DNA from: Flavobacteriales bacterium
GTDB taxonomy: Bacteria > Bacteroidota > Bacteroidia > CAIKAF01
Assembly (NCBI GenBank): GCA_025451235.1
Contig: JANWKT010000017.1
Coordinates: 124,001 to 188,000, forward strand
Reading direction: 5' to 3'
Length of the DNA stretch: 64,000 nucleotides
Shown here: positions 1 through 64,000 of the stretch, in pieces
How the letters are laid out: each line of letters begins with the position of its first letter
Position numbering within the stretch: position 1 is the stretch's first letter
Position numbers and translations under genes: made by a program
Notes under the pieces: model-generated
The model's database searches: none
What the model was told of the DNA's origin: nothing
What the model saw: the letters and a program-made list of their open reading frames with translations, nothing else

Positions 1-58
1 GCTTGAATATTTTGAGTCCCAAAAAAGCTTAATCTTTAACCCGGGTAAATAATATTTT

Positions 59-631
59 TTATCCTTCAATCCATTTTTCAATTACTTCCGGATAATGCTG
101 ATGTTCTAATAACTGAACTTTCTCAGCGATGGAGAAAGGTGTTTCTTCTCCCGTAAGGGGGGTTATATATTGGGCCAGAAATTTTCCTTCATCATAATTT
201 TCATTGACCAAATGAATGGTTATTCCAGTCTCTTTTTCTCCGGCTTCCTTGATCGCCTGATGAACATTCATTCCATACATTCCCTTTCCACCGAATTTGG
301 GCAATAAGGCCGGATGAACGTTTACTATCCGATGATGATATGCCTGAATAAGATCGGGGGGCATCAGCCATAAAAATCCTGCCAGTACAATATGGGTGAT
401 CCCTTCCTTTTCCAGTTTGTTCAATACCTCTCTGGACCCATAGAGGTCATTTCTGGAAAACAGATATACCGGAATTTTATAGCTTTTCCCAACTTCTATA
501 ACCCCAGAATCGGGCTTATTGGTACAAACCAAGCCTACTTTAATGTGAGGATGATCTTTAAAATATTGGGCGATTTTTTCGGCATTGCTCCCTTTTCCGG
601 TAGCAAAAATGGCTATTCGGGCATCTTTCAT
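59..631 (-). CDS. purN: Phosphoribosylglycinamide formyltransferase (GART)
   Basis: 190 aa; IAIFATGKGSNAEKI start and HPALLPKFGGKGMYGMNVHQAI / ETGITIHLVNENYDEG motifs of PurN. Confidence 0.94.
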   Translation of the reverse strand: MKDARIAIFATGKGSNAEKIAQYFKDHPHIKVGLVCTNKPDSGVIEVGKSYKIPVYLFSRNDLYGSREVLNKLEKEGITHIVLAGFLWLMPPDLIQAYHHRIVNVHPALLPKFGGKGMYGMNVHQAIKEAGEKETGITIHLVNENYDEGKFLAQYITPLTGEETPFSIAEKVQLLEHQHYPEVIEKWIEG

Positions 632-711
632 TCAGGACTCAAAGATAGTTTTTTGGCCAATTATTTGGCTGCTTTACAAAATCCCCTACTTTTGTTTTAA
701 ATTCTTTTACT

Positions 712-891
712 ATGGATTGGCTATTCAGACCTATTGGAGACTTTTTTGTTTGGACCTTTAAGATCATTTCAGGATTGAACTGGAAGGCAGACCTGTTCAT
801 TATTTTTGCCACTGCAGCCCTGATGTTATATTGGTTCCAGCAAACCTGGAAACACAGGAAAAACGACAAAGGACTTTTCAAGAAACAATAA
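712..891 (+). CDS. Small putative membrane protein (59 aa), absent from the supplied ORF track
   Basis: Read directly: MDWLFRPIGDFFVWTFKIISGLNWKADLFIIFATAALMLYWFQQTWKHRKNDKGLFKKQ; one hydrophobic helix and a basic C-terminus; lies divergent from purN. Confidence 0.6.
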   Translation: MDWLFRPIGDFFVWTFKIISGLNWKADLFIIFATAALMLYWFQQTWKHRKNDKGLFKKQ

Positions 892-1046
892 TATTCATCG
901 ATTTTTATTTTCCCATCCTGTTGTATTATATAGCGGGGTGGGTTTTTTATTCCCACTCCAATTTGCGCTTAGGTGTTAGTCTTATTTTATTGGAAGGATA
1001 ATGATTTATTAGTATTGGGTATTTTTCTTTTTCATATATTTGATAC

Positions 1047-2846
1047 ATGGTCACCAGGAAAGGGGTTCTAGTGCTTTGTATATTGCTGTTGCAGGGGTGG
1101 ACCCTTCTGCAGGCACAAATCACTTATCCTCCCAGGATATTCGGAGACAGCATCCATGCTCCTTTTTATCATGGAGTGGCTTCGGGAGACCCTTTATCCA
1201 ATGCGGTTATTATTTGGACCAGGATCACCCCTGCGCCCAGCGATTTTACTCCATTAACCGTAAATTATCAGGTATCTTCTGATTCCCTTTTTGGATCCAT
1301 CGTTGCAAGTGGATCGGTAACCACCGATAGTTCCTACGACTGGACCATTAAAAAGGACATTACCGGCCTATCACCTAACAGTATTTATTATTATCGATTC
1401 GACAATGGTTTAGGAAGCTATAGCCTCAGAGGCAGAACACGAACGGCTCCAAGCGGGAGTATTTCGGACCTAAAATTCGCCGTTTTTTCCTGCAGCAGTA
1501 TTTTTTCGGGGTATTTCAACTCTTATGCAAGGGTGGCTGAAAAGGCCGATAGCCTAAATGCCGCCATTCATTTGGGAGATTATATTTATGATTTTGTGGA
1601 TGCAGAAGAACAGGTAAGGGTTCCTGTCCCTTATCCGGGCGATCCGGTTACACTCACTGAATGGAGGGGCAGACAAGCTTATTATTTGCTGGATCCGGAC
1701 CTGCGAGCTGCCAAGGCTTCGCTACCATGGATCTGCTTATGGGATAACCATGACCAGGATTGCGGGGGCTCCATACAATGCCCTTTTGGCCCGGGTACTG
1801 AAGCCTTCCTGGAATGGGTTCCGGTTCGGGTACCAGATACCCTCAATCCACTTGAGATCTTCCGCACCTTGTCTTATGGAGATCTGGCGGATATTATTAT
1901 TGCGGATGTACTCATGTTTAGGCATATTGATACACTGCCCAATGGAGAATATAATATGCTGGGGACCTCTCAATTTCTTTGGATACAACAACAGCTCCAA
2001 TCTTCCACCGCTAAATGGAAACTGGTGGGTAATCAGCGAATGATTGGAGGATGGTATACTACCGGAATTGCCCAATGGGTGCTGGATATGTTACCCAATG
2101 ACGGTGCCGTTTTTGACAATAATTCCTGGGATGGATTTCCTGGAACCAAAGCTTTGTTATTCGACTTTCTTCGGGATCAGTTCATTGATAATACCATTAT
2201 TCTCAGCGGGGATGCACATGTTTCCATTGCTCAGGACCTGGTGGAAGATCCTAATAATTCATCGTTATATGATAGCCAAACAGGAATGGGTTCGGCAGGT
2301 GTTGAGTTTCTACCCACCAGCATAAGTCGTGGAAATATGGATGAAGGAGGTGCTCCGATAGGGGCCTTTGATCTGATCAATGAACTCGACAGAAATGCCA
2401 ATCCCCAACACCAATTCACAGATTTTTTTAATCATGGTTATGGAATCCTTCATTTAAAGCATGACAGTACCGTTGCACAATTCTGGTACGCCCCTATTTT
2501 ACAGATAAGCGGCCAGGATTCATTAGGAGCCACTCTGATCGTAAAAAATGGAGAAAACCATTGGTCCAGAACTTCCGGCTATTCTTCCCTTGAAAATACC
2601 CTGGGTTTAGATTTTCATGTATTTCCCAATCCCGCCAATGAATGGATCACACTGGAGTTTGCTGAAAACCCATTGGGGAATGTTCAAATCGAGATCTTTG
2701 ATGCGGTTGGAAGAACTCATCTAGAACAAACATTCGCCGAATTAAACGCAGGAAATTTACACTTGCTGAACATTCAGCAACTCCCAACTGGTTTATATTT
2801 TATTCGCATCAATCACACCAGTTCCAGGAAGTTCATCAAGCAATAA
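1047..2846 (+). CDS. PhoD-like alkaline phosphatase D family protein with T9SS type A sorting domain
   Basis: Signal peptide; HGVASGDPLSNAVIIWTRITP, FAVFSCSS, HLGDYIYD, WDNHDQD, LSGDAHVS motifs; C-terminal FPNPANEWITLEF...KFIKQ sorting domain. Confidence 0.92.
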   Translation: MVTRKGVLVLCILLLQGWTLLQAQITYPPRIFGDSIHAPFYHGVASGDPLSNAVIIWTRITPAPSDFTPLTVNYQVSSDSLFGSIVASGSVTTDSSYDWTIKKDITGLSPNSIYYYRFDNGLGSYSLRGRTRTAPSGSISDLKFAVFSCSSIFSGYFNSYARVAEKADSLNAAIHLGDYIYDFVDAEEQVRVPVPYPGDPVTLTEWRGRQAYYLLDPDLRAAKASLPWICLWDNHDQDCGGSIQCPFGPGTEAFLEWVPVRVPDTLNPLEIFRTLSYGDLADIIIADVLMFRHIDTLPNGEYNMLGTSQFLWIQQQLQSSTAKWKLVGNQRMIGGWYTTGIAQWVLDMLPNDGAVFDNNSWDGFPGTKALLFDFLRDQFIDNTIILSGDAHVSIAQDLVEDPNNSSLYDSQTGMGSAGVEFLPTSISRGNMDEGGAPIGAFDLINELDRNANPQHQFTDFFNHGYGILHLKHDSTVAQFWYAPILQISGQDSLGATLIVKNGENHWSRTSGYSSLENTLGLDFHVFPNPANEWITLEFAENPLGNVQIEIFDAVGRTHLEQTFAELNAGNLHLLNIQQLPTGLYFIRINHTSSRKFIKQ

Positions 2847-2984
2847 TTCTTCCTGATTTTCAGGGCATTTACTATGTTTTCACACTGAGTAGCTGGTTAT
2901 TAAATAAAAACATCCAAATGGTTTGCCCCGATAGCTATGGGATGAGGGAATGCAATGATTTCTCTTTTTTTATACATTTATACT

Positions 2985-4079
2985 ATGAAACGAACCCTAC
3001 CCTATTTCTTTTTGCCGGTTTTTATTTTTTGCAATCACTTGCACTCGCAATTGGTGATCAGTTCAACAGACATGCCGGCCATTGATACGATCTATCATTT
3101 TCACAATGCCTCTATTTTGAATGTTGACTTCGATTATACCGGCGGAGACGTTGTTTGGGATTATACCACTTTAGTTGAAACCGGGTTCTCGCAGGATAGT
3201 TTTGCAAATCCCTCTACTACCCCTTGGGTATACCAGTTGGTGTTCAATAATTTTTTATACCCTTCGTACGATGCTACCCATGCACAGCCCGGAAGCAGCA
3301 TCCTGTTGCCTTCGCAAATTCCATTCGAAGTAACAGATGTATACAACTTCTATAAAAACACTTCCACCTCTTTTTCGATGGTAGGATTTGGGGCAACCAT
3401 CAATAGCATTCCCACACCCATACAATATACAGGCAAAGACCGGGTATATAAATTTCCCCTTAGCTATGGCAACATGGATACATCCACTTATTTCTTTGAG
3501 GTAAATGTGCCCACCCTTGGCTATTGGAACCAATCAGGAACGAGGGAGAACCATGTGGATGGATATGGAACCGTGTTGCTCCCAAACAATGCCAGTTATG
3601 AAGTTTTAAGGCTTAAATCAACCTTACATATCACGGATACAGTCTATGTGGACCAATTGGGATTCGCCATTCCCATTCCTCGCCTTCAAACAGAATATAA
3701 GTTTCTCGCCGTTGGAGAAGGAGAGCCCGTACTCCAAATTGTTACCCAGCCCTTGTTTTTAGTGGCCGGTCCAGAAACGGTTATTTCGGTGAGATTTAAG
3801 AATGAGATGAACCTGGCCTCTGCACAGGACGCTACAGGGGGCTCTTTGCTGGTTTATCCAAATCCTGCCACTGAATTTATAACTATCTCAAATCCGCAAC
3901 AACTTGTTATAGAAAAAATATTCTTGGTGAATAGTACGGGGCAGGTTGTTTATACTGATTTTATTGGCTCTTCAGGAGATATCAGGCTTGAGGTGAGTAT
4001 GTTTGCTGCAGGAAATTATCAGCTTATTTCTTGCACTTCCGACAGCCGTATTTTCAGGAAGTCCATTATTCTACAATAA
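2985..4079 (+). CDS. Secreted protein with T9SS type A sorting domain
   Basis: Signal peptide from internal Met (MKRTLPYFFLPVFIFC); C-terminal VYPNPATEFITISNPQ...RKSIILQ. Confidence 0.8.
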   Translation: MKRTLPYFFLPVFIFCNHLHSQLVISSTDMPAIDTIYHFHNASILNVDFDYTGGDVVWDYTTLVETGFSQDSFANPSTTPWVYQLVFNNFLYPSYDATHAQPGSSILLPSQIPFEVTDVYNFYKNTSTSFSMVGFGATINSIPTPIQYTGKDRVYKFPLSYGNMDTSTYFFEVNVPTLGYWNQSGTRENHVDGYGTVLLPNNASYEVLRLKSTLHITDTVYVDQLGFAIPIPRLQTEYKFLAVGEGEPVLQIVTQPLFLVAGPETVISVRFKNEMNLASAQDATGGSLLVYPNPATEFITISNPQQLVIEKIFLVNSTGQVVYTDFIGSSGDIRLEVSMFAAGNYQLISCTSDSRIFRKSIILQ

Positions 4080-4140
4080 GTTTTTAACTACGTTGATTGT
4101 CGTCGACTTAGAAGATCCATAAAAAAGCGATGGCCACCCA

Positions 4141-4171
4141 AAACAAAAAACCCTGGCATTTGAACCAGGGC
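4141..4171 (-). terminator. Intrinsic terminator downstream of the glutamate dehydrogenase gene
   Basis: CCCTGG...CCAGGG stem followed on the minus strand by TTTTTTGTTTT. Confidence 0.75.
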
Positions 4172-4197
4172 TTCTCAAATATGATATATACAGAAAA

Positions 4198-5628
4198 TTA
4201 GGGGAATACTCCCAGCTTTTCATAAGAAACAACGATCTTATTGATAGCAGTAACAAAGGCTGCTGTGCGAAGATCGGTGATCTTTTTGTTGTCAGCCATG
4301 GTTTTAATGATCTGCTCTAAAGAGTCAATCATGGTTTCTTCAAGGCCCGAATAAACCAGGTCAATTTCGTCCGCCCCATGATCCAGCATTTTGCGTTGTG
4401 CCGCTGATACTTTTTTGCCTGTGCTACTTTCAATGGCATCAATCAAACCATTATTGAGGGTTTGTTGGTACCTTTTTTCCATACGTCCAAAACGAACGTG
4501 TGAAAGGTTTTTCAACCACTCAAAATAAGAAACCGTTACGCCGCCGGCATTTAAATAAATATCCGGAATAATAACTGTTTTCTTTTTCAATAACACCTGC
4601 TCCGCCTCTGGAGTAACCGGTCCATTCGCGGCCTCACCAATGATCTTTGTTTTTATCCTGGCAGCATTGTCTTTATTGATCTGGTTTTCTAAAGCCGCAG
4701 GGATTAGGATATCACATTCCACTTCCAATACATCCGTATTGTTTTTAAGTGTTTTGCTTCCTTTTAAACCATCCAGTGTGGAGTGTTGTTTGAAATAATT
4801 AAACGCTTCTTCCGGGTTAATCCCTTTAGGGTTTGTAACGGCGCTATTCCACTCCCCTAATCCAACAATGATAGCTCCAGCCTCATAAAAGAATTTGGCC
4901 GCATGGTATCCCACATTTCCCAATCCTTGCACTACTACTGTTTTTCCTTTTATTCCTGTGGTAAGTCCTAGTTTTTTTGCTCTTTCTGAATCAGATAAAT
5001 ATTGACGGATTCCATAAAATACCCCTAGGCCCGTGGCTTCTTTACGGCCCCTGATACCTCCTTGCCCAACCGGTTTTCCAGTTACACAGGCAAGGGCATT
5101 GATGTCATTCATGTTAAAAGTATTGTAGGTATCTACAATCCAACTCATCTCTCTTTCTCCGGTTCCATAATCTGGTGCTGGAACATCAATTCCAGGTCCA
5201 ATAAAGTTCTTTTTGATCAACTCCGAAGTATACCGGCGAGTGATCCTTTCTAATTCTTCTTCACTGTATTTACGGGGGTTAATTTTTACTCCTCCTTTTG
5301 CCCCTCCAAAAGGGACATCAACTATTGAACATTTATAGGTCATTAAAGCGGCCAATGCCATTACTTCGTCTTGGTTCACATGCTCACTATACCTAATTCC
5401 TCCCTTGGTGGGTAATTTATGGTGACTATGTTCAACCCGATATGCCTCTACTACCTCGTATCCTCCTTTTACCTTAATTGGAAATTTAATTCTATAAACA
5501 CTGTTACAGTGTCGAATTTGCTCTAATATACCTGGGGTTGTTTTTACGAATTGTGCAGCATGATCAAAATACTGCAATACATCATCAAAGAAAGAATTTT
5601 CTCTTTGCAAATCAAGTTTTTTAGCCAT
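4198..5628 (-). CDS. Glu/Leu/Phe/Val dehydrogenase
   Basis: KGGIRYSEHVNQDEVMALAALMTYKCSIVDVPFGGAKGGV and VVVQGLGNVGYHAAKFFYEAGA motifs; start set at MAKKLDLQ because a TATATTTG box lies at 5649-5656 inside the longer ORF. Confidence 0.93.
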   Translation of the reverse strand: MAKKLDLQRENSFFDDVLQYFDHAAQFVKTTPGILEQIRHCNSVYRIKFPIKVKGGYEVVEAYRVEHSHHKLPTKGGIRYSEHVNQDEVMALAALMTYKCSIVDVPFGGAKGGVKINPRKYSEEELERITRRYTSELIKKNFIGPGIDVPAPDYGTGEREMSWIVDTYNTFNMNDINALACVTGKPVGQGGIRGRKEATGLGVFYGIRQYLSDSERAKKLGLTTGIKGKTVVVQGLGNVGYHAAKFFYEAGAIIVGLGEWNSAVTNPKGINPEEAFNYFKQHSTLDGLKGSKTLKNNTDVLEVECDILIPAALENQINKDNAARIKTKIIGEAANGPVTPEAEQVLLKKKTVIIPDIYLNAGGVTVSYFEWLKNLSHVRFGRMEKRYQQTLNNGLIDAIESSTGKKVSAAQRKMLDHGADEIDLVYSGLEETMIDSLEQIIKTMADNKKITDLRTAAFVTAINKIVVSYEKLGVFP

Positions 5629-5648
5629 ATAACCGTTTTTAGAATGTG

Positions 5649-5656
5649 CAAATATA
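5649..5656 (-). promoter_or_regulatory. Bacteroidota -7 element TATATTTG for the glutamate dehydrogenase gene
   Basis: CAAATATA on the plus strand, 20 nt upstream of the MAKK start. Confidence 0.6.
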
Positions 5657-5659
5657 CAC

Positions 5660-8143
5660 TTAGAATTGATAACTGTATTGAATAACGAAAGATCGTGGAG
5701 CTTCAAGCTTGCCCGGTCTTAAGGAGTATATTCGGTTGGCTACATTGTTGATAATAAAAGATACTTTAGAAGACTTGCTGATCTGAACTGCCAGGCGCAT
5801 ATCCATTACCCAATCCCCCTGATTATTTCCGTCCCTGAAGGTTTTTATATCTGGGGTAAAGCCTAAAGGCGCAAGTGTATAAAAGGCCTTGTCGATATTT
5901 TGCATATAGCTATTGAACCTGAAGGATGCTCCGAAGGAGATAAATTTCCAAGTAACCTCTGCGTCGAATTTAAAGGTATGCTGAAACCTGTATTTCAAAA
6001 TGTAGTTGCTTGTATCAGTGCTTGAATTAAGATAGTTGAGCGTAGTAGCGCTGGTGTCAATTGCATAATTATAATTCGGTGTTAGGCTTTGTGGAAGGGC
6101 ATAATTATACCCCATTAAGCAATTGAGGGTCCAGTTTTTACCAAATTTCCCTCCCCCCAATACCGAAATATCAACCCCTACCACTCTTGCTCTTCCTGTG
6201 TTTAAAGAAATAAATCCTGGGCCCACTCCTGGAATATTGGTAAAGTTGAATTCTATAAAATTATCGTATTCCTGCCAGAAGCCAGCAACATCAGCATATC
6301 CCATAAAGTTTTTGCCGATCTTAAAGCCTTGTTTAACTCCCACTTCAGCACTCCAGCTTTTTTCCGGCCGGAGGGTTGGGTTCGGCGCAATGCTTACCCC
6401 TCCAACGGTGGTCGTGATAAATCTTTCGGCGATGGTCGGAAATCGATAGCCCTGGCCAAAGGAGGTCCTTATAAAAGTATGTGAAGCCGCTTTGAAGCTG
6501 AGCCCTCCCCTGAAAACGGGTTGAAATCCGCTGGAAACAATACTCGTATCATACAGTGTATAATCTCCGTTGTTGTAAATCCTATACCGGTCGTACTTCC
6601 CAATATTAAAATACTCCAGCCTGGCGCCCAAGCAGATAGTGAGCCTATCCCAGAGTTTGTTTTCTATTTGTACGTATGCCGCAATGTTCAGGTTATTTGT
6701 ATAAATCCTATCAGTTTGGATGGAGTCCATGGTGTTGGTATCCAGCGACGGAGCGGTACCCGCAAAGAGTTCCGCTCTACCAATGGTAAAGAGCGACATA
6801 ACACCTGTTGTGATCACCATGTTTTTCAGGTAATTGTTTTTAGACGCTTTAGGGCCTGTAAATCTCTTCTGGTATTGGAACTCCCCATAAAACAAATCCG
6901 AAGCATTTCCCTGCCCATTATCGTTGTCATAGTTGATCAAAAGGTACCGGGTCCTGAGATGGTAATTGCTCCCCCTTTTGCCTCCATAGCTTACATATGG
7001 ATCGATATTCATCAGGGTTTGAAGGGTACGGGTCATCGCACCTCCAAAGGCCCTGTATATATCTTTGCCGCTGTTGCTCCATAAAAATGATCCTGTGCTA
7101 GACCCATACATGAAGTTACCGTTCACCCCGATGGATAATCCCTCTTTCTTTTTAAATCTATATCGGGTGTTGAAATTTACTCTTGCCCTGTATTCGTTTT
7201 CCCCGTTCAAAACCGTATCAAGTGTTTGGGCAGATGGCACATAAAGCTTGGAGGGGCCTATATATCCTTTTTCAGCAAATAGATTTCCACCTACGACCAG
7301 GTCAAAATTTTGCTTGATTTTTCTAGTATGAAGAAAGCTGATGCCCGTTTGAAAAGGGGGGAAATCTGTGGCCCAGTTTACGGAATCACGTAGATTGGAT
7401 ATGCCGCTGAAAGCGGTTATTCTGGTAAATGGTTTGTCTTTAGGATAAGCGGTCCGTATGTTAATCACACCGTTGAGGGCTGCTGAACCATACAACACAG
7501 AGGAGGCTCCTTTGATTACCTCGATCTGTTCCAGGTTTTCAATGGGTATAAATCCCCAGCTAGGTCGGCCTGCATCTCCTGATAGCAGAGGTATATCATC
7601 TACCAGCACCATTACCCGGCTTCCTGCTCCGAAGCTATATCCGCTTCCAGATCTGATCTGTGGTTCATTGTCAACAATATTTACACCTGGTACTTGCTGT
7701 AACGACTGACTTGCTGAAGTGGCGTTCTTGTTTTGAACAATATTGGGCTTTAAGACCTCCATTGTAACAGTAAGGTCTTCAATATTTTTTTCGTATTTTC
7801 CTTCTGACTTTACATAGGTGATCAGCTCTATCGGTTTTTCCTTGATGGTTTTTGCCAGGTCTTTTACCTCTCCTGCTGCCAATGTGATCTTTTCAGAGGC
7901 TGGCTCATAGTCGATCGAAGAAAATAAGATCGTATAGGTCCCGGGGTCCAGGCTCAGTTGGAATTTTCCATTCTCATCGGTAACGGTTCCTATAGAGGTT
8001 CCTTCAACCAATACATTTAAAAATTCAACGGGTTTTGTGGTGCTTTCGTCAGTTACAATTCCATTGACCGTTCCTTTTTGCGCAATGGCAAATACAGATA
8101 GTAATGCCAGGGGTAAAAACAGTAAAATCTTTTTTATCATCAC
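5660..8143 (-). CDS. TonB-dependent receptor with N-terminal carboxypeptidase-like regulatory domain
   Basis: 827 aa; GTVNGIVTDESTTKPVEFLNVLVEGT, plug domain SLQQVPGVNIVDNEPQIRSGSGYSFGAGSRVMVLVDDIPL, IEVIKGASSVLYGSAALNGVINI, terminal aromatic IQYSYQF. Confidence 0.95.
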   Translation of the reverse strand: MMIKKILLFLPLALLSVFAIAQKGTVNGIVTDESTTKPVEFLNVLVEGTSIGTVTDENGKFQLSLDPGTYTILFSSIDYEPASEKITLAAGEVKDLAKTIKEKPIELITYVKSEGKYEKNIEDLTVTMEVLKPNIVQNKNATSASQSLQQVPGVNIVDNEPQIRSGSGYSFGAGSRVMVLVDDIPLLSGDAGRPSWGFIPIENLEQIEVIKGASSVLYGSAALNGVINIRTAYPKDKPFTRITAFSGISNLRDSVNWATDFPPFQTGISFLHTRKIKQNFDLVVGGNLFAEKGYIGPSKLYVPSAQTLDTVLNGENEYRARVNFNTRYRFKKKEGLSIGVNGNFMYGSSTGSFLWSNSGKDIYRAFGGAMTRTLQTLMNIDPYVSYGGKRGSNYHLRTRYLLINYDNDNGQGNASDLFYGEFQYQKRFTGPKASKNNYLKNMVITTGVMSLFTIGRAELFAGTAPSLDTNTMDSIQTDRIYTNNLNIAAYVQIENKLWDRLTICLGARLEYFNIGKYDRYRIYNNGDYTLYDTSIVSSGFQPVFRGGLSFKAASHTFIRTSFGQGYRFPTIAERFITTTVGGVSIAPNPTLRPEKSWSAEVGVKQGFKIGKNFMGYADVAGFWQEYDNFIEFNFTNIPGVGPGFISLNTGRARVVGVDISVLGGGKFGKNWTLNCLMGYNYALPQSLTPNYNYAIDTSATTLNYLNSSTDTSNYILKYRFQHTFKFDAEVTWKFISFGASFRFNSYMQNIDKAFYTLAPLGFTPDIKTFRDGNNQGDWVMDMRLAVQISKSSKVSFIINNVANRIYSLRPGKLEAPRSFVIQYSYQF

Positions 8144-8156
8144 GCTGCAAGGGTTA

Positions 8157-8174
8157 TATTAATAATTATTAATA
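8157..8174. promoter_or_regulatory. Perfect 18-bp AT-rich palindrome between promoter and start of the TonB receptor gene
   Basis: TATTAATAATTATTAATA is its own reverse complement; next to the minus-strand box TAGGTTTG at 8177-8184. Confidence 0.55.
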
Positions 8175-8233
8175 GTCAAACCTAAATCTTTTTCCAAAAA
8201 TTCCAAAAATTTTTTTTCTTAGGGAAGTTAATA

Positions 8234-9340
8234 TTGACAGGAATTTTGGAAGAATTAAACGCAATCATTGGGCTTAAAATGTGTGATGGTATTGGTGATA
8301 TCACAGCCAATAAATTGATCTCATTTTGCGGCAGTGCTTCGGCTGTTTTTGAAGAGAAAAGCAGGCACTTGTCCTCTATTCCGGGCGTTCCGGCAAAAAT
8401 AGGAGAGCTTCTAAAAGAGAATATCGTCTGGGAATTGGTAGAAAAAGAAGTGGATTATATCAACAGGAACAATATCAATTATGTCACTCTATTAGATCGC
8501 GAATATCCCAAAAATCTTCTTTCCATCGATTGTGCTCCTTTGTTACTTTTTTTCACCGGTACTATTGAAAAGTTGAATACCCTTCCTTGTATCAGTATTG
8601 TTGGAACCAGGCATGCAACTCCTTATGGTATTGATATGGTAGCCGAATTAGTGGCCTGCCTTCAGGAACACAATATTTGCATTGTTAGCGGTCTGGCGCT
8701 CGGCATCGATGTTGCAGCACATAAAGCATCTATCAGGCACTCCGTCCCTACCTTTGGTATTGTGGGCCATGGCTTAAAAACAATTTATCCTTCGGCCAAT
8801 AAAGCTGCTGCTGAAAAGCTTGTTGAAACCGGTGGGGGTATTGTCTCTGAATTTTTTTTCGACGAGATCCCGAATCGAGAGAATTTTCCAAAGAGGAATC
8901 GGATCATTGCTGGACTGTCCTTCGCAACTATCGTTGTTGAAGCAGCCAAAAAAGGAGGAGCATTGATTACAGCTGATCTTGCCTATGCTTACAAAAGAAA
9001 GGTGTTTGCAGTTCCAGGAAGATATAACGATAAGTTTTCGGAGGGTTGTAATGAGCTGATCAAAAACGGAAAAGCACTGCCTGTTTTATCCATTTCTTCT
9101 TTAATTGAAGATCTTGGCTTGAAAAGACCTGCTGTGAAGGCCTCTCCTACCGTAGAAGTCCAATTAACATCTGAGGAATCAGCCCTTCTCCAGATCATTC
9201 GCAATAGTTCCAAAATTAGTTTGGACAATATCTCCGCCATTTCTCAATTATGCATCAGCGGTTGTGCTGCTATTTTATTCGGTCTGGAAATGAAGGGTAT
9301 CATTAGAAATCTTCCCGGTAAAATCTATGAAGCTTGTTGA
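8234..9340 (+). CDS. dprA: DNA-processing protein DprA
   Basis: ISIVGTRHATPYGIDMV, IVSGLALGIDVAAHKASI, IVGHGLKTIYPSANKAAAEKLVETGGGIVSEF, RNRIIAGLS motifs; TTG start. Confidence 0.95.
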   Translation: MTGILEELNAIIGLKMCDGIGDITANKLISFCGSASAVFEEKSRHLSSIPGVPAKIGELLKENIVWELVEKEVDYINRNNINYVTLLDREYPKNLLSIDCAPLLLFFTGTIEKLNTLPCISIVGTRHATPYGIDMVAELVACLQEHNICIVSGLALGIDVAAHKASIRHSVPTFGIVGHGLKTIYPSANKAAAEKLVETGGGIVSEFFFDEIPNRENFPKRNRIIAGLSFATIVVEAAKKGGALITADLAYAYKRKVFAVPGRYNDKFSEGCNELIKNGKALPVLSISSLIEDLGLKRPAVKASPTVEVQLTSEESALLQIIRNSSKISLDNISAISQLCISGCAAILFGLEMKGIIRNLPGKIYEAC

Positions 9341-10080
9341 TTTTGGTTTCTTTTTCTTATTCTTATATTGATCAGCTCCACGATCAATGAAAAGAAAATA
9401 GCAAAATAGATATATCCCTTCGGAATGTCCTTTCCTATTGCCTGCATTAATAGTGTAAATCCTATGAGAATTAAAAAGGAGAGGGCTAGAATTTGTAAAC
9501 TCGGAAACCGATTGATAAAACGACTTACCGATCCCGAAAACACCATCATAACGATCATGGATAAAATAAGAGAAATGATGATCAAAAGAATACTATTTGA
9601 TAGGCCAATAGCTGTAAGAATGGAATCAAAAGAAAAGATAACATCCAGTGCTATTATCTGTAAGATGATAAAGAAAAAGGACATGCTCTTTACTTTTTCC
9701 TGGGGCTGCTTTTTCCTTTTTTCAAGCTTTTGGAACATTTCCGAAGTGCTTTTGGCTATCAAAAACATTCCTCCTATGAAAAAAATAATGGCCTTTCCTG
9801 TGATCGCTATAGGATCGATCACCATATCCCCAAAGGCATATTTCTCTGTTGTATAAAACGATTGATCAAGGCTCATGATCAATGAGATACCAAAAAGAAG
9901 AATGATTCGAAGGACCAAAGCAACCACTAAACCAATATTTCTTGCGGAAGCCTGGCTTTTTTGTGGTAATTTGTTGGTAACAATTGATATAAAGATAATA
10001 TTGTCAATTCCCAGTATTACTTCAAGAAAGGTGAGGGTTAGCAGAATAAACCATGTGCTTGTGTGTAAGAAAATCTCCAT
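9325..10080 (-). CDS. TerC family integral membrane protein
   Basis: LTFLEVILGIDNIIFISIV and IIALDVIFSFDSILTAIGL motifs; 3' end overlaps dprA. Confidence 0.93.
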   Translation of the reverse strand: MEIFLHTSTWFILLTLTFLEVILGIDNIIFISIVTNKLPQKSQASARNIGLVVALVLRIILLFGISLIMSLDQSFYTTEKYAFGDMVIDPIAITGKAIIFFIGGMFLIAKSTSEMFQKLEKRKKQPQEKVKSMSFFFIILQIIALDVIFSFDSILTAIGLSNSILLIIISLILSMIVMMVFSGSVSRFINRFPSLQILALSFLILIGFTLLMQAIGKDIPKGYIYFAIFFSLIVELINIRIRKRNQNQQAS

Positions 10081-10138
10081 TAAATCTCTGTAAATAACAA
10101 AAATAAATATATTTAGACTTTAAAATAATCTTTTTTTC

Positions 10139-11161
10139 ATGCAAGCAGTTGTATTGGTAAAACATGGCGACCCTGAAAGGGCTTTCGAATTGAGGGAATT
10201 AAACAAACCAGAGCCTAAAGAAGGAGAGGTAAGGGTGAAGGTGGAAGCTTTTGGCTTAAACTATGCCGATGTAATGGCAAGAAAAGGCATGTATCAAGAT
10301 GCTCCGCCATTGCCAGCAGTGATAGGTTATGATGTAGTAGGAGTGATAGACAAGCTAGGTCCCGGGGCAGATGAAGAGCTATTAGGTCAGCGTGTGGTAG
10401 CCCTCACCAGGTTCGGAGGATATGCTGAATATGCAGTGGCCAACCAATTAGTGGTTCATCCTATTAACAAAGAACTTCCTAATGCTGCCGCTACAGCCCT
10501 TGCTACCCAGTACTCTACCGCTTATTATGCTTCTAACATGGCCACCAATATCTTCGAAGGAGATCATGTATTGATCCATGCTGCTGCCGGAGGTGTGGGC
10601 CTTGCGCTGATACAATTGGCAAAATTGAAGAACAGTGTTATCTATGCAACCGCCAGTTCAGACATGAAAATCAAAATGCTGGAAGATCTTGGTGTAAATT
10701 ATCCCATCAATTCTGACGAAACCGATTTTGTCGAGGAGGTGGAGAATATAAGAGGCAGCGATGGTTTAGATATTATTTTTGACAGCATAGGTGGTAAAAG
10801 CGTCAAAAAGGGATTTCAGCTATTGTCTTCCGGAGGCAGAATTGTTTGTTATGGCGGTTCAAAAAGAGGAGATGGAAAAGGAATTATCAATGACCTGCGC
10901 CTGGCCGTGGGTTTCGGAATATACTCACCCATTAGCTTTATGCTCAAAAGTAAGTCATTCATTGGGGTGAATATGCTTCGTATTGCTGATGACAGGCCTT
11001 CGTTGATCAAAACCGCCATGGAAAAAGTAATTGATATGGTGAACAAAAAAATTATTCCCGAACCTATTGGCAGGGCTTTTCCTGTTTCTGATATTTCTGA
11101 GGCTCATAATTTACTTGAAAGCAGAGAGTCTGTTGGAAAATTAGCTATTGAATGGAAATAG
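10139..11161 (+). CDS. Zinc-binding alcohol dehydrogenase / quinone oxidoreductase family (MDR superfamily)
   Basis: FGLNYADVMARKGMYQDAPPLPAVIGYDVVGV; HVLIHAAAGGVGLALIQLAK; GGRIVCYGGS. Confidence 0.88.
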   Translation: MQAVVLVKHGDPERAFELRELNKPEPKEGEVRVKVEAFGLNYADVMARKGMYQDAPPLPAVIGYDVVGVIDKLGPGADEELLGQRVVALTRFGGYAEYAVANQLVVHPINKELPNAAATALATQYSTAYYASNMATNIFEGDHVLIHAAAGGVGLALIQLAKLKNSVIYATASSDMKIKMLEDLGVNYPINSDETDFVEEVENIRGSDGLDIIFDSIGGKSVKKGFQLLSSGGRIVCYGGSKRGDGKGIINDLRLAVGFGIYSPISFMLKSKSFIGVNMLRIADDRPSLIKTAMEKVIDMVNKKIIPEPIGRAFPVSDISEAHNLLESRESVGKLAIEWK

Positions 11162-11470
11162 AGCTTTCAAACCCCCTTTATTAATTAATATATTTATATA
11201 TATAGAAGGGTAATAGTAATACAGCCCTGTTCATTTGTTATTATCTCTGTTGGTCAACCCACAAAATATAAGTTATTGTATTTTATTAAGAGAGTTGTTA
11301 CTATGTAACTAATTGTATATAAATAGTATAACTAGTTTTTTCACATTTATCCAAGTCACAATATTAACAGGCTTTGGAAGTTTTAAACCAAGTTCATTTT
11401 GTTATATTCTTGTGTTTAATCTTACAACAAATAGGTTGGTTTGGATTTGTTTTGTTTATAAGCTTATCTG

Positions 11471-11501
11471 TTGTATAATGAATTGAATTATGGTAATTTT
11501 G
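11471..11501 (+). promoter_or_regulatory. Promoter TTG-N20-TAATTTTG upstream of rpiB
   Basis: TTG at 11471-11473 and TAATTTTG at 11494-11501, exact Bacteroidota consensus spacing. Confidence 0.65.
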
Positions 11502-11539
11502 TTGTGAGTACTTTTATAGTGGTTTATTAACATCTTAAG

Positions 11540-11980
11540 ATGATATCTATGAAAAAGATTGGTTGTGCTGCGGATCATGCGGGATTTGAGTGTAAGGAAT
11601 TCATAAAAGCTTATCTAATTTCTAAATCATATGAGGTTCAGGATTTCGGCACACATTCTCTGGACAGCGTTGATTATCCTGATATGGTGCATCCTCTAGC
11701 ACAAAAGCTTGATAAGGGAGAAATTGATCTGGGTCTTGTTTTCTGTGGATCAGGCAATGGAGTAAATATTACAGCAAATAAGTATAAACAGGTAAGGTCG
11801 GCTCTGTGCTGGTTACCAGAGGTTGCTTCACTTGCAAAGCAACATAATAATGCGAATTGTATTGCTATTCCCTCCAGGTTTATTTCTTTAGAAATGGCAA
11901 AGGAAATTGTGGATGCCTTTCTGAATGCTGAGTTCGAAGGGGGCAGACATTCGAACCGAGTAGATAAGATTACCTGCTAA
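11540..11980 (+). CDS. rpiB: Ribose 5-phosphate isomerase B
   Basis: IGCAADHAGFECKEFIKAYL, DFGTHSLDSVDYPDM, GLVFCGSGNGVNITANKYKQVRSALC. Confidence 0.94.
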   Translation: MISMKKIGCAADHAGFECKEFIKAYLISKSYEVQDFGTHSLDSVDYPDMVHPLAQKLDKGEIDLGLVFCGSGNGVNITANKYKQVRSALCWLPEVASLAKQHNNANCIAIPSRFISLEMAKEIVDAFLNAEFEGGRHSNRVDKITC

Positions 11981-12022
11981 TTATGAAACAAAACACCTTT
12001 AAAATACGTAGTATGGCTTTGT

Positions 12023-15000
12023 ATGGGGAATAAGGTAAGTAATGAAATATACCCTAAATTAGAGGGTTTCGTAAGGAAATACTACAAAAACCAGATCATA
12101 AAGGGCAGCCTTTTATCTATTTCAATTGTATTAGCCTTCTACCTATTTGTAGTTACTTTAGAGTTTTATGGAAAGTACTCAGGGGGGGTGAGGCTTGGGC
12201 TTTTGATTAGTTTTATTTCTGCCTCTTTATTTGTTCTCACCCGGTTCATTTTACTTCCATTTTCATCTTTGATCAAATTAGGAAAAAGACTATCCTTCGA
12301 ATCAGCTTCGAAAGTGATTGGTCATCATTTTCCGGAAGTTCAGGACAAGCTCATCAATATACTTCAATTGGATGGAATAAATGAACAGGACAATTCCCTT
12401 ATTTTAGCCTCTATTGAACAAAAAACAAATGACCTAAAACCTGTAGACTTTAAGTCAGCGATTGACTATAAAAAGAACAGAAAGTATTTAAAGTTTTTGA
12501 TCCCTGTTTTTTTGCTCTTTATATCCGTTTACCTCCTCTATCCTTCCATCATTAATCTTGGAACCAAGAGAATAGTTCAGTATAACAAAGTATTTAAAAA
12601 CACTTTCCCCTTTACCATCTCTATGGATGGACCCTTAGAGGCAATTGTTGGAGAGGATTATGTGTTGAATTTTCATCTGGAAGGAAGTGAACTTCCGGAT
12701 AAAGTATTTATAGAATATGATAACAAAAGATATAAGGCGGATAACTTAAACAAGGAAAAATATTCTTTTGTATTTGCCAATATAAAAAAAGATGTCCCAT
12801 TTAAGATCATTGCGGATGATGAAGAATACGACGTTTATTCCTTAAAGGCGATCAGCAAACCAAGTATTAAATCGGTAACTGTGGTAGCCAATTATCCTGA
12901 TTATCTGAATATGAAGGATGAAGTGTTGGCGAATCCCTCTGATATGACCTTACCAGAAGGGACCGAATTAACGTGGAACATATTGGCGGATAATACCAAT
13001 AGCCTGAAAGTGTATAGGGATGATTCGGCTTATGTGATGAAGGGATCGGGGAAGTATAATTTTGCATTCAAGGCCTTTACTTCGGATTTTATCTCCCTCT
13101 TGCCCCAGAACTCAACAACAACGATACCTATAAGAGATTCCTTAACAACCAGTATCAATGTGATTCCGGACCTTTATCCGAGCATTGATGTTTCGGAATC
13201 CAAGGATTCTGTCTTTTTAAGCCTTTTAAACTTCGATGGAGAAATAAAGGATGATTATGGCCTCCGGATGCTAAAGTTCCATTATACGGTCTATAAAGAG
13301 CAAAAGGAAGGGGATAAAAACACGATCAGCATACCCGTTGCCGGCGGAATGGTTTCAGAGAGCTTTAGCTACCCTTTTGATACTAAACTTTTAGATATGA
13401 AGCCTGGGGATAAGCTGGTATACTTTTTTGAGGTTTTCGACAATGATGGGGTAAGGGGTTCCAAGTCGACCAGATCTCAAATTATGACCTTTGCTATTCC
13501 TACAGAGCAGGAGATCAAGGATGCCATTGGAAAAAGGAATGAGAACATCAAGGACGATCTTTCCGATTCTAAATCTATGTCGGATGATTTACAGAAACAA
13601 ATAGACGAATTGCAAAAGTCTCTTTTACAGAAGAAGGAGCTGTCATGGGACGATAAGAAAAAGCTAGCCGATATTCTTGACAAACAGAAAGAATTAAAGG
13701 ATAAGATCGATGATGTACAGAAGAAGAATGAAATGAATGATGCACAGGAAAAGGAACTGAGCGACGAGGAAAAAAACCTATTGGACAAACAGGAGCAAAT
13801 CAATAAACTTTTTGATGAACTGAATAATGATGATCAGAAAAAAATGATGGACGAGTTGGACAAGCTGATGGAGAAGATGGATAAGAACAAGATGATGGAT
13901 ATGCTCGATAAGATGGATTTGAATAACCAGGACCTGGAAAAGGAATTAGACAGAACCTTGGCACTATTTAAGGAGATGCAGTTTGAGAATAAGCTGGAGG
14001 ATGCCTTGGATAAGATTGATAAGCTGTTGAAAGAGCAGGAGGATTTTATCAAGAATGCGGATGAGAAGAAAATGGACAAGGACGAGTTAAAGAAACAGCA
14101 GGATGCGATCGATGAGAAAATGAAGGAGCTGAAGGATGATGTGAAGAAGCTGGAAGAGCTGAACAAGGACCTGGAGGAAAAGAAGGATATGGAGGGATTG
14201 GATGAGAAAATGGAGGATATGCAGAATGAGATGAACAACTCTAAAGAAGAGCTGAATAACAACCAAAAAAGCAAGTCCTCGAAAAGCATGAACAATGCTA
14301 AGAGTAAAACGCAAGAGATGAAGGACCAGCTGCAAGGCATGCAAATGGCCATGGAGCAGGAAAGTAAGGAAGAAAACTTGGAGGATTTAAAACAATTGTT
14401 AGACAATACTTTAAAGCTTTCTTTTGACCAAGAGGCCCTGATTGGCAATACAAATGGAACAAATATTAGCAATCCACAGTTTAAGGATATATTAAAGGAG
14501 CAGAAGAAGCTCATAGACGATAGTAAAGTAATCGAGGATAGCTTACTGGCTCTTAGTAAACGGGTGATTGAGATACAGTCGATCGTTAACAAGGAAATAA
14601 CCCTTGTTAAATCATCCATGGAGAAATCATTAGAGTTCCTTGAGGAAAGAAATAAATCTGTTTCGGTTCAGAAACAGCAATATGCTTTAACCTCCCTGAA
14701 CAACCTGGCGCTTTTACTCAGTGAGGCCATTAATCAGATGCAACAGCAAATGATGCAAAGTATGCAGAGCAAGGGAAATAAGTCGTGCAAGAAACCAGGA
14801 AGCTCCAACCCAAACATGGAGGGATTGCTTCAAAAGCAAATGGGGCTTCAGAAAAAGCTGGAAGAGATGCAGGGTAAAATGAAGGGTCAGATCCCTAAAA
14901 ACGGAGAGAATGGAGAGATTGCGAAGGACCTGGTGAAGTTGGCCAATGAGCAGGAAGGAATTCGCAAGGCCCTGCAGGAAATGACCAAGGATATGGAAGG

Positions 15001-15328
15001 AGATCAGAAGAAACAGATCAATGATATTATTAAGAAAATGGAAGAAAATGAGAATGATATTCTAAATAAAAGAATCAGCTCAGGAACCATTGACCGAACA
15101 GAAGAGATAAAAATCAAAATGATGGATTCTCAAAAGGCTTTGAGGAACCAGGATCAGGACGAAAAGAGAAAGTCTAATGAAGGAGTAGATAAGCAGCAGA
15201 ACAACAACCAGACGATTGAGGATTATTTCAAAAAGAAAAGCTTGGAGCTAGAGATTATAAGAACAATTCCGCCTGTTATGAGGCCTTATTATAAGTCAAA
15301 AGTATCCCAATACCTTAATAACTTTTAG
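12023..15328 (+). CDS. DUF4175-like large protein with N-terminal membrane helices and long charged coiled coil
   Basis: 1101 aa; two N-terminal hydrophobic segments followed by several hundred residues of K/D/E/M/L/Q-rich coiled coil. Confidence 0.82.
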   Translation: MGNKVSNEIYPKLEGFVRKYYKNQIIKGSLLSISIVLAFYLFVVTLEFYGKYSGGVRLGLLISFISASLFVLTRFILLPFSSLIKLGKRLSFESASKVIGHHFPEVQDKLINILQLDGINEQDNSLILASIEQKTNDLKPVDFKSAIDYKKNRKYLKFLIPVFLLFISVYLLYPSIINLGTKRIVQYNKVFKNTFPFTISMDGPLEAIVGEDYVLNFHLEGSELPDKVFIEYDNKRYKADNLNKEKYSFVFANIKKDVPFKIIADDEEYDVYSLKAISKPSIKSVTVVANYPDYLNMKDEVLANPSDMTLPEGTELTWNILADNTNSLKVYRDDSAYVMKGSGKYNFAFKAFTSDFISLLPQNSTTTIPIRDSLTTSINVIPDLYPSIDVSESKDSVFLSLLNFDGEIKDDYGLRMLKFHYTVYKEQKEGDKNTISIPVAGGMVSESFSYPFDTKLLDMKPGDKLVYFFEVFDNDGVRGSKSTRSQIMTFAIPTEQEIKDAIGKRNENIKDDLSDSKSMSDDLQKQIDELQKSLLQKKELSWDDKKKLADILDKQKELKDKIDDVQKKNEMNDAQEKELSDEEKNLLDKQEQINKLFDELNNDDQKKMMDELDKLMEKMDKNKMMDMLDKMDLNNQDLEKELDRTLALFKEMQFENKLEDALDKIDKLLKEQEDFIKNADEKKMDKDELKKQQDAIDEKMKELKDDVKKLEELNKDLEEKKDMEGLDEKMEDMQNEMNNSKEELNNNQKSKSSKSMNNAKSKTQEMKDQLQGMQMAMEQESKEENLEDLKQLLDNTLKLSFDQEALIGNTNGTNISNPQFKDILKEQKKLIDDSKVIEDSLLALSKRVIEIQSIVNKEITLVKSSMEKSLEFLEERNKSVSVQKQQYALTSLNNLALLLSEAINQMQQQMMQSMQSKGNKSCKKPGSSNPNMEGLLQKQMGLQKKLEEMQGKMKGQIPKNGENGEIAKDLVKLANEQEGIRKALQEMTKDMEGDQKKQINDIIKKMEENENDILNKRISSGTIDRTEEIKIKMMDSQKALRNQDQDEKRKSNEGVDKQQNNNQTIEDYFKKKSLELEIIRTIPPVMRPYYKSKVSQYLNNF

Positions 15329-15329
15329 T

Positions 15330-15740
15330 ATGCATGCAGTAATGGAAAACACAGTTACACTCAATTCAGACATCAATGAGATTTCCAAAGTTGAGGGCTT
15401 GGTTAGTGAGATCTTTGATAGATATCACATCAATCAGGAACTTTATGGAAATGTATTGATAGCACTAACTGAAGCTGCCAACAATGCTATTATGCATGGC
15501 AACCGGTATGATGCGGAGAAAAAGGTAGTCATCAACTACGATTTCTCAGAACCTGTTTTAAATATCAGGGTCTCTGATGAAGGGGGTGGTTTTGATTTTG
15601 ACAACCTACCGGACCCTACTGAGCCGGAGTTTATTGACAAGCCCTGCGGAAGGGGTGTTTTCCTGATCAAAAGACTGGCTGATAAGGTGGATTTTGATAA
15701 AGCGGGGTCAACGGTTTCTTTTTCTTTTAGGTGCCCATAA
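15330..15740 (+). CDS. ATP-binding protein, RsbW-like serine kinase (HATPase_c_2)
   Basis: LTEAANNAIMHGNRYD, RVSDEGGGFD, GRGVFLIKRLADKV. Confidence 0.87.
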   Translation: MHAVMENTVTLNSDINEISKVEGLVSEIFDRYHINQELYGNVLIALTEAANNAIMHGNRYDAEKKVVINYDFSEPVLNIRVSDEGGGFDFDNLPDPTEPEFIDKPCGRGVFLIKRLADKVDFDKAGSTVSFSFRCP

Positions 15741-16163
15741 GTGTCTAAGATTTCTATTACACCAGCGGATGTTTCTATCGCCCTGGGGAGGAAAAAACTA
15801 TTATATGATTGGATCAGAAAAGCGATCGTTTCCGAGAAAAAAATGGCTGCAGGTATCGCTATCATTCTATGCTCTGATGAATATTTGTTAGACATCAATA
15901 AAAAATTTCTTTCACACGATTATTATACGGACATCATCACCTTCGATTATACGGAGGGGAAGCGTATTTCAGGAGAGCTTTATATAAGCATCGACAGGGT
16001 GAAGGAAAACGCCAAGCAACTTGGGGTTTCATTTCCCAATGAGCTTCATCGCGTGATGATACATGGGGTTCTGCACCTCTGTGGCTATAAGGATAAAACA
16101 AGGAAGGATAGAGAAATGATGCGAACCAAAGAGGACCAAAAACTAAAGATGCTGAAACTATAA
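15741..16163 (+). CDS. ybeY: rRNA maturation RNase YbeY
   Basis: HDYYTDIITFDY, HRVMIHGVLHLCGYKD zinc-binding motif; GTG start. Confidence 0.94.
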   Translation: MSKISITPADVSIALGRKKLLYDWIRKAIVSEKKMAAGIAIILCSDEYLLDINKKFLSHDYYTDIITFDYTEGKRISGELYISIDRVKENAKQLGVSFPNELHRVMIHGVLHLCGYKDKTRKDREMMRTKEDQKLKMLKL

Positions 16164-16666
16164 TGGACTGGCTGCTGGTTTCAATAGCGATCATTTGCTG
16201 CATTATTGGCGTGATAGGATCCATTATACCAGGGGTCCCAGGAACCCCGGTTTCCTATATTGGGTTTCTATGCTTTCACTTTAGTGGTCCCGATGTGAAC
16301 CGGATTCCGATCTGGATGCATATTATTTTTATTCTTTTGATCGTTGCTGCTCTTCTACTGGATTATATTATCCCTATTATAGGAACTAAAAAATTCGGAG
16401 GGTCTAAATATGGAACTTGGGGTAGCACACTTGGCTTGGTTGTGGGTCTTTTTTTCGGACTTCCAGGGATGATCATCGGCCCTTTCGTAGGAGCCTTTGT
16501 TTTCGAGTTGATATATAAAAAGGACACCAAGCAAGCTTTCAAATCTGCGCTGGGATCTTTTGTTGGATTCTTATTGAGCACAGGTATCAAGACGATACTT
16601 GCCTTGATCATGCTAGGGATTATATTGATAAAAACCTTTACCTTTGTGGGCTATAAGATTGGTTAA
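16163..16666 (+). CDS. DUF456 domain-containing membrane protein
   Basis: IIPGVPGTPVSYIGFL, GTKKFGGSKYGTWGSTLGLVVGLFFGLPGMIIGPFVGAFVFELI. Confidence 0.87.
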   Translation: MDWLLVSIAIICCIIGVIGSIIPGVPGTPVSYIGFLCFHFSGPDVNRIPIWMHIIFILLIVAALLLDYIIPIIGTKKFGGSKYGTWGSTLGLVVGLFFGLPGMIIGPFVGAFVFELIYKKDTKQAFKSALGSFVGFLLSTGIKTILALIMLGIILIKTFTFVGYKIG

Positions 16667-16682
16667 TGTTTCACGTGAAACA
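16667..16682. promoter_or_regulatory. parS: parS centromere-like ParB-binding site
   Basis: Exact 16-bp palindrome TGTTTCACGTGAAACA, identical to the canonical parS consensus; lies directly between two stop/start-adjacent genes. Confidence 0.93.
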
Positions 16683-16696
16683 ACTGGGAGCTAAAA

Positions 16697-18577
16697 ATGC
16701 TTGGAGAATATGATATAATTGTTGTTGGGGCAGGTCATGCAGGCTGTGAGGCCGCTGCCGCCGCCGCCAATTTGGGATCAAAGGTGTTATTGATCACTAT
16801 GGATATGCAGCGCATTGGACAAATGAGCTGTAATCCGGCAATGGGTGGGGTGGCCAAAGGACAGATCGTTCGTGAAATAGATGCCATAGGTGGCTATTCT
16901 GGAATTATTTCAGACAAGACCATGATCCAATTTAGGATGCTGAACAGGTCTAAGGGACCCGCCATGTGGAGCCCAAGAGCACAAAATGATAGATGGAGGT
17001 TCGCAGAAGAATGGAGACTCATGCTAGAGCAAACCCCCAATGTTGATTTTTGGCAGGACATGGTTTCTGGACTGTTAATCGAAGGCAACAAAGTAAAAGG
17101 GATTAGAACGGGAATGGGAATAGAGGTGAAAGCAAAAGCAGTTGTGCTTACCAACGGAACTTTTTTAAATGGACTCATTCATATTGGTGAAAAGAAATTT
17201 GGAGGAGGCAGGATGGCCGAAAGTGCTGCCAAAGGAATTACAGAACAATTAGTAGAGATTGGTTTTGATTCAGGAAGAATGAAAACCGGGACACCTCCAA
17301 GGGTGGATGCAAGAAGCTTGAATTATGAATTGATGGAAGAGCAGCTCGGCGATGAGGAGATAACTGGCTTTTCTTTTTTGGATATAGAAAAAATCAAGCC
17401 AGAACAACAGCGCTCTTGCCATATCACCTATACAAACGAAGAGGTACATGATATCCTTCGAACAGGCTTTGATCAAAGTCCTATGTTCACGGGAAGAATA
17501 CAAGGACTGGGCCCTAGGTACTGTCCTTCCATTGAGGATAAAATTACCCGATTTACTGATAAAGACAGGCATCAACTTTTTGTGGAACCCGAAGGATGGA
17601 ATACGGTAGAGGTCTATATTAATGGGTTCTCCTCAAGCCTTCCAGAGGATGTACAATTAAAAGCTTTAAGAAAGATTCAGGGGTTTGAGAACCTTAAAAT
17701 GTTCCGGCCAGGTTATGCCATAGAGTATGACTATTTTCCGCCTACCCAGTTGAGCCATACGTTGGAAACAAAGCTGGTAGAAAATTTATATTTCGCGGGA
17801 CAGATCAATGGAACTACCGGATACGAGGAAGCGGCTTGCCAGGGCTTGATGGCGGGGATCAATGCCCACCTGAAGAACCATGGACTCGATCAAATGGTGC
17901 TGTCACGATCAGAGGCCTATATTGGGGTATTGATTGATGACTTGATCACAAAAGGTACGGAAGAACCCTATAGAATGTTTACTTCACGGGCTGAATACCG
18001 GATCCTTCTCAGGCAGGACAATGCGGATATTCGGCTGACCCCGAAATTCCACGAAATTGGCCTTGCAAGTGCCGAAAGGTATGAGAATGTAAAGGAAAAA
18101 CTAAGCTTGTCTAAAAAAATATTAGACTTTATCAACAATTACTCGGTAGAACCCGCTTTGGTGAATGAATATTTGGCTGAAAATGGATCTGCTGAACTCA
18201 ACCAAAAGGTGAAGCTCAGCACCTTGGTTCCACGACCCAATGTTTCCTTGCAGAAATTTATCTGTCAAATTCCTGATGTTCAATCATTTATAGCTAGCTT
18301 GGACAGCAAAAGAACGATCGAGGCTTTGGAGCAGGTAGAGATCCAGTTGAAATATAGCGGCTATATCGAACGGGAAAAAGAAAATGCCGAAAAAATAGGC
18401 CGTTTAGAGGACTTTAAGATCAAAGATGACCTCGACTACCACCTCATCCCGAGTTTGTCCATGGAGGCCCGTCAAAAGCTGTCTAAAATCAAACCCAGCA
18501 CCCTGGGTCAAGCCGCCAGAATCAGTGGGGTTTCGCCTGCCGATATTTCGGTTTTGATGGTGTTTTTAGGAAGATAA
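16697..18577 (+). CDS. mnmG: tRNA uridine-5-carboxymethylaminomethyl synthesis enzyme MnmG (GidA)
   Basis: [86 protein letters not shown]. Confidence 0.97.
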
Positions 18578-18579
18578 TT

Positions 18580-19062
18580 TTAGGGTGTTTGGTGCTTATT
18601 GCGAGCCATAAATTCCTCGAGGGATTTCTTAGCCTGTAACCGAACTTTGTTTTTGAGCATAGGGGTCCAGCCCAGCAGCAAACCCATAGGGCCCAGGGCC
18701 TGGCGCGACCAACGATAAAAAGAAAAGGAATCTTTATGCTCCACGATCTTCCCGTTTTTGAAGACGAAATGGGCTTGAATTTTATTGACAACCCGCCGTT
18801 TAGAGGCAGAAAAAGTATAAGTGGCCACCCAACGGGCACGCCCTGTATCGCCGGCCGACTCTACGTTGGAGAAGCTGATCTCCAAATCTGTTCCCCGTTT
18901 CACCAACATTTCCCACATAGACCTCACCTGTTGCGTATTTAGGTTAGTAAATGCCGCGTCGTTGAATACCGCCTCTTCTGAATAACAGTCCTGCATGGTT
19001 TTGTAGTCCTTGTTTTTAAAAGCGGTATAAAAGGATTGGATAAGTTCTTTGTTCGTTGACAT
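18580..19062 (-). CDS. NTF2-like / SnoaL-like protein
   Basis: NKELIQSFYTAFKNKDYKTMQDCYSEEAVFNDAAF; start chosen at MSTNKEL, with TATATTTG box at 19068-19075. Confidence 0.75.
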   Translation of the reverse strand: MSTNKELIQSFYTAFKNKDYKTMQDCYSEEAVFNDAAFTNLNTQQVRSMWEMLVKRGTDLEISFSNVESAGDTGRARWVATYTFSASKRRVVNKIQAHFVFKNGKIVEHKDSFSFYRWSRQALGPMGLLLGWTPMLKNKVRLQAKKSLEEFMARNKHQTP

Positions 19063-19067
19063 AGAGC

Positions 19068-19075
19068 CAAATATA
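19068..19075 (-). promoter_or_regulatory. -7 element TATATTTG, 5 nt from the ATG of the NTF2-like gene
   Basis: Minus strand TATATTTG-gctct-ATG. Confidence 0.6.
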
Positions 19076-19106
19076 CGTTTTGCCGTAAAACCCCTCAAAC
19101 GGGGGA

Positions 19107-19122
19107 TACCTAATGTTAGGTA
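19107..19122. promoter_or_regulatory. Perfect 16-bp palindrome TACCTAA-TG-TTAGGTA in the heme oxygenase promoter
   Basis: 7+2+7 perfect dyad ending 7 bp before the -7 element at 19130. Confidence 0.65.
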
Positions 19123-19129
19123 GAGGCCT

Positions 19130-19137
19130 TATATTTG
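19130..19137 (+). promoter_or_regulatory. -7 element TATATTTG, 5 nt from the heme oxygenase ATG
   Basis: TATATTTG-ctgtt-ATG. Confidence 0.6.
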
Positions 19138-19142
19138 CTGTT

Positions 19143-19760
19143 ATGGAACATAATACTGAACAAAAGGAAAAGACCCCAGCGGACCTTTTTCTTCAAACCC
19201 TAAGACAGGCCACTGCTCCCATGCATACGCAACTGGAGGAGAATGCCATATCCAAATCCCTGATGAACCCAGGTGTTTCCCTCACAGATTATGCTTTTTA
19301 CCTGAGGTGTATGGGTGAAGTAATGAAGGTGTATGATACCCAGGTATTACCTGCTGTAAGCACCGTTATCACTGACGGAGCGAACAGGAAGAAGAGCCGG
19401 GACATTGACATGGACCTGGATTTTTTATATATGAATGGGGCCGAAAAAAAGGAAACCAAACCTTTTGTTGGTTTTATGGGAAACCCAAGCCTGCCCTACG
19501 CCTTGGGCTATGCTTACGTAATCGAAGGTTCCACGTTAGGCGGAAGGGTCATCCTCAAGCATATCAACCAGGCCTTGAAAATTGAGCAGGAAGGGGCCAA
19601 ATTTTTTGGTGGATATGGAGCTGAAACAGGTAAATACTGGAAGGATTTTCTTCAGGCTTTTTGTATATACATCCTAAGCAATAAGGGCGAAGAAGAAGCA
19701 ATCAAAGGGGCTATAGACGGGTTTTCTGACATCCACCGCCACTTTACCCAGCATGGCTAG
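19143..19760 (+). CDS. Biliverdin-producing heme oxygenase family protein
   Basis: LRQATAPMHTQLEENAISKSLM, LPYALGYAYVIEGSTLGGRVI, FFGGYGAETGKYWKDFL. Confidence 0.85.
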   Translation: MEHNTEQKEKTPADLFLQTLRQATAPMHTQLEENAISKSLMNPGVSLTDYAFYLRCMGEVMKVYDTQVLPAVSTVITDGANRKKSRDIDMDLDFLYMNGAEKKETKPFVGFMGNPSLPYALGYAYVIEGSTLGGRVILKHINQALKIEQEGAKFFGGYGAETGKYWKDFLQAFCIYILSNKGEEEAIKGAIDGFSDIHRHFTQHG

Positions 19761-20188
19761 AATCGTTCAACAAAATGCTTGAGTGATTCGCGGATAATGG
19801 CCTCCCAGCCCCCGTCGAAATTCTCTTTTCTAAGATCTTTATTGTCTTTCGGGAATGTCTCTATCTTACTATGGGTAAGCCTTACAAGGGTTTTGTCTCC
19901 ATCCGGCACCAGTTCAAAGGTAACCAGGGATTCACCCTCATAGCCCTCGTACCTCCAGGTATAACTTATTCTTTCATGTGGAACCACCTCGGTGATCTTG
20001 CATAAATGCAGGTATTTGGTGCCATCAGCGGTTTCGCCGTAGAAGCTGAATTCATACCCCACCTCGGTCTTGAATCCAGGTAAATCAAAATACCAAACTT
20101 TCATATCCTCCGGATTGGTTATGGCCTTCCAGACCTTGGCTGGAGAGGCATTCAGGAGGATCTCTTTTATTATCGGAATTGCGCTCAT
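19757..20188 (-). CDS. SRPBCC (AHSA1-like) domain protein
   Basis: IIKEILLNASPAKVWKAITNPEDMKVWYFDLPGFKTEVGYEFSFYG; ATGA overlap with the upstream regulator. Confidence 0.9.
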   Translation of the reverse strand: MSAIPIIKEILLNASPAKVWKAITNPEDMKVWYFDLPGFKTEVGYEFSFYGETADGTKYLHLCKITEVVPHERISYTWRYEGYEGESLVTFELVPDGDKTLVRLTHSKIETFPKDNKDLRKENFDGGWEAIIRESLKHFVERF

Positions 20189-20502
20189 CTATTAGTCTTT
20201 TTATTTTCAATATGTTTTTTTAGTGCCGCTAATTTTTTATCCCAGAATTTATTGTGGTGCTCTATCCACTTGGAAACCTCGTTCAGTGGGAGATAGCGGA
20301 GTTCACAATAGCGTTCTCTTCCTTTTTGTTTGATCTTGATCAGTCCACATTCCACCAGAATCTTGATATGTTTCGAAATAGCGGGTCTGCTTACCTCAAA
20401 ATGCCCAGCGACTTCATTCAGCTTAAGGGTTTCTTTGGCCAGCAGATCAATGATGGCCCTCCGGTTTGGGTCTGCAATGGCCTGAAAAACGTCTCTTCTC
20501 AT
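20185..20502 (-). CDS. ArsR/SmtB family winged-helix transcriptional regulator
   Basis: MRRDVFQAIADPNRRAIIDLLAKETLKLNEVAGHFEVSRPAISKHIKILVECGLI; internal start preferred over the longer ORF. Confidence 0.92.
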   Translation of the reverse strand: MRRDVFQAIADPNRRAIIDLLAKETLKLNEVAGHFEVSRPAISKHIKILVECGLIKIKQKGRERYCELRYLPLNEVSKWIEHHNKFWDKKLAALKKHIENKKTNR

Positions 20503-20512
20503 ACCTTTAATA

Positions 20513-20566
20513 TGTAACTGTTCGGTTACAAATATAATAAAAAAATTATGTAACCAAAGGGTTACG
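20513..20566. promoter_or_regulatory. Paired operators flanking the -7 box of the ArsR-SRPBCC operon
   Basis: TGTAAC-N6-GTTACA (20513-20530) and TGTAAC-N6-GTTACG (20549-20566), centres 36 bp apart, with minus-strand TATATTTG at 20529-20536. Confidence 0.78.
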
Positions 20567-20622
20567 CATAAAAACTTATGAACAGGTGGGTTTTTCTCAT
20601 AAATGGTTGAACGAATCACATC

Positions 20623-20647
20623 GTAGAGATGGGCAATTGCCCGTCTC
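20623..20647. repeat. REP-like palindrome GTAGAGAYGGGCAATTGCCCGTCTC
   Basis: GAGATGGGCAATTGCCCGTCTC is self-complementary except for one T/G pair; half copy AATTGCCCGTCTCTAC at 42650-42665. Confidence 0.7.
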
Positions 20648-20751
20648 AGTGGTGAGTTGAAGGATGGATGAGTGGTCGCCACAAGGGAACCGCCATGCCC
20701 CAAAACAAAAGAATACTTGAACAATAGAACCGGCGATTTTTGACGTCAGAA

Positions 20752-21732
20752 CTAAAACTGATTGATAAACCTCAAATCATTCTCGTAAAACAATCGAATA
20801 TCTGAGATCTTATAGCGAAGCATGGTGAGCCTTTCTATGCCCATACCAAAGGCGTAACCTGTATATACTTCCGGATCGATCCCACAATTTTTTAATACGT
20901 TGGGATCTACCATTCCGCAACCTAAAATTTCCATCCACTTAAATTTTCCATCAATGGTCCAGCCAATATCCATTTCGGCGCTGGGCTCAGTGAAAGGGAA
21001 GTATGACGGGCGAAAGCGGACTTTGGTATCGTTGCCGAAATAAGATCTGACGAAATAAAAAAGTACATCTTTTAAATCGGAAAAAGAAACATTTTTATCG
21101 ATATACAATCCTTCACATTGGTGAAAAACCGGTGAATGGGTAGCATCACTGTCACATCTGTACACCCTGCCAGGAGAGATGATTCGGATGGGTGGCCTTT
21201 CATTCATCATGGTACGGACCTGAACGGATGATGTATGGGTACGAAGTAAAATATTGTTCTCTTTGTTGATGAAAAAAGTATCCTGCATATCACGGGCAGG
21301 ATGATCCGAAGGAAAATTCAATGCCGAAAAATTATGCCAGTCGTCTTCTACCTCAGGACCCTCCTTAGTAACAAAGCCGATCTTTTCAAAAATATCGATC
21401 ACTTCTTCATTCACCAGGTTCAGGGGATGTCGTTTCCCAAACTCAAGGAATTTACCAGGGAGGGTTTCGTCTTTATCGGATTTGGTGGCTATGTTAGCTT
21501 CCACGAACTGGTTCCCTTCTTCGAACTTTTCGGTAATCAGGATCTTTAGCTCATTCAGGGCCTTTCCCACGTCTTTCTTCTGATCGCCTGGGATTGTCTT
21601 AAATTTCTCGAAAAGATCGTTTAAACGGCCGTTTTTGCCCGAAATTTCACGTTTATAATTCTCCAGGTCGGCATTCGATTTAAGTTCGAATGACTTTACT
21701 TTTTCGGCTATTTCGGCGATCTCGTTGAGCAT
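20752..21732 (-). CDS. pheS: Phenylalanine--tRNA ligase subunit alpha
   Basis: GFVTKEGPEVEDDWHNFSALNFPSDHPARDMQDTFFI, LLRTHTSSVQVRTM, YRCDSDATHSPVFHQCEGLYID, GFAFGMGIERLTML-like terminus. Confidence 0.96.
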   Translation of the reverse strand: MLNEIAEIAEKVKSFELKSNADLENYKREISGKNGRLNDLFEKFKTIPGDQKKDVGKALNELKILITEKFEEGNQFVEANIATKSDKDETLPGKFLEFGKRHPLNLVNEEVIDIFEKIGFVTKEGPEVEDDWHNFSALNFPSDHPARDMQDTFFINKENNILLRTHTSSVQVRTMMNERPPIRIISPGRVYRCDSDATHSPVFHQCEGLYIDKNVSFSDLKDVLFYFVRSYFGNDTKVRFRPSYFPFTEPSAEMDIGWTIDGKFKWMEILGCGMVDPNVLKNCGIDPEVYTGYAFGMGIERLTMLRYKISDIRLFYENDLRFINQF

Positions 21733-21842
21733 AGAAATTAAAATTCGCTATAAAAGTGGAAAAAATTAGTTGAAAACTTGTTGAAATCACCAAAATATAT
21801 TTATCTTTATCAGAACGTTTATCAATGAAATCCCAGTTGTTT

Positions 21843-22184
21843 ATGAAAAAATACTTGCTCATATTCGTTACTTTAGCCGCTGTAGCTGCTTTCTCTTCTT
21901 GCTACGAGCCACCAGGACCAGGAACCGGTAAGGTGATTGTGATAGACCAAAATGATTTTCGTGTACCTTCTGCAACGGTGAAATTATCTCAACCGGGTCA
22001 GTTAGGAACGGGTTATATTGTGAACGAAGGCTTGACTGATCTGAATGGGGAGTATTCATACACCCATGAGCCAGCATTGGAAGTGATCCTGGACATCAGT
22101 GCCACCTATGGAACAGCCGTTGGACAAGGCATTATCCGTATCAAACCGGATGAGACCTCTACCGAAACTGTGAAGATCTACTAA
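21843..22184 (+). CDS. Small lipoprotein with carboxypeptidase-like fold (copy 1)
   Basis: Lipobox AAFSSC; YEPPGPGTGKVIVIDQNDFRVPSATVKLSQPGQ; paralogous to the next gene. Confidence 0.75.
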   Translation: MKKYLLIFVTLAAVAAFSSCYEPPGPGTGKVIVIDQNDFRVPSATVKLSQPGQLGTGYIVNEGLTDLNGEYSYTHEPALEVILDISATYGTAVGQGIIRIKPDETSTETVKIY

Positions 22185-22266
22185 AACTCCGACCCTCAGG
22201 GCTTTTTTATCTATCGTATTCTATTTTCGTTGTTTCTGTTTTTAATAATCAAAACATTCGAACTCT

Positions 22267-22614
22267 ATGAAAAAAATTACATTCGCCTTAGTTATTGCCT
22301 CCGGGCTTTTACTTTCGTCCTGCTATACGCCTCCAACTCCTGGAACAGGGGTGATCCGTGTAGTGGATAACAACGATTTTTTGGTTCCGGGAGCAACTGT
22401 TCAATTATCACAACCCGGTCAAAACAATACTGGTTATATTGTGGTAACAGGACTTACCAATTTAACCGGAGAATACTCTTACACCCACGAACCTCCCTTG
22501 GAAGTGATATTGAATATCAGAGCCTATATGGGATCAACTGTACCGGCCAATCCATGTAATATGATTCGGATTGTTCCAGGCGAAACATCCTATAAAACAG
22601 TCACACTTCAGTAG
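22267..22614 (+). CDS. Small lipoprotein with carboxypeptidase-like fold (copy 2)
   Basis: Lipobox LLLSSC; YTPPTPGTGVIRVVDNNDFLVPGATVQLSQPGQ; same NTGYIV...LTNLTGEYSYTHEPPLEVIL core as copy 1. Confidence 0.75.
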   Translation: MKKITFALVIASGLLLSSCYTPPTPGTGVIRVVDNNDFLVPGATVQLSQPGQNNTGYIVVTGLTNLTGEYSYTHEPPLEVILNIRAYMGSTVPANPCNMIRIVPGETSYKTVTLQ

Positions 22615-22650
22615 AACTTTTTTGAACGAGGAGATCAAAGGAATGGGTAA

Positions 22651-23007
22651 TTATACTAAGCCCTCAGGCTCTTCCCCAAAATAGTTCAAAATAGCTTCCT
22701 TGATGAGTTTATGCTGTTGCATAGAGGATAGAAAAGGCAATTCTTCCGTAGGTTCATAATGGGGCCACCCTTCTTCATCATTTCCCAGATATCGGTAATA
22801 GTTATATTGACTCAGCAGCTTACAAACGGCCACATGCATCACCTCTAGTTTTTCGTCTTTTTTTAGCTTGAGATTTCCTTTGCCCAACTCCTGGATCCCG
22901 ATCAAAAAAATGATCCCATCATAATCCAATTCTTCCCCGAATTGCTCTCCCAATTTTTTTAAAAGTGCTCCCCACTTGAGCTGAAATTCTTTTTCTCCTT
23001 CATCCAT
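22651..23007 (-). CDS. Hypothetical acidic protein, coupled to pgk
   Basis: 118 aa; start codon overlaps the pgk stop by one base. Confidence 0.65.
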   Translation of the reverse strand: MDEGEKEFQLKWGALLKKLGEQFGEELDYDGIIFLIGIQELGKGNLKLKKDEKLEVMHVAVCKLLSQYNYYRYLGNDEEGWPHYEPTEELPFLSSMQQHKLIKEAILNYFGEEPEGLV

Positions 23008-24200
23008 TATGCTTCTATTGCGGCTACGCCGGGTAAAGTAATACCTTCCATTAATTCGAGCATGGCCCCACCCCCCGTGGATACATAACTGATGGAATCA
23101 CTTAAATTGAATTTATTGACTGCGGCAACAGAATCACCGCCACCTACCAGACTAAAAGCCCCATTCTCTTCGGTAGCATTGGCCACAGCGATCCCAACTT
23201 GCTGTGTGCCTTTTTGAAAGGCCTCCATTTCGAAAACACCCATCGGGCCATTCCACATAATGGTCTTAGAAGAGGCAATGATCTCGCAATACTCTTGAAT
23301 GGCCTGCTTGCCAATATCCAATCCCATATAACCTTCGGGAATGGCATTCGTTTCAAAAGTAGCAATGGTACCATGTTCGCTAAATTCGGTGCTGCAAACA
23401 GAATCTTTGGGGAGATATAATTTGGCCCCATGTTTTTCACAGAGTGCAATGATCTCTTTGGCATTCTCTATCATTTCATTTTCCACCAGGCTTTTTCCCA
23501 CTTGTCCGCCCATGGCTTTGATAAAAGTAAAGACCATACCACCTCCAATAATAAAATTATCCACGTTATCTGCCAGGTTTTTAATGATATTGATTTTAGA
23601 AGACACCTTTGCCCCGCCAATAATGGCAGTATAGGGTCTTTCCGCATTATTGAGTACTTTCTGTATATTTTTTACTTCGGCAGCCATTAACAAACCAAGG
23701 GCCTTGTTCGACTTAAAGAACTCTGCGATAACAGCCGTAGAAGCATGACGGCGATGGGCTGTGCCGAAGGCGTCATTCACATAAAAATCACCCAAGGAGG
23801 CCAGTTGTTGTGAAAACAACGTATCTCCCTTTTCTTCTTCCACATGGAACCTTAAGTTTTCCAATAAGAGTACTTCTCCAGGCTTTAGTTCCCTGGCAGC
23901 TTGTTCGGCCATGTCTCCAATACAGTCTTTGGTAAATTTTACCGGAAGGTTCAAAGCATTGCTTAAGCAATCAACCACATGTTTCAACGAATATTTTTCT
24001 TCATAACCCCCTTTAGGTCTTCCCAAATGTGACATCAGAATAACAGATCCTCCATCTTTCAATATTTTTTGAATGGTGGGGACAGCTGCTACTATGCGAG
24101 TATCATCCGTTACCTGGTAGTTTGCATCCAGGGGCACATTAAAATCTACCCTTACCAACACTTTTTTACCTGCAAACGAGAAGTCCTGAATGGTTTTCAT
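23007..24200 (-). CDS. pgk: Phosphoglycerate kinase
   Basis: KKVLVRVDFNVPLD, VILMSHLGRPKG, LLLENLRFHVEEE, NDAFGTAHRRHAST, WNGPMGVFE, GGGDSVAAVNKF. Confidence 0.97.
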   Translation of the reverse strand: MKTIQDFSFAGKKVLVRVDFNVPLDANYQVTDDTRIVAAVPTIQKILKDGGSVILMSHLGRPKGGYEEKYSLKHVVDCLSNALNLPVKFTKDCIGDMAEQAARELKPGEVLLLENLRFHVEEEKGDTLFSQQLASLGDFYVNDAFGTAHRRHASTAVIAEFFKSNKALGLLMAAEVKNIQKVLNNAERPYTAIIGGAKVSSKINIIKNLADNVDNFIIGGGMVFTFIKAMGGQVGKSLVENEMIENAKEIIALCEKHGAKLYLPKDSVCSTEFSEHGTIATFETNAIPEGYMGLDIGKQAIQEYCEIIASSKTIMWNGPMGVFEMEAFQKGTQQVGIAVANATEENGAFSLVGGGDSVAAVNKFNLSDSISYVSTGGGAMLELMEGITLPGVAAIEA

Positions 24201-24248
24201 ATTGTTAAATTCTGGGGCAAAAGTAGTTTAAATATTTAATTTTTGGGG

Positions 24249-24344
24249 GCAGCTTTTTCAGATGCCAGAGGTCAGACGTCAGAGCCCTGCCGTTTCGCCG
24301 ATTTTTTCTTTGGCATCTGGACACTGACATCTGAAAAAGACTGC
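24249..24344. repeat. Imperfect 31-nt inverted repeat in the pgk/holB divergent intergenic region
   Basis: TTTTTCAGATGCCAGAGGTCAGACGTCAGAG (24254-24284) vs CTTTGGCATCTGGACACTGACATCTGAAAAA (24308-24338), 24/31 complementary, flanked by GCAG/CTGC. Confidence 0.65.
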
Positions 24345-24399
24345 TAAAAACCCATGAATAAAATAAAAATCACCGGGCTCCAAGAGTCGGCCTAATTTT

Positions 24400-24407
24400 T
24401 ACCTTTG
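24400..24407 (+). promoter_or_regulatory. -7 element TACCTTTG upstream of holB
   Basis: TACCTTTG 6 nt from ATG at 24414. Confidence 0.5.
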
Positions 24408-24413
24408 CTTTCA

Positions 24414-25526
24414 ATGAAATTTTCTGAGGTAGTTGGCCATCATGAGATCAAAAAAAAACTGATCCATGCCGTTCAAAACGGAAGGATACCCCATGCTCAG
24501 TTGTTTTTAGGCCAGGAAGGAGGAGGGAATCTTGCATTAGCTATCTCTTATGCGCAATACATTAACTGCACCCAAAGAACCTCTGAAGATTCATGTGGAA
24601 CATGCCCAAGTTGTATTAAGTATGGCAAACTTCAGCATCCCGATCTTCATTTTTGCTTCCCCATAACAGGAAGTGACAATACCTCAGATAGCTTTATGGG
24701 CGAATTCCATGAGATCATGAGGACCAACCCATACACTACTTATATTGAGTGGATGGAGAAGATCTCCGACGCAAAATCGGGCATTATGAATGTGGCACAG
24801 GCCAATGAGATCGTTAAAAAACTTTCTTTAAAACCCTATGAGGCCGATTACCAGATCATGATCATCTGGATGCCGGAAACCATGAATATCCCAACTGCCA
24901 ATAAACTATTGAAAACCATTGAAGAGCCACCCAATCGTTCATTGCTCATCCTGGTAGCCAATAATGATGAGGAGATGTTAAATACCATCCTGAGCAGGGT
25001 ACAATATATCAAACTGAAGAAACTCCAGGACATGGATATGCTGGCGGCATTAACCGGCAAATTCGAAATGAGTTTCGACAAAGCCCGGGAGATTGTAAAT
25101 GTGGCAGATGGAAATTATAGATATGCCCTTAAGCTGGTGGAGATGGAAGATGTGGATGAGGATACTACCAAACTTTTGCAGGATTGGTTCAGGGCAAGTT
25201 ATGCCATGGAAATAGGAAAATTGAATCAGGTGGTGGATACCATTGCCAAATTGTCGAGAGAAAAACAGAAATCTTTTTATGAATATGCCATTCATATTTT
25301 CCGCCAGTCTTTGGCCATGAACAATGCCCAGGAAGTAATGAGGGTAACCACCAACGAAAGACAGTTTCTCGATAAGTTCTCAGCAGTTACCCAAAACCAT
25401 AAGATCCCCAAGGTGATCGAAAAAATGGAGAAGGCCGTTTATTTTGTTGACCGGAATGCCAATGCAAAAATACTCGCTATGAACCTGAGTATGGACTTGT
25501 ATGAGGCCTTGAAATTGGAAAACTAA
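24414..25526 (+). CDS. holB: DNA polymerase III subunit delta-prime
   Basis: MKFSEVVGHHEIKKKLIHAVQNGRIPHAQLFLGQEGGGNLALAISYAQYINC, C-x8-C-x2-C zinc module, TANKLLKTIEEPPNRSLLILVANN. Confidence 0.92.
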   Translation: MKFSEVVGHHEIKKKLIHAVQNGRIPHAQLFLGQEGGGNLALAISYAQYINCTQRTSEDSCGTCPSCIKYGKLQHPDLHFCFPITGSDNTSDSFMGEFHEIMRTNPYTTYIEWMEKISDAKSGIMNVAQANEIVKKLSLKPYEADYQIMIIWMPETMNIPTANKLLKTIEEPPNRSLLILVANNDEEMLNTILSRVQYIKLKKLQDMDMLAALTGKFEMSFDKAREIVNVADGNYRYALKLVEMEDVDEDTTKLLQDWFRASYAMEIGKLNQVVDTIAKLSREKQKSFYEYAIHIFRQSLAMNNAQEVMRVTTNERQFLDKFSAVTQNHKIPKVIEKMEKAVYFVDRNANAKILAMNLSMDLYEALKLEN

Positions 25527-25598
25527 AGCGCCCTCCCTCCCGGAAGCCGCCCAAGAAGAAAATATACTTATCTTTGTTGGAATCGAAAAATCAAAGAA

Positions 25599-26771
25599 AT
25601 GGCTTGCAGGAGTTGTAGTACAGGAGATGGTGGAGTGCCAAAGGGATGTAAGAACAATGGTTCATGTGGAACCGGAGGTTGTAGCAATAAGCTGGAAGTG
25701 TTCGACTGGTTGTCGAATATGCAGCCGGTTAATCATACAGATCAGTTCAAATGGGTAGAAGTAAGGTTTAAGAATAGCCGGAAAGACTTTTACCATAACA
25801 AGAGTGGCCTCTCCTTATATACTGGTGATCTTATTGCTGTTGAAGGTAGTCCTGGGCATGATATAGGAACTGTGTCCCTAACCGGGGAGCTGGTAAAGCT
25901 CCAAATGAAAAAAACCGGATTCAACCATAAAACCGCCGAGGGCAGAACCGTTTACCGGAAGGCCCGTGAAAACGATATCCAGAAATGGAAAGAAGCGATC
26001 GATAAAGAAGACAGGTTCATGATGCATTGCAGAAAGATTTCCAGGGAATTAGGTCTGGAAATGAAATGCTCGGATGTGGAAAGTCAGGGAGATGGATCAA
26101 AAGCAACGTTTTATTATACTTCAGAGGGTAGGGTTGACTTCAGGGAACTGATCAAGGTATTGGCCAAGGACCTAAAAGTAAGAATAGAAATGCGCCAGAT
26201 CGGTTTCCGCCAGGAAGCAGGCCGTTTAGGAGGAATAGGGGTTTGTGGAAGAGAGTTATGTTGTTCTACCTGGATGAGAGATTTCCGCTCTGTAACCACT
26301 TCAGCTGCCAGGTACCAGCAGCTTTCCATCAATCCTCAAAAGCTGGCCGGTCAATGTGGAAAGTTGAAATGTTGTTTGAACTATGAGTTAGACAGCTATC
26401 TGGATGCATTGAGTGATTTCCCCAACACGCAGATCAAACTAAAAACAAAGATGGGCGATGCCAGTCACCAAAAAACAGATATTTTTAAAAGAATCGTTTT
26501 TTATACTTATGACAACACTCCTGGCGTTATTGTTCCGTTAGATATTCCCACCATTCAGAAAGTGTTAAAAATGAATAAAGAGGGAATACTTCCGGATGAC
26601 TTGGGCAGCCTGGTGGAAGAGCAGAATAAACAGAAGGAGATAGCTCCTCAAAAGAAGGAATTTGCCAATGTTTTGGATGAAATGAATCTTTCGAGATTTG
26701 ACAATACCAACAAGAACAACAAGAAGAAAAAGAAAAAAAGACATGGTAACTTCAGGAATGAGAAAAAATAA
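25599..26771 (+). CDS. ricT: PSP1 / RicT (YaaT) family protein
   Basis: Cys-rich N-terminus; VEIRMRQIGFRQEAGRLGGIGVCGRELCCSTWMRDF-type PSP1 motif; LAGQCGKLKCCLNYE; downstream of holB as in B. subtilis holB-yaaT. Confidence 0.9.
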   Translation: MACRSCSTGDGGVPKGCKNNGSCGTGGCSNKLEVFDWLSNMQPVNHTDQFKWVEVRFKNSRKDFYHNKSGLSLYTGDLIAVEGSPGHDIGTVSLTGELVKLQMKKTGFNHKTAEGRTVYRKARENDIQKWKEAIDKEDRFMMHCRKISRELGLEMKCSDVESQGDGSKATFYYTSEGRVDFRELIKVLAKDLKVRIEMRQIGFRQEAGRLGGIGVCGRELCCSTWMRDFRSVTTSAARYQQLSINPQKLAGQCGKLKCCLNYELDSYLDALSDFPNTQIKLKTKMGDASHQKTDIFKRIVFYTYDNTPGVIVPLDIPTIQKVLKMNKEGILPDDLGSLVEEQNKQKEIAPQKKEFANVLDEMNLSRFDNTNKNNKKKKKKRHGNFRNEKK

Positions 26772-27243
26772 GTTATTATACATCACGTTCTTGCTCCTGT
26801 TCTTTGTTTCCTGCGACAGAAATAAAATTTATGAGAAATACCAAAGTATTCCAAATGGGGTCTGGAATACAAAAGAGCCGGTGAAGTTTGATTTTGAAGT
26901 GAAGGATACCAATGAGCTTTGTAACTTGTTGATCAATATCCGTTGTTCAGAGAATTATCCTTATCGCAATCTTTATATGTTCATGAAAACCACCCGTCCG
27001 GATGGAACAAGATCCATTGACACCCTCGAATTTTATTTGCTGGATGTAAAAGGAAAGCCATTGGGTAATTGCTCGGGAGATGTTTGCAATAATCAGTTCA
27101 TGATTGACCATCACTTTAAATTTCCCCAACCTGGCAAGTACGAATTTGAATTAAAGCAGTCAATGAGAACAGATGACGGGAATTTACCGATGGTATTGGA
27201 TGTAGGGATGAGATTAGAAAAAGCCGGATCCAAAAAACAATAA
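26758..27243 (+). CDS. gldH: Gliding motility lipoprotein GldH
   Basis: Lipobox LLFFVSC; IPNGVWNTKEPVKFDFEVKDTNELCNLLINIRCSENYPYRNLYMFMKTTRPDG; overlaps the ricT 3' end. Confidence 0.88.
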   Translation: MRKNKLLYITFLLLFFVSCDRNKIYEKYQSIPNGVWNTKEPVKFDFEVKDTNELCNLLINIRCSENYPYRNLYMFMKTTRPDGTRSIDTLEFYLLDVKGKPLGNCSGDVCNNQFMIDHHFKFPQPGKYEFELKQSMRTDDGNLPMVLDVGMRLEKAGSKKQ

Positions 27244-27244
27244 C

Positions 27245-29527
27245 TTGTCAGCGAAGCGCAAAACGTTTAGAAATGTATTTATCAAAAACTACCGATGGAT
27301 ATGGTGGTTATTATTTTCTCCATTTATCATACTTTCGATTTTAGTGATCATGGCCAAGTTTGGCCTCCTCGGTGAAATGCCAGATATAAGGGAGATTGAA
27401 GATCCGAAAAGGAACGAGGCCTCTGTTGTTTATTCATCAGACGGTAAGATCCTGGGGAAATACTTTATTGAGAACCGGACCATCATTGAATTTGAGGCCA
27501 TTTCACCCAACGTGATCAATGCATTGATACCAACCGAAGATGTGCGATTTTATAAACATTCAGGAATTGATCCCAGAGGAACAGTTCGTGCTTTTTCAAG
27601 ATTGGGGAGAGACGGAGGGGCCAGCACGATTTCCCAGCAATTGGCAAAACTACTTTTCCACAAGAAACCAAAAACCACCATTGGACGATTGATCCAGAAA
27701 GTAAAGGAATGGGTGATCGCCCTGGAATTGGAAAGAGCCTATACAAAAAAGGAAATCCTCACCATGTATTTGAATCAAGCTGATTTCGGACATAATATTT
27801 ATGGGATCCATTCGGCGGCCAAAACTTACTTCAACAAACCCCCCAAGGAATTAACCGTTCCTGAAGCCGCATTGTTGGTGGGGTTGTTAAAAGGGCCTTC
27901 TTTATATAGTCCATGGAATTGTTATAAAAGGGATCGGTTACAGTTGGCTATTGACAGAAGGAACACGGTGCTTAACCAAATGGAAAAATATGGGAAGATC
28001 AACCATGCCCAATGTGAGGAGTTTAAAAAAGAAAAACTGGTTCCTGATATGCAGCAATTGAAGACCAGGATCTTGGCGAATGCTTATGGTGGAGGGAACA
28101 CCCAATATTTCATGGAAGAACTCAAGAAGGATGTAAATGTTTGGTGTAAAAACAATACCAACCCAAGGACCGGGAAACCCTATAATGTGTATTCAGATGG
28201 ATTGAAAATATATACTACGATTGATTCAAGGATGCAGAAATATGCAGAACAGGCGGTAAGGGAATATATGCCCAAACTTCAATCGCAATTTTTCAAATTA
28301 AAAAAAGGGAAAAAAAATGGCCCCTTTTCAGCAGATCTGTCTACAAAAGAAGTGGACAAAATGATCATGCAGGGAATTAAAAATTCAGACAATTATAGAG
28401 AACTGAAAGAAAAAGGGGTGGCTGAATCGGACATCTTAAAGGACATAAAAGAACCCAGGAAGATGACCATTTTTACTTGGTCGGGACCCAAGGATACTAC
28501 CATGACTCCTTGGGATTCGGTGATCCACCATAAGAGTTTTTTGATGAATGGTTTAATGTGTTTAAACCCCCATACAGGAGAGGTAAAGGCTTGGGTGGGT
28601 GGAATTGATTATTCATACTTTAAATATGATCACGTAAGAGCTGGAAAATTTGATGCCAAGAAAAAAGCAGTGATTCCCGGCGGAGGCCGGCAGGTGGGTT
28701 CAACTTTCAAACCCTTTGTTTATGCGATGGCCATGAGGGAAAACAGATCGCCCTGTGAAAAAGTTCCCAATGTAAAAGTATGTATTGATGATTGGTGCCC
28801 TGATAATTCAGGAAGCTATAAGGAAGGCGAAATGATTCGCCTCAGGGAGGCATTGGCATATTCTATCAACTATATCTCAGCGTATTTAATGAAACAGTAT
28901 GGTGCTACGGCGGTTATTAAACTAGCCAGGGAATTGGGAATATCGGCCCCCATGGAAGCAAACCCTGCCATTTGCCTGGGGACCGCTGATATTTCTGTAT
29001 TCGAAATGGTGGCTGCCTTTAGTACGTTTTTTAATAAGGGCATTTATAATTCACCCATTTTCCTCACCCGTATTGAAGACAGAAATGGAAATTTATTGGC
29101 CGAATTTACCAATGAAAGTAGAGAGGTCCTAAATGAACAAGCGGCATATTTGACCATTAACTTAATGAGTGGAGTTACCATGGGAACAGGAAAGGACCTG
29201 CTGAACATCTACAAATTTACTGAACCAGTAGCGGGAAAAACCGGGACGACCCAAAATGCATCCGACGGATGGTTTATTGCCGGTACCCCGGATCTAGTTT
29301 GTGGTGTTTGGACCGGAGCAGAAGACAGAACAGTTAGACAAACCAATTGGTATGGGGGAAAAATGGCGCTGCCGGTTTGGGGCTTGTTTATGAGAAAAGT
29401 ATATGACGATAGAAGTATTAGGATCAATAGAGGTGATTTTGAGCCACCTGCCTCTATGACTGTGGAAATTAACTGTGTGGATGATCCTGAAGAGTTGGAA
29501 GAGGAGGAAATGAACAATAATTTTTAG
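27245..29527 (+). CDS. Penicillin-binding protein 1A (bifunctional transglycosylase/transpeptidase), copy 1
   Basis: TEDVRFYKHSGID, GGASTISQQLAK, GGGRQVGSTFKPFVYA, AYSINYISA, GKTGTTQNASDGWF; TTG start. Confidence 0.93.
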   Translation: MSAKRKTFRNVFIKNYRWIWWLLFSPFIILSILVIMAKFGLLGEMPDIREIEDPKRNEASVVYSSDGKILGKYFIENRTIIEFEAISPNVINALIPTEDVRFYKHSGIDPRGTVRAFSRLGRDGGASTISQQLAKLLFHKKPKTTIGRLIQKVKEWVIALELERAYTKKEILTMYLNQADFGHNIYGIHSAAKTYFNKPPKELTVPEAALLVGLLKGPSLYSPWNCYKRDRLQLAIDRRNTVLNQMEKYGKINHAQCEEFKKEKLVPDMQQLKTRILANAYGGGNTQYFMEELKKDVNVWCKNNTNPRTGKPYNVYSDGLKIYTTIDSRMQKYAEQAVREYMPKLQSQFFKLKKGKKNGPFSADLSTKEVDKMIMQGIKNSDNYRELKEKGVAESDILKDIKEPRKMTIFTWSGPKDTTMTPWDSVIHHKSFLMNGLMCLNPHTGEVKAWVGGIDYSYFKYDHVRAGKFDAKKKAVIPGGGRQVGSTFKPFVYAMAMRENRSPCEKVPNVKVCIDDWCPDNSGSYKEGEMIRLREALAYSINYISAYLMKQYGATAVIKLARELGISAPMEANPAICLGTADISVFEMVAAFSTFFNKGIYNSPIFLTRIEDRNGNLLAEFTNESREVLNEQAAYLTINLMSGVTMGTGKDLLNIYKFTEPVAGKTGTTQNASDGWFIAGTPDLVCGVWTGAEDRTVRQTNWYGGKMALPVWGLFMRKVYDDRSIRINRGDFEPPASMTVEINCVDDPEELEEEEMNNNF

Positions 29528-29584
29528 TCTTGAATGAAGGGAATTATTTCAGGATAGCTTAACTTTACTGCATTCTTAACATTA

Positions 29585-31936
29585 TTGACCAAAACAAGAA
29601 AACGATCAACCGTGGCTAGGATTTTTAGAAGTAGATTATTAAGAAATTATAGATGGATCTGGTGGATATTATTCTCCCCATTCGTCATGTTAGGCTCATT
29701 GGTGTTGTTGGCTTCGGTGGGTGCATTAGGTGAAATGCCAGACTTTAAAGACCTGGAAGATCCACAAAGAAACCTGGCATCCATTGTTTATTCGGCAGAT
29801 GGAAAAGTACTAGGCAAATATTATGTTGAAAACAGGGTTGCGGTGGATTACGAAGACATTTCACCCAATGTGATCAATGCCCTGATTGCCACAGAGGATG
29901 TGAGGTTTTATTCGCATTCAGGAATTGATGCAAGAGGAACTTTAAGGGCTTTTACATCCTTTGGAAGAGAGGGTGGAGCAAGTACGATCACCCAACAGTT
30001 GGCCAAGATCTTATTCCATAAAAAACCCCAGTCAAAAATTGGAAGGCTTATACAAAAAGTAAAAGAATGGGTAATTGCATTAAGGCTGGAAAAGAATTAT
30101 ACCAAAAAAGAGATCCTTACGATGTATCTGAATCAAGCTGATTTTGGACATAATATTTACGGGATCAATTCAGCGTCTAAAATTTATTTTAACAAACCTC
30201 CCAAGGATTTGAATGTTCCCGAAGCAGCAATGCTGGTGGGACTTTTAAAAGCCCCAACAAGGTTCAGCCCAATTACCAACTTCAAGAAGAATAAAATGCA
30301 GGTGACCCTTAACAGAAGGAATACTGTTCTGGAGCAAATGGCAAAATATAAAAAGATCACCTCTGCCGAATGTATTGAATTCAAAAAAGCGGAAGTGATC
30401 AGTAATATCGAGGAACTGAAAGAAAGGATTTCTAAAAATGCATATGGGCATGGTGAAGTAGCGCATTATTTCATGGAGGAACTGAAGAAAGATGTAGAGG
30501 CCTGGTGTATGACCACGATCAATCCGAGAACCAAGAAAAATTATAATCTATATACAGATGGACTCAGGGTGTATACAACCATAGATTCAAAGATACAGGC
30601 ATATGCGGAGGCTGCGGTAAAGGAGTATATGCCCAAGTTGCAAGCTTTGTTTTTTAAAACAAAAAAAGGGAAAAAGAATGCTCCGTTTCCATCCAACATG
30701 AAACCGGAAGAAATGGAAAAGATCATTATGCAGGGAGTAAAAACATCGGATGGCTATAAAGCGCTGAAGAATGAAGGTGTTTCGGAACCAGACATTATGA
30801 AAATATTCAAAACACCGAAACAGATGACGGTGTTTTCGTGGAGTGGGCCCAAAGATACGGTGATGACCCCCTGGGATTCGGTGGTTTATCATAAATCATT
30901 TTTGATGAATGGATTGATGTGTATGGATCCGCATACCGGGGAGATCAAGGCATGGTCGGGAGGTGTAGATTTTACGTATTATAAGTATGACCACGTTAGA
31001 GCCGGAAAATATGATATTAAAACCAAAAAAATTATGCCTGGAGGTGGTCGCCAGGTAGGCTCTACTTTCAAACCCTTTGTATATGCAATGGCGATGAGAG
31101 AAGGAAGATCTCCTTGCGAAGAAGTTCCGAATGTAAAAGTATGCATTGAAAGTGCCTGGAGCAGGTGGTGTCCCGATAATTCAGGAGGTCCACCAGAAGG
31201 AGCTATGATCTCCTTGAAGGATGCATTGGCAGGATCCGTGAATTATATCTCCGCTTATTTAATCAAACAATATGGAGCAGCTTCTGTGGTAAAATTGGTA
31301 AAAGAACTGGGAGTGACTGCACCACTGGATCCTAATCCATCTATTTGCCTGGGGACTCCGGACATTTCTGTATACGAAATGGTGGGGGCTTTCAGTACTT
31401 TTTTTAATAAAGGAATCTATAATAAGCCCATTTTCTTAACTCGAATTGAAGATAAAAATGGAAATACATTGGCCGAATTTACCACGGAAAGCAGAGAAGT
31501 ATTAAACGAAGAAGCGGCCTACCTGATGGTAGAATTAATGAGAGGGGTTGTATTACATGGAACCTCTACAAGACTTAGGGGCACTTATAAATTCAAAGAA
31601 GCTGTAGCAGGCAAAACGGGAACTACCCAAAGCAACTCGGATGGTTGGTTTATCGCTGGAACACCTGATCTTGTTTGTGGAGTTTGGACAGGAGCTGATG
31701 ACCGCACCGTGCGGTTTGTAAGCACGGGTTATGGCCAAGGAGCCAATATGGCATTGCCTATTTGGGGAATTTTTATGCGAAAGGTATATGATGATCCATC
31801 GATCAAGATCAATAGGGGAGATTTTGACAAGCCAGCTACACCACCCACCATTGAATTAAATTGCGGTGAGTATAGACAAGGCCAAAATGAGAATCATCTT
31901 TACAACAATATTATTTTTGATAACGAGAAAGACTGA
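29585..31936 (+). CDS. Penicillin-binding protein 1A (bifunctional transglycosylase/transpeptidase), copy 2
   Basis: Same motifs as copy 1 (GGASTITQQLAK, GGGRQVGSTFKPFVYA, AGSVNYISA, GKTGTTQSNSDGWF); close tandem paralog; TTG start. Confidence 0.93.
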   Translation: MTKTRKRSTVARIFRSRLLRNYRWIWWILFSPFVMLGSLVLLASVGALGEMPDFKDLEDPQRNLASIVYSADGKVLGKYYVENRVAVDYEDISPNVINALIATEDVRFYSHSGIDARGTLRAFTSFGREGGASTITQQLAKILFHKKPQSKIGRLIQKVKEWVIALRLEKNYTKKEILTMYLNQADFGHNIYGINSASKIYFNKPPKDLNVPEAAMLVGLLKAPTRFSPITNFKKNKMQVTLNRRNTVLEQMAKYKKITSAECIEFKKAEVISNIEELKERISKNAYGHGEVAHYFMEELKKDVEAWCMTTINPRTKKNYNLYTDGLRVYTTIDSKIQAYAEAAVKEYMPKLQALFFKTKKGKKNAPFPSNMKPEEMEKIIMQGVKTSDGYKALKNEGVSEPDIMKIFKTPKQMTVFSWSGPKDTVMTPWDSVVYHKSFLMNGLMCMDPHTGEIKAWSGGVDFTYYKYDHVRAGKYDIKTKKIMPGGGRQVGSTFKPFVYAMAMREGRSPCEEVPNVKVCIESAWSRWCPDNSGGPPEGAMISLKDALAGSVNYISAYLIKQYGAASVVKLVKELGVTAPLDPNPSICLGTPDISVYEMVGAFSTFFNKGIYNKPIFLTRIEDKNGNTLAEFTTESREVLNEEAAYLMVELMRGVVLHGTSTRLRGTYKFKEAVAGKTGTTQSNSDGWFIAGTPDLVCGVWTGADDRTVRFVSTGYGQGANMALPIWGIFMRKVYDDPSIKINRGDFDKPATPPTIELNCGEYRQGQNENHLYNNIIFDNEKD

Positions 31937-31945
31937 GTTTTTGCA

Positions 31946-32644
31946 ATGAATAAATTGGTAAATAATGCTGAAGAGGCCATCCATGGTATCGAGGACAATA
32001 TGACTTTGATGCTGGGAGGATTTGGTCTATGTGGGATCCCCGAGAATTGTATTTCTGCACTGGTGAAAAAAGGCACGAAATCACTCACCTGTATTTCGAA
32101 CAATGCAGGGGTGGACGATTTTGGGATTGGATTGATGTTGCAAAAAAAGCAGGTGAAAAAAATGATCTCCTCTTATGTTGGCGAAAATGCAGAGTTCGAA
32201 AGACAGCTATTGTCGGGAGAACTAGAGGTGGAATTGATCCCGCAGGGAACGCTGGCCACTCGTTGTATGGCTGCCGGCTATGGAATGCCGGCGATTTTTA
32301 CACCGGCAGGGGTTGGTACAGAAGTTGCAGAAGGTAAAGAAACCAGGGTTTTTAATGGCAAGACCTATTTAATGGAGTATGCCTTTGATGCTGATTTTGC
32401 CATCGTAAAAGCATGGAAAGGGGATTCAATGGGAAATCTTGTATTCAGAAGTACTTCCAGGAACTTTAATCCGTTAATGGCGATGGCCGGTAAAATAACC
32501 ATTGCAGAAGTGGAGGAATTAGTGCCTGTAGGGTCCCTTGACCCAGACCATGTGCATACCCCCGGAATTTATGTTCACCGGATATTTGAAGGAAAGGGCT
32601 ATGAAAAAAGGATTGAACAAAGGACTGTAAGAAAAAAGGAATAA
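31946..32644 (+). CDS. scoA: 3-oxoacid CoA-transferase subunit A
   Basis: TLMLGGFGLCGIPENCISAL, ISNNAGVDDFGIGLML, GTLATRCMAAGYGMPAIFTPAGVGT, KAWKGDSMGNLVFRSTSRNFNPLMA. Confidence 0.95.
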   Translation: MNKLVNNAEEAIHGIEDNMTLMLGGFGLCGIPENCISALVKKGTKSLTCISNNAGVDDFGIGLMLQKKQVKKMISSYVGENAEFERQLLSGELEVELIPQGTLATRCMAAGYGMPAIFTPAGVGTEVAEGKETRVFNGKTYLMEYAFDADFAIVKAWKGDSMGNLVFRSTSRNFNPLMAMAGKITIAEVEELVPVGSLDPDHVHTPGIYVHRIFEGKGYEKRIEQRTVRKKE

Positions 32645-32682
32645 ATGCGTTTTCTAAATATAAGTTTAAAACCAAACAGCTT

Positions 32683-33237
32683 ATGCGAAAATTTACCATT
32701 TTATTAATTGTCTCGGCCCTGCTGGTCCTTACGAAAAAAGCAGAAGCCAGGAACCTTTGGGAAGGCAATCAGGGTCCTAAGTTTACCATTACCAGTGGAT
32801 CTCTTCATGTAAATGGGTCCAAGTTCGGGCAACCATGGAAGATCAACCCCTTTTTAACCGCTGTGGGAGGGAAATATGTTACCAAGCACCTATTTCATAA
32901 GGTATATACTTTCGATGACCTGGGGATCCATGTATATGAATATCCTAAAAGAGAAGAGGCGAATGAGATCCAGGTGTCTTTTATCAGGCAGAATTTAAAA
33001 TTTGCCCCAAAAACCAACTTTAATGGCGTCTTTAAGATCGAGAAAACACCAATCACCAGGAAAACAAGCATTCAAAAGGTAATCAAGTCGTTACCAGTTT
33101 ATAATTTCACCAAAGGATTGAAAGGGAACTTTTACAGAGGGGAGTATAAGGGAGTATATGTTTATCTCAACTATTCCGATAACTCATTCAAGTTTTTAGA
33201 CTTTATCTCTTTTGGGATGAGTGGAAAAGTAAAATAA
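32683..33237 (+). CDS. Hypothetical secreted protein
   Basis: 184 aa with N-terminal signal peptide; intact ORF after scoA. Confidence 0.7.
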   Translation: MRKFTILLIVSALLVLTKKAEARNLWEGNQGPKFTITSGSLHVNGSKFGQPWKINPFLTAVGGKYVTKHLFHKVYTFDDLGIHVYEYPKREEANEIQVSFIRQNLKFAPKTNFNGVFKIEKTPITRKTSIQKVIKSLPVYNFTKGLKGNFYRGEYKGVYVYLNYSDNSFKFLDFISFGMSGKVK

Positions 33238-33253
33238 GTTAGGGAAGACTAAT

Positions 33254-35407
33254 TTATTTAAAATCAAGGGTCGTTATATTTGAAGCTCCGGCTCCGGAAC
33301 CACCTTTTAAAGCCTCTTCGCACCTTTTAATATAAATGGCAGAAACCTTATCGTTTGGTTCTATTTCAAGGCATTTTTTAAAGCCCAGAATGGCTTCAGC
33401 ATACATTTTATCCCTGTATTTTTTAATGGAGCTTTCGTATTCAGCCTCCAGCAGGACCTTTTTATCCATTCCAGCTTCGGATCTCTTGCCCATTACTTCC
33501 CAAATACTTACAGGTTCGGTTTTCCCTTTAGCGATCACATAATCGATAAAGCGGAATAAGAAGGTTGATTTATTATCTAAAATACCGATAGAAGGCCCAC
33601 TTACAAGTATTTCTACTCCATATACCTTGGTCATTCCTTCAATCCTTGAACAAAGATTCACAGCATCTCCAATGGCCGTAGAATCCATTCTTTCATTCCC
33701 CCCCAAAGTTCCTATGATCACCTGCCCTGTATGGATCCCAATACCCATTTCCAAAGCCGGTTTTGAAGCTTCCTTCCGGAGATGATTATACCTCCTTAAG
33801 GAATCCTGCATTTCCAGGGCCGCCGTAATGGTATTATAAGCGCTGCTTTGATCTCCTTCCTTTTCAAAAAGAGCCATGATCCCATCCCCCATATATTTAT
33901 CAACGAATCCATGATGCGCTCTTATTGGGGGTTCCACATATGATAAATATTCATTCAGCATATTGAATACTTCGTCGGGCGACATTTTTTCAGAAAGAGT
34001 GGTAAACGATCTAATATCACTGAAAAGAACCGTTATTTCTCCTTTTTCAGCATTGCCCGGTTTAATGGACTCAATCCCTTCTTTAGCCACCCGTTTCAGG
34101 AATTGCTTGGGTACAAACTTTTGAAAGGTCCTGGCATAGATCTCGGTTGTTCTAAATGCATGGGCTGATCTCGTAGAGAGAATAAACGACTGAGCAAAAA
34201 CCACTATAAATAAACCTACAGGCAGATATAGGCCCGTGTGCACCACCTCGGTTTGGTTCAATATTTCATTGACCATGGTTAAAAGAAGGAATAATGAAGT
34301 GGTTAGGAAAAGATCGGCCCCTTCTCTTTTTCTTATGACCGCTTTGGTGAAAACAAAGATGATGATCAAGCTTGAAATAGATGAAAAGAAGGTAAAAATA
34401 TAGGAGGTAAATGTATAGATCCCTACGGGAGTAAATAGCACAAAAAGGCATAAACCAATACCTATGGACATAATGGTCCAATACAGGTATTTGGGCCATT
34501 CTTTAGGGTAAAGGGACCTGGAGAATGCGGAATAAATGGGGATACTCGTAAAGGTAAGAAGGAATTCAATTTTTCTTGAAATAAACCAATCCAGGTTTGG
34601 AAATATAATGGTCACAAGGTTTTCCCCGGTAAATAAGCTTCGGACGCCGATCGACAAGCACATCAATCCAAAAAACAAGGTACTGACATCAATTTTTCTA
34701 AGCGAAAACAACCCAAAATGATACAATGCCATAATAAACAAACAACCGAAAAGGAATATTTCCAGAACGATCCTTATATCTCTTTCCTTTTGAACCGAGG
34801 GATATTCGCCAAACTTGATGGGATGCCATATACCCCCTTTCCAATGATGGTAATTAGAGACCTGGACAACAAATTGAACAACCGAAGAGTCGGGATAAAA
34901 TGCAACCACTTGCGGTTTATATTCAGGGATGCTGGTATTTTTATTTTGGCCAACCACCCCGTTTTTAGCTACCAATTCATTATTCACCCAAAGCTTATAT
35001 GCATTGCTCATGGTAATAATTTTCAGTGCATATAATTTTTCCGGATTCTTTATTTTTACTTTTAACCTGAAAGTGGCAAAACCGTTTCCTGAAACTTCCT
35101 GCCCGTTGAATTTCTGTCCGTTCCAGATATTTGGAATTTGAACCAAATCACTGGGGATTGTATCACTGTTTTTAAAATCTCCAGGATCTAATAACTTGTT
35201 CCAGTATATTTCCCACTCTCCATCCAATCTTATATTTCCATCTTTTTCAAAATTCCAGGCTTGCAGGTCCATAAACCCTTTTTCTGCCCTTTTTTTGGCA
35301 GGTGCATTTGCCCGGGTCGCAAATGCATAAATAAGAATCGTAATGGGTAGAATAACAATCAGCCAGGAAAATATTTTTTTGGTATTAATTCCGGGTGATT
35401 TTTTCAT
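33254..35407 (-). CDS. Class III adenylate/guanylate cyclase with 7TMR-DISM-like sensor and TPR-like C-terminus
   Basis: Sensor region, several TM helices, VLFSDIRSFTTLSEKMSPDEVFNMLNEYLSYVEPPIRAHHGFVDKYMGDGIMALF and GIGIHTGQVIIGTLGG cyclase motifs. Confidence 0.9.
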   Translation of the reverse strand: MKKSPGINTKKIFSWLIVILPITILIYAFATRANAPAKKRAEKGFMDLQAWNFEKDGNIRLDGEWEIYWNKLLDPGDFKNSDTIPSDLVQIPNIWNGQKFNGQEVSGNGFATFRLKVKIKNPEKLYALKIITMSNAYKLWVNNELVAKNGVVGQNKNTSIPEYKPQVVAFYPDSSVVQFVVQVSNYHHWKGGIWHPIKFGEYPSVQKERDIRIVLEIFLFGCLFIMALYHFGLFSLRKIDVSTLFFGLMCLSIGVRSLFTGENLVTIIFPNLDWFISRKIEFLLTFTSIPIYSAFSRSLYPKEWPKYLYWTIMSIGIGLCLFVLFTPVGIYTFTSYIFTFFSSISSLIIIFVFTKAVIRKREGADLFLTTSLFLLLTMVNEILNQTEVVHTGLYLPVGLFIVVFAQSFILSTRSAHAFRTTEIYARTFQKFVPKQFLKRVAKEGIESIKPGNAEKGEITVLFSDIRSFTTLSEKMSPDEVFNMLNEYLSYVEPPIRAHHGFVDKYMGDGIMALFEKEGDQSSAYNTITAALEMQDSLRRYNHLRKEASKPALEMGIGIHTGQVIIGTLGGNERMDSTAIGDAVNLCSRIEGMTKVYGVEILVSGPSIGILDNKSTFLFRFIDYVIAKGKTEPVSIWEVMGKRSEAGMDKKVLLEAEYESSIKKYRDKMYAEAILGFKKCLEIEPNDKVSAIYIKRCEEALKGGSGAGASNITTLDFK

Positions 35408-35463
35408 GGGTTAAAAGGGCTTTTATAAAAATGGGTTAGCATTTATACTACAAACATATCATT

Positions 35464-36042
35464 TTATAACACTTTTCTTATATCGGGCCATTCTGACCTT
35501 AGGATGCTATAATAGCAAGTACTCCTCCTGAACCCATCAGTCATGAGCATATGGCTTCGCAAGATCCCATCCAATTTTCCGCCGATTTTTTCCACAGCAT
35601 TCCGTGAAGCTTTATTTCTTTCGTCAATCCTGAATTCCACCCTTTCAAAGTTCAAATCATCAAAAGCGTACTGAAGGAGAAGATGTTTGCACTTTCTGTT
35701 AAGGCCGGTTTGTTGAAATTGTCTACCGACCCAGGTCCACCCGATCTCGATTCTCCTGTCGTAATTGGATACATTGGCAAAACTTGTACTGCCTGCATAC
35801 TGTCCAAGTTCTTTGTCGAATATGGAAAATGCATACCTGAACTTTATCCTTCTTTCCTTGAGGGCTGTTTGAATATATGCTTGTAGCAGCTCTGAAGTAT
35901 GAATAGGTGTAGGAGAATATTGTAGGAGACTTGGATCATGTGTTGCAATAGGAAGAAGATGATCAAAATCATTTAATAGAAGAGGGCTTAATATGGCTCT
36001 TTCATTCTCGAGCACCAGGTCTTTTTCAAAACTAAAATCCAT
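35464..36042 (-). CDS. GNAT family N-acetyltransferase (RimJ/RimL-like)
   Basis: YAGSTSFANVSNYDRRIEIGWTWVGRQFQQTGLNRKCKHLLLQYAFDDLNFERVEFRIDERNKASRNAVEKIGGK. Confidence 0.92.
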   Translation of the reverse strand: MDFSFEKDLVLENERAILSPLLLNDFDHLLPIATHDPSLLQYSPTPIHTSELLQAYIQTALKERRIKFRYAFSIFDKELGQYAGSTSFANVSNYDRRIEIGWTWVGRQFQQTGLNRKCKHLLLQYAFDDLNFERVEFRIDERNKASRNAVEKIGGKLDGILRSHMLMTDGFRRSTCYYSILRSEWPDIRKVL

Positions 36043-36043
36043 T

Positions 36044-36994
36044 TTATATAAGATTAATAACAGCGATTAAACTGGTAACGGATATAAGTATCCATAACAA
36101 GATCCCTTGGAACATAGGTCGAAAACCAACCGCTTTTACATCCTCACGTGTTAGGCTTGAACCGATGAGGAATAAAGTAAGGACCAATCCATGCTTGGCC
36201 ACGTTTTTAATACCTTGATAAACGAGTTCGCCCTGGGGATAAATGGTTGTAATAACGGTGGCTAGGATAAAGAAAAAAATAAACCAGGGGATGGATATTT
36301 TTTTATTCTTTCCTTTTTTGAACAGTGCAAGAACCAATGCCAAAGGAATGATCCATAATGCCCTGGTTAGTTTTACAGTAGTAGCAATTCTCAATGCTTC
36401 TTCACCATACTTGGAAGATGCACCTACAACAGAACTGGTATCGTGTATTGCCACCGCACTCCATATACCAAATTGCTCCTGGCTTAATTCAAGCCAATGG
36501 CCAAGAAAAGGAAAAACAAACAAGGCAACCGCATTTAAAATAAAAATAGTTACCAATGAAACGGACATGGATTTTGGATCTGCATTGATCACAGGTCCTA
36601 CTGCTGCAATAGCACTTCCTCCGCAGATAGCCGTTCCGGAAGAGATCAATATGGATGTATTGGATTCTATTTTAAGCATTCTCCCCAATAATATTCCTAT
36701 CAATAAAGTTCCAAGGATGGTGGCTACCGCAAAACCAAGTCCTGAAAATCCGGCATCTGCTACCGCATATATATTCATGCCAAATCCAAGTCCTACGATT
36801 GACCATCTTAGCAGGTATTTGGCGACACCCTGGCTGAGGTTCTTAAGAGGGTTTCCGAATATTAATGCAAAAACAAGTCCTCCGGCCAATGCTATGGGTG
36901 GAGAAATAAGTCCACTTGCCGACACCCCAGCTAATACAAGGTAAATAATTTTTAAGATGGAATTTTCTTTAAAAAAGTGGGATAGCTTATTCAT
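36044..36994 (-). CDS. YeiH family putative sulfate exporter
   Basis: ISSGTAICGGSAIAAVGPVI and FGIWSAVAIHDTSSVVGAS motifs; about 10 TM helices. Confidence 0.92.
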   Translation of the reverse strand: MNKLSHFFKENSILKIIYLVLAGVSASGLISPPIALAGGLVFALIFGNPLKNLSQGVAKYLLRWSIVGLGFGMNIYAVADAGFSGLGFAVATILGTLLIGILLGRMLKIESNTSILISSGTAICGGSAIAAVGPVINADPKSMSVSLVTIFILNAVALFVFPFLGHWLELSQEQFGIWSAVAIHDTSSVVGASSKYGEEALRIATTVKLTRALWIIPLALVLALFKKGKNKKISIPWFIFFFILATVITTIYPQGELVYQGIKNVAKHGLVLTLFLIGSSLTREDVKAVGFRPMFQGILLWILISVTSLIAVINLI

Positions 36995-37074
36995 CCAGTT
37001 ATGGGAGGCTACTCGTTATTTCTATCAAAAGTAATTTTTTACTTTAATAAAATCACCCAAAAAAAGATTTGTTT

Positions 37075-37491
37075 TTAGTTCTGGTGAACAGATTCTCCAA
37101 CCTCCTTTAACCAATCGATCCCTTTATCGAATTTTGATACCACCTTATACGGTTGTTTTGGACGTTTGATCTTATAATAGAAAGTAGCAATGATCATTTG
37201 AGATAAATTTTTTACCATTACTGCAGAAGCAAGTGTTGGGGTGATTTCTTCCATGACAACTGCATTGTCTCGGGCTTCTTTAGTTATTTTTACAAATTCA
37301 CCCGCTTCGAATATGAACAAACTTTTTTTCCCTTTGGTAATTGTATTGTAAGCCTCCAACATTTTTAATTGCAGTGGAACATCAATGAGGGTACATGGTC
37401 TAAAATAGACATGTACAATCCCATCCTTCCTCATTCCAATAATCGCATCCTCCATTTTGATCGTTCTGATCAAGGCATCTTGTTCCTGCAT
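37075..37491 (-). CDS. Hypothetical, STAS/SpoIIAA-like
   Basis: 138 aa; own TATATTTG box at 37530-37537; fold call is a guess from sequence pattern. Confidence 0.55.
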   Translation of the reverse strand: MQEQDALIRTIKMEDAIIGMRKDGIVHVYFRPCTLIDVPLQLKMLEAYNTITKGKKSLFIFEAGEFVKITKEARDNAVVMEEITPTLASAVMVKNLSQMIIATFYYKIKRPKQPYKVVSKFDKGIDWLKEVGESVHQN

Positions 37492-37594
37492 GTATCTTGC
37501 TTTCGGTTAAAGTGTTAGGGGAGGTCACACAAATATATATATTTTTATTATCCTACCACCCCTTCTCAAAAAAAATATCAAAAGCAAGAAGAAA

Positions 37595-37960
37595 TTAAGG
37601 AGAAAGAATAGAAACCTGGTCGATCACTTTGCCTTCAGGTGTTCCGTGCATAATATCGGCCTTTTCCATTTTACTCATAAAATATTCAAGTACGGGATCA
37701 TTTTTTACCAGGGAGGTCCAATGGCTCTTCAATTGTTCAGCGGTGCAATCTCCAATCACTGTGATCAACATCATATGGGTCTCTTCGGGACTTAACATCA
37801 TTTGTGAGGTAAAATTTTCCACCAATTCTCTCGAAATGGGTTCTAATTGTGAAGGATCTACGATATCCACTCCTATCATAATGGCATAGCAGGAGCCATT
37901 GTTGCCTCTTACAGGAATTGTTTTTATGTTGACGATGGAATTTTTCATGGTCCATTTCAC
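37595..37960 (-). CDS. Hypothetical protein
   Basis: 121 aa intact ORF, no recognised family. Confidence 0.55.
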   Translation of the reverse strand: MKWTMKNSIVNIKTIPVRGNNGSCYAIMIGVDIVDPSQLEPISRELVENFTSQMMLSPEETHMMLITVIGDCTAEQLKSHWTSLVKNDPVLEYFMSKMEKADIMHGTPEGKVIDQVSILSP

Positions 37961-37965
37961 CTATA

Positions 37966-39270
37966 TCATTGCAGGATCAATGGATAGGTTTGCGTACCTT
38001 CTTTAAGATGGATATTTACAAAATAAATACCTGCCTGATGTTCGGATAAATCGATCCCTATTTTCTTACTTGAATTTTCTTTGATCGTATAACGGCGTAC
38101 TATTTTCCCAAGGAGATCTTGTACTTCAACCACTAATTCATTTTCCAGGGATAAATCATCAAATTCAATATAGATGAGCCCGTTGGAAGGATTTGGATAT
38201 AGTTGGATATGTCCATTCTCTATAGGGGAAATACCAGAGGAAGAACAGAGATGATCCAATCCGGTGGCCACCAGGTTAGAAAACTGCCAAAGGGGTTGCC
38301 TGGAGGGTACCTGCAAGGCCGCATACATTCGGGTTGCCTGGCCTTGGGTGAACATCTTATAGCATCCATCCTGACCTCCGCAATAGTCCATATAGTTTTC
38401 GGCATTGATAAGATTACTATTGCAATTTAAAGGACTGTTCGAGGATGCGGATGCATGACAGAGATAAGAAGACCCTAAATAATCGCAGGGAGGGGTATCT
38501 GCGACATTATCGTTCGGATTTGCACATCCACCATCGAAGGTATGGATCAAATTGAGCCAATGCCCAAATTCGTGTGACAGCGTAGAAGCAAATTCGGGCT
38601 CCCAGGTACAATTAATTCCAAGATAGGCTCCGTTATAAACGATCCTTGCAGTATTATTATTCGACATACTTGTACTGGGATAATAGGCATAACCCGAATT
38701 GGTGGTTACTGCATCATTGAATAAATCGTTCATCACATAAATATTCATGTACTTGTAATTATCCCATGCATCAGCCGCAATGGCCAGGTCATAACCACTT
38801 CCATTGGCATATCCGGCCGTTACCGGGTGATAGTCGATTCCGGTTGTTGGATTTCCACCCGGATCTTTTTGGGCCAGGGCAAAAACCACATCGGGCATGG
38901 TGCCTCTGATGGCCAGGAAATTATTGTGAACGGAATTAAAATCTGCATTGAGGCCATGGAAATCTTGGTTTACTTTATCCAATGCATCGATAATAATGGC
39001 ATCGTTCACCGGCATACCCCCCTGGGTGGTTCCATAGACATGAAATACCACTGGAATTACATAACAATTTCCCCCTTGCATTTCTTTGGTAGCAAACTCT
39101 TTGGTGAAAATTTCCAGCTCTTTTCTTTCTTTAATGAAAACAGAGTCGGTAGATTGCATGTCCAACGAGACTTTGCAGTTCCGGTTATTGGGTAATTCGG
39201 GTGTTTGGGCCGTCATGCTAATGGTAAGGCAAAATAATACGAAGTAGGTGAGGAGAAATCGTTTTTTCAT
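37966..39270 (-). CDS. Pappalysin/cytophagalysin-like M43 zinc metalloprotease with T9SS sorting domain
   Basis: HEFGHWLNLIHTFDGGC active site; NAENYMDYCGGQDGCYKMFTQGQATRM; C-terminal LYPNPSNGLIYIEF. Confidence 0.93.
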   Translation of the reverse strand: MKKRFLLTYFVLFCLTISMTAQTPELPNNRNCKVSLDMQSTDSVFIKERKELEIFTKEFATKEMQGGNCYVIPVVFHVYGTTQGGMPVNDAIIIDALDKVNQDFHGLNADFNSVHNNFLAIRGTMPDVVFALAQKDPGGNPTTGIDYHPVTAGYANGSGYDLAIAADAWDNYKYMNIYVMNDLFNDAVTTNSGYAYYPSTSMSNNNTARIVYNGAYLGINCTWEPEFASTLSHEFGHWLNLIHTFDGGCANPNDNVADTPPCDYLGSSYLCHASASSNSPLNCNSNLINAENYMDYCGGQDGCYKMFTQGQATRMYAALQVPSRQPLWQFSNLVATGLDHLCSSSGISPIENGHIQLYPNPSNGLIYIEFDDLSLENELVVEVQDLLGKIVRRYTIKENSSKKIGIDLSEHQAGIYFVNIHLKEGTQTYPLILQ

Positions 39271-39275
39271 ATAAT

Positions 39276-39283
39276 CAAATATA
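39276..39283 (-). promoter_or_regulatory. -7 element TATATTTG, 5 nt from the M43 protease ATG
   Basis: Minus strand TATATTTG-attat-ATG. Confidence 0.6.
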
Positions 39284-39321
39284 TGAATTTTTTTAGCCCG
39301 TGGCGAAGTGATAGCCCGCAA

Positions 39322-39403
39322 GGGGCGAATGCCCGCAGCACTTAATAGATATGAGTAAACAAGAGGAATACCAATAGCTATTTAGTGCTGCGGCATGAGC
39401 CCC
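39322..39403. repeat. REP-like hairpin element
   Basis: GGGGCGAATGCCCGCAGCACTTAATAG (39322-39348) vs reverse complement of 39378-39403 GGGGCTCATGCCGCAGCACTAAATAG, about 23/27 matched. Confidence 0.75.
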
Positions 39404-39431
39404 GAGGACTTAAACGGAGAACCGGAAATAG

Positions 39432-39782
39432 CTACTCCTGCTTTCGGCAACAACCATCCAGGCTATTCAATCCGGCTTCAGTGGCCTTTACATCATCCGC
39501 ATCATAACCCAACTTTGAAATACATTCACGGATCTTATCAATGCTGATCTTCTTTGGATTATAACTTACCTTGATAATATTGCCGGTAATGGTAAAGCTT
39601 TTGAGTCCCTTCAGTTTATACAATTCCTGGTCGAATTTTAAACCGCAGGTTTCGCATTGGGCACAATGGCTGCAATAGATCTGTGTTTTAATTTCGGTGG
39701 TAACGGTGCTTTGTGCTGAAACTTTTGTTGTTGCAAACATCACGACTAATGATATTAGGCTAATACCAATACGTATTTTCAT
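39432..39782 (-). CDS. Heavy-metal-associated (HMA) domain protein
   Basis: Signal peptide; IYCSHCAQCETCGLKFDQELYKLKGLKSFTITGNIIKVSYNPKKISIDKIRECISKLGYDADDV. Confidence 0.88.
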   Translation of the reverse strand: MKIRIGISLISLVVMFATTKVSAQSTVTTEIKTQIYCSHCAQCETCGLKFDQELYKLKGLKSFTITGNIIKVSYNPKKISIDKIRECISKLGYDADDVKATEAGLNSLDGCCRKQE

Positions 39783-41992
39783 TTTTTAAGTTTTTTTGAT
39801 GGTTTATAATCTAGTTTTACTCGTATACCGGCATAAAACATCCGGCCGAAAATAGGCGCATATACCAATGTAGCATCAAATTTATTGCCAAAAGGATTGG
39901 CAGCATCGGCCAGCGGTGTATGCTGGGTATAATTGGTAATATTTTCGCAACCCAGGTACACATCCAGGATCTTGAAGCTTTTGGTAATTTGTGCATTGAG
40001 GGTAACATACCAAGGCGTAGCTCCATGGAAATGAGCGAAGGCCGGATCTGTAACATCGGGCATTCGGCTATTGCCGGTAAGATGGGTGGTAAAGTCGAAA
40101 CTAAATCCCCATTTGGGAGTGGTATAACCCAGATTGATCAACGCCCTATGCATAGGGACCAAAGGAACTGTTTTTAAAACCCCGTTGTAGCTGGCCCTTA
40201 CATCCTGGAATTTATAGGCCAGTCTTACTTCGAATTTTTTTACCGGCTCCATATTAAAATTGAACTGGAAAACATTGCTGAAGGAGGGACCACTTAAATT
40301 GGAGAATACCAGGAGATCTTCCGCTTCCCTATCAACAATTAACTGATGGGTAAAATCGGTCCTGAAAAAATCTGCTACCAGGGTTGCATCCCTTTTGTTG
40401 ATCTTAAATACATATTGCAAACTTCCTCCATAATTCCAGGCGATCTCTGGTTGGATGGTGCTATTGATTTGGATGGTCCTGGAAGTAACCAGCATGGATA
40501 TATTATCTGCAAATAAATTGGGTACCCTCCAACCTCTTCCTCCGGCCACTCGGAACATGAGGCCTTTGGTGATCTCCCATTTAATATGGGCACGTGGTGA
40601 GGGCATCAGTCCATATAAATTATGATAATCTAACCGGCCACCCGCAACCACCGTTACCCCTCTTAAATTATCCAGGGTATATTCAAAAAATCCGCCGGGT
40701 ACCAGTTCTATTCTTTTCAGGTTGATGCCTGCATACGTTTCATCATAATCATCATATAAAAAACTGGCTCCTGCTCTGAATTTATGCTTGGTATTTCCAA
40801 AAATGGATTGATAAATAATATTGAAGAACCCACTTTTTTGGATCCCACGATAACCATTCAGACCGATGAATCCACGTTGATAATGATAAATAAAATTGGC
40901 TTGCATGCCAATGCTTTTCCATTCCATTTCGGGAAAAACAATGCCGAATTTGGCAAAAGCTTCACCTCTCCAGGTGGTCATTTGCACTCCATATTGTGGA
41001 GCAAGGCTATCGTTGCGATAAAACGCAGTAGTTCCTCCATTGCGTAATTCATGCAATCCTTTTACACCGAATTGTGTTTCGATCCTTTTTCCAAAATACT
41101 GCCAGCGATGCACAAAGCTTCCCGTTTTTAACAAAGGCATGTCCAGGAATCCATCGTTGTTATGATCGGCAATGGTATTAAAATAATCACCATGTAATAA
41201 GGTAATATTACTCCAGCGCTTTCCAACCCTAAACGAAACATTGGCATTGCCTTCAACACGGCCCATATGATTTACATAGGCATTAAAAAGCAGCCGATCG
41301 GCATTATGGGGTTTTCTAAGCTCCAGGTTGATCTGGCCGGTAACAGCTTCATATCCGTTTACCACCGATCCTGCCCCTTTTGAAATTTGTAAACTTTCCA
41401 TCCAGGTGCCTGGAACATAATTCAAACCGAAAGGAGAGGCCAATCCTCTGATGGAGGGCAATAGCTCAGTGGTGAGCTGTACATAGCGGCCATCCAGCCC
41501 CAGCATTTGTATGCTTTTTGCTCCGGTGATGGCATCACTGTAGTTAACATCCACAGTAGCATTGGTGCTAAAACTTTCCGATAGATTACAACAGGCCGCT
41601 TTAATGAATTCCCGCTCCGTTAATGTTTCTATAAGTTGTGGATTTAAAACTGAAAAGGAGGAAGCACTTTTTTCTCCAATAAAAATAGATTCTCTTAGGT
41701 CGATCACCTTTTCCTTCAGATAAAAAATGGGGGCCTCCTTGTCAAGGTCGATCGTATCGGCATAATAATAAAGCATATCTGCAATCAACAGATGGACCGT
41801 ATCAGGTTTTACCAGGCTAAAGCGCCCGGCGCTATCGGCCCCTGTTCCTATTTTTTTGCCAGGGAAATAGACGATCGCTCCTGGTATTGGCTTTTTGGCC
41901 GCATCATAGACCACACCTGTTATGGTGGTCTGGGCGGCCAGCATTTGGCAAAAGGCTAATATAAAAACGAATAAATAATAAAATCTTTTCAT
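39779..41992 (-). CDS. TonB-dependent receptor
   Basis: 737 aa; TTITGVVYDAAKKPIPGAIVYFPG, plug and barrel, signal peptide; stop overlaps the HMA gene start. Confidence 0.92.
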   Translation of the reverse strand: MKRFYYLFVFILAFCQMLAAQTTITGVVYDAAKKPIPGAIVYFPGKKIGTGADSAGRFSLVKPDTVHLLIADMLYYYADTIDLDKEAPIFYLKEKVIDLRESIFIGEKSASSFSVLNPQLIETLTEREFIKAACCNLSESFSTNATVDVNYSDAITGAKSIQMLGLDGRYVQLTTELLPSIRGLASPFGLNYVPGTWMESLQISKGAGSVVNGYEAVTGQINLELRKPHNADRLLFNAYVNHMGRVEGNANVSFRVGKRWSNITLLHGDYFNTIADHNNDGFLDMPLLKTGSFVHRWQYFGKRIETQFGVKGLHELRNGGTTAFYRNDSLAPQYGVQMTTWRGEAFAKFGIVFPEMEWKSIGMQANFIYHYQRGFIGLNGYRGIQKSGFFNIIYQSIFGNTKHKFRAGASFLYDDYDETYAGINLKRIELVPGGFFEYTLDNLRGVTVVAGGRLDYHNLYGLMPSPRAHIKWEITKGLMFRVAGGRGWRVPNLFADNISMLVTSRTIQINSTIQPEIAWNYGGSLQYVFKINKRDATLVADFFRTDFTHQLIVDREAEDLLVFSNLSGPSFSNVFQFNFNMEPVKKFEVRLAYKFQDVRASYNGVLKTVPLVPMHRALINLGYTTPKWGFSFDFTTHLTGNSRMPDVTDPAFAHFHGATPWYVTLNAQITKSFKILDVYLGCENITNYTQHTPLADAANPFGNKFDATLVYAPIFGRMFYAGIRVKLDYKPSKKLKK

Positions 41993-42046
41993 TACTTTGA
42001 ATAATAAAAGTTCAACAATAAAAAATTGTTAGTAAGTGAAAAGGGA

Positions 42047-42445
42047 TCAGATCCTGAATACGCAAATGCTGCAAGGCTCAGGGGGCCTTATGGTATAAGA
42101 ATCCGCATAAAAATGAGGGGAGTAATCAGCAGGAGACTGTAATGAAAAATGAGTAAGGGTCTGTGTAAAAACGGGATTGGCAATGAAGATTTTGTAAATG
42201 GATACATTCGAATTATCATCTACACTTACAATGGTTTGTTGAAGATCACAGCAATCAGCTTGTTCAAAATGTGGACTGGTTTCATGGCAGTCTTTTTCTT
42301 CTTCGCCACAAGGATCTTCCAATCCGAATCCGGTATATACATTTTCGAAACCGGTAATGGTACATTTATGGAAGCTCATGGTATATCCACTCATCCCATG
42401 CAGGTACATGGTTAACACTAACAGGGATATGATCTTTTTGAGCAT
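42047..42445 (-). CDS. HYC_CC_PP-like family small secreted protein
   Basis: FHKC...DCCD...RPPEPC motif order typical of the family; first gene of the TonB/HMA operon. Confidence 0.72.
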   Translation of the reverse strand: MLKKIISLLVLTMYLHGMSGYTMSFHKCTITGFENVYTGFGLEDPCGEEEKDCHETSPHFEQADCCDLQQTIVSVDDNSNVSIYKIFIANPVFTQTLTHFSLQSPADYSPHFYADSYTIRPPEPCSICVFRI

Positions 42446-42452
42446 TGCTAAG

Positions 42453-42482
42453 CAAAGTTACGGCATTAATATTGTTAAAACA
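42453..42482 (-). promoter_or_regulatory. Promoter TTG-N20-TAACTTTG of the HYC_CC_PP/TonB/HMA operon
   Basis: Minus strand TTG-ttttaacaatattaatgccg-TAACTTTG, -7 box 7 nt from ATG. Confidence 0.65.
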
Positions 42483-42649
42483 AAGGAATGCCTTGCATTT
42501 AAACGCAAATCCACTCATGGTATTATTTTTTAACTGTTTTTTTTCAGGATATCTTGGCTACCTGTCAGCTACGATGCATGTCTGCAAAGACTGGCAACCG
42601 AGGCGCAGCCGAGCTCATGAACACCTATTATAAAAATAGTATAGTGAGT

Positions 42650-42665
42650 AATTGCCCGTCTCTAC
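42650..42665. repeat. Half copy of the GTAGAGACGGGCAATT palindrome
   Basis: AATTGCCCGTCTCTAC. Confidence 0.55.
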
Positions 42666-42702
42666 TAACGACTACGAATAATCTTCTTGCCAAAAAACAA
42701 AA

Positions 42703-42787
42703 GGATGCAGCCTGCCTGCCGACGCTCGGCCTTGCACCAGGGCCGGCAGGCTGCTATCCCTGGCGCCTGCCTACCGGACAGGCAGGC
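42703..42787. repeat. GC-rich double hairpin element
   Basis: GCAGCCTGCC (42707-42716) / GGCAGGCTGC (42745-42754), and GCCTGCCT-accggac-AGGCAGGC (42765-42787). Confidence 0.75.
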
Positions 42788-42834
42788 TTCAGGCATAAAT
42801 TTTGTATACTTGTATGTCTGAAATATTCATTCGT

Positions 42835-43248
42835 ATGAAGCATTTATTATTCTTTCTATTCATCAGTTGTGGCTCTGCCATCATGGCCCAAACCATCCAA
42901 AACAGCTCCTGGCAAACCGTTGGATATATTAAAGAGGATGGCACCGTACAGGACGATTCATGGCGCACCATTGGATATATCAAAAGCGATGGAACTGTAC
43001 AAGATGATTCATGGAGGACCATCGGGTACATTAAAACCGATGGAACCATTCAAAACGATTCGTGGAGGACCATAGGATATATTAAGACCGATGGAACCAT
43101 ACAGGATGATTCATGGAGAACCATTGGATATATTAAAAGCGATGGCACCATGCAAGATGATTCATGGCGCACCATTGGTTATGCCAAGGATGTAAATACT
43201 ACCTGGGCAGCTGCTGCAGTATTCTTTTTCTTCTATCATTTAAATTGA
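42835..43248 (+). CDS. Secreted 17-aa tandem-repeat protein (5-fold beta-flower-like)
   Basis: Signal peptide; six units of DDSWRTIGYIKSDGTVQ type; C-terminal TTWAAAAVFFFF. Confidence 0.78.
   Translation: MKHLLFFLFISCGSAIMAQTIQNSSWQTVGYIKEDGTVQDDSWRTIGYIKSDGTVQDDSWRTIGYIKTDGTIQNDSWRTIGYIKTDGTIQDDSWRTIGYIKSDGTMQDDSWRTIGYAKDVNTTWAAAAVFFFFYHLN
42901..43206 (+). repeat. 51-bp in-frame tandem repeat, about 6 units
   Basis: NSSWQTVGYIKEDGTVQ / DDSWRTIGYIKSDGTVQ / DDSWRTIGYIKTDGTIQ / NDSWRTIGYIKTDGTIQ / DDSWRTIGYIKSDGTMQ / DDSWRTIGYAKDVNTTW. Confidence 0.95.
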
Positions 43249-43958
43249 TGAAGAAACTCATTTTTTGTTTACTCCTTACAGGCTCTTTGGTGGCCCAATC
43301 CAATCGGCTGGATATTACCCCCCTTACAGGGAGTTTTTATATATACACTACGTATAGCGATTATAAAGGCACACTATTCCCTGCGAATGGAATGTATGTA
43401 GTAACCGATAGTGGGGTGATCATGATAGATGCATTATGGGATGAAACCCAAACCCAACCGTTGTTAGACTCCATCGAAAAAAGGCATCATAAAAAAGTAA
43501 AGTTATGTGTAACCACTCATTTTCACGATGACAGGGTGGCTGGGCTGGATATTCTTAAAACCCAAGGGGTAAAAACCTATTCTTCCATACTATCCTATCA
43601 AAAAGGAAAAGAAAGAGGAGAAAAAACAACGGAATTCCAGTTTCAAAAAGATACGGTTTTTTCATTGGGTGGGGTGAGTTTCCAAACATTTTATCCCGGT
43701 CATGGACATACACCTGATAATATTGTGATATGGTTTCCCAAAGCTAAAATATTGTATGGAGGATGTTTTATAAAAAGTGTGGATGCAAGTGGATTAGGTA
43801 ACCTGGAAGATGCAGATGTGGAGAGCTGGACCAGTGCTGTACAAAGAACCGTAAAGAGATTTAAACATCCCAAATATGTGATCCCAGGGCATCAGAGCTG
43901 GAAAGGTGATGAGGCACTCTATCATACATTAAGCTTATTGTATAACACAAAAAAATAA
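43248..43958 (+). CDS. Subclass B1-like metallo-beta-lactamase
   Basis: Signal peptide; THFHDDRVAGLD, PGHGHTPDNIVIWFP, LYGGCFIKS, VIPGHQSWK: the H-x-H-x-D / H / C / H ligand set of B1 enzymes. Confidence 0.88.
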   Translation: MKKLIFCLLLTGSLVAQSNRLDITPLTGSFYIYTTYSDYKGTLFPANGMYVVTDSGVIMIDALWDETQTQPLLDSIEKRHHKKVKLCVTTHFHDDRVAGLDILKTQGVKTYSSILSYQKGKERGEKTTEFQFQKDTVFSLGGVSFQTFYPGHGHTPDNIVIWFPKAKILYGGCFIKSVDASGLGNLEDADVESWTSAVQRTVKRFKHPKYVIPGHQSWKGDEALYHTLSLLYNTKK

Positions 43959-43959
43959 T

Positions 43960-44865
43960 ATGGATTTTGGAAGAGTAGACGAAAAGGAACTGGATAAAAT
44001 AAAATTTTCCTTACCCAAGGACCATTCCCAAACAACCAAAGTATTATCCGGATCAAAGAGAAAAGGCAAAATGAACATCATGGTGGGATGTGCCAAATGG
44101 GGACGACCCGATTGGGTGGGTAAGATCTATCCAAAGGGCACCAAGGCGGTTAATTTTCTGGATGAATATGCCAAGCAATTCAATTGTATAGAGTACAATG
44201 CCATTTTTTATAAACTTCCCTCTAAATCAGATGTGGAAAAGTATAAATCCAAGACCAACCCACAATTCAAGTTTTTCCCCAAATTCCAGGAGGCTATTAC
44301 GCATAGGAAGAGATTAAAAAACGTACAACAGGACCTGGATGAATTTTGGGAAGTATATGCCCAATTTGGAAAAAATGCAGGACCGGTTTTTTTAATGCCC
44401 CACCCCCAGATGAATCCTACAAAAAATTTGGAAACCATCCAGGAATTTATTCAAATGGTACCAAAAGATGTAGACCTGTTCGTAGAGTTTCGCCATGAGG
44501 ATTGGTACAAGACCCCCCATGTAGATAATATGTATGAATGGTTGGCAAAAAACAAAAGAGGAAGCATTATTACCGACTCCGCCGGCCGACGAGACTGTGT
44601 ACATATGAGGTTAACCACTCCGGATGCCTTTATTCGTTTTGTAGGAAATAGCCTGCATCCATCAGACTATAAAAGGATCGATCAATGGGTCGACCGGATC
44701 AACGAATGGGATCAACAAGGATTACAAAATTGTTATTTCTTTATGCACCAGCACGAAGAATTATATTCACCCGAACTAAGTAAATATTTAATTGAGAAAT
44801 TAAATAAGAAATGTAAATTGAATATTCAGGTTCCGAAGTTTGCCAGCGAAGGCCAATTGTTTTAG
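43960..44865 (+). CDS. DUF72 domain-containing protein
   Basis: MVGCAKWGRPDWVGKIYPKGTKAVNFLDEYAKQFNCIEYNAIFYKLPS, VEFRHEDWY. Confidence 0.9.
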   Translation: MDFGRVDEKELDKIKFSLPKDHSQTTKVLSGSKRKGKMNIMVGCAKWGRPDWVGKIYPKGTKAVNFLDEYAKQFNCIEYNAIFYKLPSKSDVEKYKSKTNPQFKFFPKFQEAITHRKRLKNVQQDLDEFWEVYAQFGKNAGPVFLMPHPQMNPTKNLETIQEFIQMVPKDVDLFVEFRHEDWYKTPHVDNMYEWLAKNKRGSIITDSAGRRDCVHMRLTTPDAFIRFVGNSLHPSDYKRIDQWVDRINEWDQQGLQNCYFFMHQHEELYSPELSKYLIEKLNKKCKLNIQVPKFASEGQLF

Positions 44866-45404
44866 AACTTCACGTATTTATCCATCAACTCTTTGTCCAA
44901 TCCTTTAGCCCTTGCTTTTTTAGCTTGCCTGCGGAGGATACCTTCAAAAATACTTCTCCATCCGGGTAAATTGCTTTCGCTGATATCGAATAACCAAGCC
45001 AGGGCCAGTTTATCCTTAGGAAAGCCATTTGCTTTGGTTGCTCCATCCCTGGCAAGTCCGTATCCTATTTGCAAGGATTGTTCAAACCCTTTGGAAGCAG
45101 GTTTGAGTTCACAACGAAATTTGGCTGGCTGTCCTGATCGATTCCTGAACAGATGATGAATATTTTGGATAGCGGTGGCTGATTCACCTGCCTTTAATAT
45201 ATGCATTTTTTTCCCCAGTTGAATTTGGATCTCTCCCTCCAAACATTCGAATTTTTCGACATAGGTTTTATGGTAATGCAGGCCTACACCTCCTCCATCA
45301 GCGAGCTCTACTTCAACCAGGGTGCATTCTCCATTGGTATCGGCATGGGTCTTTAAAAAAGTAACATAATCTTTTTGAACTGGGTTATAGATCTTTCTTT
45401 CCAT
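44862..45404 (-). CDS. Cupin domain-containing protein
   Basis: LHYHKTYVEKFECLEGEIQIQLGKKMHILKAGESATAIQNIHHLFRN. Confidence 0.85.
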   Translation of the reverse strand: MERKIYNPVQKDYVTFLKTHADTNGECTLVEVELADGGGVGLHYHKTYVEKFECLEGEIQIQLGKKMHILKAGESATAIQNIHHLFRNRSGQPAKFRCELKPASKGFEQSLQIGYGLARDGATKANGFPKDKLALAWLFDISESNLPGWRSIFEGILRRQAKKARAKGLDKELMDKYVKF

Positions 45405-45409
45405 AAAAA

Positions 45410-45823
45410 TTAAAGCACGTGTTTATGATCATCGATAAATTGCTTCATGGGGGTCCAGTAATATTGGTGCCATCCGCTTTTAATATCCTCATATTTGCCA
45501 GCAGGCACTCCTTTTTGAGTAAAGCTAAGCTTGGTGCCGGAAGCTGTTTTTTCAAATAAAAAAGTACAGATCGAAAAATGTTCTTCAGGCCATTCATGCT
45601 CATCGAAATTCCAGGCCTGGATAATTTTTTCACCCTCCACTAATTCGATATTATAGCCTTTACAATATCCTCCGAATACTGAAAATTTTCCCTTGGTCTT
45701 TTTTGACATGGTTACTTCCGAATCGGTGATTTCGGCGTGTTTTTTTGGATCCATGATGATTTCGTATACTTCATGTGGAGCAGCTTTAAAATTAATGGTC
45801 TGTCGGATGGTTTTTGTTCTCAT
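45410..45823 (-). CDS. SRPBCC (AHSA1-like) domain protein
   Basis: TIRQTINFKAAPHEVYEIIMDPKKHAEIT; WPEEHFSICTFLFEKTASGTKLSFTQKGVP. Confidence 0.9.
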   Translation of the reverse strand: MRTKTIRQTINFKAAPHEVYEIIMDPKKHAEITDSEVTMSKKTKGKFSVFGGYCKGYNIELVEGEKIIQAWNFDEHEWPEEHFSICTFLFEKTASGTKLSFTQKGVPAGKYEDIKSGWHQYYWTPMKQFIDDHKHVL

Positions 45824-45881
45824 ACTATCGTGAATCTTTTATAAAAATATAAAATATTTTATCCGGCTGATGTTAAACTTT

Positions 45882-46571
45882 TTAATAGTATGTTTTGATG
45901 AGTTTTTCCATTTCGGGTTCAATTAATTTCGACCAAAGATCTACCTCTTTAGCAGATGGATGAAGTCCGTCTTTGCTTACGAGTTCCGGGTGATCCTTCA
46001 TCTCTAGGGTCAAGGGGAAAATATCTACAAAAGGGAGTTTTCTTTTCTTTGCCTCGAGTTGAATGATAGCGTTCCAGATCTTCAGGTCCCCGTTCACATC
46101 TCTTCCGTTAGCATAATAGGCCCCCTTGGGAGTTACACTATAATCTGGGATGGATAGGAGGATAATATGATCGGGATTCTTCAATTCTTTTTCTACCTGA
46201 TCGATAATATAGATCAGTTTTGTATGAAAATAGCCGGTATCATATCCCCTTACATAGTCGTTTACCCCAATCAATATGGTTACGATATCAGGATGAAGAG
46301 ATTTTAAATAGGGGAGTTCGTGTTGGATCAAATCCTGGGTAGTATAACCGGTTCTTGAAGGGTTCTCTGTAAGCGCCAAAGGGATATTTTTTTGCTTGAA
46401 GCGGGCTTCCAGCAAGTTGGGCCACCTTTCCGCCTCCTTTAAACCTTCACAGATGGTATAGGAATCGCCAAGTGGCAGGAAAACCGGGGCTTTGCTAGCT
46501 TGCGACCATAGCATAGCCATACCGTTAAAATAAATAAGGCCGAAAAAAAACACCCAACACTTCCATTTCAT
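45882..46571 (-). CDS. SGNH/GDSL hydrolase family protein
   Basis: LGDSYTICEG, ILIGVNDYVRG, KDGLHPSAKE blocks. Confidence 0.92.
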   Translation of the reverse strand: MKWKCWVFFFGLIYFNGMAMLWSQASKAPVFLPLGDSYTICEGLKEAERWPNLLEARFKQKNIPLALTENPSRTGYTTQDLIQHELPYLKSLHPDIVTILIGVNDYVRGYDTGYFHTKLIYIIDQVEKELKNPDHIILLSIPDYSVTPKGAYYANGRDVNGDLKIWNAIIQLEAKKRKLPFVDIFPLTLEMKDHPELVSKDGLHPSAKEVDLWSKLIEPEMEKLIKTYY

Positions 46572-46667
46572 TTTTTAAAACACATGGTAAAGTTTGTACG
46601 ATTCATTAAATTTATACAAAATTAATGGCATTGTATTTGCCAAAACCCAAGAAATAAAAATGATCAT

Positions 46668-47660
46668 ATGAAAAAACTTCTACTACTACTTTCATTACCT
46701 GTTTTTACCGGAGTCATCTCCTCACAGAATGTACGTACTTCGATCGCGGATGGATTGGGCACCAACCCATTTGTTTGGGATTGTACCTGCCTACCTTTCC
46801 CAAACGACTCCATTATCATTAACCACAACATTACCTTGAATGTGGATTTTGGCTTTACGGATGGAGCGGTGGTGATCAATGCTCCTGGCTCATTGATCGG
46901 AGATACACCGAATAGAAATTTCGCTTTCTCCAATTCTGCCAATTTTATCAATCATGGGAATTTTGATGTGGCCAGGGTGGCTTTTGCTGGAGGCTCCGCT
47001 ATGAGTGATGGTACTTTTGCCGCAGATTCATTTTATACCAATATCAATTCAACAGCCGGCTGGGTTAGCACTGGTGATATGGACATCACCTATTCCTATT
47101 GGAACACTGGTAAATTCGTTTTGGGAAATGGAGCAGAGTTGATCGTTGGGGATAATTTTTATAATGGTGATAGCTTGATTTCAGGAGTGAATGCGGTTTT
47201 GGTAAGTGATGGAGCCATTCGTGTAAATGGTGATTTTGCAAATTCTGATACACTTAAAGGATCTGGCCAAGTTTGCATTTATGGTAGTTCAGTGAATATA
47301 GGCGTAATCACTGGAACACTTGACATGTGTGACAATACCGGAGGCGGGCAAGTAGATTTCAATTTCGGAACGATTAGCGGAACTGTAACCACTTGTGTGG
47401 CTCCATGCAATATTGGTATCAATGATTTTGAAACGATTTCGCTGGAAGTTTATCCGAATCCATCAACCGATCTGATCCAGTTTGAATCAGACTGGGAAAT
47501 GGAGGTTGTTATTTTTGATATGATGGGGAAATTGGTACATCAGTCTACCATTCCATATCAGTTGCATTCTATTTCAACCATAGAATGGTCTGCAGGGATC
47601 TATACCTATAAGGTTTATTCAGATCATGGAACCGCATCTGGTAAAATTGTTAAACAATAG
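46668..47660 (+). CDS. Secreted protein with T9SS type A sorting domain
   Basis: Signal peptide; C-terminal VYPNPSTDLIQFESDW...GKIVKQ. Confidence 0.82.
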   Translation: MKKLLLLLSLPVFTGVISSQNVRTSIADGLGTNPFVWDCTCLPFPNDSIIINHNITLNVDFGFTDGAVVINAPGSLIGDTPNRNFAFSNSANFINHGNFDVARVAFAGGSAMSDGTFAADSFYTNINSTAGWVSTGDMDITYSYWNTGKFVLGNGAELIVGDNFYNGDSLISGVNAVLVSDGAIRVNGDFANSDTLKGSGQVCIYGSSVNIGVITGTLDMCDNTGGGQVDFNFGTISGTVTTCVAPCNIGINDFETISLEVYPNPSTDLIQFESDWEMEVVIFDMMGKLVHQSTIPYQLHSISTIEWSAGIYTYKVYSDHGTASGKIVKQ

Positions 47661-48150
47661 AGATCGAATAGATCAATTCATCTAAATATTCGCCGTTCTT
47701 GAAAAAAGCATTTTTAAGAACGGCTTCTTTTTTCATGCCTGCTTTTTCGAGGACCCTTTGAGAAGCCACATTAGAAGAAAATGGCCTGGCATAGATCCGT
47801 GTGATCTCGAAAGTTTTAAATCCATAATCAATCATTTCTTTGATGGCATCCGTAATGATCCCTTTACCCCAATAAGGTTCAGCCAGCCAATAACCCAACT
47901 CTGCATTTTTTACATATACATCGCCCTGAGGATGTACTCCGATCCCACCGGAAGCCTCTCCATTTATTTCAATGGTTTTAATGCGAATAGGCTCATGTGA
48001 CATGGCCATTTCGATAAATTTTTTACCATGGTCTGCCGTATAAGGATAAGGAAATGCATTGGTAAGATTCCCAGCTATTTTAGGATTGTTGGCATACTTC
48101 ACCAGGTTGTCCAGATCTGCCAGTGTAAAAGGTCGAAGCTTAAATTCCAT
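47650..48150 (-). CDS. GNAT family N-acetyltransferase
   Basis: GGIGVHPQGDVYVKNAELGYWLAEPYWGKGIITDAIKEMIDYGF; RIYARPFSSNVASQRVLEKAGMKKE. Confidence 0.93.
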   Translation of the reverse strand: MEFKLRPFTLADLDNLVKYANNPKIAGNLTNAFPYPYTADHGKKFIEMAMSHEPIRIKTIEINGEASGGIGVHPQGDVYVKNAELGYWLAEPYWGKGIITDAIKEMIDYGFKTFEITRIYARPFSSNVASQRVLEKAGMKKEAVLKNAFFKNGEYLDELIYSISIV

Positions 48151-48231
48151 CTCTGCGTTATTTGAATATAGACCTGGCTAATATAAGTAATCCAAGTTAT
48201 ATCCAGCTATGTGGAATCGGTGAACCGGAAA

Positions 48232-49203
48232 TTATAAATGGAACAGAGGGATATGGGTTAATTGAGATCCTCCCCATTCTACCAGAGTAAACCCTTCGTG
48301 TTTAAAGGAGGGGATCACCTGGTCTTTCAACTTGATCTCTTCCATCCCTTCGGCATTTGCCCACAGCATATAAACGCGGAACATATTATCTGGCTTGGGA
48401 GTTACTGAAATGCTGGCATATTCATTGTATTCTTCGTTAAAAAGAAAATGAACATAGTTCTTTTCATTTTTATTCATTAACGGATACCAATATGTGATAT
48501 AATCCTGCTGCTCCATGGATGACAATCCCATTTGTCCCAATACTTTTTCAAGAAATAAAAGCAAGTTTTTTCTTTCAACCACAAAGCCTTCGTTCCAATC
48601 GGTTTTGTTACTGTTAATATCCGTTGTTCCTTCCCAAAACAGGTATTTGTACTCATGGTTTTCCATCTGTATAGTTCCCTGAGAGCCGGTGGTAAAATCC
48701 CAACCATTGATGTATTGCGGATAAGTAAAAAGAAGCTCCCCCTTAAGATCAAGTTGAATATGAACAGCCGTAGAAGCTGGAGCATATGCATAAATGACAG
48801 GCTTGTCCATGATGGCGGGATAAAGGGAGGATTCGAAATTGATATTGATTTCTATTCGATAACCAGGTTCAATTTTAATGGAATCGGTATAAATCTCATA
48901 GAACTCCTCATTGTAGTAAAACTGAAAAATATATTTTCCAGGAATGGTTTTCAAAGAATATTCACCTTTGGAGGAAGTCGATATCGTTTTTTGCACCCCA
49001 TTGCAAGCGCCTTTTATTTTAGCTGGCCAGGAAATGTTTTTGAAGGTAAATACAAAAAGGGCTTCTTTCGGAGTAAGAGATTTGTCAGCTTCATTTTTGG
49101 TGATTTCGTAGGAGGGGATCAGTTCTTTTCTAGGCTCAGCATGGCTGATGAAAGGCGTTAGAAGAAGTAACCATACAAGGGCGGTAATTGATTTATATTT
49201 CAT
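48232..49203 (-). CDS. Hypothetical secreted protein
   Basis: Start set at MKYKSITALVWLLLLTPFISHA signal peptide; no recognised family. Confidence 0.7.
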   Translation of the reverse strand: MKYKSITALVWLLLLTPFISHAEPRKELIPSYEITKNEADKSLTPKEALFVFTFKNISWPAKIKGACNGVQKTISTSSKGEYSLKTIPGKYIFQFYYNEEFYEIYTDSIKIEPGYRIEININFESSLYPAIMDKPVIYAYAPASTAVHIQLDLKGELLFTYPQYINGWDFTTGSQGTIQMENHEYKYLFWEGTTDINSNKTDWNEGFVVERKNLLLFLEKVLGQMGLSSMEQQDYITYWYPLMNKNEKNYVHFLFNEEYNEYASISVTPKPDNMFRVYMLWANAEGMEEIKLKDQVIPSFKHEGFTLVEWGGSQLTHIPLFHL

Positions 49204-49375
49204 GATGAAGCAGTAGTTTGGATAGATTACACATAGAAAGGGCAAAGGTTCATCTCTTAGTTGGATGAAAGCAATCGGTATTGATCAATAGACGACTAAA
49301 CCGGCGATTTTAGAGTAGTTAAGTGCTGAAATCCGCAAATAAAAGGGTTTTCAAAAGCTTAATAATTGCAAATAC

Positions 49376-49406
49376 TTGCTATTCTTATATTTTAACCTTA
49401 CCTTTG
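49376..49406 (+). promoter_or_regulatory. Promoter TTG-N20-TACCTTTG of the DEAD-box helicase
   Basis: TTG 49376-49378, TACCTTTG 49399-49406. Confidence 0.7.
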
Positions 49407-49427
49407 CGGCCAATTCGTTTTTTATTT

Positions 49428-51008
49428 ATGACATTATTCAAAGACTTGGGTTTGTCAGAGTCTACGTTGCAGGCATTGGAGGTTAAAGGATTTGTGAATC
49501 CTACTCCAATCCAAGAACAATCAATTCCTCTTTTACTAAAGGATGATGCAGATATCGTAGGTCAGGCGCAAACCGGAACAGGTAAAACAGCGGCTTTTGG
49601 TCTACCTCTCATCGAACTCCTTAAGGAAAAATCAGGTTACCCACAAGCATTAATTTTAGTCCCTACCCGTGAACTTGCTCAGCAGGTATCACAAGAAATT
49701 ATCTCTTTAAAAGGAGATAAAAAACTTTTCGTTGCCACCGTTTATGGTGGTACAAGCATTACTGCCCAGTTTAGAGACCTGAAAAAAGGTTGCGAGATTG
49801 TGGTAGGCACTCCTGGCCGTGTAATTGACCATATCAACAGAGGAACCCTTAAGTTGGACAGGATCTCTCATCTTATTCTGGATGAAGCGGATGAAATGTT
49901 GAACATGGGATTTATTGAAGATATTGAGTTGGTTATTTCGAAAATGCCGGAGAAAAGGCGCATGCTTTTGTTTTCAGCAACCATGCCAAGAGAGATCTTA
50001 GGAATTGCGAAAAGACATATGGGCAAGTACCATGAAATCCATATCGAACCCCAATTCTCTACAGCTGAATCGGTGGATCAATATTATCTGGAAGTATCAG
50101 ATCGTGATAAGAATGAAGCACTCTCAAGATTGATTGATATTGAAAGTGATTTTTATGGACTCATCTTTTGCATGACCAAGATCCAGACCGATGAGGTAGC
50201 ACAATGGCTCATCGAGCATGGTTATGCCGCCGAAGCCATGCATGGGGATGTTGCGCAGAACCAAAGAGAAAAAACCCTTGGACTTTTCAAGAAAAAAATA
50301 TTGAAAATATTAGTTGCAACTGATGTTGCGGCTCGTGGTATTGACGTAAAAGACCTTACCCACGTGATTAATTATTCTTTGCCACAGGATGCTGAAACAT
50401 ATGTACACCGGATTGGTCGTACAGGTCGTGCCGGTAAAACAGGGATTGCTATTTCGTTGGTATCACCAGGTGAAAACAGGAAGTTTGCACAGGTGAAAAG
50501 AATCGTTAAAAAGCAGATCCAAAAGCGGAAGCTGCCTGAGGTGAATGATATCGTGAGCACCCGTGTAAGACAATTACTGGTATCTGTGAACGATGTAATT
50601 CAAACCAACGGCATTGATCGTTATGAAGAGGTGGCAGGAGAATTAATGGCCGTAAACGAGCCAGAATTGATCATAGCGGCGTTGTTAAAATTGAACTATG
50701 AGAAGGAATTCGATGCCAGTTCTTATAAGCATATTAAAGAATCCTCTTCAGGAGGAGGTGGATTTAATAGCGATAAGCCCATTCGATTATTTATCGCAAA
50801 AGGTAAAATGGATGATTTTAGTCCACGCAGATTAGTTGATTTTATCGAACAGGAGACCGGGGTAAAGCAACGAATGATCAACAATGTAAAAGTAATGGAG
50901 AAATTCAGCTTTTTTACTGTGCCTTACGAACAATCGGAGCAGATCATTTCACATTTTAAAAAACATAATAAAGGGAAAAGATCCATTGTTGAAAGAGCAA
51001 AGGATTAA
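49428..51008 (+). CDS. DEAD/DEAH box ATP-dependent RNA helicase with DbpA-type RNA-binding C-terminus
   Basis: AQTGTGKTAAFGLPL, PTRELAQQV, LDEADEMLNMGF, FSATMP, HRIGRTGRAG; C-terminal IRLFIAKGKMDDFSPRRLVDFIEQETGV. Confidence 0.94.
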   Translation: MTLFKDLGLSESTLQALEVKGFVNPTPIQEQSIPLLLKDDADIVGQAQTGTGKTAAFGLPLIELLKEKSGYPQALILVPTRELAQQVSQEIISLKGDKKLFVATVYGGTSITAQFRDLKKGCEIVVGTPGRVIDHINRGTLKLDRISHLILDEADEMLNMGFIEDIELVISKMPEKRRMLLFSATMPREILGIAKRHMGKYHEIHIEPQFSTAESVDQYYLEVSDRDKNEALSRLIDIESDFYGLIFCMTKIQTDEVAQWLIEHGYAAEAMHGDVAQNQREKTLGLFKKKILKILVATDVAARGIDVKDLTHVINYSLPQDAETYVHRIGRTGRAGKTGIAISLVSPGENRKFAQVKRIVKKQIQKRKLPEVNDIVSTRVRQLLVSVNDVIQTNGIDRYEEVAGELMAVNEPELIIAALLKLNYEKEFDASSYKHIKESSSGGGGFNSDKPIRLFIAKGKMDDFSPRRLVDFIEQETGVKQRMINNVKVMEKFSFFTVPYEQSEQIISHFKKHNKGKRSIVERAKD

Positions 51009-51036
51009 TTTCTTTTTTATCATCGAATAAATACTG

Positions 51037-51066
51037 CGCCAGATTATTTAGTCTGGCGTTTTTATT
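51037..51066 (+). terminator. Intrinsic terminator after the DEAD-box helicase gene
   Basis: CGCCAGA-ttatttag-TCTGGCG followed by TTTTTATTTT. Confidence 0.85.
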
Positions 51067-51174
51067 TTCAAAACGAGACATTCATTCTCAAAAAAGAGAA
51101 AAAAAGGGTGACCACCGCACGACAGTCCTTTTTTGTATATATAGCTCATAATAAGCCGCTTATTGTCCATTTTT

Positions 51175-51205
51175 TTGACCATTTCCAGCCGTGGTACTAG
51201 GTTTG
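51175..51205 (+). promoter_or_regulatory. Promoter TTG-N20-TAGGTTTG
   Basis: TTG 51175-51177, TAGGTTTG 51198-51205, upstream of the 51264 gene. Confidence 0.65.
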
Positions 51206-51263
51206 CGCATGATTTGGAGAGAGTAAAAATGATTGTTGAATTAAAACGTCGGAGGGTAGAATT

Positions 51264-51950
51264 ATGAAACGTATAGGTATAAAGAAACTGTTGGTTACCG
51301 GATTGGCAATTTTCAGTTTGAATGCAGCTTTTGCAGCTGCAGGATTTGCAAGTGACCGAAAATCGGACGCATATTATAGTTTGAATACAGCTCGACATGA
51401 CTTTGCTGAAAAGTCAAGATGGGTGTCGGCAGAACCTTTTGAGGTTCCTGCGGGCAGTGCAATTATAGAAATGGGTGATGCTCCTGCGGTGGATGTGTAT
51501 GCCACCAATAAAAAGGGGATCTATAGATATGGGTCTGCGGTTATTATTGAAAAATACCAGGTAAAAGTGCTTCAGGATGAAATAAAAACCGGGATCAAGG
51601 AAAAGGATAAAAAAGCGGTAAAAAAGGCCCGGAGAAAACTGGCCAAAGCTAAGTTGGATCTTTTCCGTGACCAGGTGCATTTAATGGTTGACCGGGAGGC
51701 CTTGAAGCAAGACTATAAGCTGGTAATTGGTGACTATAGAAGAGAGTTAGCAACAGATAAAGCTGATCTTTGTAAAGCGAAAAGCAAACTTCGAAAAGAA
51801 ATAGCTTCAGGTAATGAGGCAGGAGTTTTACAAGCGTTAAATCAAGTTGCTATCAAGCAAAAAGAAATACAATCCGATAAACAAGCCATTGTGGGTGAAA
51901 AAGCCAAATTGAAAAAGGACATGGCTTTTACGGATAAATTAATGGAGTAG
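51264..51950 (+). CDS. Hypothetical secreted coiled-coil protein
   Basis: Signal peptide; Lys-rich helical C-terminus. Confidence 0.7.
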   Translation: MKRIGIKKLLVTGLAIFSLNAAFAAAGFASDRKSDAYYSLNTARHDFAEKSRWVSAEPFEVPAGSAIIEMGDAPAVDVYATNKKGIYRYGSAVIIEKYQVKVLQDEIKTGIKEKDKKAVKKARRKLAKAKLDLFRDQVHLMVDREALKQDYKLVIGDYRRELATDKADLCKAKSKLRKEIASGNEAGVLQALNQVAIKQKEIQSDKQAIVGEKAKLKKDMAFTDKLME

Positions 51951-51991
51951 GGCAATGATGAATAAAGCAGGTGCAAATTGACCCTAGAAAT

Positions 51992-52033
51992 AAAGTCCCG
52001 TTATTGTGTTCTCAACGGGACTTTGTTTTTTTC
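51992..52033 (+). terminator. Intrinsic terminator
   Basis: AAAGTCCCGTT...AACGGGACTTT perfect 11-bp stem followed by GTTTTTTTC. Confidence 0.9.
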
Positions 52034-52511
52034 AATATTTCACCTTATTCCCTTTTTCCTTCCAGGCTTTAAAAATCTTGAATGCCTCTTTCCTGTTATA
52101 CTGATAAATAGGAATTTTTCTTTCACCCATTGGGAGTTCCAGTTCTTTATAAATAAAATCATCATCGAATTCAAATGCTGCAGCATCCTGGCGGGTACAG
52201 CCATAATATACCTTTAATGGCCTGGCCCAGTAAATGGCACCTAAACACATGGGGCATGGTTCACAGGAGGTATAAATGATGCAATTATCCAACTGGAAAC
52301 AATTCAGTTGTTTACAGGCTTCCCTGATAGCTACTACCTCCGCATGTGCTGTAGGGTCGTTATCGGAGGTAACTCTGTTATTTCCTTTACCCACCACTTC
52401 TCCATCCTTTACAATTACACATCCAAAGGGACCACCCTCATTGTTATTCATCCCCTGCATGGCCAAATCAATGGCCATTTGCATAAATATTTCGTGTTGT
52501 TCTACATCCAT
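52032..52511 (-). CDS. Nucleoside deaminase (guanine/tRNA-adenosine deaminase-like)
   Basis: DPTAHAEVVAIREACKQL and YTSCEPCPMCLGAIYWA zinc motifs. Confidence 0.92.
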   Translation of the reverse strand: MDVEQHEIFMQMAIDLAMQGMNNNEGGPFGCVIVKDGEVVGKGNNRVTSDNDPTAHAEVVAIREACKQLNCFQLDNCIIYTSCEPCPMCLGAIYWARPLKVYYGCTRQDAAAFEFDDDFIYKELELPMGERKIPIYQYNRKEAFKIFKAWKEKGNKVKY

Positions 52512-52568
52512 GTATCAAAGATAAAGGGGATATACAAACTTAATAGAAATGGTAGAATAAAATGAAAA

Positions 52569-52716
52569 GGCATTTAGAAAACTCGGATATCGTGGCGGGC
52601 AAGAAATTTAAACACGATTTTACTGGAAGTAAATAGGATACGATATGAATAAAGATTTTATCCCCAGTGGTTAAATTTTGAAGTCCAACGAAGATAGGTG
52701 AGAATTTCTAAATGCC
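52569..52716 (+). ncRNA. Structured intergenic element, copy A (candidate RNA or mobile palindromic element)
   Basis: Terminal stem GGCATTTAGAAA/TTTCTAAATGCC; core GGCGGGC-N18-TTTA..TAAAT..GAAGTCCAACGA shared with 60281-60404. Confidence 0.65.
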
Positions 52717-52721
52717 GTAAG

Positions 52722-52778
52722 CATAAAAAAAGAACACCTGTAACCTTTTATTTTAAAATCCGGCACTGAGGTTACAGG
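52722..52778 (-). terminator. Intrinsic terminator of the 52805 gene
   Basis: AGGTTACAGG/CCTGTAACCT perfect 10-bp stem followed on the minus strand by a T7 tract. Confidence 0.75.
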
Positions 52779-52804
52779 CGTCTATAAAAATGTTCACTGT
52801 ACGA

Positions 52805-53233
52805 TTACAGTGGTAGCTCGTCATCGCTTTCGATAGTAGCGCTGGCGGGAGCAGTATTAAATATGTTTTCGGTATTTACTGAAGATGTATTGAAGATCCC
52901 TTCTGTATTTAATATACCGTTTTCTTTTGATTCATCTGCTTTGGATGTTTCCACTTTCTTTTTTGAATTACGTGGAGCTTTTACAGCCGTAGGAGCAGTT
53001 GAGTTTTTAATGGTATTGGTATTTAACAAACCAATTAATTCCAATTTATTTTCTCTTAAGAACATTCCAAGATTAATTGCCTTCATGATATCCTCTACAC
53101 TAAACTCCAGTTCCCATTCTTCAGGCATGTCTCTTGGGGTCATTCTGGTTTCAATTCTATTATCCAAACAATAGTCAACTACTACTTGGATATTTTTTCT
53201 TTTAACGATAACACTGGGACTTTGGCTAAGCAT
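52805..53233 (-). CDS. Hypothetical protein with ordered N-terminus and low-complexity C-terminus
   Basis: MLSQSPSVIVKRKNIQVVVDYCLDNRIETRMTPRDMPEEWELEFSVEDIMKAINLGMFLRENKLELIGL. Confidence 0.65.
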   Translation of the reverse strand: MLSQSPSVIVKRKNIQVVVDYCLDNRIETRMTPRDMPEEWELEFSVEDIMKAINLGMFLRENKLELIGLLNTNTIKNSTAPTAVKAPRNSKKKVETSKADESKENGILNTEGIFNTSSVNTENIFNTAPASATIESDDELPL

Positions 53234-53398
53234 TGATTCTGTTCTCCTTTCTTTCTGGTTGTAAAAATATAAAATCTTGGTGTAAAAATAAAGAGTTTCT
53301 GTAAAACTTGTATTAAATCCGCTTGAAAAATTTATTAACAACTACTAACAGTAAAGGTTAACATAAATTTAATTTAGATCAACCTAAATCACAAATAT

Positions 53399-53833
53399 CT
53401 AGTTTTCAATAATTAATATCTTAATTATTTTATCTCCTTGTTTGATTTGGTCGACAATGTCCACATTTTCAATCACCTTTCCGTAGCAGGTATGGTTCCG
53501 GTCCAAATGTTGGGTATTCCTGCGGTTATGGCAGATAAAGAACTGAGAGCCTCCGGTATCCCTTCCGGCATGTGCCATAGAAAGAACCCCCCGGTCATGG
53601 TACTGATTGTCTCCGTTTAACTCACATTTGATGGTATAACCCGGTCCACCGCTACCTGTTCCCAGCGGACACCCCCCCTGCACCACAAAATCAGGGATCA
53701 CTCTGTGAAAGGTAAGTCCATTATAATAACCTTCTTTGGCCAGCTTCACAAAATTGGCCACTGTATTAGGAGCATCCTTCTCATAAAACTCAATCTTCAT
53801 TACTCCATAATCTGTATGTAACTCGGCATGCAT
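53399..53833 (-). CDS. Cyclophilin-type peptidylprolyl isomerase
   Basis: [64 protein letters not shown]. Confidence 0.95.
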
Positions 53834-53841
53834 ATTTTTAG

Positions 53842-53849
53842 TAATTTTG
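53842..53849 (+). promoter_or_regulatory. -7 element TAATTTTG
   Basis: Upstream of the ATG at 53871. Confidence 0.45.
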
Positions 53850-53870
53850 AATTATTAAGGCGGCAAAACT

Positions 53871-54389
53871 ATGCTAAAATTTATCTATCTCATAGGCTTT
53901 TTTCTTATTTATTTATCTGCCTCTTCTCAGAAGGCGTATTACTTTATAGATGAGGAGGCTAAACTGAATGCCTACAACTATTTCTATGTTGAGAACAATC
54001 CCCTGGATGCCCATGATATTACCAACCCTCATTTGAATAAGAAGGAATTGAATGATACTGAAATTAAATATTTTATTCTTTATAATGAGGTAAGCCTAAA
54101 AAATTTAACAATATTAGATGGTGCAGCAGAGGAAAGATGCTTTATTATATATATGTACGAGGGGTCGGCTTTTGATGAAAAAATACCCGCACCTTCTTCC
54201 TATAAAAAGAAAAAGATCAAGGGCAATCAGTTCATTATTGATATTACCAGTGGATCCACCAAATTACTGGTCTTCCGAGGTTGGATCGACCTAAGCAAGA
54301 TAAAGACCACTGATACCTATCGCCTTTATCAAAGAGCCATTTGTCTTATTCTTTCCAATTTCAAAATTGATCCAATTATATCAGAATAA
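53871..54389 (+). CDS. Hypothetical secreted protein
   Basis: Signal peptide; 172 aa intact ORF. Confidence 0.7.
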   Translation: MLKFIYLIGFFLIYLSASSQKAYYFIDEEAKLNAYNYFYVENNPLDAHDITNPHLNKKELNDTEIKYFILYNEVSLKNLTILDGAAEERCFIIYMYEGSAFDEKIPAPSSYKKKKIKGNQFIIDITSGSTKLLVFRGWIDLSKIKTTDTYRLYQRAICLILSNFKIDPIISE

Positions 54390-54432
54390 TTGGCATTTTA
54401 CTTGCAGGTACCTAAGTGTATTGAATACCCAT

Positions 54433-54450
54433 TTATAGGTAAACCTATAA
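54433..54450. promoter_or_regulatory. Perfect 18-bp palindrome TTATAGGT-AA-ACCTATAA in the VWA gene promoter
   Basis: 8+2+8 dyad, 9 bp upstream of the -7 box TACTTTTG at 54460-54467. Confidence 0.65.
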
Positions 54451-54495
54451 TATTTCAACTACTTTTGCGGTTAATTACATACCAAACATCTTTTC

Positions 54496-55845
54496 ATGCG
54501 TAAATGCTGGGCTTTTTTTATCCTGTTATTGACTTGCCAAAACCTTTACCAGCAAGGTTTTAGAGGACTTTATATTTCCGAAACTACCTATAATTTCGGT
54601 ACCGTAAAAGTTTGGGATAATCCCCCAGCGATCTTCACCTTCGAAAATACCTCTTTTGATCCCATGTATATCCTTGCACCCAAAATGGGTAGGAATGTAA
54701 TTGTAGAGTATCCCAGGAACCGAATTGAGTCAGGGGAAAAAGGGGAGATCAGGGTTTATTATTATACCGAGAAAACCGGAAGTTTTGCCGAAGAAATTAT
54801 ACTGTATAACAGCACCACTGATGAACCGATTAAATTAAACGTAAAAGGACAGATCAAGGCAATGGCCGACAATGCCCTTACCCAATGTCCGGATTTCGAT
54901 GAAAATGGCAAGATAAAACCCCGTGAATTTATATTGGAAGGTATTGTGGTGGATAAAATCACCAAAGAACCTATTTCGCATGCTGTGGTGAAATTTGCGG
55001 GTATAGAAAGCATTTATACAAACGGAAGAGGGGAGTTTAAACAAAAAATACCCGTTGGTTTATATATTTCATTGGCGAAAGCGGATGGATATAGGGACCT
55101 GAATTTAATGGTAGGTGTTAGGAATGATATGGAAAGAGTGGTGTACGAATTGTTGCCCCTTGAAGTACAACCATTGGAAGTGGATACGATCCCAGCATTG
55201 GTGGTCGATACCATAAAGAAAGATACCCAAACGGTTGTTGTTGTTGACACCATACCAGAAGAGAATCCCAGCTTTAGTACAAAGGAATATAAAGCGAATA
55301 ACATTGTTTTTTTAATTGATGTTTCAGGATCCATGAAACAGAATGCGAAAATAGATTCTTTGAAAATGGCCATGCTATATATGGCAGAGGAATTGAGAAG
55401 TGTTGACAGGATCTCTGTGATTACCTTTGCCACCAGTACCAAGGATGTATTGACCAATGTTCCGGGAGATCAAAAGGACATTCTCATGCCAACCATTAAC
55501 GGACTCGAAGCCAAAGGAACAACCAATGGAGTATTGGGGTTGGAAAATGCTTTTGCAGAGGCTATTGATCAATTTATTGAAGGAGGTAATAACCAGGTGA
55601 TCGTGGTTACGGATGGGATCTTCAATGGGACCAATTCTGATCCTGGCAAAGTACGTGATCTCATTAAGGCGTATAGCGACCGGGGGATTATTCTTTCGGT
55701 GGTAGGATTTGGTAAAGACCAGCAAGCCATCTTACAAATGACCAAAATGGCCGAAATGGGTAAAGGAAGTTTTATCCAGTTCGAAAACGGGCAATCGGCC
55801 CGACCTAAGCTGATCGAAGAAATCAAGAGCCGTTCACGTAAATAG
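54496..55845 (+). CDS. DUF1573-like + carboxypeptidase-regulatory-like + von Willebrand factor type A protein
   Basis: N-terminal YNFGTVKVWDNPPAIFTFENTS; EGIVVDKITKEPISHAVVKF; VWA MIDAS NNIVFLIDVSGSMKQNAKI with T and D blocks. Confidence 0.88.
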   Translation: MRKCWAFFILLLTCQNLYQQGFRGLYISETTYNFGTVKVWDNPPAIFTFENTSFDPMYILAPKMGRNVIVEYPRNRIESGEKGEIRVYYYTEKTGSFAEEIILYNSTTDEPIKLNVKGQIKAMADNALTQCPDFDENGKIKPREFILEGIVVDKITKEPISHAVVKFAGIESIYTNGRGEFKQKIPVGLYISLAKADGYRDLNLMVGVRNDMERVVYELLPLEVQPLEVDTIPALVVDTIKKDTQTVVVVDTIPEENPSFSTKEYKANNIVFLIDVSGSMKQNAKIDSLKMAMLYMAEELRSVDRISVITFATSTKDVLTNVPGDQKDILMPTINGLEAKGTTNGVLGLENAFAEAIDQFIEGGNNQVIVVTDGIFNGTNSDPGKVRDLIKAYSDRGIILSVVGFGKDQQAILQMTKMAEMGKGSFIQFENGQSARPKLIEEIKSRSRK

Positions 55846-55846
55846 C

Positions 55847-55877
55847 TCAAAGCTCAAGATCCAACCTTGAACTTTGA
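55847..55877. repeat. Hairpin TCAAAGCTCAAG / CTTGAACTTTGA between the VWA gene and efp
   Basis: 11/12 complementary arms with 7-nt loop; arms made of repeated CTCAA(A) words. Confidence 0.55.
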
Positions 55878-55889
55878 ACCATCAAGCGG

Positions 55890-55919
55890 TTGAACATCTA
55901 ATTAAATCCCCTATTTTTG
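55890..55919 (+). promoter_or_regulatory. Promoter TTG-N19-TATTTTTG of efp
   Basis: TTG 55890-55892, TATTTTTG 55912-55919. Confidence 0.65.
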
Positions 55920-55935
55920 CCGAAAATCATTCAAT

Positions 55936-56496
55936 ATGGCAAAGGCATCTGATCTTTCTAACGGTTCATACATTAAGTACAATAACGAACTTTGCATAAT
56001 AACAGAGGTGATACATAGAACACCGGGGAACTTACGTGCTTTTTATCAGGCAACCATGCGCAACTTAAAAAGCGGGAAGCAAATGGAAAACCGTTTCCGA
56101 CCTGATGAAGAGGTAGAAATTGTGAGGGTAGAAGATCATGACCTCCAATATTTATATCCCGAAGGAGAATTTCTGGTATGTATGAATACCACCAATTATG
56201 AGCAATATCACGTGGCCTCCCATTTATTTGGAAATGGGACCAAATTCCTAAAAGAAGGAAGTATGATCATTGTTTCTTTTGAAGGCGAAAATCCCATCAA
56301 CGTAACCCTGCCTAAATCAGTGGATCTTGAAGTGACCTATACTGAGCCTGGCATGAAAGGTGATACTGCCACCAGGACCTTAAAACCGGCCACAGTGGAA
56401 ACCGGAGCTACGGTTTCTGTTCCTCTGTTCATCGATCAGGGTGAATTGATCAAGGTAAATCCTGAAACGGGAGAATACCTGGCAAGGGTAAAATAG
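55936..56496 (+). CDS. efp: Elongation factor P
   Basis: NELCIITEVIHRTPGNLRAFYQATMRNLKSGKQMENRFRPDEEVE; KGDTATRTLKPATVETGATVSVPLFIDQGELIKVNPETGEYLARVK. Confidence 0.96.
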   Translation: MAKASDLSNGSYIKYNNELCIITEVIHRTPGNLRAFYQATMRNLKSGKQMENRFRPDEEVEIVRVEDHDLQYLYPEGEFLVCMNTTNYEQYHVASHLFGNGTKFLKEGSMIIVSFEGENPINVTLPKSVDLEVTYTEPGMKGDTATRTLKPATVETGATVSVPLFIDQGELIKVNPETGEYLARVK

Positions 56497-56537
56497 AAAA
56501 TATATCAATTCATCCATCCTTTCGTTTTATATTTACT

Positions 56538-57422
56538 GTGATGATAAATATGAAACGAGCCTTATCTATTTTATTATTGGGATTACTTACACTTTGGGGG
56601 TATGGCCAGAAGGATTTTCCTATTATTCAAAGAAGGAATGGCAAGGCAGGTTGCTTAGATAAGAAGGGAAATGTTGTAATTCCATTTGAATATTATAGTC
56701 TAGAAGCTTCTGAAGCGGGGATGTTCCGTGCCAGAAAAGGAGATGGACATGGGCTGGTTGATTTTTCCGGAAATGTGGTGATTCCTCTCGAGTATAATGG
56801 CATTTGGTTTTATAGTGAGGGCCGAATAGCCGCTCAACAATATATGGTGGGCAATGGGTTCATAGATATCCATAATAATAAGGTGATTCCATTTATTTAT
56901 TCTGACGTATCAGAGGGTTTTCATGAAGGACTGGCGGCAGTGAGCATTCGACAGAAACATGAGGAATGGTATGGATACATAGACACTTCAGGCAGGACCA
57001 TTATTCCATTTATTTATGCCGAGGCGTTCAGTTTCCAGCATGGAATGGCGTTGGTAAGGGATTCAACCAATCATTATGGTTTCATTGATAAACTTGGGAA
57101 GGTGGTAATCCCATTTGATTTTGACGAGATACAATTGCCGGACCGGTCTGAAATGTTTGATGATTCTTTATTAACTCTCGAGGAAATGTATATAGAGCGA
57201 TGGGAATTTCCGGAAGGACTGCTTGCCGTTAAAAAACATAACCGCTGGGGCTATATTGATAGTACCGGAAAAGTAGTGATTGATTTTATTTATTTCGGAG
57301 CTACAAATTTTAGGAATGGGATGGCAGAAGTAAGTCTGGTTGGAAGTGAAGCCGGTCCTCGTCTGCCTTTTTTCATTAATAGACAAGGGAAATGCATAAT
57401 AGATTGCGGGAATTCGAAATAG
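56538..57422 (+). CDS. WG repeat-containing protein
   Basis: Repeated WGYIDSTGKVVI / YGFIDKLGKVVIPFDFDE units after a signal peptide. Confidence 0.9.
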   Translation: MMINMKRALSILLLGLLTLWGYGQKDFPIIQRRNGKAGCLDKKGNVVIPFEYYSLEASEAGMFRARKGDGHGLVDFSGNVVIPLEYNGIWFYSEGRIAAQQYMVGNGFIDIHNNKVIPFIYSDVSEGFHEGLAAVSIRQKHEEWYGYIDTSGRTIIPFIYAEAFSFQHGMALVRDSTNHYGFIDKLGKVVIPFDFDEIQLPDRSEMFDDSLLTLEEMYIERWEFPEGLLAVKKHNRWGYIDSTGKVVIDFIYFGATNFRNGMAEVSLVGSEAGPRLPFFINRQGKCIIDCGNSK

Positions 57423-57657
57423 CACACTTGTATTTACCTTCCTAAAACATGGATGTATATTTCCATCTTCCTGTTTTTTCTGCAGCTCGGGGAATCGGTA
57501 GCCATTGCTGCGCAAGGATTTACAAGCCTTGGCAAGCACTGCGGTGAGAGCCATTGGTAAGCCTACTAAAAAATATAAATACATTTTTCGGGATAAATTA
57601 TATACGGAGGTTTTTAGCCATCCTGCGTATATTCGTAACAGACAAATACAAATACGT

Positions 57658-58944
57658 ATGAAAAGGATTTACTCAAGTTTAGCACTGGTACTATTAAGTA
57701 CATTACCTGTTGTAGCACAAGCACCCCTGAACTGGACGCTGGTGAATACAGGAACCAATAAAAATATCAGGGATATCTCTTTTATGAATAAGGATACTGG
57801 AATTATTGCCGGTGATGACGGACTTTTAAAAATGACGACCAATGGTGGAGCATCCTGGACGGATATGACCCTTCCGTCAACCGGACAAGGTACTGGGAAC
57901 AACAACAATATTAAAGTAGCGCAATTCTTCGACTATGCGGGTAGTATTGGGGGTGTGCTTTTCTTTGATAAGTTTACCGCGGTCAACAGAACATACGACC
58001 TAACAGGTGGTTGGATGGAGGAATGTGGCGGCGGGGTATTTTCGCCAGCCGGTGATTCCATTTGTTCTATTAATAATTTTCATCATAACCAATCGTTTTC
58101 CGAATATGTGGCTGGTGGGACGTGTTTGGGAGGTGGAGGTATAGTTGGGTACTTCGGGGGCTTTTGTTTTAGTTTTGATTCATTGCGCAGCGATGTTTCG
58201 TTTACCGGCTGGAATGACATTACTGCCAACCAGGATGTGATTGTTACTGTAGGTGCCAATGGCTTTTTTGCCAATGCCACCGTGCCCTGGGCATTTACAC
58301 TTCATCAATCAGGGACCGGTTATAATTATTTATCTGTCGACTGGAGTGACACCTCTACCATTTATGCAGCCAATGATTCAGGGGGGTGGTTACTTGAAAA
58401 ATCTACGGATGGCGGAAATACCTTTGTAGTGGATAGCACCATTGGCCCTAACTTTTATTATCCTATTGTGGCTGAAATGGATTTTACCGAAGATGATTGG
58501 GGTGTGATGGCTTGTGCCAGCAATTTGTATAATGGAGTGATCATTACCAAAAGAGGGAGCCAAATTGATTTTTTCAATACAGACTCTTTATTGACCTCCG
58601 CCTTTGTATTGGATTCTACGCTGGCTTTTGCGGGGGGATTGGATGGGAAGTTATATAAACTTGAACAATCCGGAGGAATGGGAATTACACCTGTCGTTGA
58701 AAATATCGATTTTTCTATTTTCCCGAATCCTCAATATGCAGAGAATGACTTATTAAATTTATTCGTGGAAGAAGAAGTGAAAGAGATCATCATTTATGAC
58801 ATCACCGGAAAAGTCTTGATGGATCAATTCATCAATCGCCAAGGGAGCATAAGTATAAATACGGGAATAAGGACAGCTGGAACTTATATAGTGAGAGTTG
58901 TTACCAACAAGGGAGTAGGGACAAGAAAGTATGTGGTGAATTAA
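57658..58944 (+). CDS. YCF48/BNR-like beta-propeller protein with T9SS sorting domain
   Basis: DISFMNKDTGIIAGDDGLLKMTTNGGASWTDM; C-terminal IFPNPQYAENDLLNLF...RKYVVN; start set at MKRIYSSLALVLL. Confidence 0.82.
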   Translation: MKRIYSSLALVLLSTLPVVAQAPLNWTLVNTGTNKNIRDISFMNKDTGIIAGDDGLLKMTTNGGASWTDMTLPSTGQGTGNNNNIKVAQFFDYAGSIGGVLFFDKFTAVNRTYDLTGGWMEECGGGVFSPAGDSICSINNFHHNQSFSEYVAGGTCLGGGGIVGYFGGFCFSFDSLRSDVSFTGWNDITANQDVIVTVGANGFFANATVPWAFTLHQSGTGYNYLSVDWSDTSTIYAANDSGGWLLEKSTDGGNTFVVDSTIGPNFYYPIVAEMDFTEDDWGVMACASNLYNGVIITKRGSQIDFFNTDSLLTSAFVLDSTLAFAGGLDGKLYKLEQSGGMGITPVVENIDFSIFPNPQYAENDLLNLFVEEEVKEIIIYDITGKVLMDQFINRQGSISINTGIRTAGTYIVRVVTNKGVGTRKYVVN

Positions 58945-59004
58945 GAAAGACCGAAGACCGAAGCCGGAAGACCGAAATGTTACCGCATTTTTCTTCTAGC
59001 TTCC
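58945..59004. terminator. Convergent imperfect hairpin, possible bidirectional terminator
   Basis: AAGACCGAAGCCGGAAGACCGAAATG pairs imperfectly with CATTTTTCTTCTAGCTTCCGTCTTTTTAC; T-tract on the plus side. Confidence 0.55.
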
Positions 59005-59010
59005 GTCTTT

Positions 59011-64000: not shown

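Follow-up and report, generated by a model that had tools for sequence, protein, structure and literature searches.

Two hairpin-like elements with a common core are found within the window, by which we mean the whole stretch of 64,000 nucleotides of Flavobacteriales DNA that was analysed here, and they raise the question of what kind of element they are and how their arms can change in sequence while staying paired. The features of both elements, designated copies A and B, are listed in Table 1. As claimed in a preliminary description of this DNA, copy A is closed by a perfect terminal stem of 12 bp and a second hairpin with the same core is present as copy B, the outer stem of which is longer with 18 bp (60280-60297/60388-60405). 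Both are long imperfect hairpins, each in a gap between minus-strand genes: copy A is neighboured by a nucleoside deaminase gene (52032-52511) and a gene of unknown kind, copy B by a DUF502 gene (59543-60223) and a short-chain dehydrogenase gene (60413-61216). Compared with dinucleotide shuffles, the folds have z values of -5.00 (copy A) and -4.36 (copy B), with 0 of 200 shuffles as good in either case. The stretches between arms and core, for which similar lengths in both copies had been noted, are conserved and paired themselves (AAAGAATTTC...GAAATTCGAAG), i.e. they are not spacers. The extra ~30 nt that had been noted in copy A turned out to be an insertion in this copy only, absent from its ortholog in a sister species (L134). 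The exact pattern of the two core boxes occurs at two places in the 4.28-Mb genome, namely copies A and B, and the reversed control of this pattern yielded no match in the same genome.

Table 1. Positions of the features of copies A and B within the window.
Feature	Position	Strand	Basis
Copy A, whole element, outer stem to outer stem, 148 nt, degenerate	52569..52716	+	
Copy A, left arm GGCATTTAGAAA (ortholog L134: GGCCTTCATAAA)	52569..52580	+	
Copy A, right arm TTTCTAAATGCC (L134: TTATGAAGGCC, still pairs)	52705..52716	+	
Copy A, left core box GGCGGGC (family consensus AAGGCGG)	52594..52600	+	
Copy A, apical hairpin TTAC-TGGAA-GTAAAT	52620..52634	+	sequence, fold
Copy A-specific insertion of ~30 nt, GGATA...TATCC, bounds approximate	52636..52664	+	
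Copy A, right core box GAAGTCCAACGA	52680..52691	+	
Copy B, whole element, 18-bp outer stem	60280..60405	+	
Copy B, conserved core	60297..60387	+	covariance-model match
Copy B, left core box GGCGGGC	60310..60316	+	
Copy B, apical box CGGAGTTTA...GTAAATGAG (ERIC equivalent GGAGCTTAC...GTAAGTGA)	60330..60352	+	
Copy B, right core box GAAGCCCAACGA	60365..60376	+	

Further copies were uncovered by a search for the right box with one mismatch, and a covariance model (R1) was built on five copies, all of them from this genome. With R1, 13 copies at E-values below 1e-19 were identified in addition to copy A, which gives about 14 copies in this genome. Copy B is a typical family member with 101.3 bits in R1 and 79.2 bits in R3, a model from 81 copies, and the greatest degeneracy among the 14 clear copies is seen in copy A (26.7 bits in R1, match 52584-52702). 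The preliminary description had staked its reading on the existence of further copies in the genome and on their covariation, and in the first respect it held, many more copies having been found. Among relatives, R1 detected 16 copies in the same genus, 32 and 26 copies in two genomes of the same family, and a few copies in members of two further families. In the genus to which the 32- and 26-copy genomes belong, R1 detected no copies in other members, and a looser two-box pattern in 40 relatives gave matches at chance level only. In a sample of the own phylum at least 51 of 396 genomes match at E-values up to 1e-5, this being a lower bound as at most ten candidates per genome were scored. At L079 (G000:C8:448081-448515) three core copies follow one another, of which one is inverted and another is truncated, with the right half left. 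An apparent tRNA-Leu gene follows immediately downstream of the core copy at L077 (2002-2092). A weak R1 match within the window (33111-33193, 19.3 bits) is unsupported by R3 and probably due to chance. In one family of the same phylum with genomes of 2-3 Mb (f57, L369-L397) there are many core copies per genome; in those inspected, the ends are of the GGGCATCTCTAAAAA type and the tip is GTGTAC/GTACAT. Among the f57 genomes, G227 contains 16 IS5-type genes.

The fold was assessed over 81 copies from several phyla, in which 95.0% of the cells are standard pairs. As 24 of the 28 pairs have changed on both sides, the structure is real. The covariation score is 0.578 compared to 0.160 in shuffles, where 0 of 500 reach this value; in slid controls the score is never above 0.087. 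None of the 500 shuffles and none of the slid controls comes up to the copies in any measure. Since the alignment was fitted to the structure, the figure is biased towards the latter, but its distance from the slid controls is nonetheless very large. Thus, the covariation on which the description had relied is strong. The core boxes of the family read AAGGCG...GGAGTTTAC-N4-GTAAATGA...CAACGC, with GGAGTTTAC-N4-GTAAATGA at the tip. The conserved boxes are located partly outside the stems (AAGGCG, CGxAG before the tip, TGA after the tip, and CAAC), whereby the conservation at the tip and the left box is in part a matter of sample selection, since outgroup copies were picked by an exact motif there.

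How the arms evolve can be followed at orthologous loci. Copy A and L134, the loci of which share 75% nucleotide identity over 1.5 kb, differ in their 12 arm pairs by three double changes with pairing kept and by one break, and a second orthologous pair (L086/L132) shows four double changes and no break, which adds up to seven double changes and one break. If the two sides mutated independently, the probability would be about 0.002 for A/L134 and 0.00005 for L086/L132, and it follows that the arms evolve in place with compensation. The description of a repeated structured intergenic element with changing arms and preserved pairing is right. The description had further taken changed sequence with preserved pairing as a sign of selection. 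Changes and pairing are indeed seen, but preserved pairing need not mean selection, because hairpin-templated mutation could give the same outcome; the compensation may be due to either process and the data fit both. The earlier observation is confirmed, and its interpretation is supported in part. In its strict form, the second process would mean that the arms are kept perfect only by templated mutation at replication forks, with no selection or function, and that the core persists through the recent spread of copies. This would be compatible with a MITE and competes with selection on the arm covariation. It would fit that the arms are complementary in nearly every state, that the double substitutions include transversions, and that, at the DNA level, long hairpins are found nested with further small palindromes. 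However, templated correction leaves unexplained why the unpaired AAGGCG, GGAG, GTAAATGA, and CAAC are conserved across phyla, and the internal loops stay open instead of being closed. We regard this strict form as rather unlikely.

Signs of mobility were found in the relatives. In G011 and G013, which belong to a sister genus, the copies end with GAGACC(T)GTTGA...TCAACGGTCTC and thus have GAGACC...GGTCTC termini. Directly outside these termini, exact 5-bp direct repeats are present in 22 of 52 copies (shuffles: mean 0.5, maximum 4); the flank identity in the 52 copies is 0.76 versus 0.31, with k=5 as the sole strong signal. In this lineage, coreless elements with the same ends exist beside the core MITEs. 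The same holds for G041 from another family, where elements of 139 bp with the core and of 77-87 bp without it have common TTAA-GGGCACTTCTAAAAA ends, so that coreless MITEs with the same ends are known from two lineages. A Y1 transposase gene of a proteobacterial MAG (L246) is interrupted by a core element of 144 bp, the ends of which are AGACTTCTTGCATAACC. This element has ATT on both sides, i.e. a 3-bp duplication, and the joined flanks yield one ORF of 150 codons with a Y1_Tnp domain. From the ends in G011/G013, G041, and L246 it can be concluded that the core is carried around by elements whose ends are of no fewer than three kinds. For the copies of this genome, which are older, no clear target duplication was found. 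The elements are about 120-150 bp in size, have palindromic arms and no transposase ORF, and occur in many dispersed copies (14 in this genome, up to 32 in relatives). The target duplications, the terminal inverted repeats in relatives, and the split gene thus point to a mobile DNA hairpin of the ERIC type, and copies A and B are very probably old insertions of such a non-autonomous element, a MITE of ~120-150 bp from an ERIC-like superfamily. ERIC, the enterobacterial repetitive intergenic consensus, is a repeat of gut bacteria, and we know of no mover for it.

In this reading, the element consists of two layers, namely outer arms that serve as terminal inverted repeats and an inner core that folds into a long hairpin carrying the three conserved boxes. 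The arms would be recognised in trans by a DDE transposase, for which the IS5 group is the most likely source: provided by a resident or former IS, this enzyme would bind the ends and place the element, in most cases at an intergenic site, whereby a short stretch of the target would be duplicated, and the copies of this genome would have moved in this way as well. The inserted arms would then stay paired via quasi-palindrome self-repair or hairpin selection, whereby the sequence would drift and the pairing would not. A candidate for the mover is encoded in G013, where an IS of 1302 bp (L187 332-1633, G013:C1) has ends (GAGACCGTTGACG...CGTCAACAGTCTC) that match those of the core MITEs of the same genome. 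Its transposase is of the IS5 family (NF033581, 236.6 bits), whereas the present elements encode no transposase and none such was found in this genome. Since this IS is single-copy, has no target duplication, and is absent from this genome, it can be regarded as a candidate only. An IS5-type gene (PF05598) was found neither in this genome nor in G001, and the G013 transposase is absent from viral contigs and from G011. For the GGGCACCTCTAAAAA ends (G041 and other loci), the sole long pair (L246) encloses a Y1 instead of an IS5 gene, and the ends of a Pseudomonas copy form no pair at IS-like distance in that genome. The Y1 gene in question (L246, 4419-5710) is enclosed by GGGCACCTCTAAAAA inverted repeats with TTAA at their flanks, which looks like the capture of a RAYT by a MITE. 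In G013 (L189-L204), same-end MITEs contain nested small REP-like hairpins (CTGACGCTTCGGTCAG), some of them inside the core.

Y1 genes were also considered with regard to the mover, as the hairpins could be REP-like targets of the IS200-like (Y1) transposases in the same genomes. Y1_Tnp genes are present in six of six element-bearing genomes tested and in neither of two tested family members lacking the element. However, the Y1 genes are flanked by other, short hairpins (~20 nt), at which the core model finds nothing, and REP insertion, to our knowledge, makes no 5-bp duplications. RAYT/REP was thus rejected as the mover, and this explanation appears extremely improbable. The IS200-like (Y1/RAYT) genes at L112, L113, L118-L120, and L129 are flanked by REP arrays of ~20 nt that differ from gene to gene. 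An identity with integron attC sites was dropped on inspection: the AAC box is on the wrong side of the hairpin and the context is not kept in G013.

It was also considered whether the elements constitute a genuine family of structured ncRNAs, trans-acting or cis-regulatory, with many gene copies and selection on the folded RNA. The strong compensatory covariation, the in-place compensation at orthologous loci, and the conservation of unpaired boxes across phyla would fit such a family, although a covarying structure is also expected for a conserved DNA hairpin. The preliminary description had implied a new structured RNA of Bacteroidota, which is not borne out. A search of Rfam gave no family match at gathering score and only noise at permissive thresholds, and Flavo-1 (RF01705), which had been proposed for comparison and resembles the elements in being structured and intergenic in Bacteroidota, gave no credible match even at the latter. 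No conserved neighbour gene was found among the copies, and their orientation to transcription is unbiased (co-directional: 20 sense, 28 antisense; 22 convergent, 20 divergent). The missing orientation bias and common neighbours argue against a fixed regulatory RNA role. Furthermore, the target duplications and the gene-splitting insertion, the very uneven copy numbers among relatives, and the existence of same-end MITEs without the core speak against an RNA family, which we consider very unlikely. ERIC has been reported to alter mRNA stability in Yersinia when transcribed (PMC10969869). For MITE insertions such as copies A and B, read-through transcripts would carry a strong hairpin, and local effects on these transcripts are plausible.

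In order to relate the core to ERIC, ERICs were fetched from records of E. coli, Klebsiella, Kosakonia, Citrobacter, Proteus, Rahnella, and Salmonella. On E. coli ERICs, R1 matches the tip only (14 bits). With R3, from which the ERIC-type Rahnella copy had been left out, the matches span model positions 1-92 and reach 39.3 and 35.3 bits for Klebsiella, 39.1 and 31.3 for Rahnella, 31.6 for Kosakonia, and 29.2 for Citrobacter (E-values of 3e-7 to 2e-10, which are rough). Weaker scores were obtained for E. coli (19-24 bits), Salmonella (19.7), and Proteus (18.3). Among the controls, eight coreless MITE loci gave no score and one unrelated GC-rich hairpin reached 18.2 bits. Because of this hairpin the weaker ERIC scores alone are unconvincing, whereas the stronger ones convince. 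Judged from these sequence comparisons, the core of the elements is the core of ERIC/IRU, a homologous hairpin. The likeness to ERIC/IRU/RU-1 (127 bp) comprises the order and spacing of the core, AAGGCGGC...GGAGCTTAC-N4-GTAAGTGA...GCCAACGCA, within one long hairpin (PMC2759123), and both kinds of elements are intergenic and multi-copy. They differ in the tip stem (GTTTAC/GTAAAT in the present elements, GCTTAC/GTAAGT in ERIC), in the ends, which are GCACCTCTAAAAAC, GAGACCGTTGA, and AGACTTCTTGCATAACC in the present elements, in length, and in the target duplication, which is TA in ERIC (PMC2759123) and 5 bp or 3 bp in the relatives. Because of the differing ends, length, and target duplication, the elements are not ERIC sensu stricto. 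They represent a new branch of ERIC-like elements, which are themselves a known kind of repeat. The hosts differ as well: a review of MITEs states that ERIC is found in Enterobacteriaceae and Vibrionaceae (PMC10969869), unlike the present elements with their Bacteroidota and mostly non-enteric Pseudomonadota hosts. Open-access papers, searched by sequence and by topic, yielded no description of ERIC-like elements outside Gammaproteobacteria; within that class, ERIC was surveyed in 2011 (cited in PMC10969869). With the same core across Pseudomonadota and Bacteroidota, together with insertions, target duplications, and one IS with matching ends, the origin and mobilisation of ERIC become testable. 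Moreover, these hairpins, the internal loops of which are conserved and the arms free to change, form a natural collection on which selection for structure and hairpin-templated mutation can be told apart.

An exact core pattern was found in at least 120 stretches of the GTDB collection, where about one would be expected by chance according to our own estimate. The matches listed are mainly from Pseudomonas, Halomonas, Salinicola, and Nitrosomonas, and also include Oligoflexia, Bdellovibrio, Desulfuromusa, Bacteroidales, and Flavobacteriales. In Pseudomonas, Halomonas, and Nitrosomonas the core is located within MITEs with different ends. It might be that the core itself is under selection for a function, such as being bound by a conserved factor specific for RNA or ssDNA. 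It would then be an ancient, portable module of nucleic acid that was captured time and again by MITEs unrelated in their ends and target rules, and ERIC would be the best known of its carriers; we consider this idea possible rather than probable. MITE-like Pseudomonas hairpins have been described as R0, R2, and R178 in P. fluorescens, whereby the ends of R0 and R2 are common to resident IS elements (PMC2718517). R178 is 101 bp long with an internal inverted repeat (PMC2718517). These repeats resemble the Pseudomonas core elements in being MITE-like hairpins. In Rahnella bruchi (L282), one ERIC-type and one Pseudomonas-type copy are present in the same species.
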